64,000 nucleotides of DNA from Acidimicrobiia bacterium (GTDB lineage Bacteria > Actinomycetota > Acidimicrobiia > Acidimicrobiales > Poriferisodalaceae), in NCBI GenBank assembly GCA_022827265.1, contig JAJDTF010000034.1:1-64000 (forward strand). The letters are read 5' to 3'. The notes below the pieces were generated by a model, which was not told where the DNA came from, ran no database searches, and was given only the letters and a program-made list of their open reading frames with translations. Shown here one piece after another: positions 1 to 64,000 of the stretch. The stretch's first letter is position 1. Every line of letters begins with the position of its first letter. Both the position numbers and the translations under genes were made by a program.

Positions 1-109
1 GCGCCAGGCTCCACTTCAGCCGCTCGGTCTGGAGCGCTCGGATCTCGGGGATCGGTGCATTCTCGATGGGATGCAATCCCCGACCGGCGGTGGGCTCGAA
101 CTTGGGCAT
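1..109 (-). CDS. paaK: Phenylacetate-CoA ligase-like protein, N-terminal fragment
   Basis: Only the first 36 codons lie in the window; the gene runs off the left edge. The ATG at 109-107 is preceded on the minus strand by an AGAGGAAG ribosome-binding site at good spacing. The visible residues include IENAPIPEIRALQTERLKWS, which resembles the usual N-terminus of PaaK-type AMP-forming ligases (IE-x-x-S/P-x-x-E-I-x-x-L-Q-x-E-R-L). Such enzymes activate phenylacetate or related aryl acids to CoA thioesters in the cytoplasm. It is divergent from the luciferase-like gene starting at 291. The call rests on a short stretch and family memory, so another ligase of the ANL superfamily is possible. Confidence 0.5.
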   Translation of the reverse strand, partial: MPKFEPTAGRGLHPIENAPIPEIRALQTERLKWSLA

Positions 110-290
110 CTGGCGCTTCCTCTTGTTGTCGGCGGATGGCAGCTCTCGGCGAACGCTGGCCCCGATGGTGCCCGTTCAGATGATGGCAGGGGCACCAGCT
201 TCCTAGTGTTGCAGTCCGCGGCGCCGCTGCCGCCGGGCGCAGCAGCGCTCCCGTACCGTCACTTCCCGGAGGCCGACCGGCTGATGCTCC

Positions 291-1433
291 ATGACTGACT
301 TCCGTTTCACGATCCTCGTGGTGCCGTACATGCGCCGTCGCGGCGAGCAGATCGGCCTGGCCGGGTCGATGCCCGAGCGCTGGCAGACCCTCATGGATCA
401 CGTGCGGACCCAGATGCAGTTCGCCGAGTCGGTGGGGTACGACGGCTTCGCCATGACCGAGCAGCACATGCAGGTGGAAGGCATCGAGACCACCACCAAC
501 CCGCTGTTCTGGGATTACTTCGTGGCCCAGCACACCGAGCGGATGCGGGTGGGCCAGCTCGGCATGAACCTCACCGCTGTCAACCCGATCCAGCTCGCCG
601 AGAACATCGCCATGCTCGACCACTTCACCGGCGGGCGCACTTTCGTGGGCTTCACGCGTGGCAACACACCGCGCTGGACCGGCACGTTCGGCCAGCACTT
701 GGGCATCACCTCCACCGAGTCCGACAAATCGGAGGCCGACCAGCGCAGCCGCCGGGCCCTGTACGAGAACTGGCACCTCATCAAGTCGCTGTGGACCCAG
801 GACAAGGTGTCGATCCAGGGCGAGTTCTGGCAGGCCCCGCCCGAGATGGAATGGCACTTCCCGCCGACCGACGACTTCGACCCGACGGCGGTCGACGAGA
901 ACAAGACGCTGCGCGAGATCGGCATCGTGCCCCGGCCGCTGCAGCAGCCGCACCCGCCGGTGTACGCACCGTTCAGCTACAGCATGGAAACGTCGAAGTT
1001 CTGGGCACGCGAGGGCGGCAAGATGGTCAGCTTCGTGGCGCCCGAGCGGCAGAGCTTCATCGGCACAGCGCTCGACGTCTACCTCGAGGAAGCGCACAGC
1101 TCGGGGCGCGACACCACGCCGGCCGATGCGCTGGCGATCGGCGGCCACCTCACGATGGGCCGCACGCCCGCCGAGGGCGCCGACCTGTACGCCGGCTTCG
1201 AAGAGCTGTTCAACTGGGCCTACAACGCACCGCCCTACGTGGTGCCGATGGGGCGGGTGTGGCGAGGCAGCCGGGAGGAAGAACTCGACCATGTCGCCTC
1301 GCTGCACGAGGAGTTCGGCGTCACCGAGTTCTTCCTGTGGCATCACGTCGGCTACTTCGAACAGGACCAGGAACTCGCGATGCTCAACGAGTTCGCCGAG
1401 GGCGTCATCGCTCCCCTGCGAGCAGGCGCCTGA
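291..1433 (+). CDS. Luciferase-like (LLM class) flavin-dependent oxidoreductase
   Basis: A 380-residue protein of the bacterial luciferase/F420-dependent monooxygenase superfamily (TIM barrel). The segments FAESVGYDGFAMTEQHM near residue 45 and AENIAMLDHFTGGRTFVGFTRG near residue 105 are hallmark positions of the family. It is expected to use reduced FMN or F420 on a small organic substrate in the cytoplasm; the substrate cannot be told. The nearest purine-rich stretch (GGAGG at 267-271) is about 19 nt from the ATG, so the leader may be atypical. It is longer than the 280-300 residue F420 subfamily and closer to the alkanal monooxygenase-like group. One of four family members in the window, each in a different neighbourhood. 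Confidence 0.9.
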   Translation: MTDFRFTILVVPYMRRRGEQIGLAGSMPERWQTLMDHVRTQMQFAESVGYDGFAMTEQHMQVEGIETTTNPLFWDYFVAQHTERMRVGQLGMNLTAVNPIQLAENIAMLDHFTGGRTFVGFTRGNTPRWTGTFGQHLGITSTESDKSEADQRSRRALYENWHLIKSLWTQDKVSIQGEFWQAPPEMEWHFPPTDDFDPTAVDENKTLREIGIVPRPLQQPHPPVYAPFSYSMETSKFWAREGGKMVSFVAPERQSFIGTALDVYLEEAHSSGRDTTPADALAIGGHLTMGRTPAEGADLYAGFEELFNWAYNAPPYVVPMGRVWRGSREEELDHVASLHEEFGVTEFFLWHHVGYFEQDQELAMLNEFAEGVIAPLRAGA

Positions 1434-1524
1434 GCCGCACTGCGGACGACGTCATGCATCGCTCTGCGCGCCCATCGCAAGATCGCCGCCCAGCCGCCGC
1501 GCGCACGAACAGCACCGCCGCCCC

Positions 1525-2151
1525 ATGACCGAAGCAACTGGCCCAAGGCGACTCCGGGGCGTTGCAGCGCTCGACAGCCGACGCCGCGCCGTCGTCGTGG
1601 CGATGGCGTTCAAGGCGGCGCTGGCGCTGTGCTTCGTGGCGGCCATCGCCGTTCCGCTCGACCACCTCGAAGGCAAGGGCATGGCGTTCCGGTTCCCGCT
1701 GTTCATGCTGTCGGCGGTGGTGGTGCCGCTGGCGTGGCGCGGACGGTTCCGGCCCTACCCGGCGACGGCCGATGTGCTGATCGTGGCCCCGTTCCTGATC
1801 GACACGCTCGGCAACCTGGCGTACATCTACGACACGTTCGACGCCACCGACGACGTGTTGCACACGCTCAACTGGATCCTGCTCGTCGGCGCATTCCACG
1901 CTTGGCGCTACCGCCGCGGCGGGGCCGCAAATCGCCTGTCACGGGGCGATGCCTGGCTGCTCGGCGCCGGACTCGGAGCACTCGCCATCGTGGGCTGGGA
2001 AGCGGCCGAGTGGATCGTGGCTGAGACCGGTGCAGGAGGCGGCCTCGACCTCACCTACGACGACACCGTCGCCGATCTCGTCCTGTCCACCGCCGGCGGC
2101 ATGATCGGCTCCGCCCTCGCCGTCACCCTCTTCCCGGCGCACCCCCGCTGA
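1525..2151 (+). CDS. Small polytopic membrane protein (DUF2238/YjdF-like)
   Basis: A 208-residue protein with about six hydrophobic segments. The second half carries acidic motifs inside or next to the membrane spans: DATDDVLHTLNW, GWEAAEW and LTYDDTVADL. This pattern of paired Asp/Glu near helices resembles the DUF2238 (YjdF) family of inner-membrane proteins of unknown role. The ATG at 1525 has no clear ribosome-binding site; a second in-frame ATG lies at 1603 just before the first hydrophobic segment. It follows the luciferase-like gene by 91 bases on the same strand. Family assignment is by motif memory; the membrane nature is plain from the sequence. Confidence 0.7.
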   Translation: MTEATGPRRLRGVAALDSRRRAVVVAMAFKAALALCFVAAIAVPLDHLEGKGMAFRFPLFMLSAVVVPLAWRGRFRPYPATADVLIVAPFLIDTLGNLAYIYDTFDATDDVLHTLNWILLVGAFHAWRYRRGGAANRLSRGDAWLLGAGLGALAIVGWEAAEWIVAETGAGGGLDLTYDDTVADLVLSTAGGMIGSALAVTLFPAHPR

Positions 2152-2190
2152 TTCGTATCGCCGGATTGCCGCCAGCCGGTGGCCCGATGG

Positions 2191-3351
2191 CTACAGGGTG
2201 CGGAGGCGCTCTATGGCTCTGTCGAGAACGTCGTGCTGCTTGCAGAAGGCGAAGCGGACGAGGTGGCGGCCCTCGTGGACGTTGTCGTACATGACGACGT
2301 TCGGCACCGCTGCGACGCCGATGCGTTCGGGCAGGCCCCAGCAGAACTCGATGCCGTCGTCGTGGCCGATCGAGCGAATGTCGGCAGTGATGAAATAGGT
2401 GCCAGACGGCTCGAAGACCTCGAGGCCGGTCGAGCGCAGGCCCTCGGACAGCCGGTCTCGCTTGGCGCGCAGATCCTCGGCTTGGGCTGTGAAGTAGTCG
2501 TCGCCGAGATCCAGCCCGGCGGCGATGGCATGCTGGAACGGCCCGCCGCTGACGTAGGTCAGCCATTGCTTGGCCGTGCGCACTGCCGCTACCAGCTCCG
2601 GGCGGGCGCAGACCCAGCCGATCTTCCAGCCGGTGACGGCGAAGGTCTTGCCGCCGCTGGAGATCGTGACCGTGCGGTCGGCCATGCCGGGCAGCGTCGC
2701 GATGGGAATGTGCTCGCCGTCGAACACCAGGTGCTCGTACACCTCGTCGGTGACCACGATGAGATCTCGCTCGATGGCCAACGCCGCGATGGCCTCCAGC
2801 TCCGCCCGGCTGAACACCTTGCCGGTCGGGTTGTGCGGGCTGTTGAGCACCAGCATGCGGGTGCGCGGCGTGACCGCCGCCGCCAGCTCGTCGGGATCGA
2901 AGCCGTAGCCGGGCGGGCGCAGCGTGACCACCTTGCGCACGGCGCCTGCCATGGAGATCACGGCGCCGTAGAGGTCGTACCAGGGCTCGAACGTGAGCAC
3001 GTCGTCGCCCACTTCGGTCAGCGCCAGGATGCTCGCGGCCAACGCCTCGCTCGCACCCGCCGTGATGAGCACCTCGCTGTCGGGGTCGACCTCCATGCCC
3101 CAGAACCGCTTCTGGTGCCGGGCGACGGCGTGGCGCAGCTCAGCGATGCCGATGCCCGGCGGGTACTGGTTTGCTGCACCGCTGCGTATCGCTGCGACCG
3201 CTGCCTCGAGCACCTCGGTCGGCCCGTCGGTGTCGGGGAAGCCCTGGCCCAGGTTGATGGCACCAGTGCGAACCGCCAGCGCCGACATCTCGGCGAAGAT
3301 CGTCGACTGGTAGCCCTGCAGGCGCGAGCTCAAGTACGGCAGCCGTGCCAT
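2191..3351 (-). CDS. dapC: PLP-dependent class I/II aminotransferase, DapC-like
   Basis: A 386-residue fold-type I aminotransferase. Visible motifs are NLGQGFPDTDGP near residue 33, LNSPHNPTGKVF near 170, TDEVYEHLVF near 200 and the PLP-lysine region SSGGKTFAVTGWKIGW near 230. The length and these stretches closely resemble mycobacterial N-succinyldiaminopimelate aminotransferase (Rv0858c type), which makes N-succinyl-LL-2,6-diaminopimelate in lysine and cell-wall synthesis. The same subfamily also holds kynurenine and methionine aminotransferases, so the exact amino donor is not settled. The gene stands alone, convergent with the membrane protein upstream and separated by 18 bases from the predicted lipoprotein gene. 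Confidence 0.85.
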   Translation of the reverse strand: MARLPYLSSRLQGYQSTIFAEMSALAVRTGAINLGQGFPDTDGPTEVLEAAVAAIRSGAANQYPPGIGIAELRHAVARHQKRFWGMEVDPDSEVLITAGASEALAASILALTEVGDDVLTFEPWYDLYGAVISMAGAVRKVVTLRPPGYGFDPDELAAAVTPRTRMLVLNSPHNPTGKVFSRAELEAIAALAIERDLIVVTDEVYEHLVFDGEHIPIATLPGMADRTVTISSGGKTFAVTGWKIGWVCARPELVAAVRTAKQWLTYVSGGPFQHAIAAGLDLGDDYFTAQAEDLRAKRDRLSEGLRSTGLEVFEPSGTYFITADIRSIGHDDGIEFCWGLPERIGVAAVPNVVMYDNVHEGRHLVRFAFCKQHDVLDRAIERLRTL

Positions 3352-3369
3352 GTCGCGGAGGCTAGGCGG

Positions 3370-4986
3370 CTACTGGTAGGAGACGAACAACGGAGACGGT
3401 GTCTGAGCCAGCACCTGTGCCGCGGTGGGTGTGGGGAAGTCTTCGTCGTAGAAGTTCTTCCAGCCCCAGTAGAAGCGATGGGCGTCTGGCTCGCCGGTCA
3501 GCGCATTCCATGTGCTGTATTTGGTGTTGATCGGACCCTGCCCGTCCATGTGGATCATCACCGCGAGTTCCGCTGGGGTCTCGATGAGCTCGCGGTTGGT
3601 GATCATCGAGAAGCGGAACTGGTGCAGGATCAACAGCTTCTGAGGCAGGGCCTCCTCGCGGACGAGGCCGGACAGCCACCTGACGACCTGGTTGATCTCG
3701 GCAGCATCGACCGTGCCGATCTGCTGCAGATGCACCTCGCCGGGCCGCAATCGCCATTCGGGGTCGAGCGCCAGCCCGACGTGCGGGCGCCGCAGGAATT
3801 CCTCGTAGTGCTTGGCCTGCGTCAGGAAATCGGTTCGGCCCGACTGCAGGTCGAGCACGACATACATGTCGTGGGCAGCCGCCGCCTCGATCCAGGGCCT
3901 GATGTCGTCGAGCGCGGTCTCGTTGGAGTAATCGCCGTCACGGCCGGCCCTGGCTGACGCAACGGTGGCGATGATCTCGAAGGCGAGCACCACGTCGGAT
4001 CCGTCAGCGTCGTAGCCCTCCGCGATGGACGCGAGGCGCGCCACGCCCTCGGTTGGGTTCTGCTCGCCCAGCACACCGAGCTGCGACGTCGACGGGTGGC
4101 CGTACATGGCTACGAGGCGGCGAGCGCGGCCAGGCTCGAACATGAGCAGGCCGCCTCCGGGCACTTCGTCGCCACGACGGACGACTTCCAGCTGCCACGC
4201 TGCCTCGGGGCCGAGGTCCACCTGCAACTCCACCTGAGCAGCGTCACGCAGCATGGCGCGATCGGCCCCAGGCAGAGCCCGCAAGTCGTCGCCCGCCGTC
4301 ACCGTCAGCGCTGCTGCGCCTATCTGGCTTGCGAGAGTGCCGAACACCGCAGCTTGCTCGGCATTGCCGACGATCCACACCCGCTCGTGGGGAGCATCTC
4401 GATGCGGCAGCGTTGCGGTCGGGTTGACGGGAACCCACTCGATGTCGAAGCCGGTGAGCCGTTGGGAGAGACGCTGCTCGTTGAAGCCCGCCGCCACGAT
4501 CCGCTCCGGCGCGAGCCGCTGAATCTCGGTCATCGGCTCGGCTGCCGACCACGACTCGATCAGCAGCAGCGGTCCGTCGATCCCGCGTGCGGCCAGCGTG
4601 AGGATCGCCTCGGAATCATCGGCGAATGCGAGCCCTATCTCATCGGCGCACTCGTAGAGCGCACGCGATATCTGGACGCTCGCGAGCACCACGTTGGCGT
4701 TGTCGATCGACAGGCCGGCCGCGGCATCCCGCGGCGAACAGTCGCGGACGGTCGTCGCAGGCGGATCGGTCGAGTCCGGCACCCGGGCCGCGCTCGTCTC
4801 GGCAGCCGCGCCGCCCTCCGCTTCCGCCGTGCTGGTCCCGATCGGCTCAGATGTCTCCAGCGTCTCCAAACCGATGCGAGTACACGCGCCCACGGCGACA
4901 ACGGCAAGCAACATGGCCGCGCCTAGCCTGAGCAGCCGAGCAGCCTCCCGGACGGAAGCAGGTCGACGGTGCAAGCCCGTGAGCAT
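3370..4986 (-). CDS. Predicted lipoprotein of unknown function
   Basis: A 538-residue protein. The ATG at 4986 is followed by a basic stretch, a hydrophobic core and a lipobox-like VAVGAC near residue 35, so it is probably exported and lipid-anchored. A low-complexity Thr/Glu/Ala linker follows. The middle (for example LAPERIVAAGFNEQRLSQRL) has the rhythm of cell wall-binding repeat type 2 modules, while the C-terminal third (VVLDLQSGRTDF, LALDPEWRL, FRFSMITNRELI, IHMDGQGP) looks like a beta/alpha-barrel with charged residues at strand ends. I do not recognise a catalytic set. A TTG four codons upstream (4998) is an alternative start. Confidence 0.65.
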   Translation of the reverse strand: MLTGLHRRPASVREAARLLRLGAAMLLAVVAVGACTRIGLETLETSEPIGTSTAEAEGGAAAETSAARVPDSTDPPATTVRDCSPRDAAAGLSIDNANVVLASVQISRALYECADEIGLAFADDSEAILTLAARGIDGPLLLIESWSAAEPMTEIQRLAPERIVAAGFNEQRLSQRLTGFDIEWVPVNPTATLPHRDAPHERVWIVGNAEQAAVFGTLASQIGAAALTVTAGDDLRALPGADRAMLRDAAQVELQVDLGPEAAWQLEVVRRGDEVPGGGLLMFEPGRARRLVAMYGHPSTSQLGVLGEQNPTEGVARLASIAEGYDADGSDVVLAFEIIATVASARAGRDGDYSNETALDDIRPWIEAAAAHDMYVVLDLQSGRTDFLTQAKHYEEFLRRPHVGLALDPEWRLRPGEVHLQQIGTVDAAEINQVVRWLSGLVREEALPQKLLILHQFRFSMITNRELIETPAELAVMIHMDGQGPINTKYSTWNALTGEPDAHRFYWGWKNFYDEDFPTPTAAQVLAQTPSPLFVSYQ

Positions 4987-5122
4987 GGGGAGGCGCAAGA
5001 TCGCGGGGTATCAGAGAGTCCGACGCACGGCAGACACGCAAGAAAGCGCTTGCGCAGTACCGGACGAGAGTGCAGCCGTCACGGCCCCGGAAACTAGTGA
5101 CTACGGCGGCAATACTGGCGGC

Positions 5123-6334
5123 ATGCCGACACCTGAGCTCAACCCCCACGTGCCCGCCCGCTACGACACTGCCGCTGTCGACCTCGCTTCGGTCGACGGC
5201 GTGCTGTCGACCACCCGGTCGGTGCGGCTGCGGCTCGATCTGGAACGTGAGGTCCCCCATGACGTCGTGCTCGACTGCATCGACGTCGCCGAGCAGGGTC
5301 CTGGCGGCGGCAACCAGGCCAGCCGGCGGTGGCTGCTGATCCGTGATCCCCAGCAGCGCCAGGCCATCGGCGACATGTACAACTCGATCGTCGGCGCGTT
5401 CATGAAGCAGGGGCGCGACGCGACTGCGGGAACCGGGCACCCGATGGAGCAGGTGATGAAGTCGGCGTATCACCTTGCGGAGCACCTCGCGGAGGTGCCG
5501 GTGATCGTCATCCCGTGCGTCTGGGGGGTACACGACGACAGCGGCAAACCGGGCCTGTTCGACTCGGTGCTGCAGTCGGCATGGAGCTTCTGCCTCGCTG
5601 CTCGTGCCAGGGGCCTCGCCACTGCGTGGACCACCGCGATTCTCAACAAGGAAGACGAGCTGCGCGAGGTGCTCGGCATCCCCGAGGGAGTCACGCCGGT
5701 GGCACTGCTACCGCTGGCCTATGCGAAGGGCACCGAGTTCGGCTCCGTGCCACGCCGGCGCGCCAACGAGATCGCCTACGTGGACGGCTGGGGCCGTACC
5801 TGGGAAGCTCGGGGCGGCGAGACGGCTGCCCGGTCGCTGGGCGAAGGGCCCGGCGCCACCGTCGAAGTCGACATCGACGCATCCGCCGAACGAGTGTGGG
5901 AGATCGTCAGCGACATCAACGCCGGGGCCGACTTCTCCGAGGAATTCGTGCGGGCCGAGTGGGCCCCGGGCTACGACGGGCCGGCCGCCGGCGCCAAGTT
6001 CATCGGCCACAACCAGCACCCCGCCATTGGCGAGTGGAACATCGATCTCACCGTCACCGAGTACGAGCCGAACGTGCTGTTCGGCTGGGCGACCGGCGAG
6101 ACCGAAGAGGTCGCCGGTGCCCGGTGGCGCTACGAGATCGATGTGCTGCATGGCCAGCGCTGCCGGCTGCGCCACACCGTGCGGATCGGTCCGGGCGAAT
6201 CGGGCCTCTCGGTGGCGATCACGGCGATGCCCGACAAGGAGCCTCGCATCCTGTCCCGCCGCCAGGACGAGCACTTGGCGAACATGGCGCGCTGCGTGGA
6301 GGGCATCAAGGCGCTCGCCGAGGGCAGCGCTTGA
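5123..6334 (+). CDS. Nitroreductase-SRPBCC two-domain fusion protein
   Basis: A 403-residue protein in two parts. Residues about 20-235 form a nitroreductase-family FMN domain (CIDVAEQGPGGGNQASRRWL binding segment, SAWSFCLAARARGLATAW helix, and the VLGIPEGVTPVALLPLAYA end). Residues about 255-400 are an SRPBCC/polyketide-cyclase-like ligand pocket (GATVEVDIDASAERVWEIVS, then EWNIDLTVTEYEPNVLFGWA). The first part would reduce or oxidise a substrate with flavin; the second would bind a hydrophobic small molecule. The fusion is unusual: the domains are normally separate. The start was taken at the ATG at 5123, because the nitroreductase fold begins soon after; codons upstream of it do not look protein-like. 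Its stop overlaps the next gene's start. Confidence 0.85.
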   Translation: MPTPELNPHVPARYDTAAVDLASVDGVLSTTRSVRLRLDLEREVPHDVVLDCIDVAEQGPGGGNQASRRWLLIRDPQQRQAIGDMYNSIVGAFMKQGRDATAGTGHPMEQVMKSAYHLAEHLAEVPVIVIPCVWGVHDDSGKPGLFDSVLQSAWSFCLAARARGLATAWTTAILNKEDELREVLGIPEGVTPVALLPLAYAKGTEFGSVPRRRANEIAYVDGWGRTWEARGGETAARSLGEGPGATVEVDIDASAERVWEIVSDINAGADFSEEFVRAEWAPGYDGPAAGAKFIGHNQHPAIGEWNIDLTVTEYEPNVLFGWATGETEEVAGARWRYEIDVLHGQRCRLRHTVRIGPGESGLSVAITAMPDKEPRILSRRQDEHLANMARCVEGIKALAEGSA

Positions 6335-7365
6335 CGAGAGACCTGACTGTCGGTCGCTGGGCCCCGAGCCCCACAGGCGACCTGCATCTGGGCAACCTGC
6401 GCACCGCGCTGCTGGCATGGCTGTTCGCCCGCACTGTCGGCGGGCGCTTCCTGTGGCGCTTCGAAGATCTCGACAGCGCCGTGCGTCCGCAGTTCTACGA
6501 CTCGCAGCTGCGCGATTGCGCCGCGCTGGGGCTCGACTGGGACGGCGAGCCAGTTCGCCAGAGCGACCGCCTGGATCTCTACCGCGACGCAATCAGCGAC
6601 CTGCGCCGGCGCGGGCTCACCTACGCGTGCTTCTGCACCCGGCGGGAGATAGCCGAAGCCGCGGCAGCCCCGCACGGGCCGTCACCCGAAGGCACCTACC
6701 CGGGCACCTGTCGGCACCTGACACCGGCTGAGCGAGAGCAGCGTCGCAGCAGCGGCCGACCTCCAGCGACTCGACTGCGCGTCGAGACCGCAGCCAATGC
6801 CGGCAACGGCACGTGTGCCGAGACGCCTCGAGCGAATCGGAAGGGCGACACCACGACCTTGCAGCTCACCGTCACCGACCGTCAACTCGGTCAGCATGCC
6901 GGCATCGTCGACGACTTCGTGATCCAGCGCGGCGACGGCACCCCGGCCTACAACCTCGCGGTCGTCGTGGACGATGCCGCGCAGGGCGTGAACCAGGTCG
7001 TGCGGGGCGACGACCTGCTGCCGTCCACGCCGCGCCAGGTGCATCTGGCGCGCCTGCTCGGACTGAATCCTCCGTCCTACGCCCACGTGCCGCTGGTGCT
7101 CGGCCCGCAAGGCCGCCGCCTCGCCAAACGAGACGGCGCCGTCACCTTGCGGGACCGGTCGGCACTCGGCGAGACGCCAATCGACGTCGTCAACCTGCTG
7201 CTGAAGAGCCTTGAACTCGACCCGCTCACGAGCCTCGATGATCTCGCCGAGACAGCACAGCGCTTCGACCCGACGACCCTGCCACGACAACCCTGGCGGT
7301 ACGAGTCCGCTGCGGGCGCAGGTTCCGGCGGCGCTACTCCATCACCCGGAGCTGGCCCGGAATGA
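6331..7365 (+). CDS. gluQ: Glutamyl-Q tRNA(Asp) synthetase
   Basis: A 344-residue truncated class I glutamyl-tRNA synthetase that lacks the anticodon-binding domain. It loads glutamate onto queuosine in tRNA(Asp). The HIGH-type motif is GDLHLGN (residues 16-22) and the KMSKS-type motif is RLAKRDG near residue 254. CFC near residue 99 and YPGTC near residue 119 give the zinc ligands typical of this family. The likely start is a TTG at 6331 whose last bases form part of the preceding gene's TGA, implying translational coupling. It is somewhat longer than the usual 290-310 residues; a short Ala/Arg/Thr-rich insert lies near residue 165. The 3' end overlaps the convergent ABC permease gene by 32 bases. 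Confidence 0.88.
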   Translation: MTRDLTVGRWAPSPTGDLHLGNLRTALLAWLFARTVGGRFLWRFEDLDSAVRPQFYDSQLRDCAALGLDWDGEPVRQSDRLDLYRDAISDLRRRGLTYACFCTRREIAEAAAAPHGPSPEGTYPGTCRHLTPAEREQRRSSGRPPATRLRVETAANAGNGTCAETPRANRKGDTTTLQLTVTDRQLGQHAGIVDDFVIQRGDGTPAYNLAVVVDDAAQGVNQVVRGDDLLPSTPRQVHLARLLGLNPPSYAHVPLVLGPQGRRLAKRDGAVTLRDRSALGETPIDVVNLLLKSLELDPLTSLDDLAETAQRFDPTTLPRQPWRYESAAGAGSGGATPSPGAGPE

Positions 7366-9781
7366 ACATCTTCTTCAGCTTGCGACCAGGGAACATCGGC
7401 GCCAAGGCGATCGCTGCCAACGCCACGACGAACGACGCTGCCATCTCCCACCAGCGCACCGACACGATCATGCCGACATCGGGCACAGCCGTCGGCATCA
7501 GGAACAACGCCATCCACAGCAACAAGGCGTAGCCGAACAGACCGCCGAGCACTACGGCAACCACACCCAGCAGCAGCCCTTCCACTGAGAGATTCGCGAT
7601 CACCCGACGCACGGGTATGCCGTAGGCGAACATCGTGGCGTGATCGCGGGAGCGCTCGTCGACGTTGATGTTGGCGGTGTTGAACGCGATCAGCATCACC
7701 AGGAAGATGACGAAGATCCGCGTAATCACGAACACGCTGCTGGACTGCTCCAGCGAATCCTCCAAGGATTGGAACGTCTCACTCAGCCCCTGCACCAAGG
7801 TCACACCGGTGCCGCTGCCGAAGAGCGCTCGCTTGACGTCGTTCAAGCTGCTGCCGTCTGCCGGCACGCCGGTCACGATGTTGGCGAGACCGCCGAAGCC
7901 CCAAGTGGACGCCTGCGAGAGATCCATGTAGGCGTTGAGCCGCAGCGGGTGCGGATGGATCGCCGCGACCCCCACGGTGCGCGTGCTGTAGGTGAACGCC
8001 CCATCGACGAGCGCCGGATGCGTGACGGTGACGTCGTCGCCGACGCCCACGCCGAGGTCACGAGCGGCTTTGTCGGCGAGCACGATGCCCGGCGACCGGG
8101 GCGACAGCGATCCTTCCGTCGCGGTCGGCGTCCACACGGTGCTGCCGAAATCGACGAAGCGGACCGCAAGATCCAGCCGGATCGGGTCGGCGGTGTCGTC
8201 GGAGGCGGCGGCGGTGACATCGGCCCCGAGCACCATCGCCGGCTCGCCGAGTTGGACCGTCGGATGGGTGAGCACGTCCTGGACCTGCGGCGAGTTGACC
8301 GGGTAGAAGGAATCCAGCTGCACCGTGAAGCGGTCAGGCTCGCCACCGAGCAGTTCTTCGTTGCCGTCGTCGAGCGTGGCCGTGAACGTGCTGCCCAGCC
8401 CCAGCATGGCGAACATGATCGCCAAGCTCATGGTGAAGGTGAGCAGCGTCAGGAACGTCCGGCGGGGCGCCCTCATCAGGTTCCGGAACGGCATCCGCTC
8501 GAGGCTGCGGCCCGGCAGGGGGATGCGACTGATGATGGGCCCCAAGCTTCCGCCCCGCGACGCCAGATGACTCGAGCGAATCGCGTCGACCGGCCGCACC
8601 CTGACGGCGCGCAGGACAGGCCAGAGCACGGCAAGCACCGGGACCGCGAACCCGAGCGCCATGGCCTGCGCGTAGATGCCTGCCTGGAAGGACTGCTCGA
8701 AGATCGGCAGCCACACCACCTCCTGCACGACGCTCACCGTCTGGAAGGCGATCGCGTAGCCCACGGCGACGCCCAGGATCATGCCGATGATGCCGATCTG
8801 CAGGCCGATCAGCAGCGGCCGGACGACGATCGTCCGGGGATGCTCCCCGATCGCCATCGAGTTGCCGATCTCGCGCCGCTGCGCTTCGACCATGCGCGCC
8901 GAGAAGTTCAGTGCGGCGAACGCAGCTCCGGCAAAGAGCAGGAGCGAGATGGCGTTGTAGATGCCCTGGTCGATCTCCGGCGAACCGGTCAGGCCGATAT
9001 ACGAGGGCGTCGCCTCTCGGGTGAGGACATCGAGCAGCACGCCATCGGTTGATGCTGCCGCTTCGATGAGCTGCTGGCTCACCGCCGCGGCATCGGCGCC
9101 GGGCTCGAGGGTCAGCACGAGGTCGTTGACCACGCCGGACCGGCCCGAGATGTCCTGCGCGGCATCCAGCGGGGCGAACAGCACCGCCAGGTTGGACCTG
9201 CCGAGCGACCCGTTCCCCTCGATGATGAGGAAGAACTCGGGTGACACGGCAGAGCCGACGTAGTCCACGCCGACGTCGCCGCCCACCGTCAGCTCGCCGC
9301 TCGCCGGCAGGTCCCAGAAGGTCGAGAAGCCCCGATTGACCAGCACCTGCGGTGTTGCGCTGTGCGAGACCGGCCGCGCAGCATCGTCGATCAGGTAGAC
9401 GTCATTGACGACGGGCTCGCCCCCCGACAGGTCCATGCCGACAATGCGCCCGTGCACCAGCAGTTCTTCGCCCTCGACGACGGTCTCGACCTGGGTGTCG
9501 AACAGGAGGCGTTCGTTGTAGCGGTCGATGCCGTCGATCTCGCTGGCGATGCGGGCAAGCGAGCCGGCCGGCACGTCCCCGCCCTCGCCGACGGTCGCCC
9601 GCAGGTCGTACATGCTGGTGGCCTCGAGGCTCTTGTCAATGGAGGCAAGCCTCCATTGCGTCACGCTCGAGAGGCCCGCGTACAGCCCGATGCCGATCGC
9701 CAGCGTGAAGCCGATGGCGACGATCTGGATCCAGCGTTTGCGCGCGTCCCGCAGGGACCACCGCAGCCGGAACAACCACAT
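7334..9781 (-). CDS. FtsX/MacB-type ABC transporter permease
   Basis: An 815-residue membrane protein with two repeats of the FtsX-like arrangement. Each repeat has an N-terminal membrane helix (residues about 18-40 and 435-460), a large external domain, then three C-terminal helices (about 265-400 and 690-805). The first residues (LRWSLRDARKRWIQIVAIGF) are typical of these permeases. Such permeases do not pump through a channel; with their ATPase they couple ATP hydrolysis to lipoprotein, peptide or lipid handling at the cell surface. The gene starts 10 bases after the stop of the ATPase gene, so the pair forms an operon. Substrate unknown. Confidence 0.88.
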   Translation of the reverse strand: MWLFRLRWSLRDARKRWIQIVAIGFTLAIGIGLYAGLSSVTQWRLASIDKSLEATSMYDLRATVGEGGDVPAGSLARIASEIDGIDRYNERLLFDTQVETVVEGEELLVHGRIVGMDLSGGEPVVNDVYLIDDAARPVSHSATPQVLVNRGFSTFWDLPASGELTVGGDVGVDYVGSAVSPEFFLIIEGNGSLGRSNLAVLFAPLDAAQDISGRSGVVNDLVLTLEPGADAAAVSQQLIEAAASTDGVLLDVLTREATPSYIGLTGSPEIDQGIYNAISLLLFAGAAFAALNFSARMVEAQRREIGNSMAIGEHPRTIVVRPLLIGLQIGIIGMILGVAVGYAIAFQTVSVVQEVVWLPIFEQSFQAGIYAQAMALGFAVPVLAVLWPVLRAVRVRPVDAIRSSHLASRGGSLGPIISRIPLPGRSLERMPFRNLMRAPRRTFLTLLTFTMSLAIMFAMLGLGSTFTATLDDGNEELLGGEPDRFTVQLDSFYPVNSPQVQDVLTHPTVQLGEPAMVLGADVTAAASDDTADPIRLDLAVRFVDFGSTVWTPTATEGSLSPRSPGIVLADKAARDLGVGVGDDVTVTHPALVDGAFTYSTRTVGVAAIHPHPLRLNAYMDLSQASTWGFGGLANIVTGVPADGSSLNDVKRALFGSGTGVTLVQGLSETFQSLEDSLEQSSSVFVITRIFVIFLVMLIAFNTANINVDERSRDHATMFAYGIPVRRVIANLSVEGLLLGVVAVVLGGLFGYALLLWMALFLMPTAVPDVGMIVSVRWWEMAASFVVALAAIALAPMFPGRKLKKMFIPGQLRVME

Positions 9782-9791
9782 GGCTGCGGGC

Positions 9792-10493
9792 CTACCAGCG
9801 CAGTTCGGACAGCGGGGTCTTGCCGCCCTCGGGTGGACCGTCGCTGATGATCTGGCCGCTGCTCATCTCCACGACGCGGTCGGCCATCCGGGAGATCTCG
9901 CGGTTGTGGGTCACCACGAGCACTGCCCGGTCCTGGTTGGCTTGCTCCGCGAGCAGTTCAAGAATCTGGGCACCCGTCTTGAAGTCCAGCTCGCCTGTGG
10001 GCTCGTCAGCGAGCAGCACCGGGTTGCCGGTGGCGAGTGCTCGCGCAATGGCGACGCGCTGCTGCTCACCGCCCGACAGCTCATGGGGGAAGTGGCCGAG
10101 CCGGTGGCCGAGCCCGACGGAGTCGAGTATGTCGGCGGGTTCGGCCGAACCGCTCTTGCCGGAGACGTCCATGCCGAACTCGACGTTCTCGGTTGCGGTC
10201 AAACCCGGGAACAGGTTGAAGCTCTGGAAGATGAAGCTGACCGTCTCGCGCCGCAGCGCAAAGAGCTCGCTGCGGCTTGACGTGGTGAGATCGCGTCCCC
10301 CGACGGTCACCTTGCCAGACGACGGCACGTCCAGGGCGCCGATGATGTTGAGCGTCGTGGTTTTGCCGCTGCCGGATGCACCAAGCACGACGACGAACTC
10401 TCCGGTATCGACGTGCAGGTCGATACCGGCCAGCGCCGTGACCAGCACGGGACCCACCTCGTAGTGCTTCGTGACGCCTTCGAGATCGATCAC
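9792..10493 (-). CDS. ABC transporter ATP-binding protein (LolD/MacB family)
   Basis: A 233-residue ABC ATPase. Walker A is GASGSGKTT, the signature is LSGGEQQRVAIARAL and Walker B is VLLADEPTGELD, all intact. These are the features of the MacB/LolD/FtsE group that partners FtsX-type permeases, fitting the permease gene immediately downstream. I chose the GTG at 10493 because a GGGGAG ribosome-binding site lies 8 bases ahead of it and the protein then begins VIDLEGVTKHY, as family members do; a TTG at 10529 would add 12 residues. Confidence 0.92.
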   Translation of the reverse strand: MIDLEGVTKHYEVGPVLVTALAGIDLHVDTGEFVVVLGASGSGKTTTLNIIGALDVPSSGKVTVGGRDLTTSSRSELFALRRETVSFIFQSFNLFPGLTATENVEFGMDVSGKSGSAEPADILDSVGLGHRLGHFPHELSGGEQQRVAIARALATGNPVLLADEPTGELDFKTGAQILELLAEQANQDRAVLVVTHNREISRMADRVVEMSSGQIISDGPPEGGKTPLSELRW

Positions 10494-10643
10494 CTCAGAG
10501 ATCTCCCCAGTCGCTGCCGACGTCGGCAATGGTACGAACTACCGAAGCTCTCGACCGTCATCACGGTCGCTCGGCATTGCTCCAAGACGCTACTGCTCGC
10601 TGGCTCGTCCGTGGGCTACTCAGCCAGGTGAATCGCACCCGTT

Positions 10644-10710
10644 GCTTCCCGCTCTTGTTCCCGTATCTCGTGCGATTGGGCTCACGGGCCGCTCGGGCCC
10701 GGGGCTCAGC
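10644..10710 (-). repeat. Dispersed GC-rich hairpin repeat, copy A
   Basis: Degenerate copy of a repeat also present at 12362-12402 and 12419-12470. Its core CGGGCC-GCTCG-GGCCCG forms a 6-bp stem with a 5-base loop. On the minus strand it starts at the stop codon of the carboxyltransferase gene; the TGA itself lies within it. There is no T-run, so it is not a classical terminator. Confidence 0.7.
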
Positions 10711-12286
10711 AGCTCGGCCAGTAGCTCAGCGGTCGCTGCTCGGGCGGCGGCACCGGGCGGTTGGCCAGCATCCGGATGTCCGAGATGAGCACGCTGCGGG
10801 TGTCGGCGGGGTCGATCATCTCGTCGATGCGCATCGTGCCGGCGGCCTCGAAGGGGTTCGTCGCCTCGGCCACCTCGGCCACGAGCTTCAGCCGCTCGGC
10901 CTCGCGCTCGTCGGGATCGGCAATGCGCGACAGCTTCGAGCCGAACGCCACGTTCACGCCGACCTCTGGATCCATGAAGCCGACCTCCGCACCGGGCCAG
11001 CAGTAGATGCCATGGCTCGGCATCCGGGAGCCGTTCATGGCCTGCCAGGCCATGCCGAACGCCTTGCGCAGGCACACCGTGAGCGTGGGCGTGGAGGCGT
11101 TCTGCAGTGCATGCATCATGCGAATGCCCCAGTGGAGCATCAGGTCGTGCTCGACGCGCTTGCCGACCATGAAGCCCGGCACGTCCACCAGGAAGATCAT
11201 GGGGATGTTGTACGAATCGCACACGGTGGCGAGGCGAATGACCTTGTGGCAGGCCTGCGGGTCGAGGGTTCCCGCCTGGAACATGGGGTTGTTGGCGATG
11301 ACGCCCACCGGGTAACCGTCCAGCCGGGCGAGCGCGCACACCACGTTGCGGGCGTAATTCGGCTGCACTTCGAAGACGGACCCGGGATCGCAGATGCGGG
11401 CGACGACGCGTCGCATGTCGTAGCCGCGGGTGCGCCGGGCCGGCACCATCTTGGCGAGCTGGGGGTCGGGCCCGTCGTCTCCTTGCGGCTCGGCCCGTGG
11501 CGCCGGCTGCCAGGCATTCGACGGCATGTACGACAGCCACCGCCGGACGGCTTCGTAGCCCTCCTCGTCGGTGTCGACGCCGAGATCGATCTGCCCGGTG
11601 ATGCGGGCATGCACGTCCACGCCGCCCACATCCTCGAATGAGATGACTTCGCCGGTCGCGATCTCGAACACTTTCGGCGAGGTGACTGCCAAGCACGAGC
11701 CGCGCACCATGACCACGTAGTCGCTCATGGCCGACACGAACGAGGAGCCGCCGAACGACTGGCCGCAGATCATGGTGGCCATGGGCACCCGGTGACGCCG
11801 CTGGGCCATCTCGAACATGGCGCCGGGTTCGGAGATGCCCTCCGAACCCATGAGGTCGGGGATGCGGCCACCGCCGGTCTCACCAAAATGCACAACAGGA
11901 ATGCCCATGGTGAGCGCCCGGTCGTAGAGGCGGGTCTCCTTGCGGGTCCCCACGATGGAGCTCGAGCCGCGCAGCACCGTGATGTCGTCGCCGAACACCG
12001 CCACCGGCCGGCCGTCCACATTGCCGTGCCCGCCGATCTTGCCGTCACCGGGCGTGATGTCACGCATTTCGGGGCGGAGCGACCGGCTGAACGTGCCGAT
12101 CTCACGGAAGGAGCCGTCGTCGAGGAATGCGTCGATGTGCTGGCGGATGGTCCGGTCGCCTTCGGCCTCCATGGCGCGGACCTTCGACGCGCCGCCCATG
12201 TCGCGCCGGATCACCTCGGCTCGGGCCTGCATCTCGGCAACCCGCTGCTCGTGGCTGATCGCGTCGCCGTCGCCGTATTCAGTCAT
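10706..12286 (-). CDS. Acyl-CoA carboxylase, carboxyltransferase subunit
   Basis: A 526-residue biotin-dependent carboxyltransferase of the crotonase-like AccD/PccB/MmdA family. The two-domain layout is visible: an N-terminal half with GETGGGRIPDLMG and GQSFGGSSF, and a C-terminal half with FLVDVPGFMVGKRVEHDLMLHWG, a typical oxyanion-hole region. It would transfer carboxyl from biotin to an acyl-CoA such as propionyl-CoA, or act in a related decarboxylase. No biotin carboxylase subunit lies beside it; the only one in the window is at 46753. Its stop codon falls within a dispersed hairpin repeat. The final residues (PPEQRPLSYWPSC) are divergent from typical family ends. Confidence 0.88.
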   Translation of the reverse strand: MTEYGDGDAISHEQRVAEMQARAEVIRRDMGGASKVRAMEAEGDRTIRQHIDAFLDDGSFREIGTFSRSLRPEMRDITPGDGKIGGHGNVDGRPVAVFGDDITVLRGSSSIVGTRKETRLYDRALTMGIPVVHFGETGGGRIPDLMGSEGISEPGAMFEMAQRRHRVPMATMICGQSFGGSSFVSAMSDYVVMVRGSCLAVTSPKVFEIATGEVISFEDVGGVDVHARITGQIDLGVDTDEEGYEAVRRWLSYMPSNAWQPAPRAEPQGDDGPDPQLAKMVPARRTRGYDMRRVVARICDPGSVFEVQPNYARNVVCALARLDGYPVGVIANNPMFQAGTLDPQACHKVIRLATVCDSYNIPMIFLVDVPGFMVGKRVEHDLMLHWGIRMMHALQNASTPTLTVCLRKAFGMAWQAMNGSRMPSHGIYCWPGAEVGFMDPEVGVNVAFGSKLSRIADPDEREAERLKLVAEVAEATNPFEAAGTMRIDEMIDPADTRSVLISDIRMLANRPVPPPEQRPLSYWPSC

Positions 12287-12361
12287 TGCTTCTCTCCTGC
12301 ACTGTCATGCCTCGCCTCATGCGTGCGCGTAGTGGCGCACCTTCTCGTCGTACTGCCATTA

Positions 12362-12402
12362 CTTCCCGCTCTTGCTCGCTGCGCTCACGGGCCGCTCGGG
12401 CC
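12362..12402 (-). repeat. Dispersed GC-rich hairpin repeat, copy B1
   Basis: A 41-bp copy, identical over its length to the first 41 bases of the copy at 12419. The two are separated by 16 bases, giving a tandem pair downstream of the luciferase-like gene that ends at 12474. Confidence 0.8.
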
Positions 12403-12418
12403 ACGGCTTCGCCCTGTG

Positions 12419-12470
12419 CTTCCCGCTCTTGCTCGCTGCGCTCACGGGCCGCTCGGGCCCGGGGCTCAGC
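12419..12470 (-). repeat. Dispersed GC-rich hairpin repeat, copy B2
   Basis: A 52-bp copy ending three bases from the stop codon of the luciferase-like gene. It carries the CGGGCC-GCTCG-GGCCCG stem-loop and the GGGGCTCAGC edge shared with copy A. Confidence 0.8.
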
Positions 12471-12473
12471 CTC

Positions 12474-13325
12474 CTATGCATCCGCATAGTCAGCGAGGAT
12501 CTGCCCGTATGTCTCGCCGAGCTGGGGCGGCCTGCGCCCGGGCACCATCACTTGGCTGACGCCGAGCTCAACCAGCTGATCGAGGTGGGCGCGGTCGGTC
12601 GCGCCGGTGGTCCACATCTCGATCTCACTCGGGTCGCGTCCCGCAGCCTCGGCATAGCGGCGCGTCGACTCGAAGAGCCCCGCCAGCACCTCGGCAGGCC
12701 GTTCGGCTGGAAAGAACACGTCGCCGAGCTCACCGGCGCGCCGGGCGGCGCGGTCGCTGTGGCCGCCTACCAGGATCGGCACCGGCTGCTGAATGGGCTT
12801 GGGCTGCGAGTAGACCGGGTCGAAATCCACGAACTCGCCGTGGAACTCGGCTTCCTCCTCGGTCCACAGCACGCGAAGTGCCGCGATGTACTCGTCGGTG
12901 CGAGCTCCGCGGCGGTCGAAGGGCACGCCGAGTGCGTCGAACTCCTCGCGCAGCCATCCCACGCCGATGCCGAAGTCGAAACGCCCGCCGCACAGGCGGT
13001 CCAGCGAGGCGATCTCCTTCGCCAAGATCAACGGGTTGCGCTGGGGCAGGATGAGAATGCCGGTCGCCAGCCGGATGCGGGTGGTCACTGCGGCGGCGTA
13101 CGCCAGCCAGATGAGCGGGTCTGAGTGGTCGAGTTGGCTGGCGCCCTTGAACAGGCGCCCGCCGTCGTCGTAGGGATAGGTGGAGCTGTACGACTTCGGC
13201 ACCACCACGTGCTCGATCGCCCACAGCGAATCGAAGCCGACTTCCTCTGCGGTCTGGGCGGTCTCCTGCGCTGCAGCGCCATCGACGTTGCCCATCAAGT
13301 TCGCGGAGATCAGGCCGAATCTCAT
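12474..13325 (-). CDS. F420-dependent LLM-class oxidoreductase
   Basis: A 283-residue luciferase-like enzyme of the size and pattern of the F420-dependent actinobacterial subfamily: TAEEVGFDSLWAIEHVVVP near residue 25, IRLATGILILPQRNPLILAKE near residue 85, and RFDFGIGVGWLREEFDALG near residue 115. It likely transfers hydride to or from coenzyme F420 with an unknown substrate. A ribosome-binding site AGGAG lies 7 bases before the ATG. A pair of GC-rich hairpin repeats follows its stop. Divergent from the hicAB module upstream. Confidence 0.9.
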   Translation of the reverse strand: MRFGLISANLMGNVDGAAAQETAQTAEEVGFDSLWAIEHVVVPKSYSSTYPYDDGGRLFKGASQLDHSDPLIWLAYAAAVTTRIRLATGILILPQRNPLILAKEIASLDRLCGGRFDFGIGVGWLREEFDALGVPFDRRGARTDEYIAALRVLWTEEEAEFHGEFVDFDPVYSQPKPIQQPVPILVGGHSDRAARRAGELGDVFFPAERPAEVLAGLFESTRRYAEAAGRDPSEIEMWTTGATDRAHLDQLVELGVSQVMVPGRRPPQLGETYGQILADYADA

Positions 13326-13451
13326 CTGGAAGCTCCTGTCCGCCGCGCTCGGGCGGCGCGGCGGCGAACATCATGGCCGATCAGCACCGCAGATTCCCGC
13401 GAACCGAAATTCGCTTGCCGCACATTGCCGACTGGGTTGGCATGGCGAGCA

Positions 13452-13658
13452 GTGACCGACCAGGAATTCCTGCGCAGACTCCGCCGCTACGCTCGCAAGC
13501 GTGGTCTGCAGACGGAATACCGGCCCGACCGCGGCAAGGGCAGCCACGCGAAAATCTGGCTTGACGAACGAATGACGACGATTCCGCGAGGCGAACTGAA
13601 GCCAGGCACTCTGAGGGGCTTGTTCCGAGACCTCGGGATCTCGAAGGGTGACTTCTGA
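13452..13658 (+). CDS. hicA: HicA-type mRNA interferase toxin
   Basis: A 68-residue double-stranded-RNA-binding-like toxin. The GKGSHAKIWL stretch holds the catalytic His of HicA, and the C-terminus (GTLRGLFRDLGIS) matches the usual HicA end (K-x-G-T-L-x-x-I-L-x-x-A-G-I). It would cleave mRNA when free of its partner. Start taken at a GTG just before TDQEFLRRLRRYARK, the usual HicA beginning. Four bases separate its stop from the most likely hicB ATG, so the pair is one transcript with toxin first, the usual hicAB order. Confidence 0.88.
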   Translation: MTDQEFLRRLRRYARKRGLQTEYRPDRGKGSHAKIWLDERMTTIPRGELKPGTLRGLFRDLGISKGDF

Positions 13659-13662
13659 ATCC

Positions 13663-14151
13663 ATGCGATACGTGTTTCCATGCATGATCGAACTCGACGA
13701 GGAGCATCTGCGCGACACGGGACGCGAGGGCTACAACGCGAAGTTTCCCGACGTACACGGGGCACACACCTGCGGCGACTCTGTTCAAGAAGTACACGAC
13801 CGACTGCGGGACTGCCTCGAGACGGCGCTGAGCTTCTGCATCGACGACAACGAGTCCTTCCCCACTCCGAGCGCACCCGGGCCCGGACAGGTGCTGGTCT
13901 CGGTGTCACCGGCCGTCGCAGCGCAGTTCGCGCTCCACGAGGCCATGCTGGCTCAAGGCGTGACCGCAGCCGAGTTGGCGGGCCGCGTCGGCATGCGCCC
14001 TTCGCACGCCAAGCGGCTCACCGACATCTACCGGCCCGCCAAGCCCGACGAGGTCGAACGAGCCCTCGCCGCCCTCGGCCTGCAGATGGTCAGCGAAGCC
14101 GCGCCTCTGGAGCAGTGGACGCCAAGCGAGGAACCCGCGCCCGTCGCCTGA
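13663..14151 (+). CDS. hicB: HicB-type antitoxin with C-terminal helix-turn-helix
   Basis: A 162-residue antitoxin. The N-terminal half (MRYVFPCMIELDEE, then GYNAKFPDVHGAHTCGDSVQEVHDR) is the partially degraded RNase H fold of HicB. The second half (AMLAQGVTAAELAGRVGMRPSHAKRL) is an Xre/Cro-type helix-turn-helix that would bind the module's promoter. It neutralises HicA and likely represses the operon. A GTG at 13648, inside the end of hicA, would add five residues. Confidence 0.88.
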   Translation: MRYVFPCMIELDEEHLRDTGREGYNAKFPDVHGAHTCGDSVQEVHDRLRDCLETALSFCIDDNESFPTPSAPGPGQVLVSVSPAVAAQFALHEAMLAQGVTAAELAGRVGMRPSHAKRLTDIYRPAKPDEVERALAALGLQMVSEAAPLEQWTPSEEPAPVA

Positions 14152-14222
14152 CCGGTCTCGGCAGTTGACAGGCGCGAACGCGGTATTCGGGTGATTGCTC
14201 CAGATTTGCATTTTGCATAGTC

Positions 14223-14252
14223 ACGATGTCATCTCTTGCACGATGACATCGT
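14223..14252. promoter_or_regulatory. Perfect 10-bp inverted repeat between hicAB and phd/vapC
   Basis: ACGATGTCAT (14223-14232) and ATGACATCGT (14243-14252) are exact reverse complements with a 10-base spacer. The centres lie 20 bp apart, two helical turns, as for a dimer-of-dimers operator. It could also be a hairpin ending the hicAB transcript, though no T-run follows. Confidence 0.55.
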
Positions 14253-14296
14253 TGCCGCCGTCGTCGCGGGTGTGAGGTAGCTACGAGTCGCTACTT

Positions 14297-14316
14297 AGCC
14301 TGTTAGGCTTCGGGGC
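14297..14316 (+). promoter_or_regulatory. Leaderless promoter with operator-like repeat for phd/vapC
   Basis: A TAGGCT -10 box (14304-14309), preceded by a TG extension, ends 7 bases before the GTG at 14317, so transcription probably starts at the start codon. The small inverted repeat AGCCT-GTT-AGGCT (14297-14309) overlaps the -10 box, where an autorepressing antitoxin would bind. Confidence 0.5.
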
Positions 14317-14610
14317 GTGAGGTCGGTGGGCATCAAGGTGCTCAACAGCAAGCTGAGCGAGTACGTGCGTCTGGCGGCGGCAGGCGAGACGATCCTCGTG
14401 ACCGACCGCGACCGCGTGGTCGCCGAGATCGGGCCGCCGGCACCTACCCGCAGCCCGTGCCTGGCCGACGCTCACCTGGCCGAGCTGGTCCGCACCGGCA
14501 TCCTGACGCCTCCGTCGTCCGCCGGGACGGGTCCCCCGCCGAAGCCGGCTCCAGTCACGAGCGTCGATGAGCTGCTCGACGAACTGGACCGCGACCGAAG
14601 CGAACGGTGA
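14317..14610 (+). CDS. Phd/YefM-type antitoxin
   Basis: A 97-residue antitoxin. The first 45 residues (VGIKVLNSKLSEYVRLAAAGETILVTDRDR) are the standard Phd/YefM DNA-binding domain; the Pro-rich linker and acidic tail (VDELLDELDRDRSE) would wrap the toxin. It should neutralise the PIN protein encoded next and repress the shared promoter. Translation appears to begin at a GTG without a leader. Its stop overlaps the toxin ATG by four bases (ATGA). Confidence 0.88.
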   Translation: MRSVGIKVLNSKLSEYVRLAAAGETILVTDRDRVVAEIGPPAPTRSPCLADAHLAELVRTGILTPPSSAGTGPPPKPAPVTSVDELLDELDRDRSER

Positions 14611-15014
14611 TCTACCTCGACACCTCGGTGGTGCTCGCACACCTGCTCGGCGAGGACCGCCAGCCCCCGCCGCGCCTGTGGGACGAGACGCTGGTCTCGA
14701 GCCGCCTCCTGGAATACGAGACCTGGACCCGCATCAACGCCAAGCAGCTCGGGGAGCCGTACGCGCGGGCCACGCACACGCTGCTGGGCCGGCTGGCGCT
14801 GGTGGAACTGTCTCCCCTCGTCCTCGCGAGGTCACTCGAACCATTCCCGGGGATGCCAGCGATCCGCACCCTGGACGCGCTGCATCTCGCAACTTGCGAC
14901 TACCTGCACCGCCACGGACGCAGCATCGAACTGGCCTCATACGACGCGCGCATGAACTCAGCCGCACACTCAATCAGTCTGCGCGTCTACGACTTCGACA
15001 AGCAGGAATCCTGA
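14607..15014 (+). CDS. vapC: VapC-type PIN-domain toxin
   Basis: A 135-residue PIN ribonuclease. The acidic active-site residues can be placed: Asp5 in IYLDTSVV, Glu near 36 in LLEYETW, Asp near 90 in RTLDALHLAT and Asp near 109 in SYDARM. Such toxins cut tRNA or rRNA when released from antitoxin. It is translationally coupled to the antitoxin gene by ATGA overlap. Convergent with the luciferase-like gene that ends 35 bases downstream. Confidence 0.9.
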   Translation: MIYLDTSVVLAHLLGEDRQPPPRLWDETLVSSRLLEYETWTRINAKQLGEPYARATHTLLGRLALVELSPLVLARSLEPFPGMPAIRTLDALHLATCDYLHRHGRSIELASYDARMNSAAHSISLRVYDFDKQES

Positions 15015-15049
15015 CGCGATGCATGCGGAACACGGCAACCGATCGCTGG

Positions 15050-16165
15050 TCAGGCGGCAGCCGCGGCGGCAGTTTCGGTGGCGGCGAGGCCCACTGGCGG
15101 GGCGTCCCACTCCTTGAGTACGGGCAGCACCTCGGTGGCGAACAGATCGCGGTTGCGGCGGGCCTCGGTCCACGTCATGCCGGCGTAGCAGAGGTTCGGG
15201 AAGAACGCCGCCATGTCGATCTTGTCCTTGATGACCTGCAGCTTCTCGAGCACCTGATCGGGCGTGCCGTAGGGCATGAGGCGGGTGAAGTCCTCAGCAG
15301 CGCCGCGCGCCCCGTGGCGGTCGATGTACTTGGAGATGCCCTCGTAGAACTCGTAGCCCTTGACGCCCTCGTGGGGCCGCTTGGGCCCGAATTCGTAGTG
15401 CTTCATGACCGTGCCGTAGTAGTTGCCGATGTGTTCCATCGCCTTCTCCTCGGCCCGGTCGGCGTTGGTGTCCACCCAGCAGAAACCGCCTGACAGGGGC
15501 GGAGGCGGAGGCGCGGTGTGGTGCTTGACCCACTCGCCGTGGTACGCGGCGAAGTCGGACTCGACGATCTCCCACGGCTTCTGGGGGATCACCAGCAGGC
15601 CGATGCCGAGCTGCGCCATGAGCGGCATGCCCTCGGGCGACACGGCAGCGGCATAGGTGCGGCCCTTGAAGGAGTGCTCCGGCCGGGGGCGGATCTCGCG
15701 GCGGGGCTGGTTGACGAACTCGCCGTCGTGCTCCACGTAGCCCTGCTCGAGGCCCTCGATGAGCATCTTGGCGTACTCCAGGAAGCGCTCCCGGCTGGAG
15801 TTCATGTCCACCCGGAAACCCTCGTACTCGATGCGGGCGAGGCCGCGGCCGATGCCCAGGATCAGCCGGCCGTCGGACAGGTTGTCGAGCATGGTCACCT
15901 GCTCGGCGACGCGCATCGGGTCGTGCCACGGGAGCACGATGACGGCGGTGCCGAGTTGCAGGTTGGTCTTGCCGGCGACCCAGGTCAGGAACTGCACCGG
16001 GTCGGGGCACATCGTGTAGTCGGTGAAGTGGTGCTCCACCGTCCAGATCGAGTCGAAGCCGAGGTCCTCGGCTTCCTCGACCATGCGGATCTCCTGGTCC
16101 CAGACCTCACGGTCCGAGAGTGCATTCTCCGGATTCTGAAAAACTGCCGAGTAACCGACGTGCAT
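15050..16165 (-). CDS. Luciferase-like (LLM class) flavin-dependent oxidoreductase
   Basis: A 371-residue member of the luciferase-like superfamily. Seen are EEAEDLGFDSIWTVEHHFTDY near residue 30, LGTAVIVLPWHDPMRVAEQV near 75 and GRLILGIGRGLARIEYEGF near 105. I chose the ATG at 16165 because AGGGGG precedes it at good spacing and the protein then begins HVGYSAVFQNPE, a usual family start; an upstream ATG at 16204 has no such site. The C-terminus is Ala-rich. Substrate unknown. A CTAATGTTAG-type palindrome and an AT-rich stretch at about 16203-16220 probably mark its promoter. Confidence 0.9.
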   Translation of the reverse strand: MHVGYSAVFQNPENALSDREVWDQEIRMVEEAEDLGFDSIWTVEHHFTDYTMCPDPVQFLTWVAGKTNLQLGTAVIVLPWHDPMRVAEQVTMLDNLSDGRLILGIGRGLARIEYEGFRVDMNSSRERFLEYAKMLIEGLEQGYVEHDGEFVNQPRREIRPRPEHSFKGRTYAAAVSPEGMPLMAQLGIGLLVIPQKPWEIVESDFAAYHGEWVKHHTAPPPPPLSGGFCWVDTNADRAEEKAMEHIGNYYGTVMKHYEFGPKRPHEGVKGYEFYEGISKYIDRHGARGAAEDFTRLMPYGTPDQVLEKLQVIKDKIDMAAFFPNLCYAGMTWTEARRNRDLFATEVLPVLKEWDAPPVGLAATETAAAAAA

Positions 16166-16202
16166 GACGTGCCCCCTACCTCCGGCCGCTTGTGCCGCGA
16201 CC

Positions 16203-16220
16203 AAAATCTAATGTTAGGCA
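16203..16220 (-). promoter_or_regulatory. AT-rich promoter/operator candidate for the luciferase-like gene
   Basis: An A/T-rich island in otherwise GC-rich DNA contains CTAATGTTAG (16208-16217, arms CTAA/TTAG) and, read on the minus strand, a TAGATT -10-like hexamer. It lies about 40 bases upstream of the ATG at 16165. Confidence 0.3.
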
Positions 16221-16382
16221 GATTCTCGACCTGCCGTGGCCGGGCCGAAACGGTTGCCGCGATGTGCGTACGTGCTGCCCCGGAGCCAGCAACGTTCACG
16301 CACGGTGGAGCCATGCACGGTCGAGGGTGCGACGGTTAGCGTCGGTCCGAATCGAAGCAGGAGAACGCAGGAGAACACGGTC

Positions 16383-17126
16383 ATGGAGACAACGGCAGTA
16401 GCGCGCAGCATGCGCGGCTCGGTGGGAATGCTGGCGATGGACTGGTTGATGGACCCGTCCACGCTGGAGAAGGCTGCGCAGCGCGGCATGGCCGAGGGGC
16501 TCGGGGCCTACGCCACCGGCCGGCTAGGAGTGCTTGGCGAGTGCCCGGTCGACAACGTGATCGGGGCGGCGTTCTTCTGGAACCCAGACACGATGCGCTC
16601 AGCCACCGAGGCCGGACGTGCGGTCATGAACCCGTCGCAGGGGGCGCTGATCTGGGCCGACATCTGCACCGAGTATGGCGAGAAACGGCTGGCTGGGATG
16701 GAGGGCGCGGAGCGCCTGGGCGAGCTGCTCGAGCGGGTCGTCGACGCTGCCGCACCCCAAGGCGCACCGACGTTTGTCGGCTGGCGGGACATGCCCCGGC
16801 CTGGCGAACCCGGTCCGGCCCACGCGTTCTTCATGGCCCAGATCATGCGCGAGCTGCGCTTCGGCCGGCACGCCGTTGCCGTGCAGGCGCTGGGCATGGG
16901 GCCGCTCGAGGCGATCCTGTCCGGCCCTGCCGGCGAATGGAACGCCGAGTTCTTCGGCTGGCCCAAGCCCTATCCCGACGTCAGCCAGCTCGCGGATGCG
17001 CGCGACGAGATCGAGTCGCTGACCGACAAGCTGCATGCGCCCGACTTCGAGTGCCTCACGCCCAATGAGCGGGCCGAAGTACGCGAGCTCGCCAAGGCCG
17101 CCCGCTTCCACAATCCCGACGAGTAG
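16383..17126 (+). CDS. SCO6745-like helical protein of unknown function
   Basis: A 247-residue soluble protein. The pattern GLGAYATGRLGVLGECPVDNVIGAAFFWNPDTM, with later GRHAVAVQALGMGPLEAIL and a C-terminal AKAARFHNP, resembles the actinobacterial SCO6745 family, which has no defined activity. The start at 16383 follows a GGAG in a CAGGAGAACG repeat; upstream codons do not look coding. It is divergent from the luciferase-like gene, sharing the short intergenic region. A divergent copy of the GC-rich hairpin repeat follows its stop. Confidence 0.6.
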   Translation: METTAVARSMRGSVGMLAMDWLMDPSTLEKAAQRGMAEGLGAYATGRLGVLGECPVDNVIGAAFFWNPDTMRSATEAGRAVMNPSQGALIWADICTEYGEKRLAGMEGAERLGELLERVVDAAAPQGAPTFVGWRDMPRPGEPGPAHAFFMAQIMRELRFGRHAVAVQALGMGPLEAILSGPAGEWNAEFFGWPKPYPDVSQLADARDEIESLTDKLHAPDFECLTPNERAEVRELAKAARFHNPDE

Positions 17127-17134
17127 CCGCAGCC

Positions 17135-17188
17135 GAGCCCGGGGCCCGGGCGGGCCGTGAGCCCGAATTCGATCGAGAATTCGATCGA
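17135..17188 (+). repeat. Variant GC-rich hairpin repeat followed by a 12-bp tandem duplication
   Basis: Bases 17135-17162 match the core of the repeats at 10.6 and 12.4 kb imperfectly, and again begin just past a stop codon, here on the plus strand. They are followed by GAATTCGATCGA repeated exactly twice (17165-17176, 17177-17188). No gene lies between 17127 and 17236. Confidence 0.55.
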
Positions 17189-17236
17189 GATCGGCAACAT
17201 GAGCGACAACAACAGGCAGCGCCGAGTCCAGCCAGA

Positions 17237-18520
17237 TCAGTCGGCGAGCAGATCCTGGTGCTCGCCGAGGCGTGGCGCCCGCGTGGCGCGCCACGGCGTG
17301 GCTGAGAACCTGTAGGGCGCGCCTGGGTAGGTGACCGGGATGCCGTCGTGATCGATCTCGACGGGAAAGCCCCGGGCCACGAAGTGCTCGTCGGTGAGCA
17401 TCTCCTCAGGCGAGTACACGATGCCGCAGGCGAGGCCGATCGACTGCAAGCCCACGAACAGTTCGTGAGCACCGAGGCGCTCGGCAAGGAAGTTGATGGT
17501 GTCGCGGCCGGCGCCGAACACTTCCGCGCTGAGCGGATCGGCATCGAGGTGGAGGATGTCGATCTGCTCATAGCTCTCGCCCAGCTTCAGCAGCTCGGTA
17601 TAGGGGCACTCGCCGGCCATGCCCAACTCGTCCAGCCACCCCGAAAGGGCGACGAACTCGGGTCCGCGCCGGGGCGGTACCCCGGTGTTGAGCCAGCGCC
17701 CGTCTGCACAGCGCACCTGGGTGGGCTCGGAGATCTGCGGAAGGGCGTGGCGGCCGGTCTGGCGCTGCACATCGACCTGCTGGTTCAGCCAGAAGTAGGT
17801 CGCGAACTCACAGGTCAGATTGGCGGCAGCGAGCATGGAGACGTCGATGAGCTGCCCGCGGCCTGAGTCCTCCCGCCACATCAGCGCTGCCATCAGCGTG
17901 GCGACGGCGTAGTGGCAGGCCATCTGCAGGCCTTGGTTGCCGCCGCCTCGCACCGGAGGAATGGTGTGATCGTCGTAGCCGCACGACCACACGGGACCGC
18001 CTTCAGCCAGCACGGTGAGATCGGTGGCCGGAGGGTCGGGGCGCTCTCGCCCGTTGTGCGTGATCGACACCCAGATGAGCCGTTCGTTGCGCCTGCCGGC
18101 ATCGGTCGAGGGCTGGGCTGCGCCGGTCGCCGCGTGCGAAACCGCGCCGAGCTGGCGCCAGTCGAGCCCCGCTGCGTCGAGACGGCCGAGCGGCTCGGCT
18201 TCGATCACCACGTCGGCGGTGCTCACAAGTCGGAGGAAGTCATCAGCACCGTCGGTCTCGTCGAGGTCGAGCACGACCGAGCGCTTGGAAGTGTTGTAGT
18301 GCCACCACCACAGCGCCTGTTCCCGATCGGGCTCGTCGCCGGCGAACGGCTCGTAGGCGCGCATCGGCGACCCGCCGGGCGGCTCGACCACGATGACGTC
18401 GGCGCCCATGTCGGCGAGCAGCTTGCCTGCGAGCGCGCATCGTTCTGAGGTCAGCTCGATGACGCGGACACCGTCGAGGGGGCGGGGGCTTGCTGGGGAC
18501 GAGGCATCGAACGCAGACAT
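17237..18520 (-). CDS. CaiB/BaiF-type (class III) CoA-transferase
   Basis: A 427-residue family III CoA-transferase. The N-terminal PLDGVRVIELTSERCALAGKLLADMGADVIVVEPP and the later LDLDETDGADDFLRLVSTADVVIE are the standard first-domain features; GRGQLIDVSMLAAA near residue 230 is the conserved core. It would move CoA between organic acids through a glutamyl/aspartyl anhydride. It overlaps the stop of the paralogue upstream by one base (TGATG), so the two are translated together, possibly as a heteromer. The N-terminal motif is slightly off the norm (LTSERCALAGKLLAD). Confidence 0.9.
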   Translation of the reverse strand: MSAFDASSPASPRPLDGVRVIELTSERCALAGKLLADMGADVIVVEPPGGSPMRAYEPFAGDEPDREQALWWWHYNTSKRSVVLDLDETDGADDFLRLVSTADVVIEAEPLGRLDAAGLDWRQLGAVSHAATGAAQPSTDAGRRNERLIWVSITHNGRERPDPPATDLTVLAEGGPVWSCGYDDHTIPPVRGGGNQGLQMACHYAVATLMAALMWREDSGRGQLIDVSMLAAANLTCEFATYFWLNQQVDVQRQTGRHALPQISEPTQVRCADGRWLNTGVPPRRGPEFVALSGWLDELGMAGECPYTELLKLGESYEQIDILHLDADPLSAEVFGAGRDTINFLAERLGAHELFVGLQSIGLACGIVYSPEEMLTDEHFVARGFPVEIDHDGIPVTYPGAPYRFSATPWRATRAPRLGEHQDLLAD

Positions 18521-19800
18521 CAGATGACCCCGTCAGCTTCGAGCTCGGCAATCTCGTCGGCGCTGCGGCCGAGCACCTCGCCGAACACGTACTGGTTGTC
18601 CTCGCCCAAGCACGCAGCGCCACGGCCGATCGCCCAGTCGGTCTCCGACAGGCGGACGGGCAGGCCCTCGACCCGGGTGTCACCTACGGCGCTGTGCGGC
18701 ACGGTGACCCACAGGCCCCAGTCCCGGGTGCGGGGATCGCCGTCGATGCGCTCGCTCGGGCGCAGCACCGGCGCAGCTGGCACACCCGCCGCGACGAGCG
18801 ATCCCGCAACCTCGTGCTTGGGGCGGCCGGCCGTCCAGCTGCCGACCAGGCGCTCCAGCTCGTCCTCGTGCGCCAAGCGCCCGGCGAGGCGTGCCCACCG
18901 CTCGTCGCCGGTCCACGGCTCGCCGACCGCTCCGGCGAAGCGCTGCCAGTCGTCATCGTGGCGCACCGCAATCGCGACCCACTCGTCGTCGCCGTCGCAG
19001 GCCCATATGCCGTGAGGTGCCATCGCGGGTGATTGGGATCGGTTGCTGTTGGGCATCCCGCTTCGCCGGGCCGGGCGGCCGTTCACAGTGAAGTCCAGCG
19101 ACGCGGCGCCGTGGAGCGTTCCTGCTGCCTCGATGCACGCGAGGTCGACCCATTGGCCCTGGCCGGTGCGCCGCCGGTGGAACAGCGCCATCAGGATCGC
19201 CGTGGCCATGTAGTAGGCGCCGGTGTGGTCCATGAACGAGTAGCCCCAGCCGGCGGGCGGCAAGTCGGGCAGCCCCGACTGGAACGTGAGACCAGACACG
19301 GCCTGCACGATCGGTCCCCACGAGCGGAAGCTGCCATAGGGCCCATCGGCCCCGAAGCCGCAGTTCGACACGTAAACGATGTCGGGTTTGATGCGCCGCA
19401 GCGCTTCGTAGCCGAAGCCGAGCCGCTCGAGCACGCCGGCCGCGAAGTTCTCGGTGACGGCGTCGCTGACCGCCACCAGGTCGCGGAGGAGTTCTTTGGC
19501 CCGGTCGTCGCGCAGGTTGAGCGTGATGCCGAGCTTGCCGGCGTTGTGGTTGTTGAACGAGCCTCCGGCTTCGATGCCGCGGTGCTCGCCCACGAACGGC
19601 TGAGTGCCTCGCAGGATGTCCCACTTCCCCTGCCGTACCGGGTCTTCGATGCGGATCACCTCGGCGCCGAGGGCCGCCAGGATCTTGGTGGCGCCGGCAC
19701 CAGCGAGCTGTCCGGTGAAATCGCAGATGCGAATGCCCGCCAGAGCGCCCGGCTCATCGGGGTTCGGCCAGTTGGGCGGGCAGTGGTCGGGATCGATCAC
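18520..19800 (-). CDS. CaiB/BaiF-type (class III) CoA-transferase
   Basis: A 426-residue family III CoA-transferase, distinct from its downstream partner. Visible are LAGIRICDFTGQLAGAGATKILAALGAEVIRIEDP, NHNAGKLGITLNL, the region FMDHTGAYYMATAILMAL carrying the expected catalytic Asp, and GQGQWVDLACIEA. The start is a GTG at 19800 whose GTGA overlaps the stop of the acyltransferase gene. A longer reading upstream is not coding-like. Substrate unknown; the paired CoA-transferases suggest activation of a carboxylic acid for degradation. Confidence 0.9.
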   Translation of the reverse strand: MIDPDHCPPNWPNPDEPGALAGIRICDFTGQLAGAGATKILAALGAEVIRIEDPVRQGKWDILRGTQPFVGEHRGIEAGGSFNNHNAGKLGITLNLRDDRAKELLRDLVAVSDAVTENFAAGVLERLGFGYEALRRIKPDIVYVSNCGFGADGPYGSFRSWGPIVQAVSGLTFQSGLPDLPPAGWGYSFMDHTGAYYMATAILMALFHRRRTGQGQWVDLACIEAAGTLHGAASLDFTVNGRPARRSGMPNSNRSQSPAMAPHGIWACDGDDEWVAIAVRHDDDWQRFAGAVGEPWTGDERWARLAGRLAHEDELERLVGSWTAGRPKHEVAGSLVAAGVPAAPVLRPSERIDGDPRTRDWGLWVTVPHSAVGDTRVEGLPVRLSETDWAIGRGAACLGEDNQYVFGEVLGRSADEIAELEADGVI

Positions 19801-20543
19801 GGCACGAGGTCGCGCATGGGCGTGCGGGCGCGGCCTGGCTTGTCCGCCAGCGCTCGGGCGCGCTGCTGGCAGTCGTCGAGCGCGTCTCGCAATGTCGCTG
19901 TCCATGCCGTCATGTCCGGTCGCCTGGCACGGCCGCCATCGGGTCCGGTCGGCGGCGCGAGCGGTTCCCCCACCACGATCGCTACCTGCGTCCGCTTCGG
20001 GAACTTCGCGCCGCTGGGCATCGCCTCGCGCGTGCCCGCGATGCCCACCGGCAGCACCGGTGCCCCCGACTTCGCCGCCAGCCACGCAGTGCCGTCGAAG
20101 ACGGGGCCGATGTCGTCGGAGGGCTGTCGAGTTCCTTCGGGGAAGACCAGCATGGGTGCGCCACCCTTGAGCAGGCCCAGCGCTGCCTTCATCGCATCGA
20201 GGTCGGCCTCGCCGCGTCGCACCGGAAACGTGCCGATCGAGCGCATGAACCAGCCGAGCGGCCTGGGATGGAAGAGCTCCTCTTTTCCGAGGTACCGGAC
20301 CCGGCGATGGGTGAGGCCGCCGATGAGCGGGCCGTCGAGGTGGCTGCGGTGCACCGGCGCGTAGATCAGCGGGCCGTCAGCCCGCAAGCGCTCGTGCCCA
20401 GTGGCGCGCAGCCGGAAAATGCGAAAGAGCAGGATGCGTATCAGTCCCCGCGCCGCCCGCCACGCCAGCAGCCCAGCGAGACCGTCATCGGCCAGCAGTC
20501 CGCCCGGCCTGGTCAGGTGTCGCAATCGCTTGCCGATGTCCAC
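19797..20543 (-). CDS. plsC: PlsC-type 1-acyl-glycerol-3-phosphate acyltransferase
   Basis: A 248-residue acyltransferase of the PlsC family at the cytoplasmic membrane. The HX4D motif is HRSHLD near residue 55 and the second block is VFPEGTRQPSDD near residue 130, both intact. It would transfer a fatty-acyl group to lysophosphatidate or a related lipid. I chose the GTG at 20543; an ATG at 20633 would add 30 residues that look non-coding. Its stop overlaps the GTG start of the CoA-transferase gene. Confidence 0.82.
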   Translation of the reverse strand: MDIGKRLRHLTRPGGLLADDGLAGLLAWRAARGLIRILLFRIFRLRATGHERLRADGPLIYAPVHRSHLDGPLIGGLTHRRVRYLGKEELFHPRPLGWFMRSIGTFPVRRGEADLDAMKAALGLLKGGAPMLVFPEGTRQPSDDIGPVFDGTAWLAAKSGAPVLPVGIAGTREAMPSGAKFPKRTQVAIVVGEPLAPPTGPDGGRARRPDMTAWTATLRDALDDCQQRARALADKPGRARTPMRDLVP

Positions 20544-20686
20544 ACGGTGATTCTGGCGTTTCTCGGTGGTCGCGCGACGACCCGGCCCGCTGACGCAACG
20601 GCGATGGCCGGGCATGCCAGCCACCGTGGGCATCCGCCTGACAGTCGGCGCTGACTACTCTGCGCGTCAGAGCGAGGGGAAGCACG

Positions 20687-21577
20687 ATGCCGGTTCCATC
20701 AGACATGGTTGGCGAGACCATCGGGCCCATCACCCATGACGTAGACGAGCGCTGGACGATGGCGTATGCGGCCTCGCTCGGCGACACCCACGACTGCTAT
20801 TTCGACACGCTGTCCGGCGACGGCGTGGTGGCGCACCCGATGTTCGCTGTGTGCCCGGAGTGGCCGGTCATCGTGGCAGGCCGCGACATCTCGGACCGCT
20901 GGGGAATCACGCCCGACGAGGTCCGGCGCTCAGTGCACGCCACCCACGACCTGACGGTGCACCGGCTGGTGCGCCCCGGCGACCATCTCACGACCAGCGT
21001 CACCTACACCGGTGTCGAGCAGCGCAAGCCCGGCACATATCAGACCATGCGCATCGACACTGCCGATGCCGATGGGAATCCGGTTGCCACGACGTACCAA
21101 GGCGGGGTGTTCCTCAACGTCGAGACCGCCGGTGGCAACAGGCCCGATACCGACGCCCCTGCCGTGCCGGACTTCGGCGACCTGCCCACCAAGCCGCTCG
21201 CCGAGATCGGGGTGCCAGTGGCACATGGGGCAGCGCACGCCTATACCGAGTGCGCCCGCATCTGGAACCCGATCCACACCGATGCCGCGGTTGCCCACAA
21301 GGCCGGGCTGCCGGGCATCATCCTGCACGGCACCGCCACGCTTGCGCTGGGCGTCTCGGCCGTCGTCGACGCCGTTGCCGACGGCAATCCGCACCGCGTC
21401 CGCCGGATCGTCTGCCGCTTCCGCGCCATGGTGCTCATGCCTTCGACCATCACCGTGCGCATCTGGGACGCAATCCCCATCAGCGACGGCAGCGTCGCAA
21501 CCGAGGCCGTCCGCTTCGACGTGCTCAACGCCGAAGGCGGCCCCGCAGTGGACCGCGGCGTCATTTTCCTGAGCTAG
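20687..21577 (+). CDS. Double-hotdog MaoC-like dehydratase family protein
   Basis: A 296-residue protein with two hotdog halves. The C-terminal half carries ECARIWNPIHTDAAVAHKAGLPGIILHGTATLAL, the hydratase-2 motif (N-P-I-H-x-D-x-x-x-A-x-x-x-G) with catalytic Asp and His. The N-terminal half (DERWTMAYAASLGD) is the degenerate partner. Such proteins hydrate or dehydrate enoyl/3-hydroxyacyl-CoA. A good AGGGGA ribosome-binding site precedes the ATG; a TACTCT box about 30 bases upstream may be the -10. Divergent from the CoA-transferase operon, consistent with a shared acyl-CoA theme. Confidence 0.87.
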   Translation: MPVPSDMVGETIGPITHDVDERWTMAYAASLGDTHDCYFDTLSGDGVVAHPMFAVCPEWPVIVAGRDISDRWGITPDEVRRSVHATHDLTVHRLVRPGDHLTTSVTYTGVEQRKPGTYQTMRIDTADADGNPVATTYQGGVFLNVETAGGNRPDTDAPAVPDFGDLPTKPLAEIGVPVAHGAAHAYTECARIWNPIHTDAAVAHKAGLPGIILHGTATLALGVSAVVDAVADGNPHRVRRIVCRFRAMVLMPSTITVRIWDAIPISDGSVATEAVRFDVLNAEGGPAVDRGVIFLS

Positions 21578-23210
21578 CGGGCGGTCCGTCGAGGGTGGAG
21601 GGGATCTCGGGGCTGTAGAGCCACGAGGCGAGCAGGGCCACGGCGTCGGGGCCGCCGTGCTGGGCCACGATCGCCATGAAGTCGGGCGTGGTCGCGCTGC
21701 CGCCGGCCGAACGCTGGTAGTGCTCGCGCAGTATCTCGAGGAACGTGTCGTCGCCGACATGGCGGTGCAGCGCGTGCAAGGTCAGCGTGGACCGCTGGTA
21801 GACGGACGGGAAGTCGAACAGCTGCTCTACCGTCACGCTGCCGGGCGGCACTGCATTCGCGCCGCGTGCCGCCTGCAGCTCGTTGGCCATCAGCGCAGCG
21901 ATGTCGTGGCCCCCGTAGTCGGCGAGATACAGGAAGGCCAGGTAGTGCGCGAAGCCCTCGTTGAGCCAGATCTCGCTCCAGTCCCCCGGCGAGACTGCGT
22001 TGCCGAACCACTGGTGCGCAAGCTCGTGGGCGATGATCAGCGGGATCAGTGTGCGGTCCCCGTGCAGCGAGAGCGTCTGGTTCTCCATCGCGAAGCCGAT
22101 GCTGAACGGCAGCACGAGCGTGCCGTAGGCATCGAAGGGGTACGGGCCCAGCAGCTCCTCGAAGAAGTCGATGGCGCCCGGCGTGACGGACAGGGCTTCG
22201 AGCGTCGCTTGGCGCTGCTCGTCGGTGAGTGAGCTCGGGATGTAGTCGCGGATGATCAGGCCGTCGCGCGTCGCCTGGGTGTGCCGCTCGAACTCACCGA
22301 TGTACACCGCCGCCAGGTACGTGGCCATCGGGTCGTTCATCTGCCAGGTGAAGGTTCGGCGGCCATCGGCCGCGCTCTCCTCGACGAGCACTCCCGTCGA
22401 TGCCGCCGTGAGGTGCTCAGGCACCGTGATGACGATGGTGAACGTGGCCTTGTCGGTTGGATGATTGTTGGACGGGAACCATGACATCGAGCCCGACGGC
22501 TCGTTGGCGGTGAAGATCACGCCGTGCTGGTTGAACCAGCCGATGCGGGTGAACGGCACGCCCGGGTCGTCGATGCGCTCCGGCACACCCGAGTACGCAA
22601 TCTCGACCGTGAAGCCGACCCCTGCCGGCACAGGTGTCGCCGGCTGGACGATCAACTCGGCACGTTCGCGCAAGAACTCGGCTGCGGCGCCATCCACCGT
22701 GACGGTCGCGACCTTCAGGCCGGACAGATCCAGGTAGATCGTCTCGAGTTCGCCGGTCGACACGGCGTACACGGTCGTGATGCCGTCGATGGTGTTGGCA
22801 TCGGGATCCACCTCGAGCACGAGGTCGTAGTGGATGACGTCGTAGCCGCTGTTGCCGAGCCACGGGTAGAAGCTGTCTCCGGCGCCAGCACCAGGCGGCG
22901 GCGATGCGTCGGCATCCGCATCGGCGGTGTCGGCGCCGGCATCCCCAGCAGCATCAGTGGTGTCGGCTTCGGGCGCCGTAGTTGACGTGGATTCTGGCGG
23001 CGCAGTCGTGGGCGGCGGCGCAGTGGTCTCGGACGGAAGCACCGTCGTGGCCGACGAGGCGGCAGTCGTCGTGACCGCCGGGGACGTATCAGGCGGCGGA
23101 GTCGTCGCTGCCGGGGCCGCATCATCCTCACCGGTGCTGCAGGCCGAGAATGCCAGCGCGACGGCGAGCACAGGCACGGCTGCTTTCATCCACCTGTGCA
23201 TCGGAGTCAC
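21561..23210 (-). CDS. M1-family zinc metallopeptidase lipoprotein
   Basis: A 549-residue aminopeptidase-N-like protein. A short signal sequence ends in a lipobox (VALAFSACS), so it is lipid-anchored outside the membrane. A Thr/Ala/Pro-rich linker of about 90 residues follows. The zinc site HELAHQWFGN lies near residue 393 with the third ligand in WLNEGFAHY, as in M1 enzymes. The exopeptidase GAMEN-type loop appears as FAMENQTL. Length is shorter than classic PepN because the C-terminal helical domain is missing. Start is a GTG at 23210; an ATG at 23201 is equally possible. The gene end overlaps the convergent MaoC-like gene by 17 bases. Confidence 0.9.
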   Translation of the reverse strand: MTPMHRWMKAAVPVLAVALAFSACSTGEDDAAPAATTPPPDTSPAVTTTAASSATTVLPSETTAPPPTTAPPESTSTTAPEADTTDAAGDAGADTADADADASPPPGAGAGDSFYPWLGNSGYDVIHYDLVLEVDPDANTIDGITTVYAVSTGELETIYLDLSGLKVATVTVDGAAAEFLRERAELIVQPATPVPAGVGFTVEIAYSGVPERIDDPGVPFTRIGWFNQHGVIFTANEPSGSMSWFPSNNHPTDKATFTIVITVPEHLTAASTGVLVEESAADGRRTFTWQMNDPMATYLAAVYIGEFERHTQATRDGLIIRDYIPSSLTDEQRQATLEALSVTPGAIDFFEELLGPYPFDAYGTLVLPFSIGFAMENQTLSLHGDRTLIPLIIAHELAHQWFGNAVSPGDWSEIWLNEGFAHYLAFLYLADYGGHDIAALMANELQAARGANAVPPGSVTVEQLFDFPSVYQRSTLTLHALHRHVGDDTFLEILREHYQRSAGGSATTPDFMAIVAQHGGPDAVALLASWLYSPEIPSTLDGPPASSGK

Positions 23211-23293
23211 TCGCCCAGATGTGCGCAGCGAAGTGCCGTCACGTTGGCCATCGGCGTCACTCTTGCAGACGTGTCCGATGAAGCGTCGTCGCG
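23199..23293 (-). repeat. Imperfect 50-bp tandem duplication spanning the M1 peptidase start
   Basis: CATCGG-x-GTCACTC occurs at 23199 and again at 23249, followed in both copies by a CAGAYGTG block and a GAAG-x-G-x-CGTC block. The first copy contains the GTG/ATG start of the peptidase; the second lies in its 5' leader and carries a similar but out-of-frame start. Confidence 0.5.
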
Positions 23294-23344
23294 CTAGCGC
23301 TCGGCTCGTGGGCGCCCGGCGACGCCCCGGCCGGTAGCGACGGT

Positions 23345-24022
23345 TCAGCTCAGGTGCTGGGCGAAGTGGTCCAGGGTGCGCTGCTTGGCCAGCGCCGCTG
23401 CGTCAGGATGAAAGCTGGTTCGGGCGTCGCAGTTGAAGCCGTGATCGGCGCCGTCGTAGATGTGCACGGTGATGTGGTCCCAGCGCTCGTCGATGGCATG
23501 CACGTTCTCGAGCGGGATGCCGTGGTCCTCGGTGCCGAAGTGCAGCAACAGCGGAGCAGTGGGCCGCTCGTCGAGGTGCGGCATGATCTGACCGCCGTAG
23601 TAGCCCGACGCCGCAGCGATCTTGTCGGCCAGGCGAGCTGAGGCCACGTAGCACATCGACCCGCCCCAGCAATAGCCGACGATGCCGACCTTGCCGCCGT
23701 CGGCAGCGCAATCGGCCGCCGCCGAGATGTCGTCCATGACCTGGTCCACAGTGAGATCTTCGAAGGCGATCTTGCGCCCGACGTCGATGCCCTCGGCGTT
23801 GTAGCCGAGTTCGACGCCGCCCTGCACACGGTCGAACAGTGCGGGCGCTACCGCCAGGTAGCCGTCGGCCGCATAGCCGTCAGCCACGCTGCGGATGTGG
23901 TCGTTCACACCGAAGATCTCCTGCACGACCACCACACCGCCCTTGGGCGGACCGTCAGGATCGGCCCGGTATGCGCTGAAGGTCACGCCGTCTGAAGCTG
24001 TCAAGGAAATCGTCTGTCCCAT
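23345..24022 (-). CDS. Dienelactone hydrolase family protein
   Basis: A 225-residue alpha/beta hydrolase of the dienelactone hydrolase family. The cysteine nucleophile elbow is GYCWGGS near residue 115, the acid is in HFGTEDHGIP and the His in YDGADHGFNC. These enzymes hydrolyse dienelactones in aromatic ring degradation or related esters. Start taken at the ATG at 24022 giving MGQTISLTASDGV, a normal family N-terminus; reading further upstream adds 38 residues without family resemblance. Confidence 0.88.
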   Translation of the reverse strand: MGQTISLTASDGVTFSAYRADPDGPPKGGVVVVQEIFGVNDHIRSVADGYAADGYLAVAPALFDRVQGGVELGYNAEGIDVGRKIAFEDLTVDQVMDDISAAADCAADGGKVGIVGYCWGGSMCYVASARLADKIAAASGYYGGQIMPHLDERPTAPLLLHFGTEDHGIPLENVHAIDERWDHITVHIYDGADHGFNCDARTSFHPDAAALAKQRTLDHFAQHLS

Positions 24023-24347
24023 AGCGCCAATGTCTAGCGGCCCGAGCGCCGCCGGGGCTCGTGTCCGGCGTGCGTCTCGCTCGAGACGCGTCAGACAATC
24101 ACCCACTACGACCACTAGCCCCTTGGAACCAATCATCTAGATGCGGCGTGCGTCGCTTGGTTGACGGCGACCGACAAGCCCATCACCGCCCGGGAGCTTG
24201 CAGGTGCTGTGCGTGCAGGCTCTGCCTTGCTGCCTGCCGGTCTGACAGCCCGTGCGAGGGAACAACCCGGGGGAACAGGCCCGACAGCGCGCTGACCTGC
24301 GCTTTCTCGGTGCCGGCCTGGCAGGACTCGTAAACTGCTCGCGGGGC

Positions 24348-24359
24348 TAGGTTCGCCGT
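24348..24359 (+). promoter_or_regulatory. Leaderless -10 box for the DUF3800 gene
   Basis: TAGGTT (24348-24353) ends 6 bases before the GTG at 24360, and no ribosome-binding site is present, as expected for a leaderless actinobacterial transcript. Confidence 0.4.
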
Positions 24360-25130
24360 GTGTCACCGGTGCCCGACTACTTGGAAGTCCACGTCGATGA
24401 GACCGGGGACCGCGGGTTCGGACCAAAGGCGTCGCCGGTGTTCTGCCTCGCCGCGACTGTGTTCAGACACTCCAAGGCTCATCTCATCGCCGCGGCGATG
24501 CGTGATCTCAACCAGTCCTTGGCTCGTGACAACGAGCCCATGCACGCGAGAAACCACCTGCGCAGCCACGACCGCAGGATGGAGGCATGCGAGCGTCTCG
24601 GCGCGCTGAGGGGAACGGTGCGGTTGCTGTATGTGGTGCTCCCCAAGAAGCTCGTCAACGATGACTCGTTTCTGCGCGACCCGGTTGGTGCCTACAACTA
24701 CCCCGTCAAGTTCCTGCTCGAGCGAGTGAGCTGTCTCGCTCGCGAGGTTGAGTGCCGAGCGCACATCACGTTGGCTGCTGTTCGAGGGTTGCCATCTCGA
24801 CAGATACGCGAGTACGTCAACCGGCTCTATCGATCGCCGAGTTCCTCGAGCGTGGAGTGGCCGTGGCTGGCACCGCCGCTCCGCTTTGTGCCGGCCGAGC
24901 AGCGGGTCGGACTTCAGTGGGCTGACATCGCCGCGATGGCGATGTACCAAGCCATCGTTCCCAAGCCGAACCCGCCGCGACGAGTGGAGCCTGCGTACAT
25001 GAACGCGCTTGCTCCGGCTGTGTGGGGGAAACGCGACTTGGAGTCCTATGCGGTCAAGTCGATGATCGACGGCTGGCACACGAGCCAAACCTGGTGGCCG
25101 GAGTTCGCGGCGCGGGTCCCTGTTCAGTGA
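24360..25130 (+). CDS. DUF3800 domain-containing protein
   Basis: A 256-residue protein of the DUF3800 family. The N-terminal VHVDETGDRG (acidic pair after a beta-strand) and the later GLQWADIAAMAMYQ are its conserved blocks; together with a central His these resemble an RNase H-like metal site. The family often lies beside phage-defence and mobile genes, but its activity is unproven. The gene stands alone between an acyl-metabolism region and a membrane protein. Start is a GTG in a leaderless setting. Confidence 0.78.
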   Translation: MSPVPDYLEVHVDETGDRGFGPKASPVFCLAATVFRHSKAHLIAAAMRDLNQSLARDNEPMHARNHLRSHDRRMEACERLGALRGTVRLLYVVLPKKLVNDDSFLRDPVGAYNYPVKFLLERVSCLAREVECRAHITLAAVRGLPSRQIREYVNRLYRSPSSSSVEWPWLAPPLRFVPAEQRVGLQWADIAAMAMYQAIVPKPNPPRRVEPAYMNALAPAVWGKRDLESYAVKSMIDGWHTSQTWWPEFAARVPVQ

Positions 25131-25315
25131 CGCGAAACGAGGAACCGGGCCGACTCAGTGGCATTTGCCAAGTGACACGGTTGCCCGCGCCGTCGGTTGG
25201 TCCCGCGCTCCTCGCCCCAACAGTGTATACACCCGAACCAACATGTGTCTGATCACTAGCCGGTAGCTCAGCTTCCGCTAGCCGGTTGCCGGGTTATCAG
25301 TACCTGCCCTCGAAC

Positions 25316-25340
25316 GGGACTGTCAGATTTTGACAGTCCC
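25316..25340. promoter_or_regulatory. Perfect 10-bp inverted repeat (hairpin) upstream of the membrane-protein gene
   Basis: GGGACTGTCA and TGACAGTCCC pair exactly around a 5-base spacer. It lies in the 253-base gap between the DUF3800 and membrane-protein genes. It may end the first transcript or act as an operator; no T-run follows. The same gap has a CTAGCCGGT direct repeat (about 25256 and 25287). Confidence 0.5.
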
Positions 25341-25383
25341 CACTGCCGTGAAATCATCCCCGAGTTTCCTAAGGTGCTCGGTC

Positions 25384-26214
25384 ATGGACGGCCCCGGCGA
25401 GTCAAGCAACGAGCACGACCTCGCAGCCGAGCGACACCGGTGCGAGCGGTGGTTCGTTCACCAAGGATTGCCGCAGCTGATCCACGACTATTCCGCAACC
25501 ACCGACGTGCTCACCCGCGCCGCGCCCTTCTTGGCGTTCGTGGTGTTCATCGAGTTCTTCTTGGTATTTGGCGACCGATGGACGGGCTGGGCCCAAGCGG
25601 GCATCTTCGTGGTGGGCCTGGCGGCAATGGCGGGGGCTATGGCGCTCGTGAACCGCATCCGCGGCCGGCGCCTGTGGCAGCTGCCCGAGCGGTTCGGTCC
25701 GTGGGAGGTGCTGGCCTATCTCGGGCTCGGTGCCGTGTTTGCCGGTCTGGGATCGTCCAACGCGGTCATCGTCGACGCGGCCTTCACCTTGGGCCTGAAT
25801 GTGGTGCTGCTCGGCGGCGCGTATGTGGTGACCAGCTGGGGCCTGGTGCCGATGGTGCGTTGGTCGGTGGGTCAGTTGTGGCGCCAGGTGGGTCAAATGA
25901 CAACGCTACTTGCCAAGTCGCTCCCGATCCTGCTGGTGTTCTCGGCGTTCATCTTCCTCAATGCCGAGATGTGGCAGGTGGCCCACGACTTCACACTTCC
26001 GTTCTTCGCCATGGTGGCCGGCCTGCTCGTCGCCGTCGGGGCGCTGTTCTTGGGCATCTCTGTGCGGCGCCTTGCGGTGGACCTTGCTCGCTTCTCCTCC
26101 TGGGCCGACGTGCGCTCTCGCTGCGCAGACACGCCGGTGACCCACTTGGTGCCTGGCGACGATGCGCCCCGCCGGACGCGCCGCCGCTGGGACGCCGGGC
26201 CCGGTCCAATGTGA
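25384..26214 (+). CDS. Actinobacterial membrane protein, N-terminal part (probably frameshifted)
   Basis: A 276-residue protein with a soluble N-terminus (HQGLPQLIHDYSATTDVLTRAAPFLAFV) and about six to seven membrane helices. Role unknown. AAGGTG lies 7 bases before the ATG. The end (residues after VTHLVPGDDAPRRTRR) is Arg-rich and unlike a natural terminus. The following reading frame continues in a protein-like way before its own possible start, so this and the next entry are probably one gene interrupted by a frameshift near 26165-26195. Confidence 0.75.
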   Translation: MDGPGESSNEHDLAAERHRCERWFVHQGLPQLIHDYSATTDVLTRAAPFLAFVVFIEFFLVFGDRWTGWAQAGIFVVGLAAMAGAMALVNRIRGRRLWQLPERFGPWEVLAYLGLGAVFAGLGSSNAVIVDAAFTLGLNVVLLGGAYVVTSWGLVPMVRWSVGQLWRQVGQMTTLLAKSLPILLVFSAFIFLNAEMWQVAHDFTLPFFAMVAGLLVAVGALFLGISVRRLAVDLARFSSWADVRSRCADTPVTHLVPGDDAPRRTRRRWDAGPGPM

Positions 26215-26588
26215 GCCTGCTGCTGTTCGTAGCTCAGAGCATCCAGACCGTGCTCGTGGCGGTGATCGTTACTGGCTTCTATGTGCTGTTCGGCATGTTC
26301 ACCGTGCGCGAGAGCACGTTGATGCAGTGGACCACGCTGAGCCAGCTCACCTGGGCAGAGTCGTGGGCGCTGCGTGTGCCTCTGTGGGGCGAGGAACTGC
26401 TGTACAGCCGCCAGTTGATGCTGGTGGCGGCCTTCATCGGGCTGTTCTCCGGCCTGCAGTTCGCCGTATCGGTCGTGCTCGACTCCGGCTACCGCTCAGA
26501 GTTCGCCGAGGACATGACCGACGAGCTGCGCGAGGCACTGGCCGTGCGAGCCGTCTACCACCGAACCCTGGTCACCGAAACACCCTGA
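26211..26588 (+). CDS. Actinobacterial membrane protein, C-terminal part (probably frameshifted)
   Basis: A 125-residue stretch with two to three membrane helices (VSLLLFVAQSIQTVLVAVIV, LVAAFIGLFSGLQFAVSVVLD) and a soluble acidic tail. It could begin at the GTG at 26211, which overlaps the previous stop as GTGA, but no ribosome-binding site is seen. Codons just upstream in this frame (PPLGRRARSN) fit the protein well. I read it as the second half of the preceding gene, with translational coupling as the alternative. Confidence 0.6.
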   Translation: MSLLLFVAQSIQTVLVAVIVTGFYVLFGMFTVRESTLMQWTTLSQLTWAESWALRVPLWGEELLYSRQLMLVAAFIGLFSGLQFAVSVVLDSGYRSEFAEDMTDELREALAVRAVYHRTLVTETP

Positions 26589-26724
26589 GGCGCCTACGGC
26601 GTCGACGAAGGACCAGCCGAATCGAGGCTGCGTCCCAGCGCGGACCTCGCGCAGCAGTAATCGATCTTTTACCTTCGACAGGCATCGCTAGAGTCGCATA
26701 CCAACGAGAAGCGGGAGGTCGAAG

Positions 26725-26964
26725 ATGGCAGACATGCTGATTCCGGATGTCCCGGACGATGTTGTCGCTGCGGTCGATGCGAACGCGGACCGGGCGGGAC
26801 TCTCGCAGGCCGACTACATGCACCGAGTGCTCCTGCACGAGCGGGACCGCGCGCGCGCCGCCGAGGCACCGACGCCTGAAGACCCGCTGGAGTGCTTCCG
26901 CAAGCTCGCTGAGACGTTCGCTGACGCGAAGGACCCAGAGGTTATGGCCGCCGCATGGCGGTGA
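26725..26964 (+). CDS. vapB: VapB-type ribbon-helix-helix antitoxin
   Basis: A 79-residue protein starting MLIPDVPDDVVAAVDANADRA with LSQADYMHRVLLHE, the beta-strand and two helices of a ribbon-helix-helix (FitA/VapB-like) domain. The acidic, Pro-containing tail would bind the toxin. A GGGAGG ribosome-binding site precedes the ATG. Its end overlaps the PIN gene by 10 bases. Confidence 0.82.
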   Translation: MADMLIPDVPDDVVAAVDANADRAGLSQADYMHRVLLHERDRARAAEAPTPEDPLECFRKLAETFADAKDPEVMAAAWR

Positions 26965-27395
26965 CCGAGTGGCTCGTAGATACCTCCGCCTTGGTTCGGC
27001 TTGAGGCCGCCCGCGACGCGACGGAGTGGTTCACACGAATCCAGCGCGGACTCGTGCACATCTCAACCGTCACAAGGTTGGAACTCGGCTTTTCCGCGCG
27101 ATCTGCCTCGCAGTACCGGCAGCGCTTTGCAGAATTCCCCCTGAACAAGATGCTGAGGCAAGAGCTGACGCCGATGGCCGAGGGTCGAGCTGTCGAAGTT
27201 CAACTGCTGCTGGCGGAGCAGGGTCGCCACCGGGCTCCGTCAGTTGCGGACCTCCTGCTCGCTGCGACCGCCGAGCTTGCCGGACTCACCGTTCTGCATG
27301 TTGACAAAGACTTCGACCTCATCGCGGAGATCACCGGCCAGCCCGTCGAAAGGCTCGCAATCGTGCCGCGGGCCACGAGGGGTCCATTGGATTAA
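26955..27395 (+). CDS. vapC: VapC-type PIN-domain toxin
   Basis: A 146-residue PIN ribonuclease: Asp in WLVDTSALVR, Glu in VTRLELGFS, Asp in PSVADLLLAATAE and Asp in LHVDKDFD are the expected metal-binding residues. It overlaps the antitoxin gene and would be held inactive by it. The 3' end overlaps the convergent amidohydrolase gene by four bases. Confidence 0.88.
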   Translation: MAVTEWLVDTSALVRLEAARDATEWFTRIQRGLVHISTVTRLELGFSARSASQYRQRFAEFPLNKMLRQELTPMAEGRAVEVQLLLAEQGRHRAPSVADLLLAATAELAGLTVLHVDKDFDLIAEITGQPVERLAIVPRATRGPLD

Positions 27396-28558
27396 CTCAG
27401 GCCCATGAAGCGGCGGGCGTTGGTGTAGACGACCTCGTCGCGCAGGCTGCTCACCTCGTCGTCGAAGCCTTCGAAGGTCTCGTTGAGCTCGGCGAGCGCG
27501 CCGGGGAAGGTGCAGTCGTAGTGGGGGTAGTCGGAGCCCCACACGACGGTGTGGGCGAGGCCCATCGCGGCGACCTGCTCGAAGGCCTCGCCCTCGCCGG
27601 CTTCCATGGTCACGAAGCACTGCTCGGAGAAGATCTCTGTGGGGTCGCGCTTGAGCCGGGGCACGAGGTGGCCCATGGCTTCCTTGTGCTCGTCGAGGCG
27701 GTCGAGCCAGTAGGGCAGCCAGCCCAGGCCCGACTCGAAGAACCCCACCCGCAGCATCGGATGGTCGTCGAGCACGCCGGAGGCCACCATCTCCATCACC
27801 GAGGCCATCTGCTCGAACGGGTGGCAGACCATGTGGACGTAGAACTGGTTCTCGTAGCGGGTCTTGGCGAAGCTCGGCATGCCCGAGCCGAAGCTGCCGT
27901 GGATGCCGACCGTCAGGTCATGATGCTCGGCGGCCGACCACACGCGGTACATGTCGTCGGAGAACAGCTCAAGGCCGCCATAGCGCTCAGGACGGAAGGT
28001 GATGCCGGTCAGTCCGGCATTGGCGACCTCTTCGATCACCTTGACTGCCCCGTCGATCGACTGCAGCGGGCACACGCCCATGCCGAACAGCCGGTTCGGA
28101 TCCTCCGAGCAGAAGTCGGTCATCCAGCGGTTGTACGCACGGGCATTCTCGACGGCGATGTCAGGGTCGTTGATGTCGCCCGAGATCAGCATGAGCGACG
28201 GGAACATCAGCGCCGCATCGAGACCCTCGTCGTCCATCACCGACAAGCGAGCGGCCGGGTCGTAGCTGCCGGGCACGATGTCGTCCCAGGTGACATCAGT
28301 GCCGTATGCGTGCGGGATGCACGCCGGCGCGATCCCGTTGCGCAGCCTCTTGCCCTCGACGAACATGGCGTCGCTGCCGTCGTCCATGATCCGGCACTGC
28401 GCGATCAGATCCCGGTACTTGGGATCGGCGTACTCCTCCCACACCGACGTCGGCTCGGCGATGTGCGCGTCCGCGTCGTAGACCGGCACCTTGCCATTGA
28501 CCGGTTTGGGTCCGCGGTTGCGGTCCTGGGTAAAGGATGTGGTCTCGGTCACCGTCAT
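27392..28558 (-). CDS. Amidohydrolase family protein (ACMSD-like)
   Basis: A 388-residue metal-dependent hydrolase of the amidohydrolase-2 group. The N-terminal metal site is VYDADAHIAEP, and SDYPHYDCTFPG near residue 340 is the conserved C-terminal metal loop. Relatives hydrolyse or decarboxylate ring-cleavage products and other aromatic or amide substrates. Start taken at the ATG at 28558 with a GGGGAGG ribosome-binding site; an ATG at 28591 is less likely. It is last in the long minus-strand catabolic array and separated from the Rieske gene by 86 bases, so it may be co-transcribed. Confidence 0.87.
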   Translation of the reverse strand: MTVTETTSFTQDRNRGPKPVNGKVPVYDADAHIAEPTSVWEEYADPKYRDLIAQCRIMDDGSDAMFVEGKRLRNGIAPACIPHAYGTDVTWDDIVPGSYDPAARLSVMDDEGLDAALMFPSLMLISGDINDPDIAVENARAYNRWMTDFCSEDPNRLFGMGVCPLQSIDGAVKVIEEVANAGLTGITFRPERYGGLELFSDDMYRVWSAAEHHDLTVGIHGSFGSGMPSFAKTRYENQFYVHMVCHPFEQMASVMEMVASGVLDDHPMLRVGFFESGLGWLPYWLDRLDEHKEAMGHLVPRLKRDPTEIFSEQCFVTMEAGEGEAFEQVAAMGLAHTVVWGSDYPHYDCTFPGALAELNETFEGFDDEVSSLRDEVVYTNARRFMGLS

Positions 28559-28644
28559 GTCACGGCCTCCCCATTGCCCCTGTGCACCCATTCTGCCCCA
28601 CTCCCGAGGCCCGGCGCGGAGCGAACCGGTGGTGACCGAGCGGC

Positions 28645-29724
28645 TCAGCCCGCCGGGGCGAGCGAGATGTCACCGTCGGCGATGCTGATGAGCCAGCGGC
28701 GGTACATCACCGTGCCCAAGTCAGCACCCTTGACGTGCATTTCCGCCGTGAGATCCACCGGCAATTCCTCGGGCCGCTGCGACTCCACGATCGGCTGATC
28801 CTGACCCAGGATGACGTACTGCATCTCGTGGAAGTCCTGATCGCGGTCGTGGGCGTAGTTGCGTGCGACAAACGTGAAGCAGCGTGTCTGCCGTCGGCTG
28901 ACCGGTGCAACCACGACGAACAGCACGTAGTCCTCGGTGACACCTGCGGAGCTGTTGAGCTTCATGGCGTTCGGCATGTACACCCGGTAGCGCTTCCACG
29001 CGTCGTAGGTCTCCCCGGCATGGGTGACGGCCGAGTTCTTGACATTGTCGGTGTACTCGACGAAAGGACCGGCCGTTATCCGCAGCTCGGCACCGTGGCG
29101 GCTCACCTCGTAGTCGGCGATCTCCGCTTCGTCCCGGTCGCCGAGAATGCCATGGTGGACATGAGCGAAGTGAGAGAAGTCGAAGTAGTTCTCCAAGCGC
29201 CGAGCCAGCGAGCAGTTCCACTCATACGGCGGGAATCGCATGATGCGGTACTCGGGATCTTCGAGCTCGGGGAACTCCGCCGGCGGGAAGAGCGGCGTCC
29301 CGCCGGCCAGGCAGGTCCACACCAGCCCCGCCGCCTCGACAGCGGGATACACCGGCAGCTGGGCGACGAGCTTGCCGTTGAGCTCGGGGCGGGCCGGGAT
29401 GTCTACGACCGTTCCTTCCCGGTCGTAGGCCCAGCCGTGGTAGGAGCATCGCAGGTTGCAGCCATCGATCCTGCCCAGTGACAGCGCCGAGCCCCGGTGC
29501 CGGCAGACATCGTGAAAAACATGAGCCTCGCCGTCGAGGCGTGCCACGGCCAGGCGGGTGTCGAACAGCGTGGCCTGCAGCGGTTCGTCGGTCAGGTCGT
29601 CGGAGAACGCGACTGGATGCCAGAAGCGCTTGAGCTGTTCATACAACCGCTCCTCGCCTGCCATGTCGAGCTGGGTGTTGCCATGCAACTCGAGTTCCGC
29701 GGAGGCCCGCTCTGCGATGGTCAT
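28645..29724 (-). CDS. Rieske [2Fe-2S] non-heme iron oxygenase, alpha subunit
   Basis: A 359-residue oxygenase component. The Rieske ligands are C74-x-H76 (CRHRG) and C93-x2-H96 (CSYHGW). The mononuclear iron site shows as NYFDFSHFAHVHHG near residue 190. The size and lack of a separate beta subunit fit the vanillate O-demethylase/phthalate-type group, which does ring hydroxylation or O/N-demethylation and needs an electron-transfer partner. The ferredoxin gene just upstream overlaps its start (ATGA), a strong hint that it is that partner. It is a paralogue of the Rieske protein at 39586. Confidence 0.92.
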   Translation of the reverse strand: MTIAERASAELELHGNTQLDMAGEERLYEQLKRFWHPVAFSDDLTDEPLQATLFDTRLAVARLDGEAHVFHDVCRHRGSALSLGRIDGCNLRCSYHGWAYDREGTVVDIPARPELNGKLVAQLPVYPAVEAAGLVWTCLAGGTPLFPPAEFPELEDPEYRIMRFPPYEWNCSLARRLENYFDFSHFAHVHHGILGDRDEAEIADYEVSRHGAELRITAGPFVEYTDNVKNSAVTHAGETYDAWKRYRVYMPNAMKLNSSAGVTEDYVLFVVVAPVSRRQTRCFTFVARNYAHDRDQDFHEMQYVILGQDQPIVESQRPEELPVDLTAEMHVKGADLGTVMYRRWLISIADGDISLAPAG

Positions 29725-29957
29725 GCTGTGCTTTCTCCCTCTCGTCGGACCACCTTGATGGCATCCATCGGGCAGCAGGCCTCTGCTCGCTCCGCCTTCG
29801 CGACCAAGTCGGCGGGTATCTCCGTCTGCAGGACTTCGAGGGTCAGGCGATCGTCGCTCACGCGGAATATCTCCGACGCCAGCGACGTGCACATTCCTGA
29901 GACGACGCAGATGCCCTCGTCGAACTCGATCGTCGCTGCCGGTTGTGGCTCAACCAT
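29721..29957 (-). CDS. [3Fe-4S]-type ferredoxin
   Basis: A 78-residue ferredoxin. Its cysteines follow C-x5-C (CVVSGMC) and then ACCPMDAI, the single-cluster pattern usual in actinobacterial [3Fe-4S] ferredoxins that serve P450 or oxygenase systems. A GGGGAGG ribosome-binding site fits the ATG at 29957; an ATG at 29978 would add seven residues. The stop overlaps the Rieske oxygenase start, and its start lies inside the end of the 2Fe-2S subunit gene, so it is tightly embedded between the two redox enzymes. No reductase gene is seen. Confidence 0.87.
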   Translation of the reverse strand: MVEPQPAATIEFDEGICVVSGMCTSLASEIFRVSDDRLTLEVLQTEIPADLVAKAERAEACCPMDAIKVVRREGESTA

Positions 29958-30477
29958 CGCCGTGCGCCTCCCCGCCAACGCCCGCGGCGTCCCGTGAACC
30001 GGCTCGTTCGATGCCCCACGCCCGCTCGACGGCGGCCATGATGTTCTGATAGCCGGTACACCGACACAGATTCCCTGACAGCAACTCGACCGTGCGGTCC
30101 CGCCAATCGTCCGGGTCGACGCTCTCCAACGTCATCAGAAAGCCGGCTGTGCAGAAGCCGCACTGCAGCGCGTAGCTCTCGTGGAACGCCTGCTGCATCG
30201 GCGACAGCGCCGTCCCGTCAGCCGTGAGGCTCTCCACGGTGCGCACATCGGCGCCATGGGCTTGGACAGCGAGCATGAGGCACGAACGCACGGCGTCGCC
30301 ATTGACCATGACGGTGCATGCTCCGCAATAGCCATGCTCGCAGCCCACGTGGGTGCCGGTGAGGCCGACGACATCTCTGATGTAGTCCGACAGCAGCAGC
30401 CGTACGGGCACGCGGTGATGGTGCGACCGACCGTTGATGTCGACGTGAACGTCGGCCTCACGCGCCGTGTCAATCAT
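29950..30477 (-). CDS. Molybdenum hydroxylase, [2Fe-2S] small subunit (CoxS/XdhC type)
   Basis: A 175-residue iron-sulfur subunit. The plant-type cluster ligands are C46, C51, C54 and C66 (GCEHGYCGACTV) and the second cluster ligands are C106, C109, C138 and C140 (CGFC, CRC). It passes electrons from the molybdenum site to FAD in a three-subunit hydroxylase. The last 20 residues (AGSRDAAGVGGEAHGDG) are an extra tail overlapping the ferredoxin start. The FAD subunit gene ends 33 bases upstream. Confidence 0.92.
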   Translation of the reverse strand: MIDTAREADVHVDINGRSHHHRVPVRLLLSDYIRDVVGLTGTHVGCEHGYCGACTVMVNGDAVRSCLMLAVQAHGADVRTVESLTADGTALSPMQQAFHESYALQCGFCTAGFLMTLESVDPDDWRDRTVELLSGNLCRCTGYQNIMAAVERAWGIERAGSRDAAGVGGEAHGDG

Positions 30478-30510
30478 CGGCGTGCTTCCTCCCCAACCTC
30501 CACGGTAACC

Positions 30511-31377
30511 CTATGGGGCTTCATGCGATTCCAAGACGCTGCGGACCGTTCGCACCACCAGCGCCGTCACGGCATCGCGGCGGTACCAGCCCGGTGCGTG
30601 GGTGTCGTCGAACACCTCAGTGGTGTCGGCAGCAACGGCATCGGTGATGGCCTCGATCGAGTGATCGCCCGCCCAGCCGGCCAGCACATCCTCAGCGTTG
30701 CGCATACGGGTCGGCACGCCGCGAAGCCCGAATCCGACGAGCCGGGCAGTGCGCACCGCGCCGTCCTGGGCCTCGACGACGGCGACCAGGCCGGCGAGGG
30801 CGAAGTCTCCTGCACGCCGGCACACCTCGTCCACAACCGTCACCGCGCCCGACGGCGGCCGCCTGAACAGCGCATCGGTCACCAGCTCCCCGTCCTCGAC
30901 GACCGTGGTGAACGGGCCTGTGACGAAATCCGCCGCAGGCACCTCGCGTCGGCCCCGCGGCCCACTGATGCCGATGAGCGCGTCAGAGGCAAGCGCCAGC
31001 GCTGGCAGCTCTGCAGCCGGGTCGGCATGGGCAAGGCTGCCGCAGACCGTGCCCCGGTTGCGGATCTGCAGGTGTCCGACGTGGCGAAGCGTCGCCCGCA
31101 GACCGGGCACAGCCTGGGCAGCGTCGGCATCATCCAGCACGCGGGTCTGGGTGGCAGCAGCGCCGACACGCACTCCGGCGGCGTCGCAGGACACCGTGTC
31201 AAGTCCGTCCACATCGCAGATATCGACGAGCAGCGACATTTCGGCCAGGCGAAAGTTCATGGCCGGGATCAGGCTCTGACCGCCCGCCAGCACTCGCGAC
31301 GCTTCTGTGCTGCCCAGGGCCTCGACGGCTTCTGCCACACTGCGGGGCCGGGCATAGTCGAACGCCGAGGGCTTCAC
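30511..31377 (-). CDS. Molybdenum hydroxylase, FAD-binding medium subunit (CoxM type)
   Basis: A 288-residue FAD subunit. The FAD loops are visible as VLAGGQSLIPAMNFRLAEM near residue 35 and IRNRGTVCGSLAHADPAAELPA near residue 100. It accepts electrons from the iron-sulfur subunit. The start is a GTG at 31377 overlapping the stop of the large subunit gene (GTGA); a reading that begins further upstream is not protein-like. Confidence 0.92.
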   Translation of the reverse strand: MKPSAFDYARPRSVAEAVEALGSTEASRVLAGGQSLIPAMNFRLAEMSLLVDICDVDGLDTVSCDAAGVRVGAAATQTRVLDDADAAQAVPGLRATLRHVGHLQIRNRGTVCGSLAHADPAAELPALALASDALIGISGPRGRREVPAADFVTGPFTTVVEDGELVTDALFRRPPSGAVTVVDEVCRRAGDFALAGLVAVVEAQDGAVRTARLVGFGLRGVPTRMRNAEDVLAGWAGDHSIEAITDAVAADTTEVFDDTHAPGWYRRDAVTALVVRTVRSVLESHEAP

Positions 31378-33815
31378 GGCTGCTCGCGCTCTGCAGCGGC
31401 GCGGGACTGCGCTGCCCGCAGCGCCGCACGCACCGAGACTGGCGTCACCGGACAGGTCGTGAGGTCGACACCCCACTCGGCCAGCGCATCGGAGACTGCC
31501 CCGGTCACGACAGCCGGTGGGCCGATGGTGCCGCCCTCGCCGCACCCTTTGACGCCGAGCGGCTGATCGGGCGACGGCGATTCGAAGTGGTCGAGCCGCA
31601 GCCTCGGCACTTCGGCGCTTGTGGGGACCAGGTAGTCCATGAATGAAGCGAACAGGGGATGGGCCGTCTCGGTGTCGTACTGGAAGTGCTCGTACATCGC
31701 CCCGGCAATGCCCTGCGCCACGCCCCCGTGAATCTGCCCGTCCACCAGCTGGGGGTTGATGACGGTGCCGCAGTCGTGTACCACGACGTAGTCCTCGATC
31801 TTCACTTCGCCGGTGCTCAGTCGAACGCTCACGATCCCGACGTGAGAACCGTTCGACCAGCTCGCAGCGGCGTTGATCTTGCCGGAGGCGTCAAGCTCGT
31901 GTTCGAGGTAGGGAGGGTCGTAATACCCGGAGGTCTCGAGGCCCGCCTCGGTGCCGGGAGGCAAGTCAACAGTGCGAATCCACGCCGCCGTCGCCACTTC
32001 AGACCAGCTGACGCTGGGTTGTTCGCTGCCGACGACATGGAACGCGCCGTCGGACACCACTACGTCCTCGTCCGCCGCTTCCAGCATGTGGGCCGCTATG
32101 GCGCGTGCCTTGTCGAGCAGCCGATTCGAGGCCATCAGCACCGAACCGGTGAGCATCATGGCACCCCGGCTCCCCCACGACCCCAAGCCGTAGGGAGAAC
32201 GCTCGGTGTCGCCGAGCACCACCGTGACGTCATCGGCCGCAACGCCGAGCGCGTCGGCCGCCAATTGGGCCGCGATGGTCTCAGCACCCTGCCCGATGGC
32301 GCTGAGACCCGCGGCGACGCGGACCGAACCGTCGGGATCCACCCGGATCGTGCTTGCGTCATAGCCGGCCCAGTGTCCGGTGGTGAGGTGATAGGTCGGC
32401 GACGTCGGCTCAACGTAGTTCGAGTAGCCGACGCCCACCCGGGTGTCGGGATCGTCGGCGTGCTGCTCACGGATACGAGCAAGCGACGCCTCGGCCATCT
32501 CCAGCGCGCGCTCGAACGATTCGGCGTGCGACCCCGAGTCGAGGCGCCCACCGCCGTGCATCACGTACGGAAGCTGCTCGCGCCGCAGCAGCATCCTGCG
32601 GCGCAACCCGACCCGGTCGGTCCCGGTCAGCCGGGCGACCCGGTCGATGACCCGCTCCATCACCAGCGCTCCTTCCGGGATCCCGAACCCGCGATAGGCG
32701 CCTGCCGGGGTCTTGTTGGTGACCACCGCCACCGTGCGTGTCTCCATCAGGGGGAAGTCGTAACCGCCCGTGATGCACGCATTGGTGACGAACACCGGTG
32801 CGGTTCCCGGCATGAAGATCTCACCCGAGCCCAGATCCAGAATGGACGTGCAGCGCACCGCCCGGATGGTGCCGTCGTCGTCATAGGCGACTTCGACGTC
32901 GTGACGCTGGTCGCGAGCATGCACCGACGCCACCAGGTTCTCCATGCGGTCCTCGATCCAGCGCACCGGCCGATCGAGCAGACGGGCGGCCCACGGCACC
33001 ACGATGTCCTCGGAATAGATGTGGGTCTTGGTGCCGAACCCGCCGCCGACCGTCGGCAGCACCACCCGGACCTGCGGTTCGGGCACGCCCAGCATCAGGG
33101 CGATGGTGGAGCGAACCATGTGCGGGCTCTGGGTTGACGACCACACCGTGAGTACCCCGTCAGACGGATCCGCGACCACGCCCCGGGTCTCGATGGGCAA
33201 CCCGGTCTGGCGCTGGCTCGTGAATGTCTCGGCAAAAGTGTGATCTGCGCGCCGAAACGCTTCGGTGATCTCCGGGCGCTCGGCGCCGATGTCGACCGAG
33301 CGGTTGTCAGCCCAGTCGTCATGGAGCTTGGGCGCCCCGGCTGCGAGCGCCTGGTCGATGTCGGCCACGGCCGGCAGCGGCTCGAACACCGTTCCCACCG
33401 CCACCAACGCCGCCGCGTCTTCAGCCACATATCGGTCGGCGGCCACGACCACGGCGTATGGCGCACCCACATAGCGCACCCGATCCTCCGCGAGCGGCCG
33501 CTGGCGGACCGGGCCGATGTAGTCGATGTAGTCCGGGAAGCTCGCAACCTCAGCGAGGTCGGCCGCTGTGAACACCGCAACGACGCCGTCGAGCGCGCGA
33601 GCCTCCGAGGTGTCGATCGAGACGATCCTCGCGTGGGCCTCGGTGCTGCGCACCACGACCGCCTCGACCATTCCGGCAAGCTGGAGATCGGCCACGTACC
33701 GAGCACGCCCGGTGAGCGGTCGCCGGTCTTCGCGCCTCCGAAGCGAGCGCCCGACGTAGCGGGTGCTGTGACGTACGTGCTCCGAGATGTTGATCGGCGG
33801 GTCTAGGCAGCTCAT
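31374..33815 (-). CDS. Molybdenum hydroxylase, large molybdopterin-binding subunit
   Basis: An 813-residue catalytic subunit of the xanthine oxidase/aldehyde oxidase family. The active-site loop reads AGAYRGFG near residue 375, not the AYRCSFR of form I CO dehydrogenase, so CO oxidation is unlikely. The C-terminal GVKGCGEGGTIGPP contains the expected catalytic Glu. It hydroxylates a carbon next to nitrogen in heterocycles, or oxidises aldehydes, using water. Its stop overlaps the FAD subunit start and its start overlaps the end of an ABC permease gene by 4 bases, physically joining it to the importer. Confidence 0.92.
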   Translation of the reverse strand: MSCLDPPINISEHVRHSTRYVGRSLRRREDRRPLTGRARYVADLQLAGMVEAVVVRSTEAHARIVSIDTSEARALDGVVAVFTAADLAEVASFPDYIDYIGPVRQRPLAEDRVRYVGAPYAVVVAADRYVAEDAAALVAVGTVFEPLPAVADIDQALAAGAPKLHDDWADNRSVDIGAERPEITEAFRRADHTFAETFTSQRQTGLPIETRGVVADPSDGVLTVWSSTQSPHMVRSTIALMLGVPEPQVRVVLPTVGGGFGTKTHIYSEDIVVPWAARLLDRPVRWIEDRMENLVASVHARDQRHDVEVAYDDDGTIRAVRCTSILDLGSGEIFMPGTAPVFVTNACITGGYDFPLMETRTVAVVTNKTPAGAYRGFGIPEGALVMERVIDRVARLTGTDRVGLRRRMLLRREQLPYVMHGGGRLDSGSHAESFERALEMAEASLARIREQHADDPDTRVGVGYSNYVEPTSPTYHLTTGHWAGYDASTIRVDPDGSVRVAAGLSAIGQGAETIAAQLAADALGVAADDVTVVLGDTERSPYGLGSWGSRGAMMLTGSVLMASNRLLDKARAIAAHMLEAADEDVVVSDGAFHVVGSEQPSVSWSEVATAAWIRTVDLPPGTEAGLETSGYYDPPYLEHELDASGKINAAASWSNGSHVGIVSVRLSTGEVKIEDYVVVHDCGTVINPQLVDGQIHGGVAQGIAGAMYEHFQYDTETAHPLFASFMDYLVPTSAEVPRLRLDHFESPSPDQPLGVKGCGEGGTIGPPAVVTGAVSDALAEWGVDLTTCPVTPVSVRAALRAAQSRAAAEREQP

Positions 33816-34759
33816 CGCTCGCCGCGGTGGTACGGGATCGTCAGCGAGAGCGGCGCCCCCGAACGACTCCGGTTCAGCACCAAGGCCAGGATGGTCAACA
33901 CGAACGGCAGCGCCAGCAGCAATTGGTAGGGCAAGTTGACGTCACTGGCCTGCAGTGCGAGCTGCGTCGCTTCGAGGAAGCCGAACAGCAGCGAGCCCGC
34001 CAGGATCCATGTCGCTCGCCAGTTGCCGAAGATCACGATTGCCAAGGCGATCCATCCCCGCCCGGCGACGATGTCCGGGAAGAACAGGCCCGTGGCCGCC
34101 AGCGAGAGGAACGACCCGCCCACCCCGGCCATCGCGCCCCCGAAGATCACCGCGGCGTACTGCCTCGACGCGATCGGCACACCGCGCATGTCGCACGCTT
34201 CGGGGTTGTGCCCGATGGCACGCAGCTCGAGGCCGTACTTGGTGCGGTTGAGGAACATCCATGTCGTCGGCACCATCAGCAATGCGATGTAGGTGAGCCA
34301 ATGCTGTTCGAACAGGACCTCGCCCACGATGGGGATGCTCGACAGCAGCGGCACCGACACCACTTCGAACTTGTCGACCACCGGGATCTGGATGCTTCCG
34401 CCGGCGGAGTAGACGGAGCGATACCAGAAGAATGCGGCACCGAGACCCAAGATATTGAGCGCCAGCCCCGCCACTACTTGGTTGACTCTGACGGTGACTG
34501 TCATGATCGCCATCAGCAGCGCCAGTGCTCCGCCGCCAGCGGCTGCTCCCAGCAATCCGAGCCACAGACTGCCGGTCTCGTTCGCCGTCACGAAGCCCGC
34601 GAACGCCCCCAACGTCATCGTGCCCTCGATGCTCAGGTTGAGGATCCCGCTGCTTTCTGCCACGAGTTCGCCGGTGGCAGCGATGAGCAGCGGCGTGGCG
34701 ATTTTCAGCGTCGCCACGAAGATGCCCAGGATCACCGAGTACGTGAAGAAGTCACCCAT
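33812..34759 (-). CDS. BMP-type ABC importer, permease 2 (YufQ/NupC-like)
   Basis: A 315-residue permease with about eight to nine helices of the branched-chain/ribose-type fold. LIAATGELVAESSGILNLSIEGTMTLGAF near residue 28 is the conserved signature of the second permease of nucleoside-type importers (Bmp/Nup/Yuf systems). With the other permease it forms the channel. It overlaps the molybdenum enzyme gene and lies 26 bases after the first permease gene. Confidence 0.9.
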   Translation of the reverse strand: MGDFFTYSVILGIFVATLKIATPLLIAATGELVAESSGILNLSIEGTMTLGAFAGFVTANETGSLWLGLLGAAAGGGALALLMAIMTVTVRVNQVVAGLALNILGLGAAFFWYRSVYSAGGSIQIPVVDKFEVVSVPLLSSIPIVGEVLFEQHWLTYIALLMVPTTWMFLNRTKYGLELRAIGHNPEACDMRGVPIASRQYAAVIFGGAMAGVGGSFLSLAATGLFFPDIVAGRGWIALAIVIFGNWRATWILAGSLLFGFLEATQLALQASDVNLPYQLLLALPFVLTILALVLNRSRSGAPLSLTIPYHRGER

Positions 34760-34785
34760 GGCGCTTCACCACGCCCTCGACAGGT

Positions 34786-35943
34786 TCAGTCATGGAGCTG
34801 CCTCCGCCTCCTGAGGCGATAACGGCAGGCCACCGCAGCCAACAAGACCAGGAACAGGGCAACACCCTCGATCACCTCGACCAACGCTGCCGGGATGCCC
34901 GTGCCCACCTGCATCGATGTCGACCCGTTGAGCAAACCGGCAAAGGCGATGGCTACTACCACGACACCCGCTGGATTGAGCCTGGCGACCAGGGCAATGA
35001 TGATGCCCGTGAACCCGATGCCCGCTGCAATGTCGAGCTGCAGCCGGTGGTGCAGCCCCAGCAGCTCGCCGGCGCCTGAGATGCCGGCCAGCGCCCCCGA
35101 GATCGCCATCACGGCGATCACCACTGCGCCGACGTGGATTCCCTTGTACGCGGCGGCGGTGCGGTTCACGCCGACGCCCCGCAGCTCGTAGCCGAGGCTC
35201 GTGCGCTGTACGAGGAAGTAGACGGCGACGGCTGCGAGCAGTGCAATGGCGAATCCCCAGTGGAGCCGGCTGTCGTCGATGAAGCGAGGCAGGAACGTCT
35301 TGGCGTCCATCCGCTCGGTCTGGTAGTAGGGCGTCTTCGGTGATTGCCATGGCCCGGCGAGCAACCACGACAGCCCGTACAGGATCACGAAGTTGAGCAT
35401 GACTGTGGTCAGGATCTCGTTGGTGCCATAGCGGACCAGCAGCACGCTGGCGATCGACGCCCACAGCGCCCCGGCGATTGCACCGCCGACGAACATTGCC
35501 ACGAAGAGCAGTGGCGCCGGCAGCGGCCCGACGAGGGTCGAGACAAAGTACGCACCCATCGCCCCAGCAAAGAACTGTCCCTCGCCGCCGATGTTCCAGA
35601 CTCCGGCACGGAATGCCACCGCAGCAGCCAGACCTGTGAGGATGAGCGGCGTCGCCTGAACCAGCGTCTCCAGCGCCGATTCCACACTGCCGAAGGCGCC
35701 GTCGTACAGGGCGCTGTATGCGTCGGTGGGTGAGACACCGGCGAGGGCGACGAGTCCGCCGATCAGCACGGCGGTGATCGCAAGCGCCGCCACCGTCGCG
35801 TAGAACTCGTGGACGGGACGGGTGTCGAGCCTGCGTTCGAGCCGCAGCCCGCCCGAGCGGGAGAGCATCGCCCCCAAGTTGGGACGGAGATCCCGGCCGT
35901 CGGCGGGATCCTCCGGTGGTGCCTGCGTGGTCGGTTCGCTCAT
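34786..35943 (-). CDS. BMP-type ABC importer, permease 1 (YufP/NupB-like)
   Basis: A 385-residue permease. The conserved block PLILTGLAAAVAFRAGVWNIGGEGQFFAGAMG near residue 95 and YGTNEILTTVMLNF near 165 are typical of the first permease in nucleoside-type importers. About nine to ten helices; Arg-rich C-terminus in the cytoplasm. Its start overlaps the end of the ATPase gene by 4 bases. Confidence 0.9.
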   Translation of the reverse strand: MSEPTTQAPPEDPADGRDLRPNLGAMLSRSGGLRLERRLDTRPVHEFYATVAALAITAVLIGGLVALAGVSPTDAYSALYDGAFGSVESALETLVQATPLILTGLAAAVAFRAGVWNIGGEGQFFAGAMGAYFVSTLVGPLPAPLLFVAMFVGGAIAGALWASIASVLLVRYGTNEILTTVMLNFVILYGLSWLLAGPWQSPKTPYYQTERMDAKTFLPRFIDDSRLHWGFAIALLAAVAVYFLVQRTSLGYELRGVGVNRTAAAYKGIHVGAVVIAVMAISGALAGISGAGELLGLHHRLQLDIAAGIGFTGIIIALVARLNPAGVVVVAIAFAGLLNGSTSMQVGTGIPAALVEVIEGVALFLVLLAAVACRYRLRRRRQLHD

Positions 35944-37496
35944 GGTGCAGCGGTCGTGCTCGCGTCTGCGCCGCTGGCGCCGGCCATGTGCATGCCGATC
36001 TCTTCGAGCGTGGTGTCCTCGGGTTCGGTGACCGCGACGATGCGCCCGTCGTAGATGACGGCGATCCGATCAGACAGCTGGAAGATCTCGTCGAGATCCT
36101 CCGAGAGCAGCAGCAGTCCGGCCCCGCGGTCGCGTTCTTGCACCAAGCGACGGCGGACGTACTCGCTGGCGGCAATGTCCAGACCGCGGGTGGGCTGATG
36201 AACCACGATGAGCCGGGGATCGCCCGACAGCTCCCGCGCCATGATGATCTTCTGCAGGTTCCCGCCCGACAACGTCCGCGTTTTCTGGGTAGCGGACGGG
36301 GTCTTGATCTCGAAGCGCTCGATGGACTCCTCGGCGAACGAGTCGATCCGGTTGCGGCTGAGGAAGCCCGCCCGCGCGAATCGCTGGTCTCGTTGGTCAC
36401 CCAGCACCAGGTTCTCCTTGACGCTGAAGTCCATCATCAGGCCTTGGTTGATGCGATCGCCGGGAACGCTGGCGACACCGAGCTCGGCGATCCGGTGGGG
36501 CGGGCTGTCGGTGACGTCGGTGCCCGCGATGCGAATGGTGCCGGTGTCAGGGTGTCGCACCCCGATCACAGCGTCGAACAGGGCGTTCTGGCCGTTGCCC
36601 GACACACCGGCCACACCGACGATCTCACCTGCACCGACCGTGACGGACAACCCGTCGAGCGAGCCGCGGCCGGTATCGGATACCAGGTGGACATCACTCA
36701 CCTCGAGCACGGGATCGCCCGGGTCGCGTCGGTGCTTGTCCACTTGGAGCAGCACATCGCGCCCGACCATCATCCGCGCGAGATCCCGCTGATCCACATC
36801 GCCAGTGTTGACCGTTCCCACGACCTCCCCGCGTCGCAGCACGGTGACGCGGTCGGACAGCTCCATGACCTCCTTCAGCTTGTGCGTGATGAGGATGATG
36901 GTGAGCCCGTCGTCGCGCATCCGGCGCAGAATGCGGAAGAGCTCTTCGACACCCTGGGGTGTCAGCACCGCGGTGGGCTCATCAAGGATCAGGATCTCGA
37001 CCCCGAAGTAGAGCGTCTTGAAGATCTCCACCCATTGCTGCTCGCCCACCGAGAGCCGGCCCACCTCGGCATCGGGGTCGATCTCGACGTCGTAGTCGGC
37101 GAAGAAATCGTCAAGACGACTCCTCGCCTCGGACAGATCAAGCCACTGCTTGGCCTGAGTGCCGATGACCACGTTCTCGATGACCGACATCGGTGGCACC
37201 AGCTCAAAGTGCTGGTGGACCATCCCGATCCCGGCCTCGATGGCGTCACGAGGTGAGCTCAGCTCAAGCTGTTGCCCGTGCAGCAGCACACGGCCCTCGT
37301 CGGGCCGGTAGACGCCGTAGAGGATGTCGGCCAGCGTGGTCTTGCCCGCGCCGTTCTCGCCGAGCAGGCAGTGGATCTCGGCTCTGCGTATCTCCACGCT
37401 GACCGCGTCGTTGGCAACCACGCCGGGGAAGTGCTTCGAAACCTCGTCAACGATGAGGATCGGCTCCCCCGGCGCGGTCGCGTCGGCTGTCGTCAC
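35940..37496 (-). CDS. BMP-type ABC importer, double ATPase subunit (YufO/NupA-like)
   Basis: A 518-residue protein with two fused ABC domains. Domain 1 has an intact Walker A (GENGAGKTT), a variant signature (LSVGEQQ) and Walker B (ILILDEPTAVLTP). Domain 2 has the family-typical altered Walker A (GVSGNGQNA) and LSGGNLQK. This asymmetric layout marks sugar/nucleoside importers. Start is a GTG at 37496. Next to it lies the substrate-binding lipoprotein gene. Confidence 0.92.
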   Translation of the reverse strand: MTTADATAPGEPILIVDEVSKHFPGVVANDAVSVEIRRAEIHCLLGENGAGKTTLADILYGVYRPDEGRVLLHGQQLELSSPRDAIEAGIGMVHQHFELVPPMSVIENVVIGTQAKQWLDLSEARSRLDDFFADYDVEIDPDAEVGRLSVGEQQWVEIFKTLYFGVEILILDEPTAVLTPQGVEELFRILRRMRDDGLTIILITHKLKEVMELSDRVTVLRRGEVVGTVNTGDVDQRDLARMMVGRDVLLQVDKHRRDPGDPVLEVSDVHLVSDTGRGSLDGLSVTVGAGEIVGVAGVSGNGQNALFDAVIGVRHPDTGTIRIAGTDVTDSPPHRIAELGVASVPGDRINQGLMMDFSVKENLVLGDQRDQRFARAGFLSRNRIDSFAEESIERFEIKTPSATQKTRTLSGGNLQKIIMARELSGDPRLIVVHQPTRGLDIAASEYVRRRLVQERDRGAGLLLLSEDLDEIFQLSDRIAVIYDGRIVAVTEPEDTTLEEIGMHMAGASGADASTTAAP

Positions 37497-37549
37497 TCCG
37501 GATTGCTCGTGATCTCTGCCGCTTCAGCCCTGGCTGTTCGTCTCGCGAC

Positions 37550-38629
37550 TCACGAAGGCGAGTCGAGAACGAGCGGAATGGTCAAGTCGCCGGCGAGGAT
37601 CGCCGCCTCCGCCTCTTCGACGGCTGCTACGACATCGGCGGGCACAGCGTCGCTGATGGCACCGAGCGCCGAGCCGCCGTCACGCATCGACTGGTAGACG
37701 ATGCGCTCGCCAGGAGCGTTGTAGGCCGTTCCTTCGGTGTGGTACGCGTACCACGCATCCACCAGATCATTGATGGCCGCGTCCCACTGCGCCACAGCGC
37801 TCGTGAGCACGATGTCTGAGAGCCCGAGCTGGTCGGTGAAGTGCCCGATGGCCCGCACATTGCCTGCTTCCTCGGCAGCTGCGAACGGGCCGAACCGCTC
37901 GGCGTAGACGATGTCGGCGCCGGCATCGATCTGTGCGGCAGCGGCATTGGCACCGGTCGCCGGGTCGAACCAGCTCTCGATGTAGGTCACGCCGGCGATC
38001 TCTACATCAGGATTGACCGACCTCGCGCCGTCGAAGAATGCGTTGAGCGGGCCGTTCACGTTGGGGAACGGGAAGGCCGCTACGGCGCTGAGCTTGTTCG
38101 TCTCGGTCATCATGCCGGCGATGATGCCTGCGAGGTAGGCCGGTTCGTGGATGAACACGTCGATCCAGTAGGCATTGGTGCCGCCGACGTGGTCATCGTT
38201 GCCCGAGCCGGAGTAGGCGAACAGCATGTCGGGGTAGTCGCCCTGCACTGCTTGCACGCCGTCCACGTAGGTGCTGTGGGCCACGATCATCTCGTACTTG
38301 CCCTGCTGGGCGAGATCTCGGATGACCCGCTCACCGTCGGCGTAGGCGATCTCCTCGAAGGTGTCAAGCGTCATCGTGAGGCCGTGAGGCTGGCTCTCGA
38401 TGACCCGGTTCATGCTGTCGATGAAGGTGGCGTACCAGCCTTCTTCCTTGGTGCCGAGCAGGATCATCGCTACGTCGAGCTCGGTCGGCGTCTCGTCGGC
38501 GGGCGCCGCGGTTGTCGCCGGCGCTGGTGCCGCCGTGTCGGCGGTTTCCCCATCGTCGTCGCTGCCGCAGGCTGCCACCGACGCAACGATGGCCAGAGCG
38601 ATCAGGACTCGAATCAACACTTTGCGCAT
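37550..38629 (-). CDS. BMP-family substrate-binding lipoprotein
   Basis: A 359-residue lipoprotein of the basic membrane protein/PnrA family. The signal sequence ends in the lipobox ASVAAC; a Thr/Ala/Pro linker follows. Residues such as TKEEGWYATFIDSMNR near 60, FAYSGSGND near 130 and AYLAGIIAGMMTETNK near 155 match the family, whose known members bind purine nucleosides. Others bind different small molecules. A GGGGAGG precedes both the ATG at 38629 and one at 38638; the former has the better spacing. Probably first of the importer genes to be transcribed. Confidence 0.9.
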   Translation of the reverse strand: MRKVLIRVLIALAIVASVAACGSDDDGETADTAAPAPATTAAPADETPTELDVAMILLGTKEEGWYATFIDSMNRVIESQPHGLTMTLDTFEEIAYADGERVIRDLAQQGKYEMIVAHSTYVDGVQAVQGDYPDMLFAYSGSGNDDHVGGTNAYWIDVFIHEPAYLAGIIAGMMTETNKLSAVAAFPFPNVNGPLNAFFDGARSVNPDVEIAGVTYIESWFDPATGANAAAAQIDAGADIVYAERFGPFAAAEEAGNVRAIGHFTDQLGLSDIVLTSAVAQWDAAINDLVDAWYAYHTEGTAYNAPGERIVYQSMRDGGSALGAISDAVPADVVAAVEEAEAAILAGDLTIPLVLDSPS

Positions 38630-38806
38630 GTCAGACATTCCCTCCCCAGGGTGGACACCGTCGTGCCGTCGATCAGGTCTCTGACCCACGGAGCAGTTGT
38701 GCCGCACTTCGTCATGAGGGAGCCAAGACTGCCTCCCTCATGCGAACCCTAGTCCGCTGCAATATGGGGCATCCGCGCCGTCGGGATTCGAGCCGTAGAG
38801 ACTCGA

Positions 38807-39559
38807 TCAGTTGAAGCCAGAGCCGCCATTGACCCAGATGTTCTGTCCCGTGACGAAGTCGGACAGCGGGCTCATCAGGTAGATCAGCGTGCCGACCATG
38901 TCCTCGGGAACCTGAGTGCGCGAAAAGGCACGCCGTGCGCGGATGGCGACATCCACCTCGGGCTGGACGCTGGAGTACTGCTCGTCGTGAGGGATGTAGT
39001 CGGGCGTCAATGTGTTGACCGCTATGCCATGGGGACCCAGTTCCCGTGCCATCGCGCGGGTGAGTCCCCAGATCGCTGACTTTGACGAGACGTAGTGCAG
39101 GAAACGTGGCGTACCGTCATTCACCGTCATCGAGGCAATGTTGACGATCTTGCCGCTCTGCTGGGCCTTCATCGTGGGCGCCACCGCCCTTGAGCAGAGC
39201 CACGTGCCCTTGACGTTGACGGCGAAGCAGAGGTCCCACTCGTCGGGCGAAACGTCTTCCATGAGAGAGCGCGTCGCCGCCATGTAGAACGCCGCATTGT
39301 TGACAAGTCCGTCAATGCGGCCGTACGTCGCCACGGCGCTGGCAGCCATCTCCTCGGTCTGGGCTGCATCTGAGACATCGACCCGCAGCGCCATTGCCTC
39401 GCCGCCCAGCGACATGATCTCGTCGGCCGTCTCGCCGGCATCTGACAGATCCGCCGCGACGACCGTCGCCCCGTGCTCGGCGAGGCCTCGGCAGTAAGCC
39501 CGTCCGATGCCCTTCGCGCCACCGGTCACGATGACCACTCGCCCGTCGAGCATTCCCAT
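38807..39559 (-). CDS. Short-chain dehydrogenase/reductase (SDR)
   Basis: A 250-residue classical SDR. The cofactor motif is TGGAKGIG near residue 12, NNAA near 88, the catalytic set includes NIASM (Ser) and HYVSSK (Tyr, Lys) near 153. Asp in ADLSD after the second strand suggests NAD preference. It would oxidise an alcohol or reduce a ketone in the pathway. The ATG at 39559 has a GGAGGTG ribosome-binding site. It sits between the importer and the first Rieske oxygenase. Confidence 0.9.
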   Translation of the reverse strand: MGMLDGRVVIVTGGAKGIGRAYCRGLAEHGATVVAADLSDAGETADEIMSLGGEAMALRVDVSDAAQTEEMAASAVATYGRIDGLVNNAAFYMAATRSLMEDVSPDEWDLCFAVNVKGTWLCSRAVAPTMKAQQSGKIVNIASMTVNDGTPRFLHYVSSKSAIWGLTRAMARELGPHGIAVNTLTPDYIPHDEQYSSVQPEVDVAIRARRAFSRTQVPEDMVGTLIYLMSPLSDFVTGQNIWVNGGSGFN

Positions 39560-39585
39560 GAGGCACCTCCTCGTCGCCGGAGAAC

Positions 39586-40638
39586 TCAGTTGGGCTCGAA
39601 CTCGCCGGCCAGCTCGAAGAGCCACTTACGGTAGGCCAGCGTCACGTCGTCAGCGACCTTCACGTACATCTCCGCGCTGAGCCGGTCGGGCAGGTGCTCC
39701 GGCCACTGCGATTCCACCACAGGCTGGTCCTGCGCCAGCACCAAGTGCTCGAACTCCAGCAGGAAGTCCATGTCGTCGTCGGTCGGTGCGAAATCGGCGC
39801 CGATGTGCCAGAAGTTGCGGCAGGTAGCGGGACCGGTGGGCGCGGTCACCATGTACAACGCGTAGCGCCTGCCGTTGGGAAAGGTGCGCACCAGCTCGAT
39901 CGACCCGGGAACGGTCAGCCGGTACCAGTTGCGTACCGCCATTGTCACGTCTTCGATGCCCAGCAGTTCCTTCATGCGGTCGACGTTCGGCTCGACGAAC
40001 ACCTTCTCGAATCGAAGTGCCCCGTCCTCGCGCCACACGTCGTGCTGGTCGATGTGCGCCTTGTCTCTCGTGCCGAGGATGTTCTCGTGCACGAACGGGA
40101 AATGGGAGAAATCAACGAAGTTCTCTAGGCGTCGAGGCGAGCTCGTGGCCCAGTCGTAGTGGTCGGGAGTCAGCCATCGCATCGTCGGGTCGTCCCACTC
40201 GTCGATGCCCGGCGGATCGCCCCACGGCTGACCGGTGAGACTGACCCACACCATGCCCGCCCGCTCTTGGCAGAGATAGCGGAGGAGGCTCGCCTGCAAC
40301 ACCCCGTTCAGCTCGGGGCGCGAGGGGATCGAGACCAGACTGCCATCCATGTTGTAAGCCCAGCCGTGGTATGGGCAGTGGATGCAGCCTGATTCGACCC
40401 AGCCGAGCGACGGGGCGGCACCCTTGTGGCGGCACACATCCATGAATGCTCGGACCTCGCCTTCATGGCGCACCACCAGGATGCGCTCGCCGAGCAGGCG
40501 GCCTGAGATCATCGCGCCTTCGGCCACGTCCCGGGAGTAGGCCACGGGATGCCAGAAGTGCCTCATCGCCCGGTACCACGTCGAGTCTCGCTCCGGGACG
40601 AACGGATCGACGACTTCGTCAAGCGGGGTAGTTGACAC
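39586..40638 (-). CDS. Rieske [2Fe-2S] non-heme iron oxygenase, alpha subunit
   Basis: A 350-residue oxygenase, paralogue of the one at 28645. Rieske ligands are C69-x-H71 (CRHKG) and C88-x2-H91 (CPYHGW). The iron site is NFVDFSHFPFVHENILG near residue 170. The GTG at 40638 with GGAGG in front is a better start than the ATG at 40749. As first gene of the minus-strand array it may catalyse the first or last oxidative step. Such single-component-type oxygenases remove O- or N-methyl groups or hydroxylate rings; which applies here cannot be read from sequence alone. Confidence 0.92.
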   Translation of the reverse strand: MSTTPLDEVVDPFVPERDSTWYRAMRHFWHPVAYSRDVAEGAMISGRLLGERILVVRHEGEVRAFMDVCRHKGAAPSLGWVESGCIHCPYHGWAYNMDGSLVSIPSRPELNGVLQASLLRYLCQERAGMVWVSLTGQPWGDPPGIDEWDDPTMRWLTPDHYDWATSSPRRLENFVDFSHFPFVHENILGTRDKAHIDQHDVWREDGALRFEKVFVEPNVDRMKELLGIEDVTMAVRNWYRLTVPGSIELVRTFPNGRRYALYMVTAPTGPATCRNFWHIGADFAPTDDDMDFLLEFEHLVLAQDQPVVESQWPEHLPDRLSAEMYVKVADDVTLAYRKWLFELAGEFEPN

Positions 40639-40723
40639 GAGCGATCCTCCGCCTTGGCCTTGGCATGAAGCCCTCGGCGCGAACGTATCGCCCCGGTTGC
40701 TCACCTGTGGCAACCGCGCGAGC

Positions 40724-41563
40724 ATGCCGCCCATGGATCCCGTACGCACATCGAATGAGGTCCGGCATATCTACTCGAGCGGTGCAGAGGGCAACCGCAT
40801 CCACGGTCTGGACTTTGGCGGCGATGGTCGAACGCTGATCTGCCTCCACGGCGTCACCGGAAATGCCTGGAACTGGCACGCGGTGGCGCAGGGCTTGCTG
40901 GGGTGCCGGCGCGTGCTGGCGCTCGACTTCCGGGGGTACGGCGAGAGCCAGTGGTCGTCGGAGCACCGGTACACCACTGCAGATCACGTCGCCGATCTCA
41001 CTCATGTCGTCAAGTGGCTGTCAACGGATGAGCCCGTCGATCTTGCCGGTTCATCTTGGGGCGCCCTGGTTGCGATGCAATACGCCGCCGACCACCCCCA
41101 TGCCGTCGGAAGGCTGGCAGTCATCGATGTGGAGCCGTCGTTCGAGCAGGGCGAAACCGAGCTGTTCCCCCGCCCGACGCATCACGAGGATCACCCAGAC
41201 GTGTGCGCGGCGGTGGAGCGCGCGTACCCCAATGCGCCCGTCGAGATGGTCGAGATCGTGGCCTCGACATGCTTCGGCCCCGCACCGGACGGTCAGCTCG
41301 TGCCCAAGCACGACCCCTTCTTCTTCGAGCGCTGGCCCTTCCGCTCCGACGACCATTGGCACCGGCTGGCTGAATTGGCGATGCCGGTGCAGTTTGTCCA
41401 TGCCGCCGACAGCTTCGTCCGGGCGGAGGTGATGGCCGAGATGGACCGGCTCACAGCCAACTCGCAGTTGGCGAGCGTCGCTGCGACCACCCACGTCATT
41501 CCGGTGGACAACCCCGCCGGCCTGCTCGACGTGCTGCTCCCGTTTCTGAGTGATTCGGGCTAG
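40724..41563 (+). CDS. Alpha/beta hydrolase
   Basis: A 279-residue alpha/beta hydrolase of the epoxide hydrolase/C-C hydrolase type. Visible are LHGVTGNAWNWHAVA (oxyanion loop), DFRGYGES, the nucleophile elbow GSSWGAL near residue 107, and a C-terminal His region (TTHVIPVDNPAG). Nucleophile is probably Ser in S-S-W-G. Several ATG codons are possible (40724, 40733); no strong ribosome-binding site. Divergent from the Rieske gene, so it may belong to the same catabolic locus. Confidence 0.85.
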   Translation: MPPMDPVRTSNEVRHIYSSGAEGNRIHGLDFGGDGRTLICLHGVTGNAWNWHAVAQGLLGCRRVLALDFRGYGESQWSSEHRYTTADHVADLTHVVKWLSTDEPVDLAGSSWGALVAMQYAADHPHAVGRLAVIDVEPSFEQGETELFPRPTHHEDHPDVCAAVERAYPNAPVEMVEIVASTCFGPAPDGQLVPKHDPFFFERWPFRSDDHWHRLAELAMPVQFVHAADSFVRAEVMAEMDRLTANSQLASVAATTHVIPVDNPAGLLDVLLPFLSDSG

Positions 41564-41619
41564 CGCCAGTTGGCGGGCCCGCAGGGCAACGCTGATCGCG
41601 TCGCTCTCGACGTGGCGGG

Positions 41620-42417
41620 TCAGTCGGAATAAAGGACCCGGAGCCCCCGGCTGACGGCCGGGCCGACCACGGTGTTGTGGTTCTCGTCGGGAAAGACATG
41701 CCAGGTCAGATCAATGTTGCGGTAGCCGCGGGCAGAGAATTGATCGTGGAATTTGGCCTGGGGCGAGTACTCGTCGGTCTCGTTCTCGCCCATCGACATG
41801 AAGATCTTCACCTTGGGATCGCCGCCCGCCTCGGCGTGCTCGGCTTCGCGCCGGAACATGACCCCCTCGCCTGATTCTTCTCGGTCCCACCACACCGATG
41901 GGCTGGCCAGCAGGTAGCGGGCGAACATGTCGGGCGCGTTGAACAGCACGTGCAGGCCGAACAGCGCCGTGAATGAGTGGCCCACGTAGGTCGTCTCGCC
42001 GACGTGGTATCGCTCTCGCAGCAGCGGCATCACGTCACTGGCGAGCCACTGGCGGAAGGGCTCGGCTTGGCCGGTCTCGGCGGCGGGCACCCGGATGCCG
42101 GTCATCGGCGGCGCCTCCGCCGGCGTCACCGTGTAATCGACCGCACGCAGGTCGAGCATCTCGCGCATGTCGGCTGTGTCGTGCGCGATGCCGGCCACCA
42201 CGCAGCGCGGCGTCTCCCGCGACATCGACAGGATCCTGGTGGTGTCCACTGCCGTGCCGAACGTCCACGGCGCATCGCAGCAGACGACCAGCGGATAGGG
42301 GTCGGTCGCGTCGGGCCGGTAGCCCATCGGCAATGCCACCCACACCTGGTAGCTCCGATCGGCGTCGGCACGATGAAGGATGTGCGTGTCGATTGGCCAG
42401 GCGCCCGGGTCAGCCAC
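41620..42417 (-). CDS. Esterase D/BesA-like alpha/beta hydrolase
   Basis: A 265-residue hydrolase related to the putative esterase (esterase D, enterochelin esterase) group. The start (YQVWVALPMGYRPDATDPYPLVVCCDAPWTFG) and the nucleophile elbow VGHSFTALFGLHVLF near residue 145 match; the end FPDENHNTV carries the His. Substrate unknown. Its 3' end is convergent with the alpha/beta hydrolase gene; upstream lies the duplicated methyltransferase tail. Confidence 0.82.
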   Translation of the reverse strand: MADPGAWPIDTHILHRADADRSYQVWVALPMGYRPDATDPYPLVVCCDAPWTFGTAVDTTRILSMSRETPRCVVAGIAHDTADMREMLDLRAVDYTVTPAEAPPMTGIRVPAAETGQAEPFRQWLASDVMPLLRERYHVGETTYVGHSFTALFGLHVLFNAPDMFARYLLASPSVWWDREESGEGVMFRREAEHAEAGGDPKVKIFMSMGENETDEYSPQAKFHDQFSARGYRNIDLTWHVFPDENHNTVVGPAVSRGLRVLYSD

Positions 42418-42440
42418 GGCGGCGATGCTATTGCGGAGGG

Positions 42441-42540
42441 CTACAGCTTGTGGCTGATCATCGTCAGGCCGTCGCCGATCGGCAGCATCACGCTGCTGGC
42501 CCGGCTGTCCGCTGGGCCATGGCGATTCAGGGTGCGCTCA
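42441..42540 (-). pseudogene. Orphan 3' end of an O-methyltransferase gene
   Basis: The last 30 or so codons before a TAG at 42441-42443 spell RASSVMLPIGDGLTMISHKL, matching codon by codon the end of the complete O-methyltransferase gene at 43315 (RASSVMLPIGDGLTMISRRL). Several differences are silent, so this is the tail of a related allele rather than chance. No 5' part remains: the vapC gene begins where the match fades. Confidence 0.8.
42453..42490. repeat. Left 38-bp direct repeat flanking the vapBC module
   Basis: Differs at one base from 43334-43371, in the same orientation. The two copies bracket the toxin-antitoxin module and both lie in methyltransferase 3' sequence. Confidence 0.85.
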
Positions 42541-42969
42541 CCACAGCAGCGTGAGACCCTCGGCCACCGCAGCGTCGTTGAGTTGCGTGTCAAAGCAGCC
42601 GAATGGACAGTTGCCGAGGACGCGGGCGGCGGCCAGCGCCGAGGCAAGCTGTACGGCGTCATAGGCGCGCAGAGGGTGACGGGCCACCAAGCTGACTGCG
42701 TCGCGCAGTATGTCCTTGCCCGCCTCGATGAGGACGGCATCGCTCTCCGGGAGGGATGCGCCGATGTCGGTCAAGAATCGTTGGCTCAGGATCTGAGCGT
42801 CAGATGCGGAGATCTGGCCGACACGGTGCTTGCGCCACAACGCTGCTGGGACTTCGACGGCAGCCAGATCGCTGGCTATCAGCGGTGCCGCGACCGCTTG
42901 CACCAGCTCGCTGCCCGACTCATCGGCGTAGCGCTTGACGAGAGCGGACGAATCCAGAAACGCTGTCAC
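42538..42969 (-). CDS. vapC: VapC-type PIN-domain toxin
   Basis: A 143-residue PIN ribonuclease: Asp in AFLDSSALVKRY, Glu in AAVEVPAALW, Asp in RAYDAVQLASAL and Asp in CFDTQLN. The pattern is the common VapC of the DSSALVKRY type. It overlaps the antitoxin gene by four bases. Its 3' end adjoins an orphan methyltransferase tail, so the module appears inserted. Confidence 0.9.
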   Translation of the reverse strand: MTAFLDSSALVKRYADESGSELVQAVAAPLIASDLAAVEVPAALWRKHRVGQISASDAQILSQRFLTDIGASLPESDAVLIEAGKDILRDAVSLVARHPLRAYDAVQLASALAAARVLGNCPFGCFDTQLNDAAVAEGLTLLW

Positions 42970-43262
42970 CGGTTGGTGCGCACCAGTTCGGACAGCGGCG
43001 TGCCCCGGCCCGCTCGTCGGCGTGCGGCGGCAACAGCATCGGCGTCGGGCCGCTGCGCGCTGCGGGCATCGAAGTCAGAGAGCAGCCCAGCGAGTCGCAG
43101 GCGCGATCTGATCTCGTCAATGGCGTTCGACGAGAGCGATGGATCGGTGGCCGCTTGCGCGATCCGCGTGAGGTACTCGTTCATCGAGAGGCTCTGCTCC
43201 CGAGCGCTCATCTTCACCCGAGCTACGAGCTGCTCATCTGCTCGCCACGTGATCTGCTGCAT
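42966..43262 (-). CDS. vapB: Ribbon-helix-helix antitoxin (VapB-like)
   Basis: A 98-residue protein beginning QQITWRADEQLVARVKMSAREQSLSMNEYLTRIAQ, an Arc/MetJ-type ribbon-helix-helix with the strand and two helices visible. The C-terminal RGTPLSELVRTNR is a usual toxin-contact tail. It would bind the PIN toxin and repress the promoter, which overlaps a TGCTAGCA palindrome. Confidence 0.85.
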   Translation of the reverse strand: MQQITWRADEQLVARVKMSAREQSLSMNEYLTRIAQAATDPSLSSNAIDEIRSRLRLAGLLSDFDARSAQRPDADAVAAARRRAGRGTPLSELVRTNR

Positions 43263-43268
43263 GACATC

Positions 43269-43277
43269 ATGCTAGCA
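43269..43277 (-). promoter_or_regulatory. Leaderless promoter/operator of the vapBC module at 43.2 kb
   Basis: On the minus strand TAGCAT ends 6 bases before the ATG at 43262. The perfect palindrome TGCTAGCA (43270-43277) overlaps it, a likely antitoxin binding site. Confidence 0.45.
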
Positions 43278-43314
43278 GTCATGCAATCATCACATCGATG
43301 AACCCAAGGGTCTC

Positions 43315-43980
43315 CTACCCACCCAAGCGGCGACTGATCATCGTCAGGCCGTCACCGATCGGCAGCATCACAGAGCTGGCCCGAGTATCGGCGGCGACAT
43401 GGTCATTGAACGCACGCAGCGCCGCGGCGGTGTCATCGGCGCTGGCGACGTCAGCAACCGCGCCGCCCCACAGCACGTTGTCCACCAAGATCACGCCGCC
43501 CGGCGACAGCCGCGTAAAGATCTCGTCGTAGTAGTCGCGATAGCTGGACTTGTCGGCATCGATGAACGCCAAGTCGATCCGGGACTCGGGCGGCAGCGCA
43601 CGCAGCGTGTCGAGTGCCGGCCCGATGCGCAGGTCGATGCGATCCGCCACGCCAGCGCGTTCCCAGTAACGGCGGGCGATCGACGTCCATTCCTCGGACA
43701 CGTCGCAGCAGATGAGCTGTGCGCCCGGTTCGAGGGCGCTGGCGACACATATGGCCGAGTATCCGGTGAAGGTGCCCACCTCGACGGCGAGCCGGGGGCG
43801 AAGCGCCGTCGCCAGCACCGTCATGAACGCGCCCTGCAACGGCCCGATCTGCATGCCAGCCACCCGCCCGAGCGATGCCGTCTCGTCAATCAGTTCGCGC
43901 TGCAACTCGTTGGGCTGCAACGAATGTGCCGCCGCATAGAGCGCAGCTCGCTCCTCCACGAACGCCGAGTCCCGAGACAC
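43315..43980 (-). CDS. SAM-dependent O-methyltransferase (CCoAOMT family)
   Basis: A 221-residue class I methyltransferase. The SAM loop is VEVGTFTGYSAICVA near residue 60; FIDADKSSYRDYYDE near 130 holds the metal-binding Asp and Lys, and LVDNVLWGG follows. Family members methylate catechol-type hydroxyls. The GTG at 43980 lies 7 bases after a TAACCT -10 box (minus strand); a GTG at 44037 would add 19 residues but overlap the divergent gene. A partial second copy of its 3' end lies beyond the vapBC module. Confidence 0.87.
   Translation of the reverse strand: MSRDSAFVEERAALYAAAHSLQPNELQRELIDETASLGRVAGMQIGPLQGAFMTVLATALRPRLAVEVGTFTGYSAICVASALEPGAQLICCDVSEEWTSIARRYWERAGVADRIDLRIGPALDTLRALPPESRIDLAFIDADKSSYRDYYDEIFTRLSPGGVILVDNVLWGGAVADVASADDTAAALRAFNDHVAADTRASSVMLPIGDGLTMISRRLGG
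43334..43371. repeat. Right 38-bp direct repeat flanking the vapBC module
   Basis: Part of the intact methyltransferase gene (codons for the IGDGLTMIS region). Pairs with 42453-42490 with one mismatch. Confidence 0.85.
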
Positions 43981-43987
43981 CCCGGCG

Positions 43988-43997
43988 AGGTTATGTT
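43988..43997. promoter_or_regulatory. Back-to-back overlapping -10 boxes of two divergent leaderless genes
   Basis: The minus-strand box TAACCT (43993-43988) serves the GTG at 43980; the plus-strand box TATGTT (43992-43997) serves the ATG at 44004. They share two bases, so the two promoters should compete for polymerase. Confidence 0.4.
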
Positions 43998-44003
43998 GCA
44001 CAG

Positions 44004-44225
44004 ATGGATCGTCGGCATGTTCAGCCGCTCGACACACCGCCGCCGCTACGCGACCACGCGCGAGGCGGCCAGCCGAAACTCGGCTACGTCGATCTTGGCA
44101 GCCTGCTCCTGTTGGTGCCAGATGGTGTCGAAAGGCTGCGGGCCGATCTGCTCAACGCCATCACCAACGAGGTCTGGGCGGAGGCGGCTATCGGCTTCGG
44201 CGATCCTGAGCTGACCAGCGAATAA
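44004..44225 (+). CDS. Small protein of unknown function
   Basis: A 73-residue candidate: basic Pro-rich N-terminus, then GYVDLGSLLLLVPDGVERLR and an acidic end (EVWAEAAIGFGDPELTSE). I do not recognise a family. It is supported by a leaderless-type promoter (TATGTT 6 bases before the ATG) and amino-acid composition that looks protein-like. Divergent from the methyltransferase. It could still be chance. Confidence 0.4.
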   Translation: MDRRHVQPLDTPPPLRDHARGGQPKLGYVDLGSLLLLVPDGVERLRADLLNAITNEVWAEAAIGFGDPELTSE

Positions 44226-44326
44226 GTCCCGACGGCGACGGTTACCTCGCCGCCGAGGAACGTCAAGCCGTCATCGTCAAGCTGTCATCCCTATGCCGCC
44301 AAGGCCGAGCTGGCTGCGACTCGGTG

Positions 44327-44698
44327 CTACAGGTCGATCGCCACGCCGGAGTTGTCGTCCCGGGAGACTTCCAGTCCTGCAGGAACGCCAACCGAGTCCT
44401 CCGCGGTTCCGAGACCGTAGGTGCGGCGCGCATCGAGAGCGTCGATGCCAAGAATCGTGCCAACGCGAGACCACGGCACTCCAGCATCCAGCGCCGAGTG
44501 CACAGCATCGGCTACCGCCTGCTCGCATTGCGCACGGGCGCGTGCTGCACGCTCGAGAAGCAGCTCTGCCACCGGCACCTCGCGAGCCCGCTCCGGGAAC
44601 TCGTTCTCGAACCAATCGGCCAGCTCGTCAGCACGCTCCTCGATTTCCTCAGACGTCCAGCCCATGGGTCCTACTCCAGTCACCAAGTCCGCGTTCAT
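44327..44698 (-). CDS. Acidic helix-turn-helix-like protein of unknown function
   Basis: A 123-residue protein. The N-terminal part (WTSEEIEERADELADWFENEF) is a strongly acidic helix. Near residue 70 the stretch HSALDAGVPWSRVGTILGID resembles the actinobacterial helix-turn-helix of the form GxSWxxIGxxLGxSxxAA. A role in DNA binding is inferred. The ATG overlaps the stop of the small basic gene upstream (ATGA), forming a two-gene unit. Confidence 0.65.
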   Translation of the reverse strand: MNADLVTGVGPMGWTSEEIEERADELADWFENEFPERAREVPVAELLLERAARARAQCEQAVADAVHSALDAGVPWSRVGTILGIDALDARRTYGLGTAEDSVGVPAGLEVSRDDNSGVAIDL

Positions 44699-44919
44699 TT
44701 CTGCCGTCCTCGCGAGAAGCCAAGTTCCCCGCTGTAATACCAGCGGGGTGTGACGATCATGGTCGGCAGATCAGTGGAGGGGTAGGCGGTCTCGTCGGCG
44801 TCAACGGGTACCGAGTCGATAGGCGGCCTCGCCAACGGTGCGCGAGGCGTGTTCGATGCCAGACGGTCACGTAGGTCCGCGCGGGCGGCCACGACTGCTC
44901 GCTCCCGATGGCGTCCCAT
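44695..44919 (-). CDS. Small Arg-rich protein of unknown function
   Basis: A 74-residue protein with an Arg/Ala-rich N-terminus (RHRERAVVAARADLRDRLAS), a Pro-rich middle and an end with IVTPRWYYSGELGF. No family recognised. A very strong GGGGAGGGG ribosome-binding site lies 6 bases before the ATG. Coupled to the acidic gene downstream by an ATGA overlap. Confidence 0.6.
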   Translation of the reverse strand: MGRHRERAVVAARADLRDRLASNTPRAPLARPPIDSVPVDADETAYPSTDLPTMIVTPRWYYSGELGFSRGRQK

Positions 44920-45114
44920 GAAGATCCCCTCCCCTCACCCGTCATGGCAGAGGCCCTACAGCCCGATTGCTCGTGACCGCGAGGCTATTGGCACGTCCCG
45001 CTTCAAGGCCAACAGAGCAATCGGCGGGCGCGTCAAGCAGACTTCGGGAGTTCGCGTCTGCGGCCCTCTGGGGCCGCTCAGCAGGCGGGAGCGCTGCGAG
45101 CCTGCGGGAGTCAC

Positions 45115-46740
45115 ATGCCGGTACTGCGATCTCACATCGACACCTCCGCTGAGTGGTTCACCAAGAACTGCGACGACATGCGCGAGCAGCTCGACGAGCT
45201 CGACGAGCTGCAGCAGCAGGCTGCGGCCGGCGGCGGGCCGCGGGCCATGGCACGCATGCGCAGCCGCGACAAGATGCCGGTGCGCGAACGCATCGCCATG
45301 GTGCTCGACCGCGACTCGCCGTTCTTCGAGATCAGCTCGCTGGCCGGCTACTGCTCGAACTACGCCGTCGGCGGCGGGCTGGTGATGGGCATCGGCGTCG
45401 TGAACGGCGTCGAGTGCATGATCGAGGGCAACGACCCCACCGTGCTCGGCGGGGCCATCACGGTGTTTGCGGGCCGCAAGATCATGCGGGCCATCGAGAT
45501 CTGCCGCGACAACCGAATGCCCTACATCCAGTTCGTGGAGTCGGCGGGCGGCGACCTGCGCGGCGACGACGACCCCGAGCGCCAGATGCTCGAGCAGGAG
45601 AGCCACTTCGCCGAATCGGGCCGGCTGTTCTATGACGTCACCGAGCTGTCGAAGATGAAGATCCCCTCGATCTCTGTGGTCTTCGGCAGCTCCACCGCCG
45701 GGGGCGCATACCAGCCCGGCATGAGCGACTACAACATCTTCATCCGCAACCAGTCCAAGGTCTTCCTGGGGGGGCCGCCGCTGGTGAAGATGGCTACCGG
45801 CGAGGACTCCGACGACGAGACGCTCGGCGGGGCGCAGATGCACGCCGAGATCTCGGGCCTCGCGGACTACCTGGCCGAGGACGAAGCCGATGCGCTGCGC
45901 ATCTGCCGCGAGGTCGTGGCGCATCTCAACTGGCGCAAGCTGGGCCCTGGTCCCACCATGCCGGCCGATCCCCCGGTGCACGATCCCGAGGAGCTGCTCG
46001 GGCTGATGCCGCGGGACCTGCAGGCCCTGATCGACTGCCGCGAGGTCATCGCCCGCATCACCGACGGCTCCCGTTTCGAGGAATTCAAGGCGCGCTACGG
46101 CACCACACTCATCTGCGGCTGGGCCTCGGTGCACGGCTTCCCCGTGGGGATCCTGGGCAACAACGGCCCGCTGTTCAGCGACAGCTCCGAGAAGGCCACG
46201 CAATTCATCCAGCTCTGCAATCAGCAGGACATCCCGCTGGTCTTCCTGCAAAACATCACCGGCTACATGGTCGGCAAGGACTTCGAGCAGGGCGGGATCG
46301 TCAAGAACGGCTCGAAGATGATCAACGCCGTGTCGAACTCGATGGTGCCCCACATCACCGTCATCCTGGGCAACAGCTACGGCGCAGGGAACTACGGCAT
46401 GTCGGGGCGGGCGTTCAACACCCGCTTCACCTACCTGTGGCCGACCGCCAAGATCGCCATCATGGGGCCCAAGCAGATCGCAGGCGTCATGTCGATCGTG
46501 CGGCGGGGCCAGGCGATGCGCCGTGGCATCGAGTTCGACGAGGAAGCCGACCGCAAGATCACCGAGCAGGTGGAGCACTACCACGAGCTGAAGTCGCTGG
46601 CCCCCTACGCCAGCGGGCGCGTCACCGATGACGGCGTCATCGACCCGCGCGACACCCGCGACGTGATCGCGATGTCACTGTCTGCATGCCACAACAACGT
46701 GGTGAAAGGCGCCGATGGGTTCGGCGTCTTCCGGATGTGA
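45115..46740 (+). CDS. Acyl-CoA carboxylase, carboxyltransferase (beta) subunit
   Basis: A 541-residue carboxyltransferase of the methylcrotonyl/geranyl-CoA carboxylase-like group. VESAGGDLRGDDDPERQMLEQ near residue 142, FGSSTAGGAYQPGMSDY near 190 and FLQNITGYMVGKDFEQGGIV near 377 are typical substrate-binding loops. With the biotin-carrying alpha subunit encoded 12 bases downstream it would carboxylate a branched or short acyl-CoA. A GGGAG ribosome-binding site precedes the ATG. The substrate could also be propionyl- or acetyl-CoA. Confidence 0.9.
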   Translation: MPVLRSHIDTSAEWFTKNCDDMREQLDELDELQQQAAAGGGPRAMARMRSRDKMPVRERIAMVLDRDSPFFEISSLAGYCSNYAVGGGLVMGIGVVNGVECMIEGNDPTVLGGAITVFAGRKIMRAIEICRDNRMPYIQFVESAGGDLRGDDDPERQMLEQESHFAESGRLFYDVTELSKMKIPSISVVFGSSTAGGAYQPGMSDYNIFIRNQSKVFLGGPPLVKMATGEDSDDETLGGAQMHAEISGLADYLAEDEADALRICREVVAHLNWRKLGPGPTMPADPPVHDPEELLGLMPRDLQALIDCREVIARITDGSRFEEFKARYGTTLICGWASVHGFPVGILGNNGPLFSDSSEKATQFIQLCNQQDIPLVFLQNITGYMVGKDFEQGGIVKNGSKMINAVSNSMVPHITVILGNSYGAGNYGMSGRAFNTRFTYLWPTAKIAIMGPKQIAGVMSIVRRGQAMRRGIEFDEEADRKITEQVEHYHELKSLAPYASGRVTDDGVIDPRDTRDVIAMSLSACHNNVVKGADGFGVFRM

Positions 46741-46752
46741 GGGCGGCTGGGT

Positions 46753-49035
46753 ATGACTGATTCTGAGCTTCGACCGATCCGGCGCCTGCTCGTGGCCAAC
46801 CGCGGCGAGATCGCCCGCCGGGTGTTCCGCACCGCACAATCGATGGGCATCTCGACGGTTGCGGTCTATGCCGACGGCGACGCTGAGGCGCCCTTCGTCA
46901 CCGACGCGGACCTGTCCGTGCCGCTCGGCGGCCGCACGGCGACCGACTCGTACCTGTCGATCGACAAGGTGCTCGCCGCGGCCGAGAACAGCGCCGCCGA
47001 TGCCGTGCATCCGGGCTACGGATTCCTGTCCGAGAACGCCGACTTCGCCCAAGCGGTCATCGACGCCGGCCTGACCTGGGTGGGGCCTGCACCGGCGGCG
47101 ATTGCGGCCATGGGCGACAAGCTGGCGGCCAAGGAATCGATGATCGCTGCCGGCGTGCCGACGCTGCCGTCGGTGCCGGTGGCTGAGGTGATGTCGGGCG
47201 ATGACCTGGCTGCCGCCGGAGCCGACGTCGGCTACCCCCTGCTGGTCAAGGCGTCGGCGGGCGGCGGCGGCAAGGGCATGCGCATCGTCGACGCCCCTGA
47301 CACCCTCGCCGACGCTGTCGCCGCTGCCCGGCGCGAGGCCGCCGGCGCGTTCGGCGACGACACGGTGTTCCTGGAGCGCTACCTGCCCGCGCCGCGCCAC
47401 GTGGAGATCCAGGTGCTCGGCGACACCCACGGCAACCTGGTGCACTGTTTCGAGCGCGAATGCTCCATCCAACGGCGCCATCAGAAGGTCATCGAGGAGG
47501 CACCGTCGCCCGCCGTGACGCCAGCGCTGCGCGACCGCATGGGCGCCGCAGCCGTCGCGGCCGTCCGCACCATCGGCTACCACTCGGCCGGCACCGTCGA
47601 GTTCCTGCTCGAGGGCAGCGGCGACGACGCCGAGTTCTGGTTCCTCGAAGTCAATACGCGCCTGCAGGTCGAGCATCCGGTCACCGAGGAGATCACGGGC
47701 CTGGACTTGGTGCGTGAACAGATCCGCATCGCGGCCGGGGAGCCGCTGGGCTACGGCCAAGACGACCTGACAATCCGAGGGCATGCGGTGGAAGCCCGCC
47801 TGTACGCGGAAGATCCCGCCAGCGGTTTCCTGCCCGCCACTGGCACGGTCGAATTGTGGGCGCCCGCGCGCGAGGCGCAGGCGCGATTCGATTCCGGCAT
47901 CGAGGTGGGGTCGGTGGTGGGCACCGAGTTCGACCCGATGCTGGCCAAGGTGATCGTGGCGGCGCCGACGCGCACAGAAGCTGCGCTCGGACTGGCGTCG
48001 GCACTCGACCGCACACGATTGGGCGGCGTGGTCACCAATCGTGACTTCCTGTCTGCGGTACTGCGCAGCGATGAATTCCTGGCCGGCGACACCACGACGG
48101 ATTTCATCGAGCGGGTGTACTTCGGGGACGCTGGGGAGAGCCCGAGACCGAGCGAGGGCAGCGACGCGGGCGTCACAGGACAGCCGAGCGGCGGCCTCGC
48201 TGCCTCCGAACCGGCACGCCACCCGATGTTCGTCCACACGGCCGCTGCCGCCGTTGCGTTGGTCTCCCAAGAATGCAACCGGCATGACGCCATTCGACTG
48301 CGCTTCATGACTTCGGGGTATCGCAACAGCGTCATGCCCGACGAGGTGCTGCCGCTGTCGGCTGCGACCGGGAACGAGCTCATCGAGGCCAGCGTGCAGT
48401 ACCGCCGCCAGCGTGACGGCACCTGGAGGATGCGGGTCGGGCCACTGCCCCCGACAGGACCGTACGCGGGCATCGGTGAAGACAACGGCGGCACTTCCGA
48501 CGCAGGCGAGTCCGATGACGCAGCCGAGGCGCCGGGGCACAGCGATTGGTCGGTACGCGTCCACGGCATCACGCTTCGCCCCCTCGCCGGTGCAGACGCA
48601 GCCTCGCCCGACGCCATGAGCGCCGACAGTGTCTACACGGGCGATGTCGACGCAACCGTCGATGTGGAGGTTCCGGTACCTGGACTTGCGGGGTTTCGAG
48701 GCGCCTGGGCGGTCAGCCGCCGCGGCAGCCGCTGGTACGCGACGGGGCCCGTCGGCGGATCGGTCACCTTGGTGCAGCGGTCCCGGTTCCCCGATCCCGA
48801 TGCCGAGGCTGTCGAAGGGGGTTTGGTCGCACCGATGCCCGGCAAGGTGCTGATGGTCGACGTGCAGCCCGGCGACCGGGTGACCTCAGGTCAGGTGCTC
48901 GTGGTGATGGAGGCCATGAAGATGGAGCACCAGATCACCGCACCTGCGGACGGCGAGGTGAGCGAAGTGCGGACTGCTGTCGGCGACCAGGTCGACAACG
49001 GCGAACTGCTGGTCGTGATCGCGGCTGACAGCTAG
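46753..49035 (+). CDS. Acyl-CoA carboxylase, biotin carboxylase/carrier (alpha) subunit
   Basis: A 760-residue multidomain protein. The N-terminal biotin carboxylase (LLVANRGEIARRVFRTAQ; ATP-grasp loop KASAGGGGKGMRIV; FLEVNTRLQVEHPVTEEITG) spans about residues 8-455. A long linking region follows, and the biotinyl domain has the carrier lysine in EAMKMEH near residue 719. It carboxylates biotin with bicarbonate and ATP, then hands the carboxyl to the beta subunit. Operon with the upstream gene. The linker (residues about 455-640) is rich in Gly/Asp/Ala and longer than usual. Confidence 0.93.
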   Translation: MTDSELRPIRRLLVANRGEIARRVFRTAQSMGISTVAVYADGDAEAPFVTDADLSVPLGGRTATDSYLSIDKVLAAAENSAADAVHPGYGFLSENADFAQAVIDAGLTWVGPAPAAIAAMGDKLAAKESMIAAGVPTLPSVPVAEVMSGDDLAAAGADVGYPLLVKASAGGGGKGMRIVDAPDTLADAVAAARREAAGAFGDDTVFLERYLPAPRHVEIQVLGDTHGNLVHCFERECSIQRRHQKVIEEAPSPAVTPALRDRMGAAAVAAVRTIGYHSAGTVEFLLEGSGDDAEFWFLEVNTRLQVEHPVTEEITGLDLVREQIRIAAGEPLGYGQDDLTIRGHAVEARLYAEDPASGFLPATGTVELWAPAREAQARFDSGIEVGSVVGTEFDPMLAKVIVAAPTRTEAALGLASALDRTRLGGVVTNRDFLSAVLRSDEFLAGDTTTDFIERVYFGDAGESPRPSEGSDAGVTGQPSGGLAASEPARHPMFVHTAAAAVALVSQECNRHDAIRLRFMTSGYRNSVMPDEVLPLSAATGNELIEASVQYRRQRDGTWRMRVGPLPPTGPYAGIGEDNGGTSDAGESDDAAEAPGHSDWSVRVHGITLRPLAGADAASPDAMSADSVYTGDVDATVDVEVPVPGLAGFRGAWAVSRRGSRWYATGPVGGSVTLVQRSRFPDPDAEAVEGGLVAPMPGKVLMVDVQPGDRVTSGQVLVVMEAMKMEHQITAPADGEVSEVRTAVGDQVDNGELLVVIAADS

Positions 49036-49114
49036 CGATCTGACAACAGTGCCGATGACCACGGTGCAATAGCGTCGATCCGGTCGGCGCACCAGGAGGT
49101 CTCTCAGCTCCGAT

Positions 49115-50767
49115 ATGAGCTATGACCTTCGCACGCTCAGAGGGGACGTTGCCGGCGGGGTCACCGCGGCAGCCATCTCGATCACGCCTGCTGCGACATT
49201 CGGCGTGGTGTCGGGGCTCGGCGCCGCGAGCGGCATCTATGGCGCGCTCGCCGCGGGATTGTTCATCGGGATCTTCGAACGGTCACGGCCTCAGATGGGG
49301 TCAGTCACCTCCGTCTTGGCCGTTGCCATGGCGGCTGTCGTGACAACCCACGCCGACACGGCCGCAGAAGCGTTCACGATTGCCATGCTCGCCGGCGTCA
49401 TCCAGCTCTTCCTGAGCGTCCTGCGCATCGGCAGCTATGTCGCGTACACGCCGTACTCGGTAATCGCCGGTTTCACATCGGGGATTGGCGTGATGATGGT
49501 GCTCTCGATGGTCAACACGTTCTTGGGCGATCCGGTCAAGATCACCAAGCCCGTGAATGCGATCCAGCGCTGGCCCGACGCACTCGACTCGTTCAACTCA
49601 GGCACGCTGATCATCGGGCTGGCGGCATTGGGCGTCTCGCTGCTGTGGCCGCAGCGGCTGCGAAAGCTGTTGCCCGCCATGGTCGCGGCGCTGCTGGTCG
49701 GAACCCTGCTCAGTGTGCTGTGGCTGAGCGAAGTGCCGACGCTCGAGGGCATCCCTCGCGCTCTGCCCGAGTTGCAACGCCCGAATCTCTCGCTGGGATT
49801 CCTCGCGAACGCCGTCGTGCCGGCATTGACCATTGCGCTGCTCAGCACCGTGCGAGGGCTGCTGGCCGCTTTGGCGGTGGATGCGCAGACCCGCACGCAG
49901 CTCGACCCAGACAAGGGGCTGCTGGGCACCGGCATCGGCAATGTGGCCGCCGGCCTGATCGGCGGGCTTCCCGGGAATCTGACGTTCGTCTCGTCAATCC
50001 TGGCGTGGCGGATGGGCGCCCGTACACCGATCTCGCCCATCGTCCGCTCGCTGACGCTCTTGGTGCTGATTCTCGGCCTGGCGCCGCTGCTCGCCTACGT
50101 GCCCCACGCAGCATTGGCAGGCATGCTCGCCGTCATCGGCTGGCAGCTCATCGACTGGCGGTTCCTGGCGCGGCTTCGGCGAGTGCAGCGCGAGCACCTG
50201 CTGATCATGCTCACGACGCTCGGGATCACGGTGTTCGTCGACTTGGTCACCGCGGTCGCCGTCGGGCTGATCGTGGCGGGCATGATCGGCGCCCGCCAGT
50301 TCGAGCGCCTCCAGCTCGACAGCGTCGTGTCGGTGCCCCTGCTGGACCAGATCTTCCTGTACGAGCACAGCGCAGCGTCGCACGGCATCAGCCCGTATTC
50401 CGCACGCACCGGAATCGTCAAGCTGCGCGGCAGCTTCACCGTGGCATCTTCGAGCAAGCTCATCCGCACCATCGGCGACGACATCGTCGGCCACGAGGTC
50501 GTCATCCTGGATTTCTCCGAGACCGAGTACATCGACGACAGCGCTGCTCTGGTCATCGAGCAGCTCATCGACACCGCCGCCCACGGCGATGCCACGTGCA
50601 TCATCCTCAGTCTCGACGGTGCGCCCGCCGCCACCCTCGAATCACTCAACGCACTTCGCCGTATCCCGTCCCGGTACCGGGTCGGATCGCTCGACGAAGC
50701 TCAGGATCTTGCCCGGGGTCTGCTCGTCGACGAATCCGAAGCCGGTCCCCCTCCCCCCCTCGCTTGA
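49115..50767 (+). CDS. SulP-family anion transporter with C-terminal STAS domain
   Basis: A 550-residue transporter with about 11-12 helices and a STAS domain from about residue 435. The N-terminal GGVTAAAISITPAATFGVVSG is the first SulP transmembrane signature. STAS shows IVKLRGSFTVASSSKLIRTI and ILDFSETEYIDDSAALVIEQL: the Ser in IDDSAAL aligns with the phosphorylated Ser of SpoIIAA-type proteins. It moves sulfate or another anion; substrate unknown. AGGAGG lies about 15 bases before the ATG, wider than usual. Confidence 0.9.
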   Translation: MSYDLRTLRGDVAGGVTAAAISITPAATFGVVSGLGAASGIYGALAAGLFIGIFERSRPQMGSVTSVLAVAMAAVVTTHADTAAEAFTIAMLAGVIQLFLSVLRIGSYVAYTPYSVIAGFTSGIGVMMVLSMVNTFLGDPVKITKPVNAIQRWPDALDSFNSGTLIIGLAALGVSLLWPQRLRKLLPAMVAALLVGTLLSVLWLSEVPTLEGIPRALPELQRPNLSLGFLANAVVPALTIALLSTVRGLLAALAVDAQTRTQLDPDKGLLGTGIGNVAAGLIGGLPGNLTFVSSILAWRMGARTPISPIVRSLTLLVLILGLAPLLAYVPHAALAGMLAVIGWQLIDWRFLARLRRVQREHLLIMLTTLGITVFVDLVTAVAVGLIVAGMIGARQFERLQLDSVVSVPLLDQIFLYEHSAASHGISPYSARTGIVKLRGSFTVASSSKLIRTIGDDIVGHEVVILDFSETEYIDDSAALVIEQLIDTAAHGDATCIILSLDGAPAATLESLNALRRIPSRYRVGSLDEAQDLARGLLVDESEAGPPPPLA

Positions 50768-50910
50768 CCGGTCCTGAATCACCAGACCGCTAGACGCGTC
50801 GACGCACCGGTCGACCTGCCATGCGCGACGCAACCGGGGCAGCACTCGGCGGGGCTACTGTCGGCGCGACACCCGGGGCACGTCACGTCCGGGCAGACAG
50901 GGGAACCCAC

Positions 50911-51984
50911 ATGAGCACTGCAGCAGTACACCGTCCCGGAAGGCTCGGCGATCCGGACATGACCATCGCCGACGATCCGCGTGCAGACCCGCGCATGACC
51001 GCAGTACTGGAGATGGTCGGCATGGGCGGCCACGGCGAGCCGTCGCCCGCGACGGCAGAGACGTCGATGGAGGATCTGTACGCCTGGGTCAACGAGGCTG
51101 AGCCCGGCTTCGAGATGCTCTTCGACGCGCTCTTCGGCAGCCTGCCGCCGGTCGAGGGCGTGGAGTCGCGCACCGAGGTGATCAGCGGCGTCGACGGCAA
51201 CGACATCAACCTCTACATCCACAACCAGTCCGACGCTGCGGGCCCGCAACCGTGCGTGTACCACATCCATGGCGGCGGCATGGTGCTGCTGAAGGCATCG
51301 GGACTGTCCTATGTGCGCTGGCGAGACGAGCTGGCGGCGCTCGGATTGGTCGCCATCGGCGTCGAGTTCCGCAACGGCGGCGGCGAGCTGGGCAACCACC
51401 CGTTCCCCGCCGGCCTCAACGACTGCGCGTCGGGCCTGCAGTGGGTTGCCGCCAACAAGGACGCACTGGGCGTGTCGACCATCACCGTCTCGGGAGAGTC
51501 GGGCGGCGGGAACCTGACCCTCGCCACCGCGCTGAAGGCCAAGCGCGACGGCTATCTCGACCTCATCGACGGCGTGTTCGCGCAGTGCCCGTACATCTCG
51601 GGCATGTACGCGGACCCGCCCGCCGACCTGCCGTCGCTGCATGAGAACAACCAGTACTTCCTGGACTGCGAGAACATGGGCGGCATCGCCAAGGTGTACG
51701 ACCTGGGCGGGCCAGACCGGACCAACCCGCTGGCGTGGCCGCTGCAGGCCAGCGTGGATGAACTGACCGGGCTGCCGCCGCACGTCATCTCGGTGAACGA
51801 GCTCGACCCGCTGCGCGACGAGGGACTCGCCTACTACCGCAAGCTGGCGGCGGCAGGCAACAGCGTTCAGGCCCGCACGGTCAACGGCACCTGCCATGCA
51901 GGCGACGTGATCTTCCGCGGCGCCATGCCCGAGGTGTATGCGGCCACCGCCGCAGCCCTGCGCGACTTCGCCTACTCGGTGTAG
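50911..51984 (+). CDS. Hormone-sensitive-lipase-type alpha/beta hydrolase
   Basis: A 357-residue hydrolase of the alpha/beta fold-3 (HSL) group. The oxyanion motif is YHIHGGGMV near residue 115, the nucleophile GESGGGNLT near 195, Asp in NELDPLRDEG near 298 and His in CHAGDVIF near 330. It hydrolyses carboxylic esters. An AGGGGA ribosome-binding site supports the ATG at 50911. Lies between the two transporters below/above, with no clear functional tie. Confidence 0.9.
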   Translation: MSTAAVHRPGRLGDPDMTIADDPRADPRMTAVLEMVGMGGHGEPSPATAETSMEDLYAWVNEAEPGFEMLFDALFGSLPPVEGVESRTEVISGVDGNDINLYIHNQSDAAGPQPCVYHIHGGGMVLLKASGLSYVRWRDELAALGLVAIGVEFRNGGGELGNHPFPAGLNDCASGLQWVAANKDALGVSTITVSGESGGGNLTLATALKAKRDGYLDLIDGVFAQCPYISGMYADPPADLPSLHENNQYFLDCENMGGIAKVYDLGGPDRTNPLAWPLQASVDELTGLPPHVISVNELDPLRDEGLAYYRKLAAAGNSVQARTVNGTCHAGDVIFRGAMPEVYAATAAALRDFAYSV

Positions 51985-52074
51985 CAAGGGCTCGTTTCGA
52001 GCCTGGCTGTTGTGGCAATCCGCGCAACAACAGTCATAACGCCCATTATTCGAGTCCCGCATTACTTGGTGAAT

Positions 52075-52086
52075 TAGCGTCGGCGC
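52075..52086 (+). promoter_or_regulatory. Leaderless -10 box for the NCS2 transporter
   Basis: TAGCGT (52075-52080) ends 6 bases before the GTG at 52087; there is no ribosome-binding site. Confidence 0.4.
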
Positions 52087-53814
52087 GTGGCCGCGGCGGC
52101 GCCGGGCGAGGGCATCAGCTACGAACCAGACGAGAAGTGCTCCATTGCGCTGGCGCTGGGAATGGGCATCCAGGGCGTCGTGCTCGCACTGGCACCGACG
52201 GTGCTGGGCATGTCGCTGTTCGTGCAGGCGGCAGATCTGAGCCAGCGTCAGGCGACTTGGGCGGTGGTCGCAGCGATCCTGGTGTGCGGCATGACGAGCG
52301 TGCTGTCAGCAGCTCGCCTCGGCCCTATCGGCGGCGGGCACAACCTGCTCATCATCAGTTCGACCGCCTTTCTGGCGGTTTCGATCCTCGCTGTGAATCG
52401 GGCCGGGCCCGAGACGTTTGCGTCACTCGTCGTTGCTTCGGCCCTGTGCCACATCGTGCTGGCGCGCTGGCTCCACCTGCTGAGCCGCATCATCACGCCG
52501 GTCGTCTCGGGCGTTGTCCTGATGCTGATCGCGATCGGCGTCATGGGAGTCGCGGTGGATCGGCTCGAAGGATCATCCGAGGGCGTGACGGCGGCTGCGG
52601 AACCTGCGGTGGCGCTCATCACCATCCTGAGCGCTGCGGCGGTCGCGATGCGTGCCCGGGGCCGGCTCCGACTCTGGTCGCCGATCCTCGCGGTCATCGT
52701 GGCATGCGTCATCGCCGCCCTCTTCGGCCTGTTCGACCTCGAGGGTGTGCGCAACGCCGCCTGGATCGCACTGCCGCGCCCGGATATGCCGGGACTCGAT
52801 CTGACGCCTGGCGTCGATTTCTGGACGCTGCTGCCGATGTTTCTCGTCGTCTCGTTGGCCAGCGTCATCAAGACGATGACGACCAGCGTGGTGCTTCAAC
52901 GTGTCTCGTGGCGACAACCCGCAACCCCCGACTACCGACTGGTGCGGGGCACGGTCAACGCCATCGGTGTCGGCTCGCTCGCAGGCGGGTTGGCAGGGAC
53001 GCTCCCCGTGGGCACGATGGACGCCACCTCGATCTCGTTTGCTTCCCTGACCGGCGTCGCGGCACGTCGGGTGGGTTACAGCATCGGCATCATCTTCGTG
53101 GCCCTGGCACTGCTGCCGAAGTTCGTGGCCGCGTTGCTGTCCATTCCCCAAGCCGTGACCTCGGGCTACCTGATCTTCTTCATGGGCCTGCTGTTCGTGG
53201 AGGGCCTGCGGTTGGTATTCCGGGACGGCATCGCACCGCAGAAGGCTGTGATCGTCGGCGTCTCCATCGGCATCGGCGCCAGCCTGCAGGGCAACAATCT
53301 GATGGAGTCGATCATCGGAGGTGCTTGGGGGGCGTTGCTCGGCAACGGCATGATCCTCGGCACGCTGGCAGCGCTCGTGCTGACCGCGTACATCGAGCTG
53401 AGCGGCCGCAAGCGCAGCAGGCTCGAAGCCGAGCTCAAGGCGGAGGCACTGCCGGGGGTCGACGACTTCCTGTCGGAGGTTGCCGCGAGCGTCGGCTGGG
53501 ACGAAGCGTCGGCAAATCGGCTCCGCCTCGTCGGGGAGGAATCGTTGCTGAGCCTCATCGAAGCCAGCGAGGAGGAGTCGCCACCCCGTCTCATCGTGAT
53601 CGCGCAGCCTTCTCCGGCCAAGATCGAACTGCAGCTGCGAGCGTCGCTGCACGCGCAGAATCTCGAGGACCGGCTGACCTTTTTGAGCGAACGATCCGAG
53701 GCATCCCACGAAGGGGCCTTCTCACTGCGCCTGCTGAGCCACTTCGCCTCGACAGTGCGGCACCGGCAATACGCCGGCATCGACATCATCACTGTCGAAG
53801 TCGAGCGCAGATAG
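52087..53814 (+). CDS. NCS2 nucleobase transporter with degenerate RsbW-like C-terminal domain
   Basis: A 575-residue protein. Residues about 1-440 form an NCS2 (xanthine/uracil permease) transporter; LGPIGGGHNLLII, TMDATSISFASLTGV and the final TM helices are visible. Residues about 445-575 are a soluble extension: NRLRLVGEESLLSLIEASEE resembles the N-box helix of RsbW/SpoIIAB kinases (Asn replaced), and HEGAFSLRLLSHFASTVRHR followed by GIDIITVEVE resembles the end of that ATPase fold. The DxGxG box is missing, so catalytic activity is unlikely. Possibly a regulatory docking domain. Confidence 0.82.
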   Translation: MAAAAPGEGISYEPDEKCSIALALGMGIQGVVLALAPTVLGMSLFVQAADLSQRQATWAVVAAILVCGMTSVLSAARLGPIGGGHNLLIISSTAFLAVSILAVNRAGPETFASLVVASALCHIVLARWLHLLSRIITPVVSGVVLMLIAIGVMGVAVDRLEGSSEGVTAAAEPAVALITILSAAAVAMRARGRLRLWSPILAVIVACVIAALFGLFDLEGVRNAAWIALPRPDMPGLDLTPGVDFWTLLPMFLVVSLASVIKTMTTSVVLQRVSWRQPATPDYRLVRGTVNAIGVGSLAGGLAGTLPVGTMDATSISFASLTGVAARRVGYSIGIIFVALALLPKFVAALLSIPQAVTSGYLIFFMGLLFVEGLRLVFRDGIAPQKAVIVGVSIGIGASLQGNNLMESIIGGAWGALLGNGMILGTLAALVLTAYIELSGRKRSRLEAELKAEALPGVDDFLSEVAASVGWDEASANRLRLVGEESLLSLIEASEEESPPRLIVIAQPSPAKIELQLRASLHAQNLEDRLTFLSERSEASHEGAFSLRLLSHFASTVRHRQYAGIDIITVEVERR

Positions 53815-53874
53815 CGGCGGACCATAGGGTTGCAGCTATCGGCCGATCTACATGAGAGGAATAGGACAAACGCA

Positions 53875-54699
53875 ATGGACACATCGCTCTTTCAGCTCGA
53901 GGGCAAGAATGCGCTGGTGGTAGGCGGCGGGCAAGGCATGGGCGAGGCCGCCGCGAAGCTCCTGGCGCAAGTCGGCTGCGGTGTCGCCATTGCCGACATC
54001 AAGGGCGGGAGCGCCGAGCGGGTCGCCGCTGAGGTCGCCGACATGGGCCAGCCCAGCGCACCGATAGTCGGCGACGTGCTTGACGATGATCAGGTGCCCC
54101 GAATTGTCGAGCGAGCCGAGGCCTCGCTCGGAGGACTCGACGTCCTGGTGGCAACTGTCGGCCAAGCATCCTTCGCCCCGCTCGTCGACATGAAGCCCGA
54201 GCAGTGGGACCGCGACCAGCACTTCAACCTGCGCTATTTCTTCCTCATCGCGCGTGAAGCGGCCCGCTCGATGATCGCGCGCGGCACGCCCGGCGCGATG
54301 ACGTGCGTCTCGTCGGTAGCCGGGCTGCAATCCGCTCCCAATCACGCCTCCTACGGCGTGGCGAAGGCCGGTCTCGTGAACCTGGTGCGATCGATGGCCG
54401 TCGAATGGGCACCGCACCACATCCGCGTCAATGCGATAGCGCCTGGGAGCATCGCCACGCCGCGCATCCCTGACACACCCGAGCGGCGGGAAAAGACGCG
54501 CCAAGGCCTGATCCCCACCAAGCGCCTCGGAACGGTCGACGAAGTCGCCAAAGCAGCACTGTTCCTGGTCTCGGATCTGGCGAGCTATGTGACCGGCACC
54601 ACTCTGGCGGTCGGCGGAGGCTGGATGGCCGCCTCCATCCTCGGCGTTCCCTCCGTGCCTGACGGCGGCAAGCTCGACGCCACCGCCGGCCAGACCTGA
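53875..54699 (+). CDS. Short-chain dehydrogenase/reductase (SDR)
   Basis: A 274-residue SDR. The glycine motif is VVGGGQGMGEAAA (a variant of TGxxxGIG), Asp in IADIKGG suggests NAD, Ser in CVSSVAG and SYGVAKAG provide the catalytic Ser, Tyr and Lys. NAIAPGSIATPRI is the usual post-active-site loop. The ATG at 53875 follows AGGAATAGGA. It lies 60 bases after the NCS2 gene. Substrate unknown. Confidence 0.9.
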   Translation: MDTSLFQLEGKNALVVGGGQGMGEAAAKLLAQVGCGVAIADIKGGSAERVAAEVADMGQPSAPIVGDVLDDDQVPRIVERAEASLGGLDVLVATVGQASFAPLVDMKPEQWDRDQHFNLRYFFLIAREAARSMIARGTPGAMTCVSSVAGLQSAPNHASYGVAKAGLVNLVRSMAVEWAPHHIRVNAIAPGSIATPRIPDTPERREKTRQGLIPTKRLGTVDEVAKAALFLVSDLASYVTGTTLAVGGGWMAASILGVPSVPDGGKLDATAGQT

Positions 54700-54710
54700 A
54701 CGACGAGGCT

Positions 54711-55778
54711 TCAGTTCGCCCACGCGGGCAGCACTTCACGGACCATCAGTTCCGCATACCGCTTCGGAGCATCTTCGGTGTCGTCCACGGTCGGGCCCAT
54801 CACCACGATCCGGTCGATTCCCAAGTCGACGATTTCTTGGATTCGCCGGATGCACGTGTCCGGCGGCCCGACGATCGCAAACCGGTCGACGAATTCCGCT
54901 GACACGTCGAGCGATGGGCCGCGGTCCCACATTCGGTAGCCCTCATGCGCACTCGCAAAGAGCTCCTTCGCCGCCTTCGTGGCCGGACCGTGTGTCGTGC
55001 CATGCAACGTCGAGAAGCGCACGAAGGTGTCCAGGAACGGGATCGTGTCGGGAGCCGACTCGGACTCCGAATGGCAGACGACATTCAGGTAGGCGCCATA
55101 GCGCACGCCGTCCGGGTCCAGGCCTGCCTCGCGCCGCGCGGTTCGGGCCTGCTGCAATCCCCATCTCAGTCGCTCGATGTCTGCCCCGAGGGCAAACATG
55201 ACGATGTCGGCGTGTTTCGCCACCGTCCCGATCACCCTCGGCCCGGTCGCTGCGCCGTACACGGGCACTTTCGTGTCCCCGGGATCGATCCATCTGAGTC
55301 GGCTCTCGTCAGATGCGTCGGCAACTTGCACTGCATCGACGGGCGGCGCCATCTCGCGCCACCAGTGCGTCAGCTCGCCAAAGGCCACGCTGTCCCCCCT
55401 CAGATAGGCCTGCAGCGCCTTCAGGTAGCTCTCGAACAGTCTCGTGTACGCGGGAGCGTGCCCCACAAACGCCAGTGCCGAGTCTCCCCGGCCGATTCCG
55501 AGCGACGCTCGCCCCCCGGACACCTCCTGGATGCTTGCAATCGCTCCCGCAGCCACTGCCGGGTGCCGGGTCACGGGATTCGTCACGTCGGTGCTCAGCT
55601 GGATCCGCTCGGTCGCTGCGGCCGCCAACGCCAAGCAGACATACACGTCTCCGCAGAGACTCTGATTGTCAAGAAACCCGATGCCATGCCAGCCCGCTTC
55701 TTCCGCCATCACCGCGAATTCCGCGGCGCGTCGCGTTCGCGGACGAACGGCCGTGATGAGCTCCACCTTGTTCGTCAT
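54711..55778 (-). CDS. Luciferase-like (LLM class) flavin/F420-dependent oxidoreductase
   Basis: A 355-residue enzyme. FAVMAEEAGWHGIGFLDNQS near residue 20, IQLSTDVTNPVTRHPAVAAG near 60 and GGRASLGIGRGDSALAFVG near 88 match the methylenetetrahydromethanopterin reductase-like/F420-dependent group. AGGAGG precedes the ATG at 5 bases. Convergent with the SDR, 11 bases between stops. Fourth family member in the window. Confidence 0.9.
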   Translation of the reverse strand: MTNKVELITAVRPRTRRAAEFAVMAEEAGWHGIGFLDNQSLCGDVYVCLALAAAATERIQLSTDVTNPVTRHPAVAAGAIASIQEVSGGRASLGIGRGDSALAFVGHAPAYTRLFESYLKALQAYLRGDSVAFGELTHWWREMAPPVDAVQVADASDESRLRWIDPGDTKVPVYGAATGPRVIGTVAKHADIVMFALGADIERLRWGLQQARTARREAGLDPDGVRYGAYLNVVCHSESESAPDTIPFLDTFVRFSTLHGTTHGPATKAAKELFASAHEGYRMWDRGPSLDVSAEFVDRFAIVGPPDTCIRRIQEIVDLGIDRIVVMGPTVDDTEDAPKRYAELMVREVLPAWAN

Positions 55779-55934
55779 GGAACCTCCTGAATTCTGTTCT
55801 CGGCTGTCCTGATTCCCGGATCAGTCGACACGCGATCGGTCGTCAGATTCGGGGGAACCCGTGATGCGACCCATGAGTCGGTCAAGTCTGGCTTGTCTCC
55901 CGCCCGCGGTCCGGCAATGCAAGCGCTGTGTGAA

Positions 55935-55969
55935 CATACTGATGGTAACCAGATTGGTATGCTTGGTGC
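55935..55969 (+). promoter_or_regulatory. Leaderless promoter and palindromic operator of the mazEF-like module
   Basis: TATGCT (55958-55963) ends 6 bases before the ATG at 55970. An interrupted palindrome CATAC...GGTAACC...GTATG (55935-55961, centred near 55948) overlaps it, the expected position for autoregulation by the antitoxin. Confidence 0.5.
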
Positions 55970-56224
55970 ATGTCGACCACGCAGATTGCAGTTCGACTGC
56001 CCGACACGCTCTTGACGCAGTTGGACCATCTCGTCTCCGCAGGCGTCTTCGAGTCTCGCGCCGCTGCCGTGAGGGCGGGCGTGGAGTCGGTCACGGCTGA
56101 ATGCCTCCGCCACGAAATCGACCGCGCCATTGTCGACGGGTACCGGCGCGTACCGCCAACCGGTGACGAATTGCGTGCAGCACGGGCGTACCTGCGCAGC
56201 TCGATACTCGAGGAGCCGTGGTGA
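55970..56224 (+). CDS. Ribbon-helix-helix antitoxin (MazE/ParD-like)
   Basis: An 84-residue antitoxin beginning TTQIAVRLPDTLLTQLDHLVSAGVFESRAAAVRAGVE, a textbook ribbon-helix-helix (strand, helix, turn with F-x-S-R, helix). The C-terminal ELRAARAYLRSSILEEPW would bind the toxin. GTGA overlap with the toxin gene. It follows a leaderless promoter with an operator-like palindrome. Confidence 0.87.
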   Translation: MSTTQIAVRLPDTLLTQLDHLVSAGVFESRAAAVRAGVESVTAECLRHEIDRAIVDGYRRVPPTGDELRAARAYLRSSILEEPW

Positions 56225-56538
56225 CCAATCCTCGTCGCGGGGAAGTCTGGTGGGGTGAGCACGAAGAAGCCGGTCGCCGGCCGTATCTGGTGATGACGCG
56301 AGATGCAGCTATCGGCGTGCTCGACCGCGTCATCGCCGTGCCGCTGACTCGCACGATCCGCGACATCCCGACTGAGGTGCACCTCGACCGCCAGGACGGC
56401 GTGCCCCAGGAATGCGCCGCAAGCCTCGACAACATCGGAGTGGTGCCCATCGGTGACCTGACCGAACGCGTCTGCACCCTCACGCCCGACCGCCTCGCAC
56501 AGGTCTGCGCGGCACTCTCCTTGGCCGTCGACTGCTAG
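56221..56538 (+). CDS. mazF: MazF/PemK-family endoribonuclease toxin
   Basis: A 105-residue toxin. PRRGEVWWGEHEEAGRRPYLVMTRD, the beta-barrel start with the conserved R-P-x-L-V, and IAVPLTRTIRDIPTEVHL and GVPQECAASLDNIGVVP are the family blocks. It cuts mRNA at specific short sites. The GTG at 56221 has AGGAG 5 bases upstream; the GTG just before it is too close. Coupled to the antitoxin gene. Confidence 0.9.
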   Translation: MTNPRRGEVWWGEHEEAGRRPYLVMTRDAAIGVLDRVIAVPLTRTIRDIPTEVHLDRQDGVPQECAASLDNIGVVPIGDLTERVCTLTPDRLAQVCAALSLAVDC

Positions 56539-56698
56539 CCATCTACGACACCGCAGGCATCGACAGCCGGACCGCGCGCCTACCACCGCCTGGTGACGAA
56601 CCGGCTGATCGTCGACGAACTCCCGGCGTGCATCTACACCCGGCTCACCCTGACAGGCCCGTTGGTGAACGGGACCTGCACTATGGACACCCATGCGC

Positions 56699-57118
56699 TC
56701 AGGTATCGGCCAAGCCCAAGACCAAATCGATCGCGGTGATCGACTTCGTCATTGAGCGCTCAACTGCATCCTGGCGGTGCACGGCGGCTATCACTTGTAA
56801 GGCTGATCGCAAGCCGAGTCCTTGATTCGGGTTACCGAGAGTAATCGTTTGGCTTACGTCCTCGTCCGCCGCCAAATAGACTTCTGGTGCCAAACACTCA
56901 TGGTCGGCGTCCGCGAGAGCTCTCCAAGCTAATGATAACTCTTGCCAATAAGCAGATATTTGCGAACACAATACTCGCCGCTGGCCGAACGCAACATATT
57001 CGTCATGATGGTCATTCCAGAATTCCGATGCCTGCTCAGTGCTCATCGACCTGTCATCGGCGATGGCCTGCGCATTGAACCAAATTGCTTCGCTTGGCTC
57101 ATTTCGCTGGTATTTCAT
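56699..57118 (-). CDS. Orphan protein of unknown function in low-GC DNA
   Basis: A 139-residue soluble protein, no family recognised. Trp/Glu/Ala-rich with helices (TEQASEFWNDHHDEYVAFGQ, CSQISAYWQELSLAWRALAD). A GAGGA ribosome-binding site lies 7 bases before the ATG. Base composition here is clearly less GC-rich than the flanking core, suggesting transfer. It lies between a mazEF-like and a vapBC-like module; 160 bases upstream towards mazF (56539-56698) hold nothing recognisable. Confidence 0.65.
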   Translation of the reverse strand: MKYQRNEPSEAIWFNAQAIADDRSMSTEQASEFWNDHHDEYVAFGQRRVLCSQISAYWQELSLAWRALADADHECLAPEVYLAADEDVSQTITLGNPNQGLGLRSALQVIAAVHRQDAVERSMTKSITAIDLVLGLADT

Positions 57119-57213
57119 TGTAGCGTCCTCTGTAGAAATTGAACGAAGGCACTAGCTGCCATTGGCATCGCCATTGTCAGTGCATTATGGCTACGCGTCT
57201 GTTGAAATGCTCA

Positions 57214-57588
57214 TCATCGGATTTGTCTAATGTGACCATCTGATCCCCATGCTCTATCCGCTGTCAATACCACCAAGTCGAGTCGACTCGCCAAGGCCAA
57301 GCATAACCTATCCGCTAACGACAGTCCCTCACCGCGAACATATCGATGAGCGGCCCATTCTGCGTCACGCTGACTCACAGGGACAACGGTTACCAATTGA
57401 CGGTCAAACAAGAACTTGGCTACGGCATCGAGGCTGCGGTCCTTGTCAAGAACTTGCTGACACACTTCGGACCAGTTCGCCGCGCCGCAGAGCGCAGTAT
57501 CCTCTAGAATTGCCTGTTCAACAAGATCGGCACCCGACTCGTCTTGTAGGTACGCGAGGACGGCCGATGCATCCAGAACAACGCTCAT
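57214..57588 (-). CDS. vapC: VapC-type PIN-domain toxin
   Basis: A 124-residue PIN ribonuclease: Asp in VVLDASAVLAYL, Glu in ANWSEVCQQ, Asp in LSLADRLCLALAS and Asp in VLTADRAW. Composition is somewhat less GC-rich than neighbours. It overlaps the antitoxin gene by four bases (ATGA). Confidence 0.88.
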   Translation of the reverse strand: MSVVLDASAVLAYLQDESGADLVEQAILEDTALCGAANWSEVCQQVLDKDRSLDAVAKFLFDRQLVTVVPVSQRDAEWAAHRYVRGEGLSLADRLCLALASRLDLVVLTADRAWGSDGHIRQIR

Positions 57589-57842
57589 TGATCGTCTTCT
57601 TCGGCTGCTGCTTTCCGTCTAGTCTTGAGCAAGTCTCCGAGCATGTCGACGCCACTCAAGTGTTCTCTTAGCGAACGTAATGCAGTTGAGTAATCCTTCT
57701 CACCTCGCTCAGTTGCAGCCTTCATTTTCGCACGCGCGCGAATTGCAGCAATCAGAGCCATCACGCGGGCTTGGACGGTTGCAGTGATCGCCGTGTGCTG
57801 TTCGCCAAGAGAAGCGTCTGTGGATGTAGTTTGCCCATTCAT
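57585..57842 (-). CDS. Probable antitoxin partner of the PIN toxin
   Basis: An 85-residue, mostly helical protein (ITATVQARVMALIAAIRARAKMKAATERGEK), acidic at the end. No named DNA-binding domain visible; antitoxin role is inferred from its coupling to vapC and its size. The ATG at 57842 has GAAGG 8 bases upstream; one at 57881 would add 13 residues. Confidence 0.65.
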   Translation of the reverse strand: MNGQTTSTDASLGEQHTAITATVQARVMALIAAIRARAKMKAATERGEKDYSTALRSLREHLSGVDMLGDLLKTRRKAAAEEDDQ

Positions 57843-57912
57843 CGTGGTGCCTTCTGTCTTGATTGATTTGGAATGTTCCAATAACCAGGGATGACCCGAA
57901 GTCCGATGTTTT

Positions 57913-60663
57913 TCACATCACAGGGTAGACCTGTAGGATTTCGTCGCCGTAGTGGTTTATGGCTTTTACGGCGATCTTGCCGGTGGTTGGCTGGGGGAAC
58001 GGCCGTGAGGTGGTTGAGTAGAGGCTGGCCCAAGCTTCGGGGCTGATCTCGGCGCGGAGGGTTCGAGCGAGTTGGGCGTAGGGATCGCCGGCACCGGTGA
58101 AGTATGCGTGGCGCACGCAGAACCCTTGATCGTCGTAGTTGGTGTCGATGAACCAGCAGGCGATGTCGTCGGTGGACGAGGAGCGGACTTGGCCTGTGGT
58201 GGGGTCGTACACGTCGAGGCCCTTGATCTCGACGACGTAGTTGTCGGAGTCGGCCGCTTCGTCGTAGACGCGGCGGATGTCGATATCCGGTTCGCCGAAG
58301 ACCATGAACAGATTGCCTGCTCCGGTCTTCTTCAGCAGCTCGTCGCCCATCGCCAAGTCGGGGTTCATCCGGGCAAGCAGCACTCGCAAGCTGCCGAGCG
58401 TTCGCTCCTCAGCGGCAATCGCGAATCCGTCTGCGGCATCGGAGGCATCACCGAATGCCTTGGCCTCTTCGCTGGCGAGTGCATCGAAGGCGAAGCCGAG
58501 CACGACAAGCAGGTCGAAACCGGCGCCGCGTAGCGCCTCACGGCCTGCGCCCAGCACCTGCTCGGGGCCGACGGTGCCGTGCTCGGGGCCAATGGAGACC
58601 GCAACCCGACGCTGCTCGCCGTCATGATCGGTGAACTCGCCCTCGGCATGAATCCACTGGCCGGACCACAAGTCCAGACGGTCGAACTTGAGGCGCTGGT
58701 CGGCGTAGGTGTTCTGCACGCCCGCGCTGCGCAGGTTCTCTACGATCATCGGCTCGAAGTCAGGCTTGAGGATGCCGTTCGGCGCAGCCTGGTCTTCATC
58801 GGTTGATTCGAGCGTGCGATGAGGCGACAGGCTCTCCATCGTGAAACGTCCCGTCACCCGGACACGCTTGCGATCCTCGTAGGGCTGATCCACGAGCGGC
58901 TCCGATGGCGCCTCCGCCAACGCAGCCGCCTCGGCTTCCTCGGCTGTCTCACAGTCGTCGATTGCTGCACAGTTAGCGAACAAACCAGAGGTAACGCGAC
59001 GAGCCAACTTGTACACAAAGCCCTTGCGGACGTCCCCAGTGAATGGTCCTTCACTGGCGCGTGTGTTGGATAGCTTTGCGATCTGAGCCGCGCCGGTGGC
59101 AGAATCTGCCAGAGTGAAATAGGGATGCCTAGCGGCCATCAGACGAGTTCGAGCGAGCGCCAGCGCAACACGGCTAGTGTCCACGGTTATCCAGCGTCTT
59201 CCCCACTGTTCCGCAACGTACGCCGTTGTGCCCGAACCACAGGTGGGGTCCAATACCAAATCCCCGGGATCAGTTGTCATCAGAATACAGCGCTTGACAA
59301 TCTCAGGATTAGTCTGAACGACATAGACCGGGTTAGAAGCCCCTCCCAGATGGTCCCACCAGTTGGAAATCACCTTGAATGCAAAATCGTCGTAGTAGCG
59401 CTTGTATCTCAGAGTCGTACGAAGTGGCACTAAGCGATTCACTCGCGCGAGCCGTTCCATGCCACTCAGACCGTCTCCTGTGCGGCGAGATGTATGCCGC
59501 CAACACAGTCCCTGTCCGGGCACATACGACACGCCATCGACCTCGACAGGATCCATTTGATTGGTCCGCTCTCCACCGTTGCTCACCTGCCACGAACTGA
59601 ACAGACGCGCCCCAGGCCAGTCGCGATCCAAGGATCGTAGATTGAGCCGATAGTCCCGAGTGGTGCCGTCGGTGGACGGAACAGCGGAAACCGGAAACGC
59701 TTCACCATTCGGAAGTTCGACCCGGCTGAACTCACGTAGAGTATCGATGTCAAGCTGGCGATCCTCAAATAGCTGCCGGTACTTGGGTCCGACTTTGCCA
59801 CTACCATCACGCGGTTGCTTCGAATACCACAGCAGGTAGTCGTTCACTGGATCCATGAGTGACGACTTCTGACTACCCTTCTTCTTGACAACAATCGTTA
59901 CGACAGAACAATCAGCACCGAATGCTTCGTCGAGCAGCGAGCGCACCAAATGTACGTTGTCCTCGCCGATCTGGACGAAGATAGAACCGGTCTCGGTGAG
60001 CAGTTCACGGCACACGATGAATCTGTCACGTAGATAGCTGAGGTACGAATTGATACCAAGTTCCCAAGTGTCCCGATAGGCCTTTACTTGTTCAGGCTGG
60101 CGAGTCGCGTCTTCCGCTTTGCCGTCCGTGACATTCCGCTTGCGCGTCGAGACCTGCCAATTCGAGCCAAACGAAATGCCGTATGGCGGGTCCAGATAGA
60201 TCATCTGCACCTTGCCACGCATATGCTCTTTCTCGGCCAGTGAGTTCATGACGAGCAGCGAATCGCCGAGGATCATCCGGTTCGACCAGTTGTCCTCGTG
60301 CTCGTAGAAATCGATCGACTCGAAGCCCTCCGTACCGTCGAAGTCTTCGAACAACTGCAACTCAGACGGCAGCTCGGCACCATGCCGCAGGCCTTCCACG
60401 ATCGCCCGCGGCTCGATCCGCTCTTGGATGTAGATGGGTACCGCGGGGACTTCGAGGTCGCCATCGGCCTTCTGCTGCCACACCAGCTCAGGCTCGTAGA
60501 TCTCGCGGCCGTACCGAACGGTGACCGGCCGACGCTCGTCCTCGGCGACGAACTCCCGTTGTTCACCGCTTGGAATATTGGCCCTCGTGTCGGCATGCTC
60601 CAACGCCTCCACGACCGGCGCTGTCGATCCGGTGGTGCTGGCACTGCCCTGCTGTTCGCTCAT
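57913..60663 (-). CDS. mod: Type III-like DNA methyltransferase (Mod)
   Basis: A 916-residue N6-adenine/N4-cytosine methyltransferase of the beta class: catalytic DPPYG near residue 155 precedes the SAM motif DPTCGSGTTA near residue 470. The region between them, the target recognition domain, is noticeably less GC-rich. Residues about 550-916 are an extra C-terminal part (a helicase-partner or structural domain), making the protein about 250 residues longer than ordinary Mod. The ATG at 60663 overlaps the stop of res (ATGA). It protects host DNA and gives the restriction enzyme its specificity. Confidence 0.92.
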   Translation of the reverse strand: MSEQQGSASTTGSTAPVVEALEHADTRANIPSGEQREFVAEDERRPVTVRYGREIYEPELVWQQKADGDLEVPAVPIYIQERIEPRAIVEGLRHGAELPSELQLFEDFDGTEGFESIDFYEHEDNWSNRMILGDSLLVMNSLAEKEHMRGKVQMIYLDPPYGISFGSNWQVSTRKRNVTDGKAEDATRQPEQVKAYRDTWELGINSYLSYLRDRFIVCRELLTETGSIFVQIGEDNVHLVRSLLDEAFGADCSVVTIVVKKKGSQKSSLMDPVNDYLLWYSKQPRDGSGKVGPKYRQLFEDRQLDIDTLREFSRVELPNGEAFPVSAVPSTDGTTRDYRLNLRSLDRDWPGARLFSSWQVSNGGERTNQMDPVEVDGVSYVPGQGLCWRHTSRRTGDGLSGMERLARVNRLVPLRTTLRYKRYYDDFAFKVISNWWDHLGGASNPVYVVQTNPEIVKRCILMTTDPGDLVLDPTCGSGTTAYVAEQWGRRWITVDTSRVALALARTRLMAARHPYFTLADSATGAAQIAKLSNTRASEGPFTGDVRKGFVYKLARRVTSGLFANCAAIDDCETAEEAEAAALAEAPSEPLVDQPYEDRKRVRVTGRFTMESLSPHRTLESTDEDQAAPNGILKPDFEPMIVENLRSAGVQNTYADQRLKFDRLDLWSGQWIHAEGEFTDHDGEQRRVAVSIGPEHGTVGPEQVLGAGREALRGAGFDLLVVLGFAFDALASEEAKAFGDASDAADGFAIAAEERTLGSLRVLLARMNPDLAMGDELLKKTGAGNLFMVFGEPDIDIRRVYDEAADSDNYVVEIKGLDVYDPTTGQVRSSSTDDIACWFIDTNYDDQGFCVRHAYFTGAGDPYAQLARTLRAEISPEAWASLYSTTSRPFPQPTTGKIAVKAINHYGDEILQVYPVM

Positions 60664-63600
60664 GCCGCTACCGCCGCCGCCGTCCCGCTTGCTTCCGCCA
60701 CTGCGCCCCGAATGGTGGCGTGTGCATCCCAAGGGTCGGTGACCTCCACGAAGAACCAGCGACCGAGCGCTCCATGGTTGTTGACCGCCGGCACCCACAG
60801 CTCCCGAGCCGCAGCAACCTTGGCTGCCTTGGCATCGTCTGACTTGCCGGTCACTTCGACCACGAGGTGCAGCAGGTCGCCTTCGCCGTGGCCGTCGTCA
60901 AGGCAGGCGACGAAGTCGGGGATGTAGGACCGCTGCTGCCCAGCGTCGTGGTACGGGATGGTGAAGCCCAAGCCGACATTCTTGACATAGCGGCGTACTT
61001 CGGGCAGTTCCTCGAGCGCCTGGGCCATGCGCTGCTCCCACGAGCCAGTGTCGGCCGCAACGTAGTTCACATGACAGCGGTCGGGTGCCGTCTCCCACAC
61101 CGGACGGGAGGTGTCGAAATCGACAGGCCGAGTGCTGCCGACCGGCTCGTACGGCCGCAGCACCGGCCGGAGCTGCCGAGTTCCGCCTTCCGCCCGAACG
61201 ATGCCGAGGTAGATCTTGTCGACAGCACGAGCTCGAATCTCATGCAGCTTCAGCAGACCGACAAACGCATTGTCCCGGATGCTGAGGCACTGCGGGTCTG
61301 CCAGCCACTGTCGGGTCACTCGCAGGAGCGCCGGAAACAGCCACGGCGACTCCGATGCCAGACCGTCGACGACTTCGCGGAAGTACTGGTCCAACAAACC
61401 CTTCGCCAGGTCGAATGCCAGTGCCTGGCGTCGAGTGTCCTCCAGTGAGTCGAGCGTATGAACCTCGCTGGGGCCGAGTGCACCGCGCACTTCGGTGAGC
61501 GTCGCCACGTCGCTGCCGCCGAGGCTCATATGGCTGTCTGGTCCGAAGTCGGCAGCGAGATGTTCAGTGGGCACGTCCCACTTGTAGCCGACGACTCGCG
61601 GGAAGGTGATCTCGCACGCTGAGCGTTCGGGCAGGGCGCGTACACGCTGCACCGGTTTCGGCGGACCAGGCGGTTCGCCCGCGCCCCGGGCGGGGATGAA
61701 CGAGAACGGGATGCCGTACACCTCTGCGTACTCGGGGCTGAGCAAGCCCGTCGTGCGGTCGAGGTCATAGGAGCGTCGGCGTAGGCCGCGCCCCACCACC
61801 TGTTCGCACAGCAGCTGAGTGCCGAACGCCCGCACGCCCAAGATGTGGGTGACGGTGTTGGCATCCCAGCCTTCGGTCAGCATCGAGACGCTGACAACGC
61901 AACGCACGTGCTCGCCGAGCCGGCCCACCTTGCCGACGGTGTTCATCACCTCGCGCAGCAGGTCCTCGTCGGTGAGCTTGTCGGCGTCTCGTCCGGGGAA
62001 GCGGGCTTCGTATTCGGCCTTGAACGCTGATATCTCTGTGGCGGCGTCGCGCTTGAAGGTGGCGGACATGTCCTCGCCCGACTCCAGCTGCACCGAGTCG
62101 ATCAGCACCGTGCGCGGCCGGGCCAACCACTGACCGTGCTCGACATTGGACAGCAGCGGCAGAGCGCCGGGCCGAAGTGCCTGACTGGCACCGTGGGACA
62201 CTTCACGCCCCGCGATGTAGTCGTAGATCAGCTTGGATACCGCCGTGTTGGCACACACCACGATGAACACGGGCGGTGCGGTCCGTTCGCCGACGCCGCT
62301 CCGACGCGCCCGCTGCTGGGCCTCCCATTGCTCGAACGCCTCGCGATAGTTGGAATACAGGCTCTCCAAGGCGCTCTGCAGGGTCGGCGGCAGCAGCGCC
62401 TCGATGTCATCGTCGGCTGTGTGCCGGCGACGCTTGGGCAACCCGTCAGCAATGTGAGGCCACAGATGGCGATATGTGGGCACGATGCTCGCCGTGTCGT
62501 CATCGACGGGGACGCGGGGAATCTTGACCAGGCCTGATTCGATGGCATCCATCAGGCTGAAATCTGAGACAACCCACGGGAAGAGAGTGCCTTCCGCCCA
62601 ACCGGAGCCCTTGAGATAGAAGGGCGTGGCGGATAGGTCGTAGGCGGCTCGGATGCCGAGCTTGGCCTGCACTGCTTCGAGACCTGTGATCCACATGCGG
62701 GCATCGCTGTCGCGGGTTTCCGCTTCCTTGCGCTCAGCAGCCGTGAGCTTGGCGGTCCTCGGCGCATCTTGGGCCGTAGAGGCAGGTTCGTCGGCGCCGT
62801 CGTGCGGGGCCGTCGGGCCGTTCGTCGATACAGACGCGTCGAGGTCGTAGCGGCGTCGGTGGTAGCAGTGGTGTGCCTCGTCGTTGATGACGACGATGTT
62901 GCGCTTGTTCGTGCCGAGATCGCGGCACACCCGGCGGACCATCTGCTCGGGCGTCTCGGTGAAGGCGTCGGACGGGCTGTCGGCGCCGCTACCAAGTATC
63001 GACTTGGCGGCTTTCGTCGCCGCCATCCTTTCCTTCTGGCGCAGGGCGTGAAAGTTGGTGATGGCGATGCGAGCCCGGCCCAGGTCACCGCGTCGGTCGG
63101 GCGGCACCAGGTCCATGACCCGGTAGTAGTTCGACGGGTCCGACGGCAGCAGCACCCGAAGTCGATCTCGGATCGTGATGCCCGGGCATACCACCAAGAA
63201 GGCGTCAGCGAACCGGCGGTCGCGGGGATTCGCAGCCTTGTTCAGCGTGTGCCAAACGATGAGCATCGCGGCGACAACGGTCTTGCCAGTGCCTGTCGCC
63301 ATCTTGTGCGCGATGCGCGGCAGCCCGGAGTTGGCGGCTGCATTCGCTTCGACGAGGCGGTTGTCGATCCAGCTTGGACGCAGCGCCGCGGGCGCCTCAC
63401 GCAGGAAGATCGCAGTTTCAAGCGCTTCGATCTGGCAGAAGAACAGGCGGCGCTCGCGGTCTGGCGCCTGCCAGTGTGCGAGCAGGTGACGGGTCGTCGC
63501 CGTCACACCTGGATGGCCGAGATCGCGCCACCGACCGACGTGCTCGCGCACATCGTTGACGAACCGGTTCAGCTCGATGCGCTCACGATCCTCGTCGAAC

Positions 63601-63821
63601 AGGTCGAGCGTGGCATGCTCGGCCGCCTCGGCGCGGTTCCGTGCCGCTGGCACCGGCACGAAATAGCCGCTGGGACGCCGCTCGCCGACGATCTCGTCGG
63701 TGATCCCGTCGTCATCAAAGCGGAAATGGCGAGATGGTTCGTCGAACGGCCCGTTGATAACCGGGTTCTCAATCTGCCTACGCGACTCGCCAGCCGCCCC
63801 CGAACCGCTCACACCCCGCAT
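60660..63821 (-). CDS. res: Type III-like restriction endonuclease, DEAD-box helicase subunit (Res)
   Basis: A 1053-residue superfamily 2 helicase-nuclease. Walker A is MATGTGKTVVAAM near residue 175, Walker B is NDEAHHCYH near 312, motif V/VI is SMLTEGWDANTVTHI and QVVGRGLRR. A PD-(D/E)xK-type nuclease site (D-F-V-A-C-L then EVTGK) lies near residue 970-990. It cleaves DNA after ATP-driven motion when two unmodified sites meet. Start near 63821 is uncertain; a GTG at 63812 has better spacing. It precedes mod in the operon, the reverse of the commonest type III order (mod then res). Confidence 0.9.
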   Translation of the reverse strand: MRGVSGSGAAGESRRQIENPVINGPFDEPSRHFRFDDDGITDEIVGERRPSGYFVPVPAARNRAEAAEHATLDLFDEDRERIELNRFVNDVREHVGRWRDLGHPGVTATTRHLLAHWQAPDRERRLFFCQIEALETAIFLREAPAALRPSWIDNRLVEANAAANSGLPRIAHKMATGTGKTVVAAMLIVWHTLNKAANPRDRRFADAFLVVCPGITIRDRLRVLLPSDPSNYYRVMDLVPPDRRGDLGRARIAITNFHALRQKERMAATKAAKSILGSGADSPSDAFTETPEQMVRRVCRDLGTNKRNIVVINDEAHHCYHRRRYDLDASVSTNGPTAPHDGADEPASTAQDAPRTAKLTAAERKEAETRDSDARMWITGLEAVQAKLGIRAAYDLSATPFYLKGSGWAEGTLFPWVVSDFSLMDAIESGLVKIPRVPVDDDTASIVPTYRHLWPHIADGLPKRRRHTADDDIEALLPPTLQSALESLYSNYREAFEQWEAQQRARRSGVGERTAPPVFIVVCANTAVSKLIYDYIAGREVSHGASQALRPGALPLLSNVEHGQWLARPRTVLIDSVQLESGEDMSATFKRDAATEISAFKAEYEARFPGRDADKLTDEDLLREVMNTVGKVGRLGEHVRCVVSVSMLTEGWDANTVTHILGVRAFGTQLLCEQVVGRGLRRRSYDLDRTTGLLSPEYAEVYGIPFSFIPARGAGEPPGPPKPVQRVRALPERSACEITFPRVVGYKWDVPTEHLAADFGPDSHMSLGGSDVATLTEVRGALGPSEVHTLDSLEDTRRQALAFDLAKGLLDQYFREVVDGLASESPWLFPALLRVTRQWLADPQCLSIRDNAFVGLLKLHEIRARAVDKIYLGIVRAEGGTRQLRPVLRPYEPVGSTRPVDFDTSRPVWETAPDRCHVNYVAADTGSWEQRMAQALEELPEVRRYVKNVGLGFTIPYHDAGQQRSYIPDFVACLDDGHGEGDLLHLVVEVTGKSDDAKAAKVAAARELWVPAVNNHGALGRWFFVEVTDPWDAHATIRGAVAEASGTAAAVAA

Positions 63822-63972
63822 CCTGCCACGGCAATGAGCCCGCGCCAGCGCCCATATCCCGAGCGCATCGTCAACACAGCTCAGAACACGATCCGCACGG
63901 CCACGCGGCCCTACACTTGGATGCCACCAACCGACCCCGTTACGCAGCCGTCGAATCCTCAAGGTGCACTCA

Positions 63973-64000
63973 TGTTCACGTCAATGAGACTCCGGGATTT
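63973..64000 (+). CDS. Start of a divergent gene, possibly an AAA ATPase
   Basis: Nine codons are in the window, reading MFTSMRLRD. An AAGGTG ribosome-binding site lies 5 bases before the ATG. The sequence M-x-x-S-x-R-L-x-(D/N)-F is a common opening of AAA-family ATPases of the OLD/RecF type, often near restriction systems. The call is weak; only the start codon and ribosome-binding site are well supported. Confidence 0.35.

Follow-up and report, generated by a model that had tools for sequence, protein, structure and literature searches.

What is a domain resembling the RsbW kinase doing at the end of a membrane transporter, and is the STAS-bearing transporter encoded nearby its partner? The window, a 64,000-nt stretch of DNA from an acidimicrobial genome, encodes a SulP transporter ending in an ordinary STAS domain that reads IDDSAAL and, with one gene between, an NCS2 transporter with a C-terminal extension. 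The initial annotation placed both open reading frames as we find them, recognized the STAS domain and its IDDSAAL segment, and imagined the two transporters regulating each other through their tails. The features that bear on this question are as follows.

45115-46740, + strand, carboxyl transferase, start of a run of + strand genes that reaches the SDR gene ending at 54699
46753-49035, + strand, biotin carboxylase with biotinyl domain
49115-50767, + strand, BicA-like SulP transporter with C-terminal STAS domain, 550 aa (Pfam PF00916 and PF01740), judged a neighbor outside the system
50408-50668, + strand, STAS domain of the SulP protein, residues 432-518 (Pfam PF01740)
50821-51984, + strand, alpha/beta hydrolase (Abhydrolase_3), the single gene separating the SulP and NCS2 genes
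52087-53814, + strand, NCS2t, an NCS2 (UraA/UapA-fold) transporter fused to an RsbW-like tail, 575 aa, GTG start
52162-53283, + strand, NCS2 membrane core, residues 26-399 (Pfam PF00860 match)
52870-52872, + strand, Lys262, at the position of the UapA TM8 substrate glutamate (alignment to UapA)
53026-53037, + strand, T314-S317, at the site of the UapA TM10 QNNG substrate motif (alignment to UapA)
53407-53811, + strand, predicted RsbW/SpoIIAB-fold tail, residues 441-575 (AlphaFold model, structure and profile comparison)
53518-53562, + strand, N-box-equivalent helix RLRLVGEESLLSLIE, with Glu484-Glu485 invariant and Ser489 at the catalytic Asn position, aligning with EELILN in the RsbW of this genome
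53647-53676, + strand, G1-equivalent loop LHAQNLEDRL, lacking Asp-x-Gly, with Asn525 invariant and Glu527 and Asp528 nearly so
53713-53772, + strand, G2-equivalent segment GAFSLRLLSHFASTVRHRQY, lacking GxGL, with Ser546, Leu550, Ala554 and His559 invariant and His552 in 50/51 alignment rows
53830-54699, + strand, SDR oxidoreductase, 15 bp downstream of NCS2t

Farther along the window, we judged by eye a MazF-like protein (56218-56538, + strand), a PIN-domain (VapC-like) protein (57214-57588, - strand) and a large DNA methyltransferase (57913-60798, - strand).

The NCS2 core and its RsbW-like tail

The membrane core of NCS2t belongs to the NCS2 fold, but its substrate may be a nucleobase or something else. 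It matches PF00860 (E 1.1e-36, Pfam), and its structural model compares closely with UapA (Z 42.6) and UraA (Z 40.3); both NCS2 and SLC26 structures match the core model. The core ends near residue 440, and the tail adds a further 135 residues. Its TIGR00801 score of 159.5 bits lies below the curated cut-off of 291.8. In UapA, a TM8 glutamate and the TM10 QNNG motif contribute to substrate binding. At the TM8 position the window protein has K262, as Lys is found in 43/51 alignment rows and Glu in 3/51 (the glutamate is kept in some NCS2t paralogues), and QNNG is replaced by TSIS. Because both substrate positions are changed, we treat the substrate as uncertain.

Structural and profile comparisons indicate that the tail is homologous to RsbW, beyond chance likeness. 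An AlphaFold model of the tail (ma25054511917, built from 58 tails; pLDDT 77, pTM 0.75) has the predicted element order strand-helix-helix-strand-strand-(helix)-helix-strand-strand, which is that of RsbW. Searched against the PDB with Foldseek/VIA, the model best matches RsbW (Z 17.8), UsfX (17.0) and SpoIIAB (15.4-15.7), followed by SiaB (11.9) and LvrC (11.7), with the best histidine kinase at only 8.4. Aligned by hhalign to about 50 RsbW sequences, a tail profile scores 49.2 over 126 columns (E 8.6e-8), compared with at most 17.3 across 40 column shuffles and 11.5 for the reversed profile. These RsbW-type structural matches, and a profile score far above the shuffles, are what argue for homology. 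The HATPase_c_2 (PF13581) match over the tail stays below the cut-off of 27.4 bits, at 12.6 bits when the whole protein is scored and 16.5 when only the tail is, and recurs in 14/24 homologous tails; hhalign against only eight close RsbW sequences gives a weak match over 44 columns, and searching the tail sequence directly against the PDB yielded no convincing match.

The tail has lost the residues of a working kinase and is under constraint. Across both alignments inspected (one of 51 rows), the position of the N-box Asn is occupied by Ser, Thr, Val, Ile, Cys or Ala in every row, and neither the G1 Asp-x-Gly nor the G2 GxG is present in any tail. Since all three motifs are gone, kinase activity appears very unlikely from the alignments. 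The paired N-box glutamates (E484, E485) are retained, and together with N525, S546, L550, A554 and H559 they make up the tail-specific invariant residues of the 51-row alignment. Synonymous changes prevail between close orthologues (tail dN/dS of roughly 0.08-0.23), and in 44/50 comparisons the identity of the tail exceeds that of the core; the tail is a noncatalytic domain under purifying selection. The kinase-like fold, the absence of the N-box Asn and Asp-x-Gly, and the oddity of such a tail on an NCS2 protein, all noted in the initial annotation, were thus borne out, and the motif loss proved to be family-wide among the homologues inspected. The fusion combines known parts (NCS2 fold, RsbW fold); searching the open-access literature for permeases with such tails, and for connections of these permeases to sponges or to partner switching, we found no description of it.

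Distribution of the tailed family and the SulP neighbor

Tailed NCS2 proteins form a wider fusion family scattered over several phyla. Scanning one genome per species across 84,980 species returned 372 relatives, and the best 79 of these 372 loci, all from MAGs, fall in Acidimicrobiia, Chloroflexota, Binatia, Gemmatimonadota, Acidobacteriota, Latescibacterota and Gammaproteobacteria (seven phyla). Within the window's order, 15/148 genomes give a match, namely all 11 of the genus (1-5 copies each) and four others. Matches were found in 31/350 Chloroflexota, 2/296 Actinomycetota, 1/198 genomes of the phylum of Binatia and 1/299 Pseudomonadota, the single positives in the last two samples being the genomes used as sample centers. 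Copy number ranges from 1 to 7 per genome. The tail is fused to NCS2 in essentially all loci and occurs near-exclusively in this form. Phyla are interleaved in the tree (12 changes, at least six needed), a pattern that fits old paralogues, transfer, or both; we looked for carriage of the tail by phages or plasmids and found none.

The host bacteria are uncultured and apparently sponge-living, with the identifiable MAGs coming from marine sponges. The MAGs bin90 and bin125, both with tailed NCS2, derive from the sponge Aplysina aerophoba (PMC5649159), and the prefixes RHO, COS and IRC fit the sponges of PMC8163846. MAGs named jk18x and p16x probably belong to a Caribbean Ircinia set (PMC9531527), an assignment we infer; the names jk18x, p16x and SB06xx themselves had no match in the literature.

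Several features of the loci stand out. Tandem pairs of tailed NCS2 genes are frequent (L063, L067, L073, L086, L087, L091 and others), and one broken copy retains an intact tail with most of the NCS2 core missing from the frame (L095:7824-8432). A DUF1330 gene of about 95 aa lies beside or near the tailed NCS2 gene in 29/79 loci from several phyla, on either side and strand (for example L046:8492-8788 and L050:6272-6556). In other loci (L052, L081, L090, L103, L104, L107 and others), from Acidobacteria, Chloroflexi, Latescibacteria and Gemmatimonadetes, the gene adjoins an alpha/beta hydrolase, a phosphopantetheinyl transferase and a type I PKS. Comparing the neighboring PKS cluster with the sponge-symbiont swf/sup clusters did not establish that they are the same, the composition of swf differing in part.

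This distribution speaks against the proposed direct mutual regulation between the NCS2 tail and the STAS domain of the neighboring SulP protein. RsbW folds bind STAS domains, and the two genes lie close together both in the window and at seven orthologous loci, but these loci (L032-L038) all belong to the same genus, and the other 72/79 tailed loci lack a SulP match over distances of up to 8 kb. Moreover, the genome encodes four SulP-STAS proteins at different places, the window's SulP among them, and a second tailed NCS2 elsewhere. The position of the SulP gene is also explained more economically by the genes before it: the carboxyltransferase and biotin carboxylase genes lead straight into it (45115-50767), its best curated family match is BicA (below the BicA cut-off), and biotin-dependent carboxylases use bicarbonate, which the SulP protein may supply to the adjoining carboxylase. 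We therefore consider direct cross-regulation highly improbable; of the initial annotation, the unusual, catalytically dead RsbW-type tail stands, and its pairing with SulP does not. In one of the orthologous loci, two SulP genes stand in tandem (L034:2150-5443).

Co-occurrence with a partner-switching operon

A better candidate for the STAS partner is the RsbV protein of a partner-switching operon that accompanies the tailed family. In the window's genome the operon comprises five genes and holds the one clear RsbW, whose motifs are intact (N-box EELILN, G1 DDGAAF, G2 GGLGL).

L149:5428-10991 (G000:C132), RsbV STAS protein, response regulator/SpoIIE phosphatase RsbU, RsbW, Peripla_BP_6 protein and histidine kinase

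The operon RsbW tracks the tailed transporters closely. Among the first 80 relatives in the window's order, it occurs in 13/13 genomes with a tailed NCS2 and in 0/67 others (P = 2e-5 when only one member of the window's own genus is kept). Among 350 Chloroflexota, it occurs at E <= 2.5e-19 in 30/31 tailed-NCS2 genomes and 0/319 others (P = 1e-42, Fisher's exact test, uncorrected for kinship), and RsbW matches of 1e-17 and weaker lie in genomes lacking a tailed NCS2. Thirteen further positives from several phyla all have an RsbW match (E <= 7.7e-14), compared with weak matches in 3/66 further negatives (best 1.6e-12). Large-scale sampling in both directions covered only two phyla, and kinship and habitat inflate the association; a shared host-associated niche alone could explain it.

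The five-gene set itself recurs in at least six groups (Acidimicrobiia, Chloroflexota, Gemmatimonadota, Latescibacterota, Binatia and Gammaproteobacteria), with RsbW divergent in the Binatia and Gammaproteobacteria operons. The co-occurring RsbW sequences form one clade (support 89/89 in a tree of 15 sampled). Exceptions are few: one tailed-NCS2 genome is without this RsbW (G946), and in two others the full operon was not found at the locus inspected (G148, G159). We looked for adjacency between the operon and NCS2t genes and saw none in the loci examined. Descent of the tail from the co-occurring RsbW clade was considered but is not supported, as tails score no better with that clade than with other RsbW; in the tree, the tail is a separate, very long branch not grouped with it. 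Nor is the Peripla_BP_6 protein exclusive to the system: proteins 50-52% identical to it adjoin methyl-accepting chemotaxis proteins in free-living Alphaproteobacteria.

Possible roles of the tail and related systems

Because of this near-perfect co-occurrence, we take the tail as a candidate output of partner switching. Our tentative reading, which we rate somewhat below an even chance, is that the tail serves for docking and/or dimerization and lets a partner-switching STAS protein regulate transport. On binding an extracellular ligand, the periplasmic protein would signal through the histidine kinase to RsbU, which would dephosphorylate RsbV; the free or phosphorylated STAS protein would then dock on the RsbW-like tails and change transporter activity. 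The tail would probably also stabilize the dimer, and through the tails partner switching would have an output in membrane transport, either instead of a sigma factor or alongside one. The complete scheme, in which RsbV set by a ligand-sensing kinase and RsbU gates uptake through the kinase-dead tails of paralogous transporters in host-associated bacteria of several phyla, is more doubtful.

Two other readings call on part of the same evidence. The tail could be purely structural and unconnected with partner switching, holding or tuning the transporter dimer much like the STAS domain of SulP/SLC26. Both NCS2 transporters and RsbW-type domains form dimers, the tail occupies the STAS position of the related SulP fold (the core model matches SLC26 as well as NCS2 structures), and a domain that has lost its ATP residues yet remains under constraint suits such a role; however, the tight co-occurrence with the RsbUVW operon would then be explained only through habitat, and we regard this reading as unlikely, if well worth weighing. 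Alternatively, the former nucleotide pocket could bind a different small molecule, possibly the substrate or some metabolite related to it, and thereby exert feedback on transport. The conserved residues E484, E485, N525, S546 and H559 (with E527 and H552 nearly invariant) lie within or beside the N-box, G1 and G2 segments, which line the ATP pocket in RsbW, but a protein interface or the needs of folding could equally account for them, and ligand feedback seems to us quite improbable.

The tailed NCS2 proteins are a wider fusion family, and the most promising idea to test is that partner switching has an output in transport through them. The role of the STAS half of the partner-switching toolkit on SulP-group transporters is still debated, and a related transporter group with the other, enzyme-disabled half offers a clean system for testing direct partner-switching control of transport. 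Since the family occurs in apparently sponge-living bacteria of several phyla and is tightly tied to one sensory operon, it is also a candidate marker and mechanism of nutrient uptake in sponge symbiosis.

Each half of the fusion departs from its known relatives. With the RsbW/SpoIIAB/UsfX kinases (PF13581), the tail shares fold, element order (Z 14.8-17.8), detectable homology and the N-box glutamates, but the N-box Asn, Asp-x-Gly and GxG are missing, its score falls below the Pfam cut-off and it is fused to a transporter. NCS2t resembles the NCS2/NAT proteins UraA and UapA (PF00860) in its membrane core and predicted fold (Z 40-43), but differs in its score below the TIGR00801 cut-off, the TM8 Lys of the window's clade, the replaced TM10 QNNG and the RsbW-like domain. 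SulP/SLC26 transporters with STAS domains share a related transporter fold with NCS2t and likewise end in a regulatory domain drawn from the partner-switching toolkit, but they carry the STAS side and NCS2t the RsbW (kinase-fold) side. Finally, SiaABC and SypAE are partner-switching modules with non-sigma outputs (compare PMC10120452). They resemble the present system in their RsbU-, RsbV- and RsbW-like proteins, and SiaB is also a fold match to the tail (Z 11.9), whereas the output suspected here is a family of transporters whose genes lie elsewhere in the genome.
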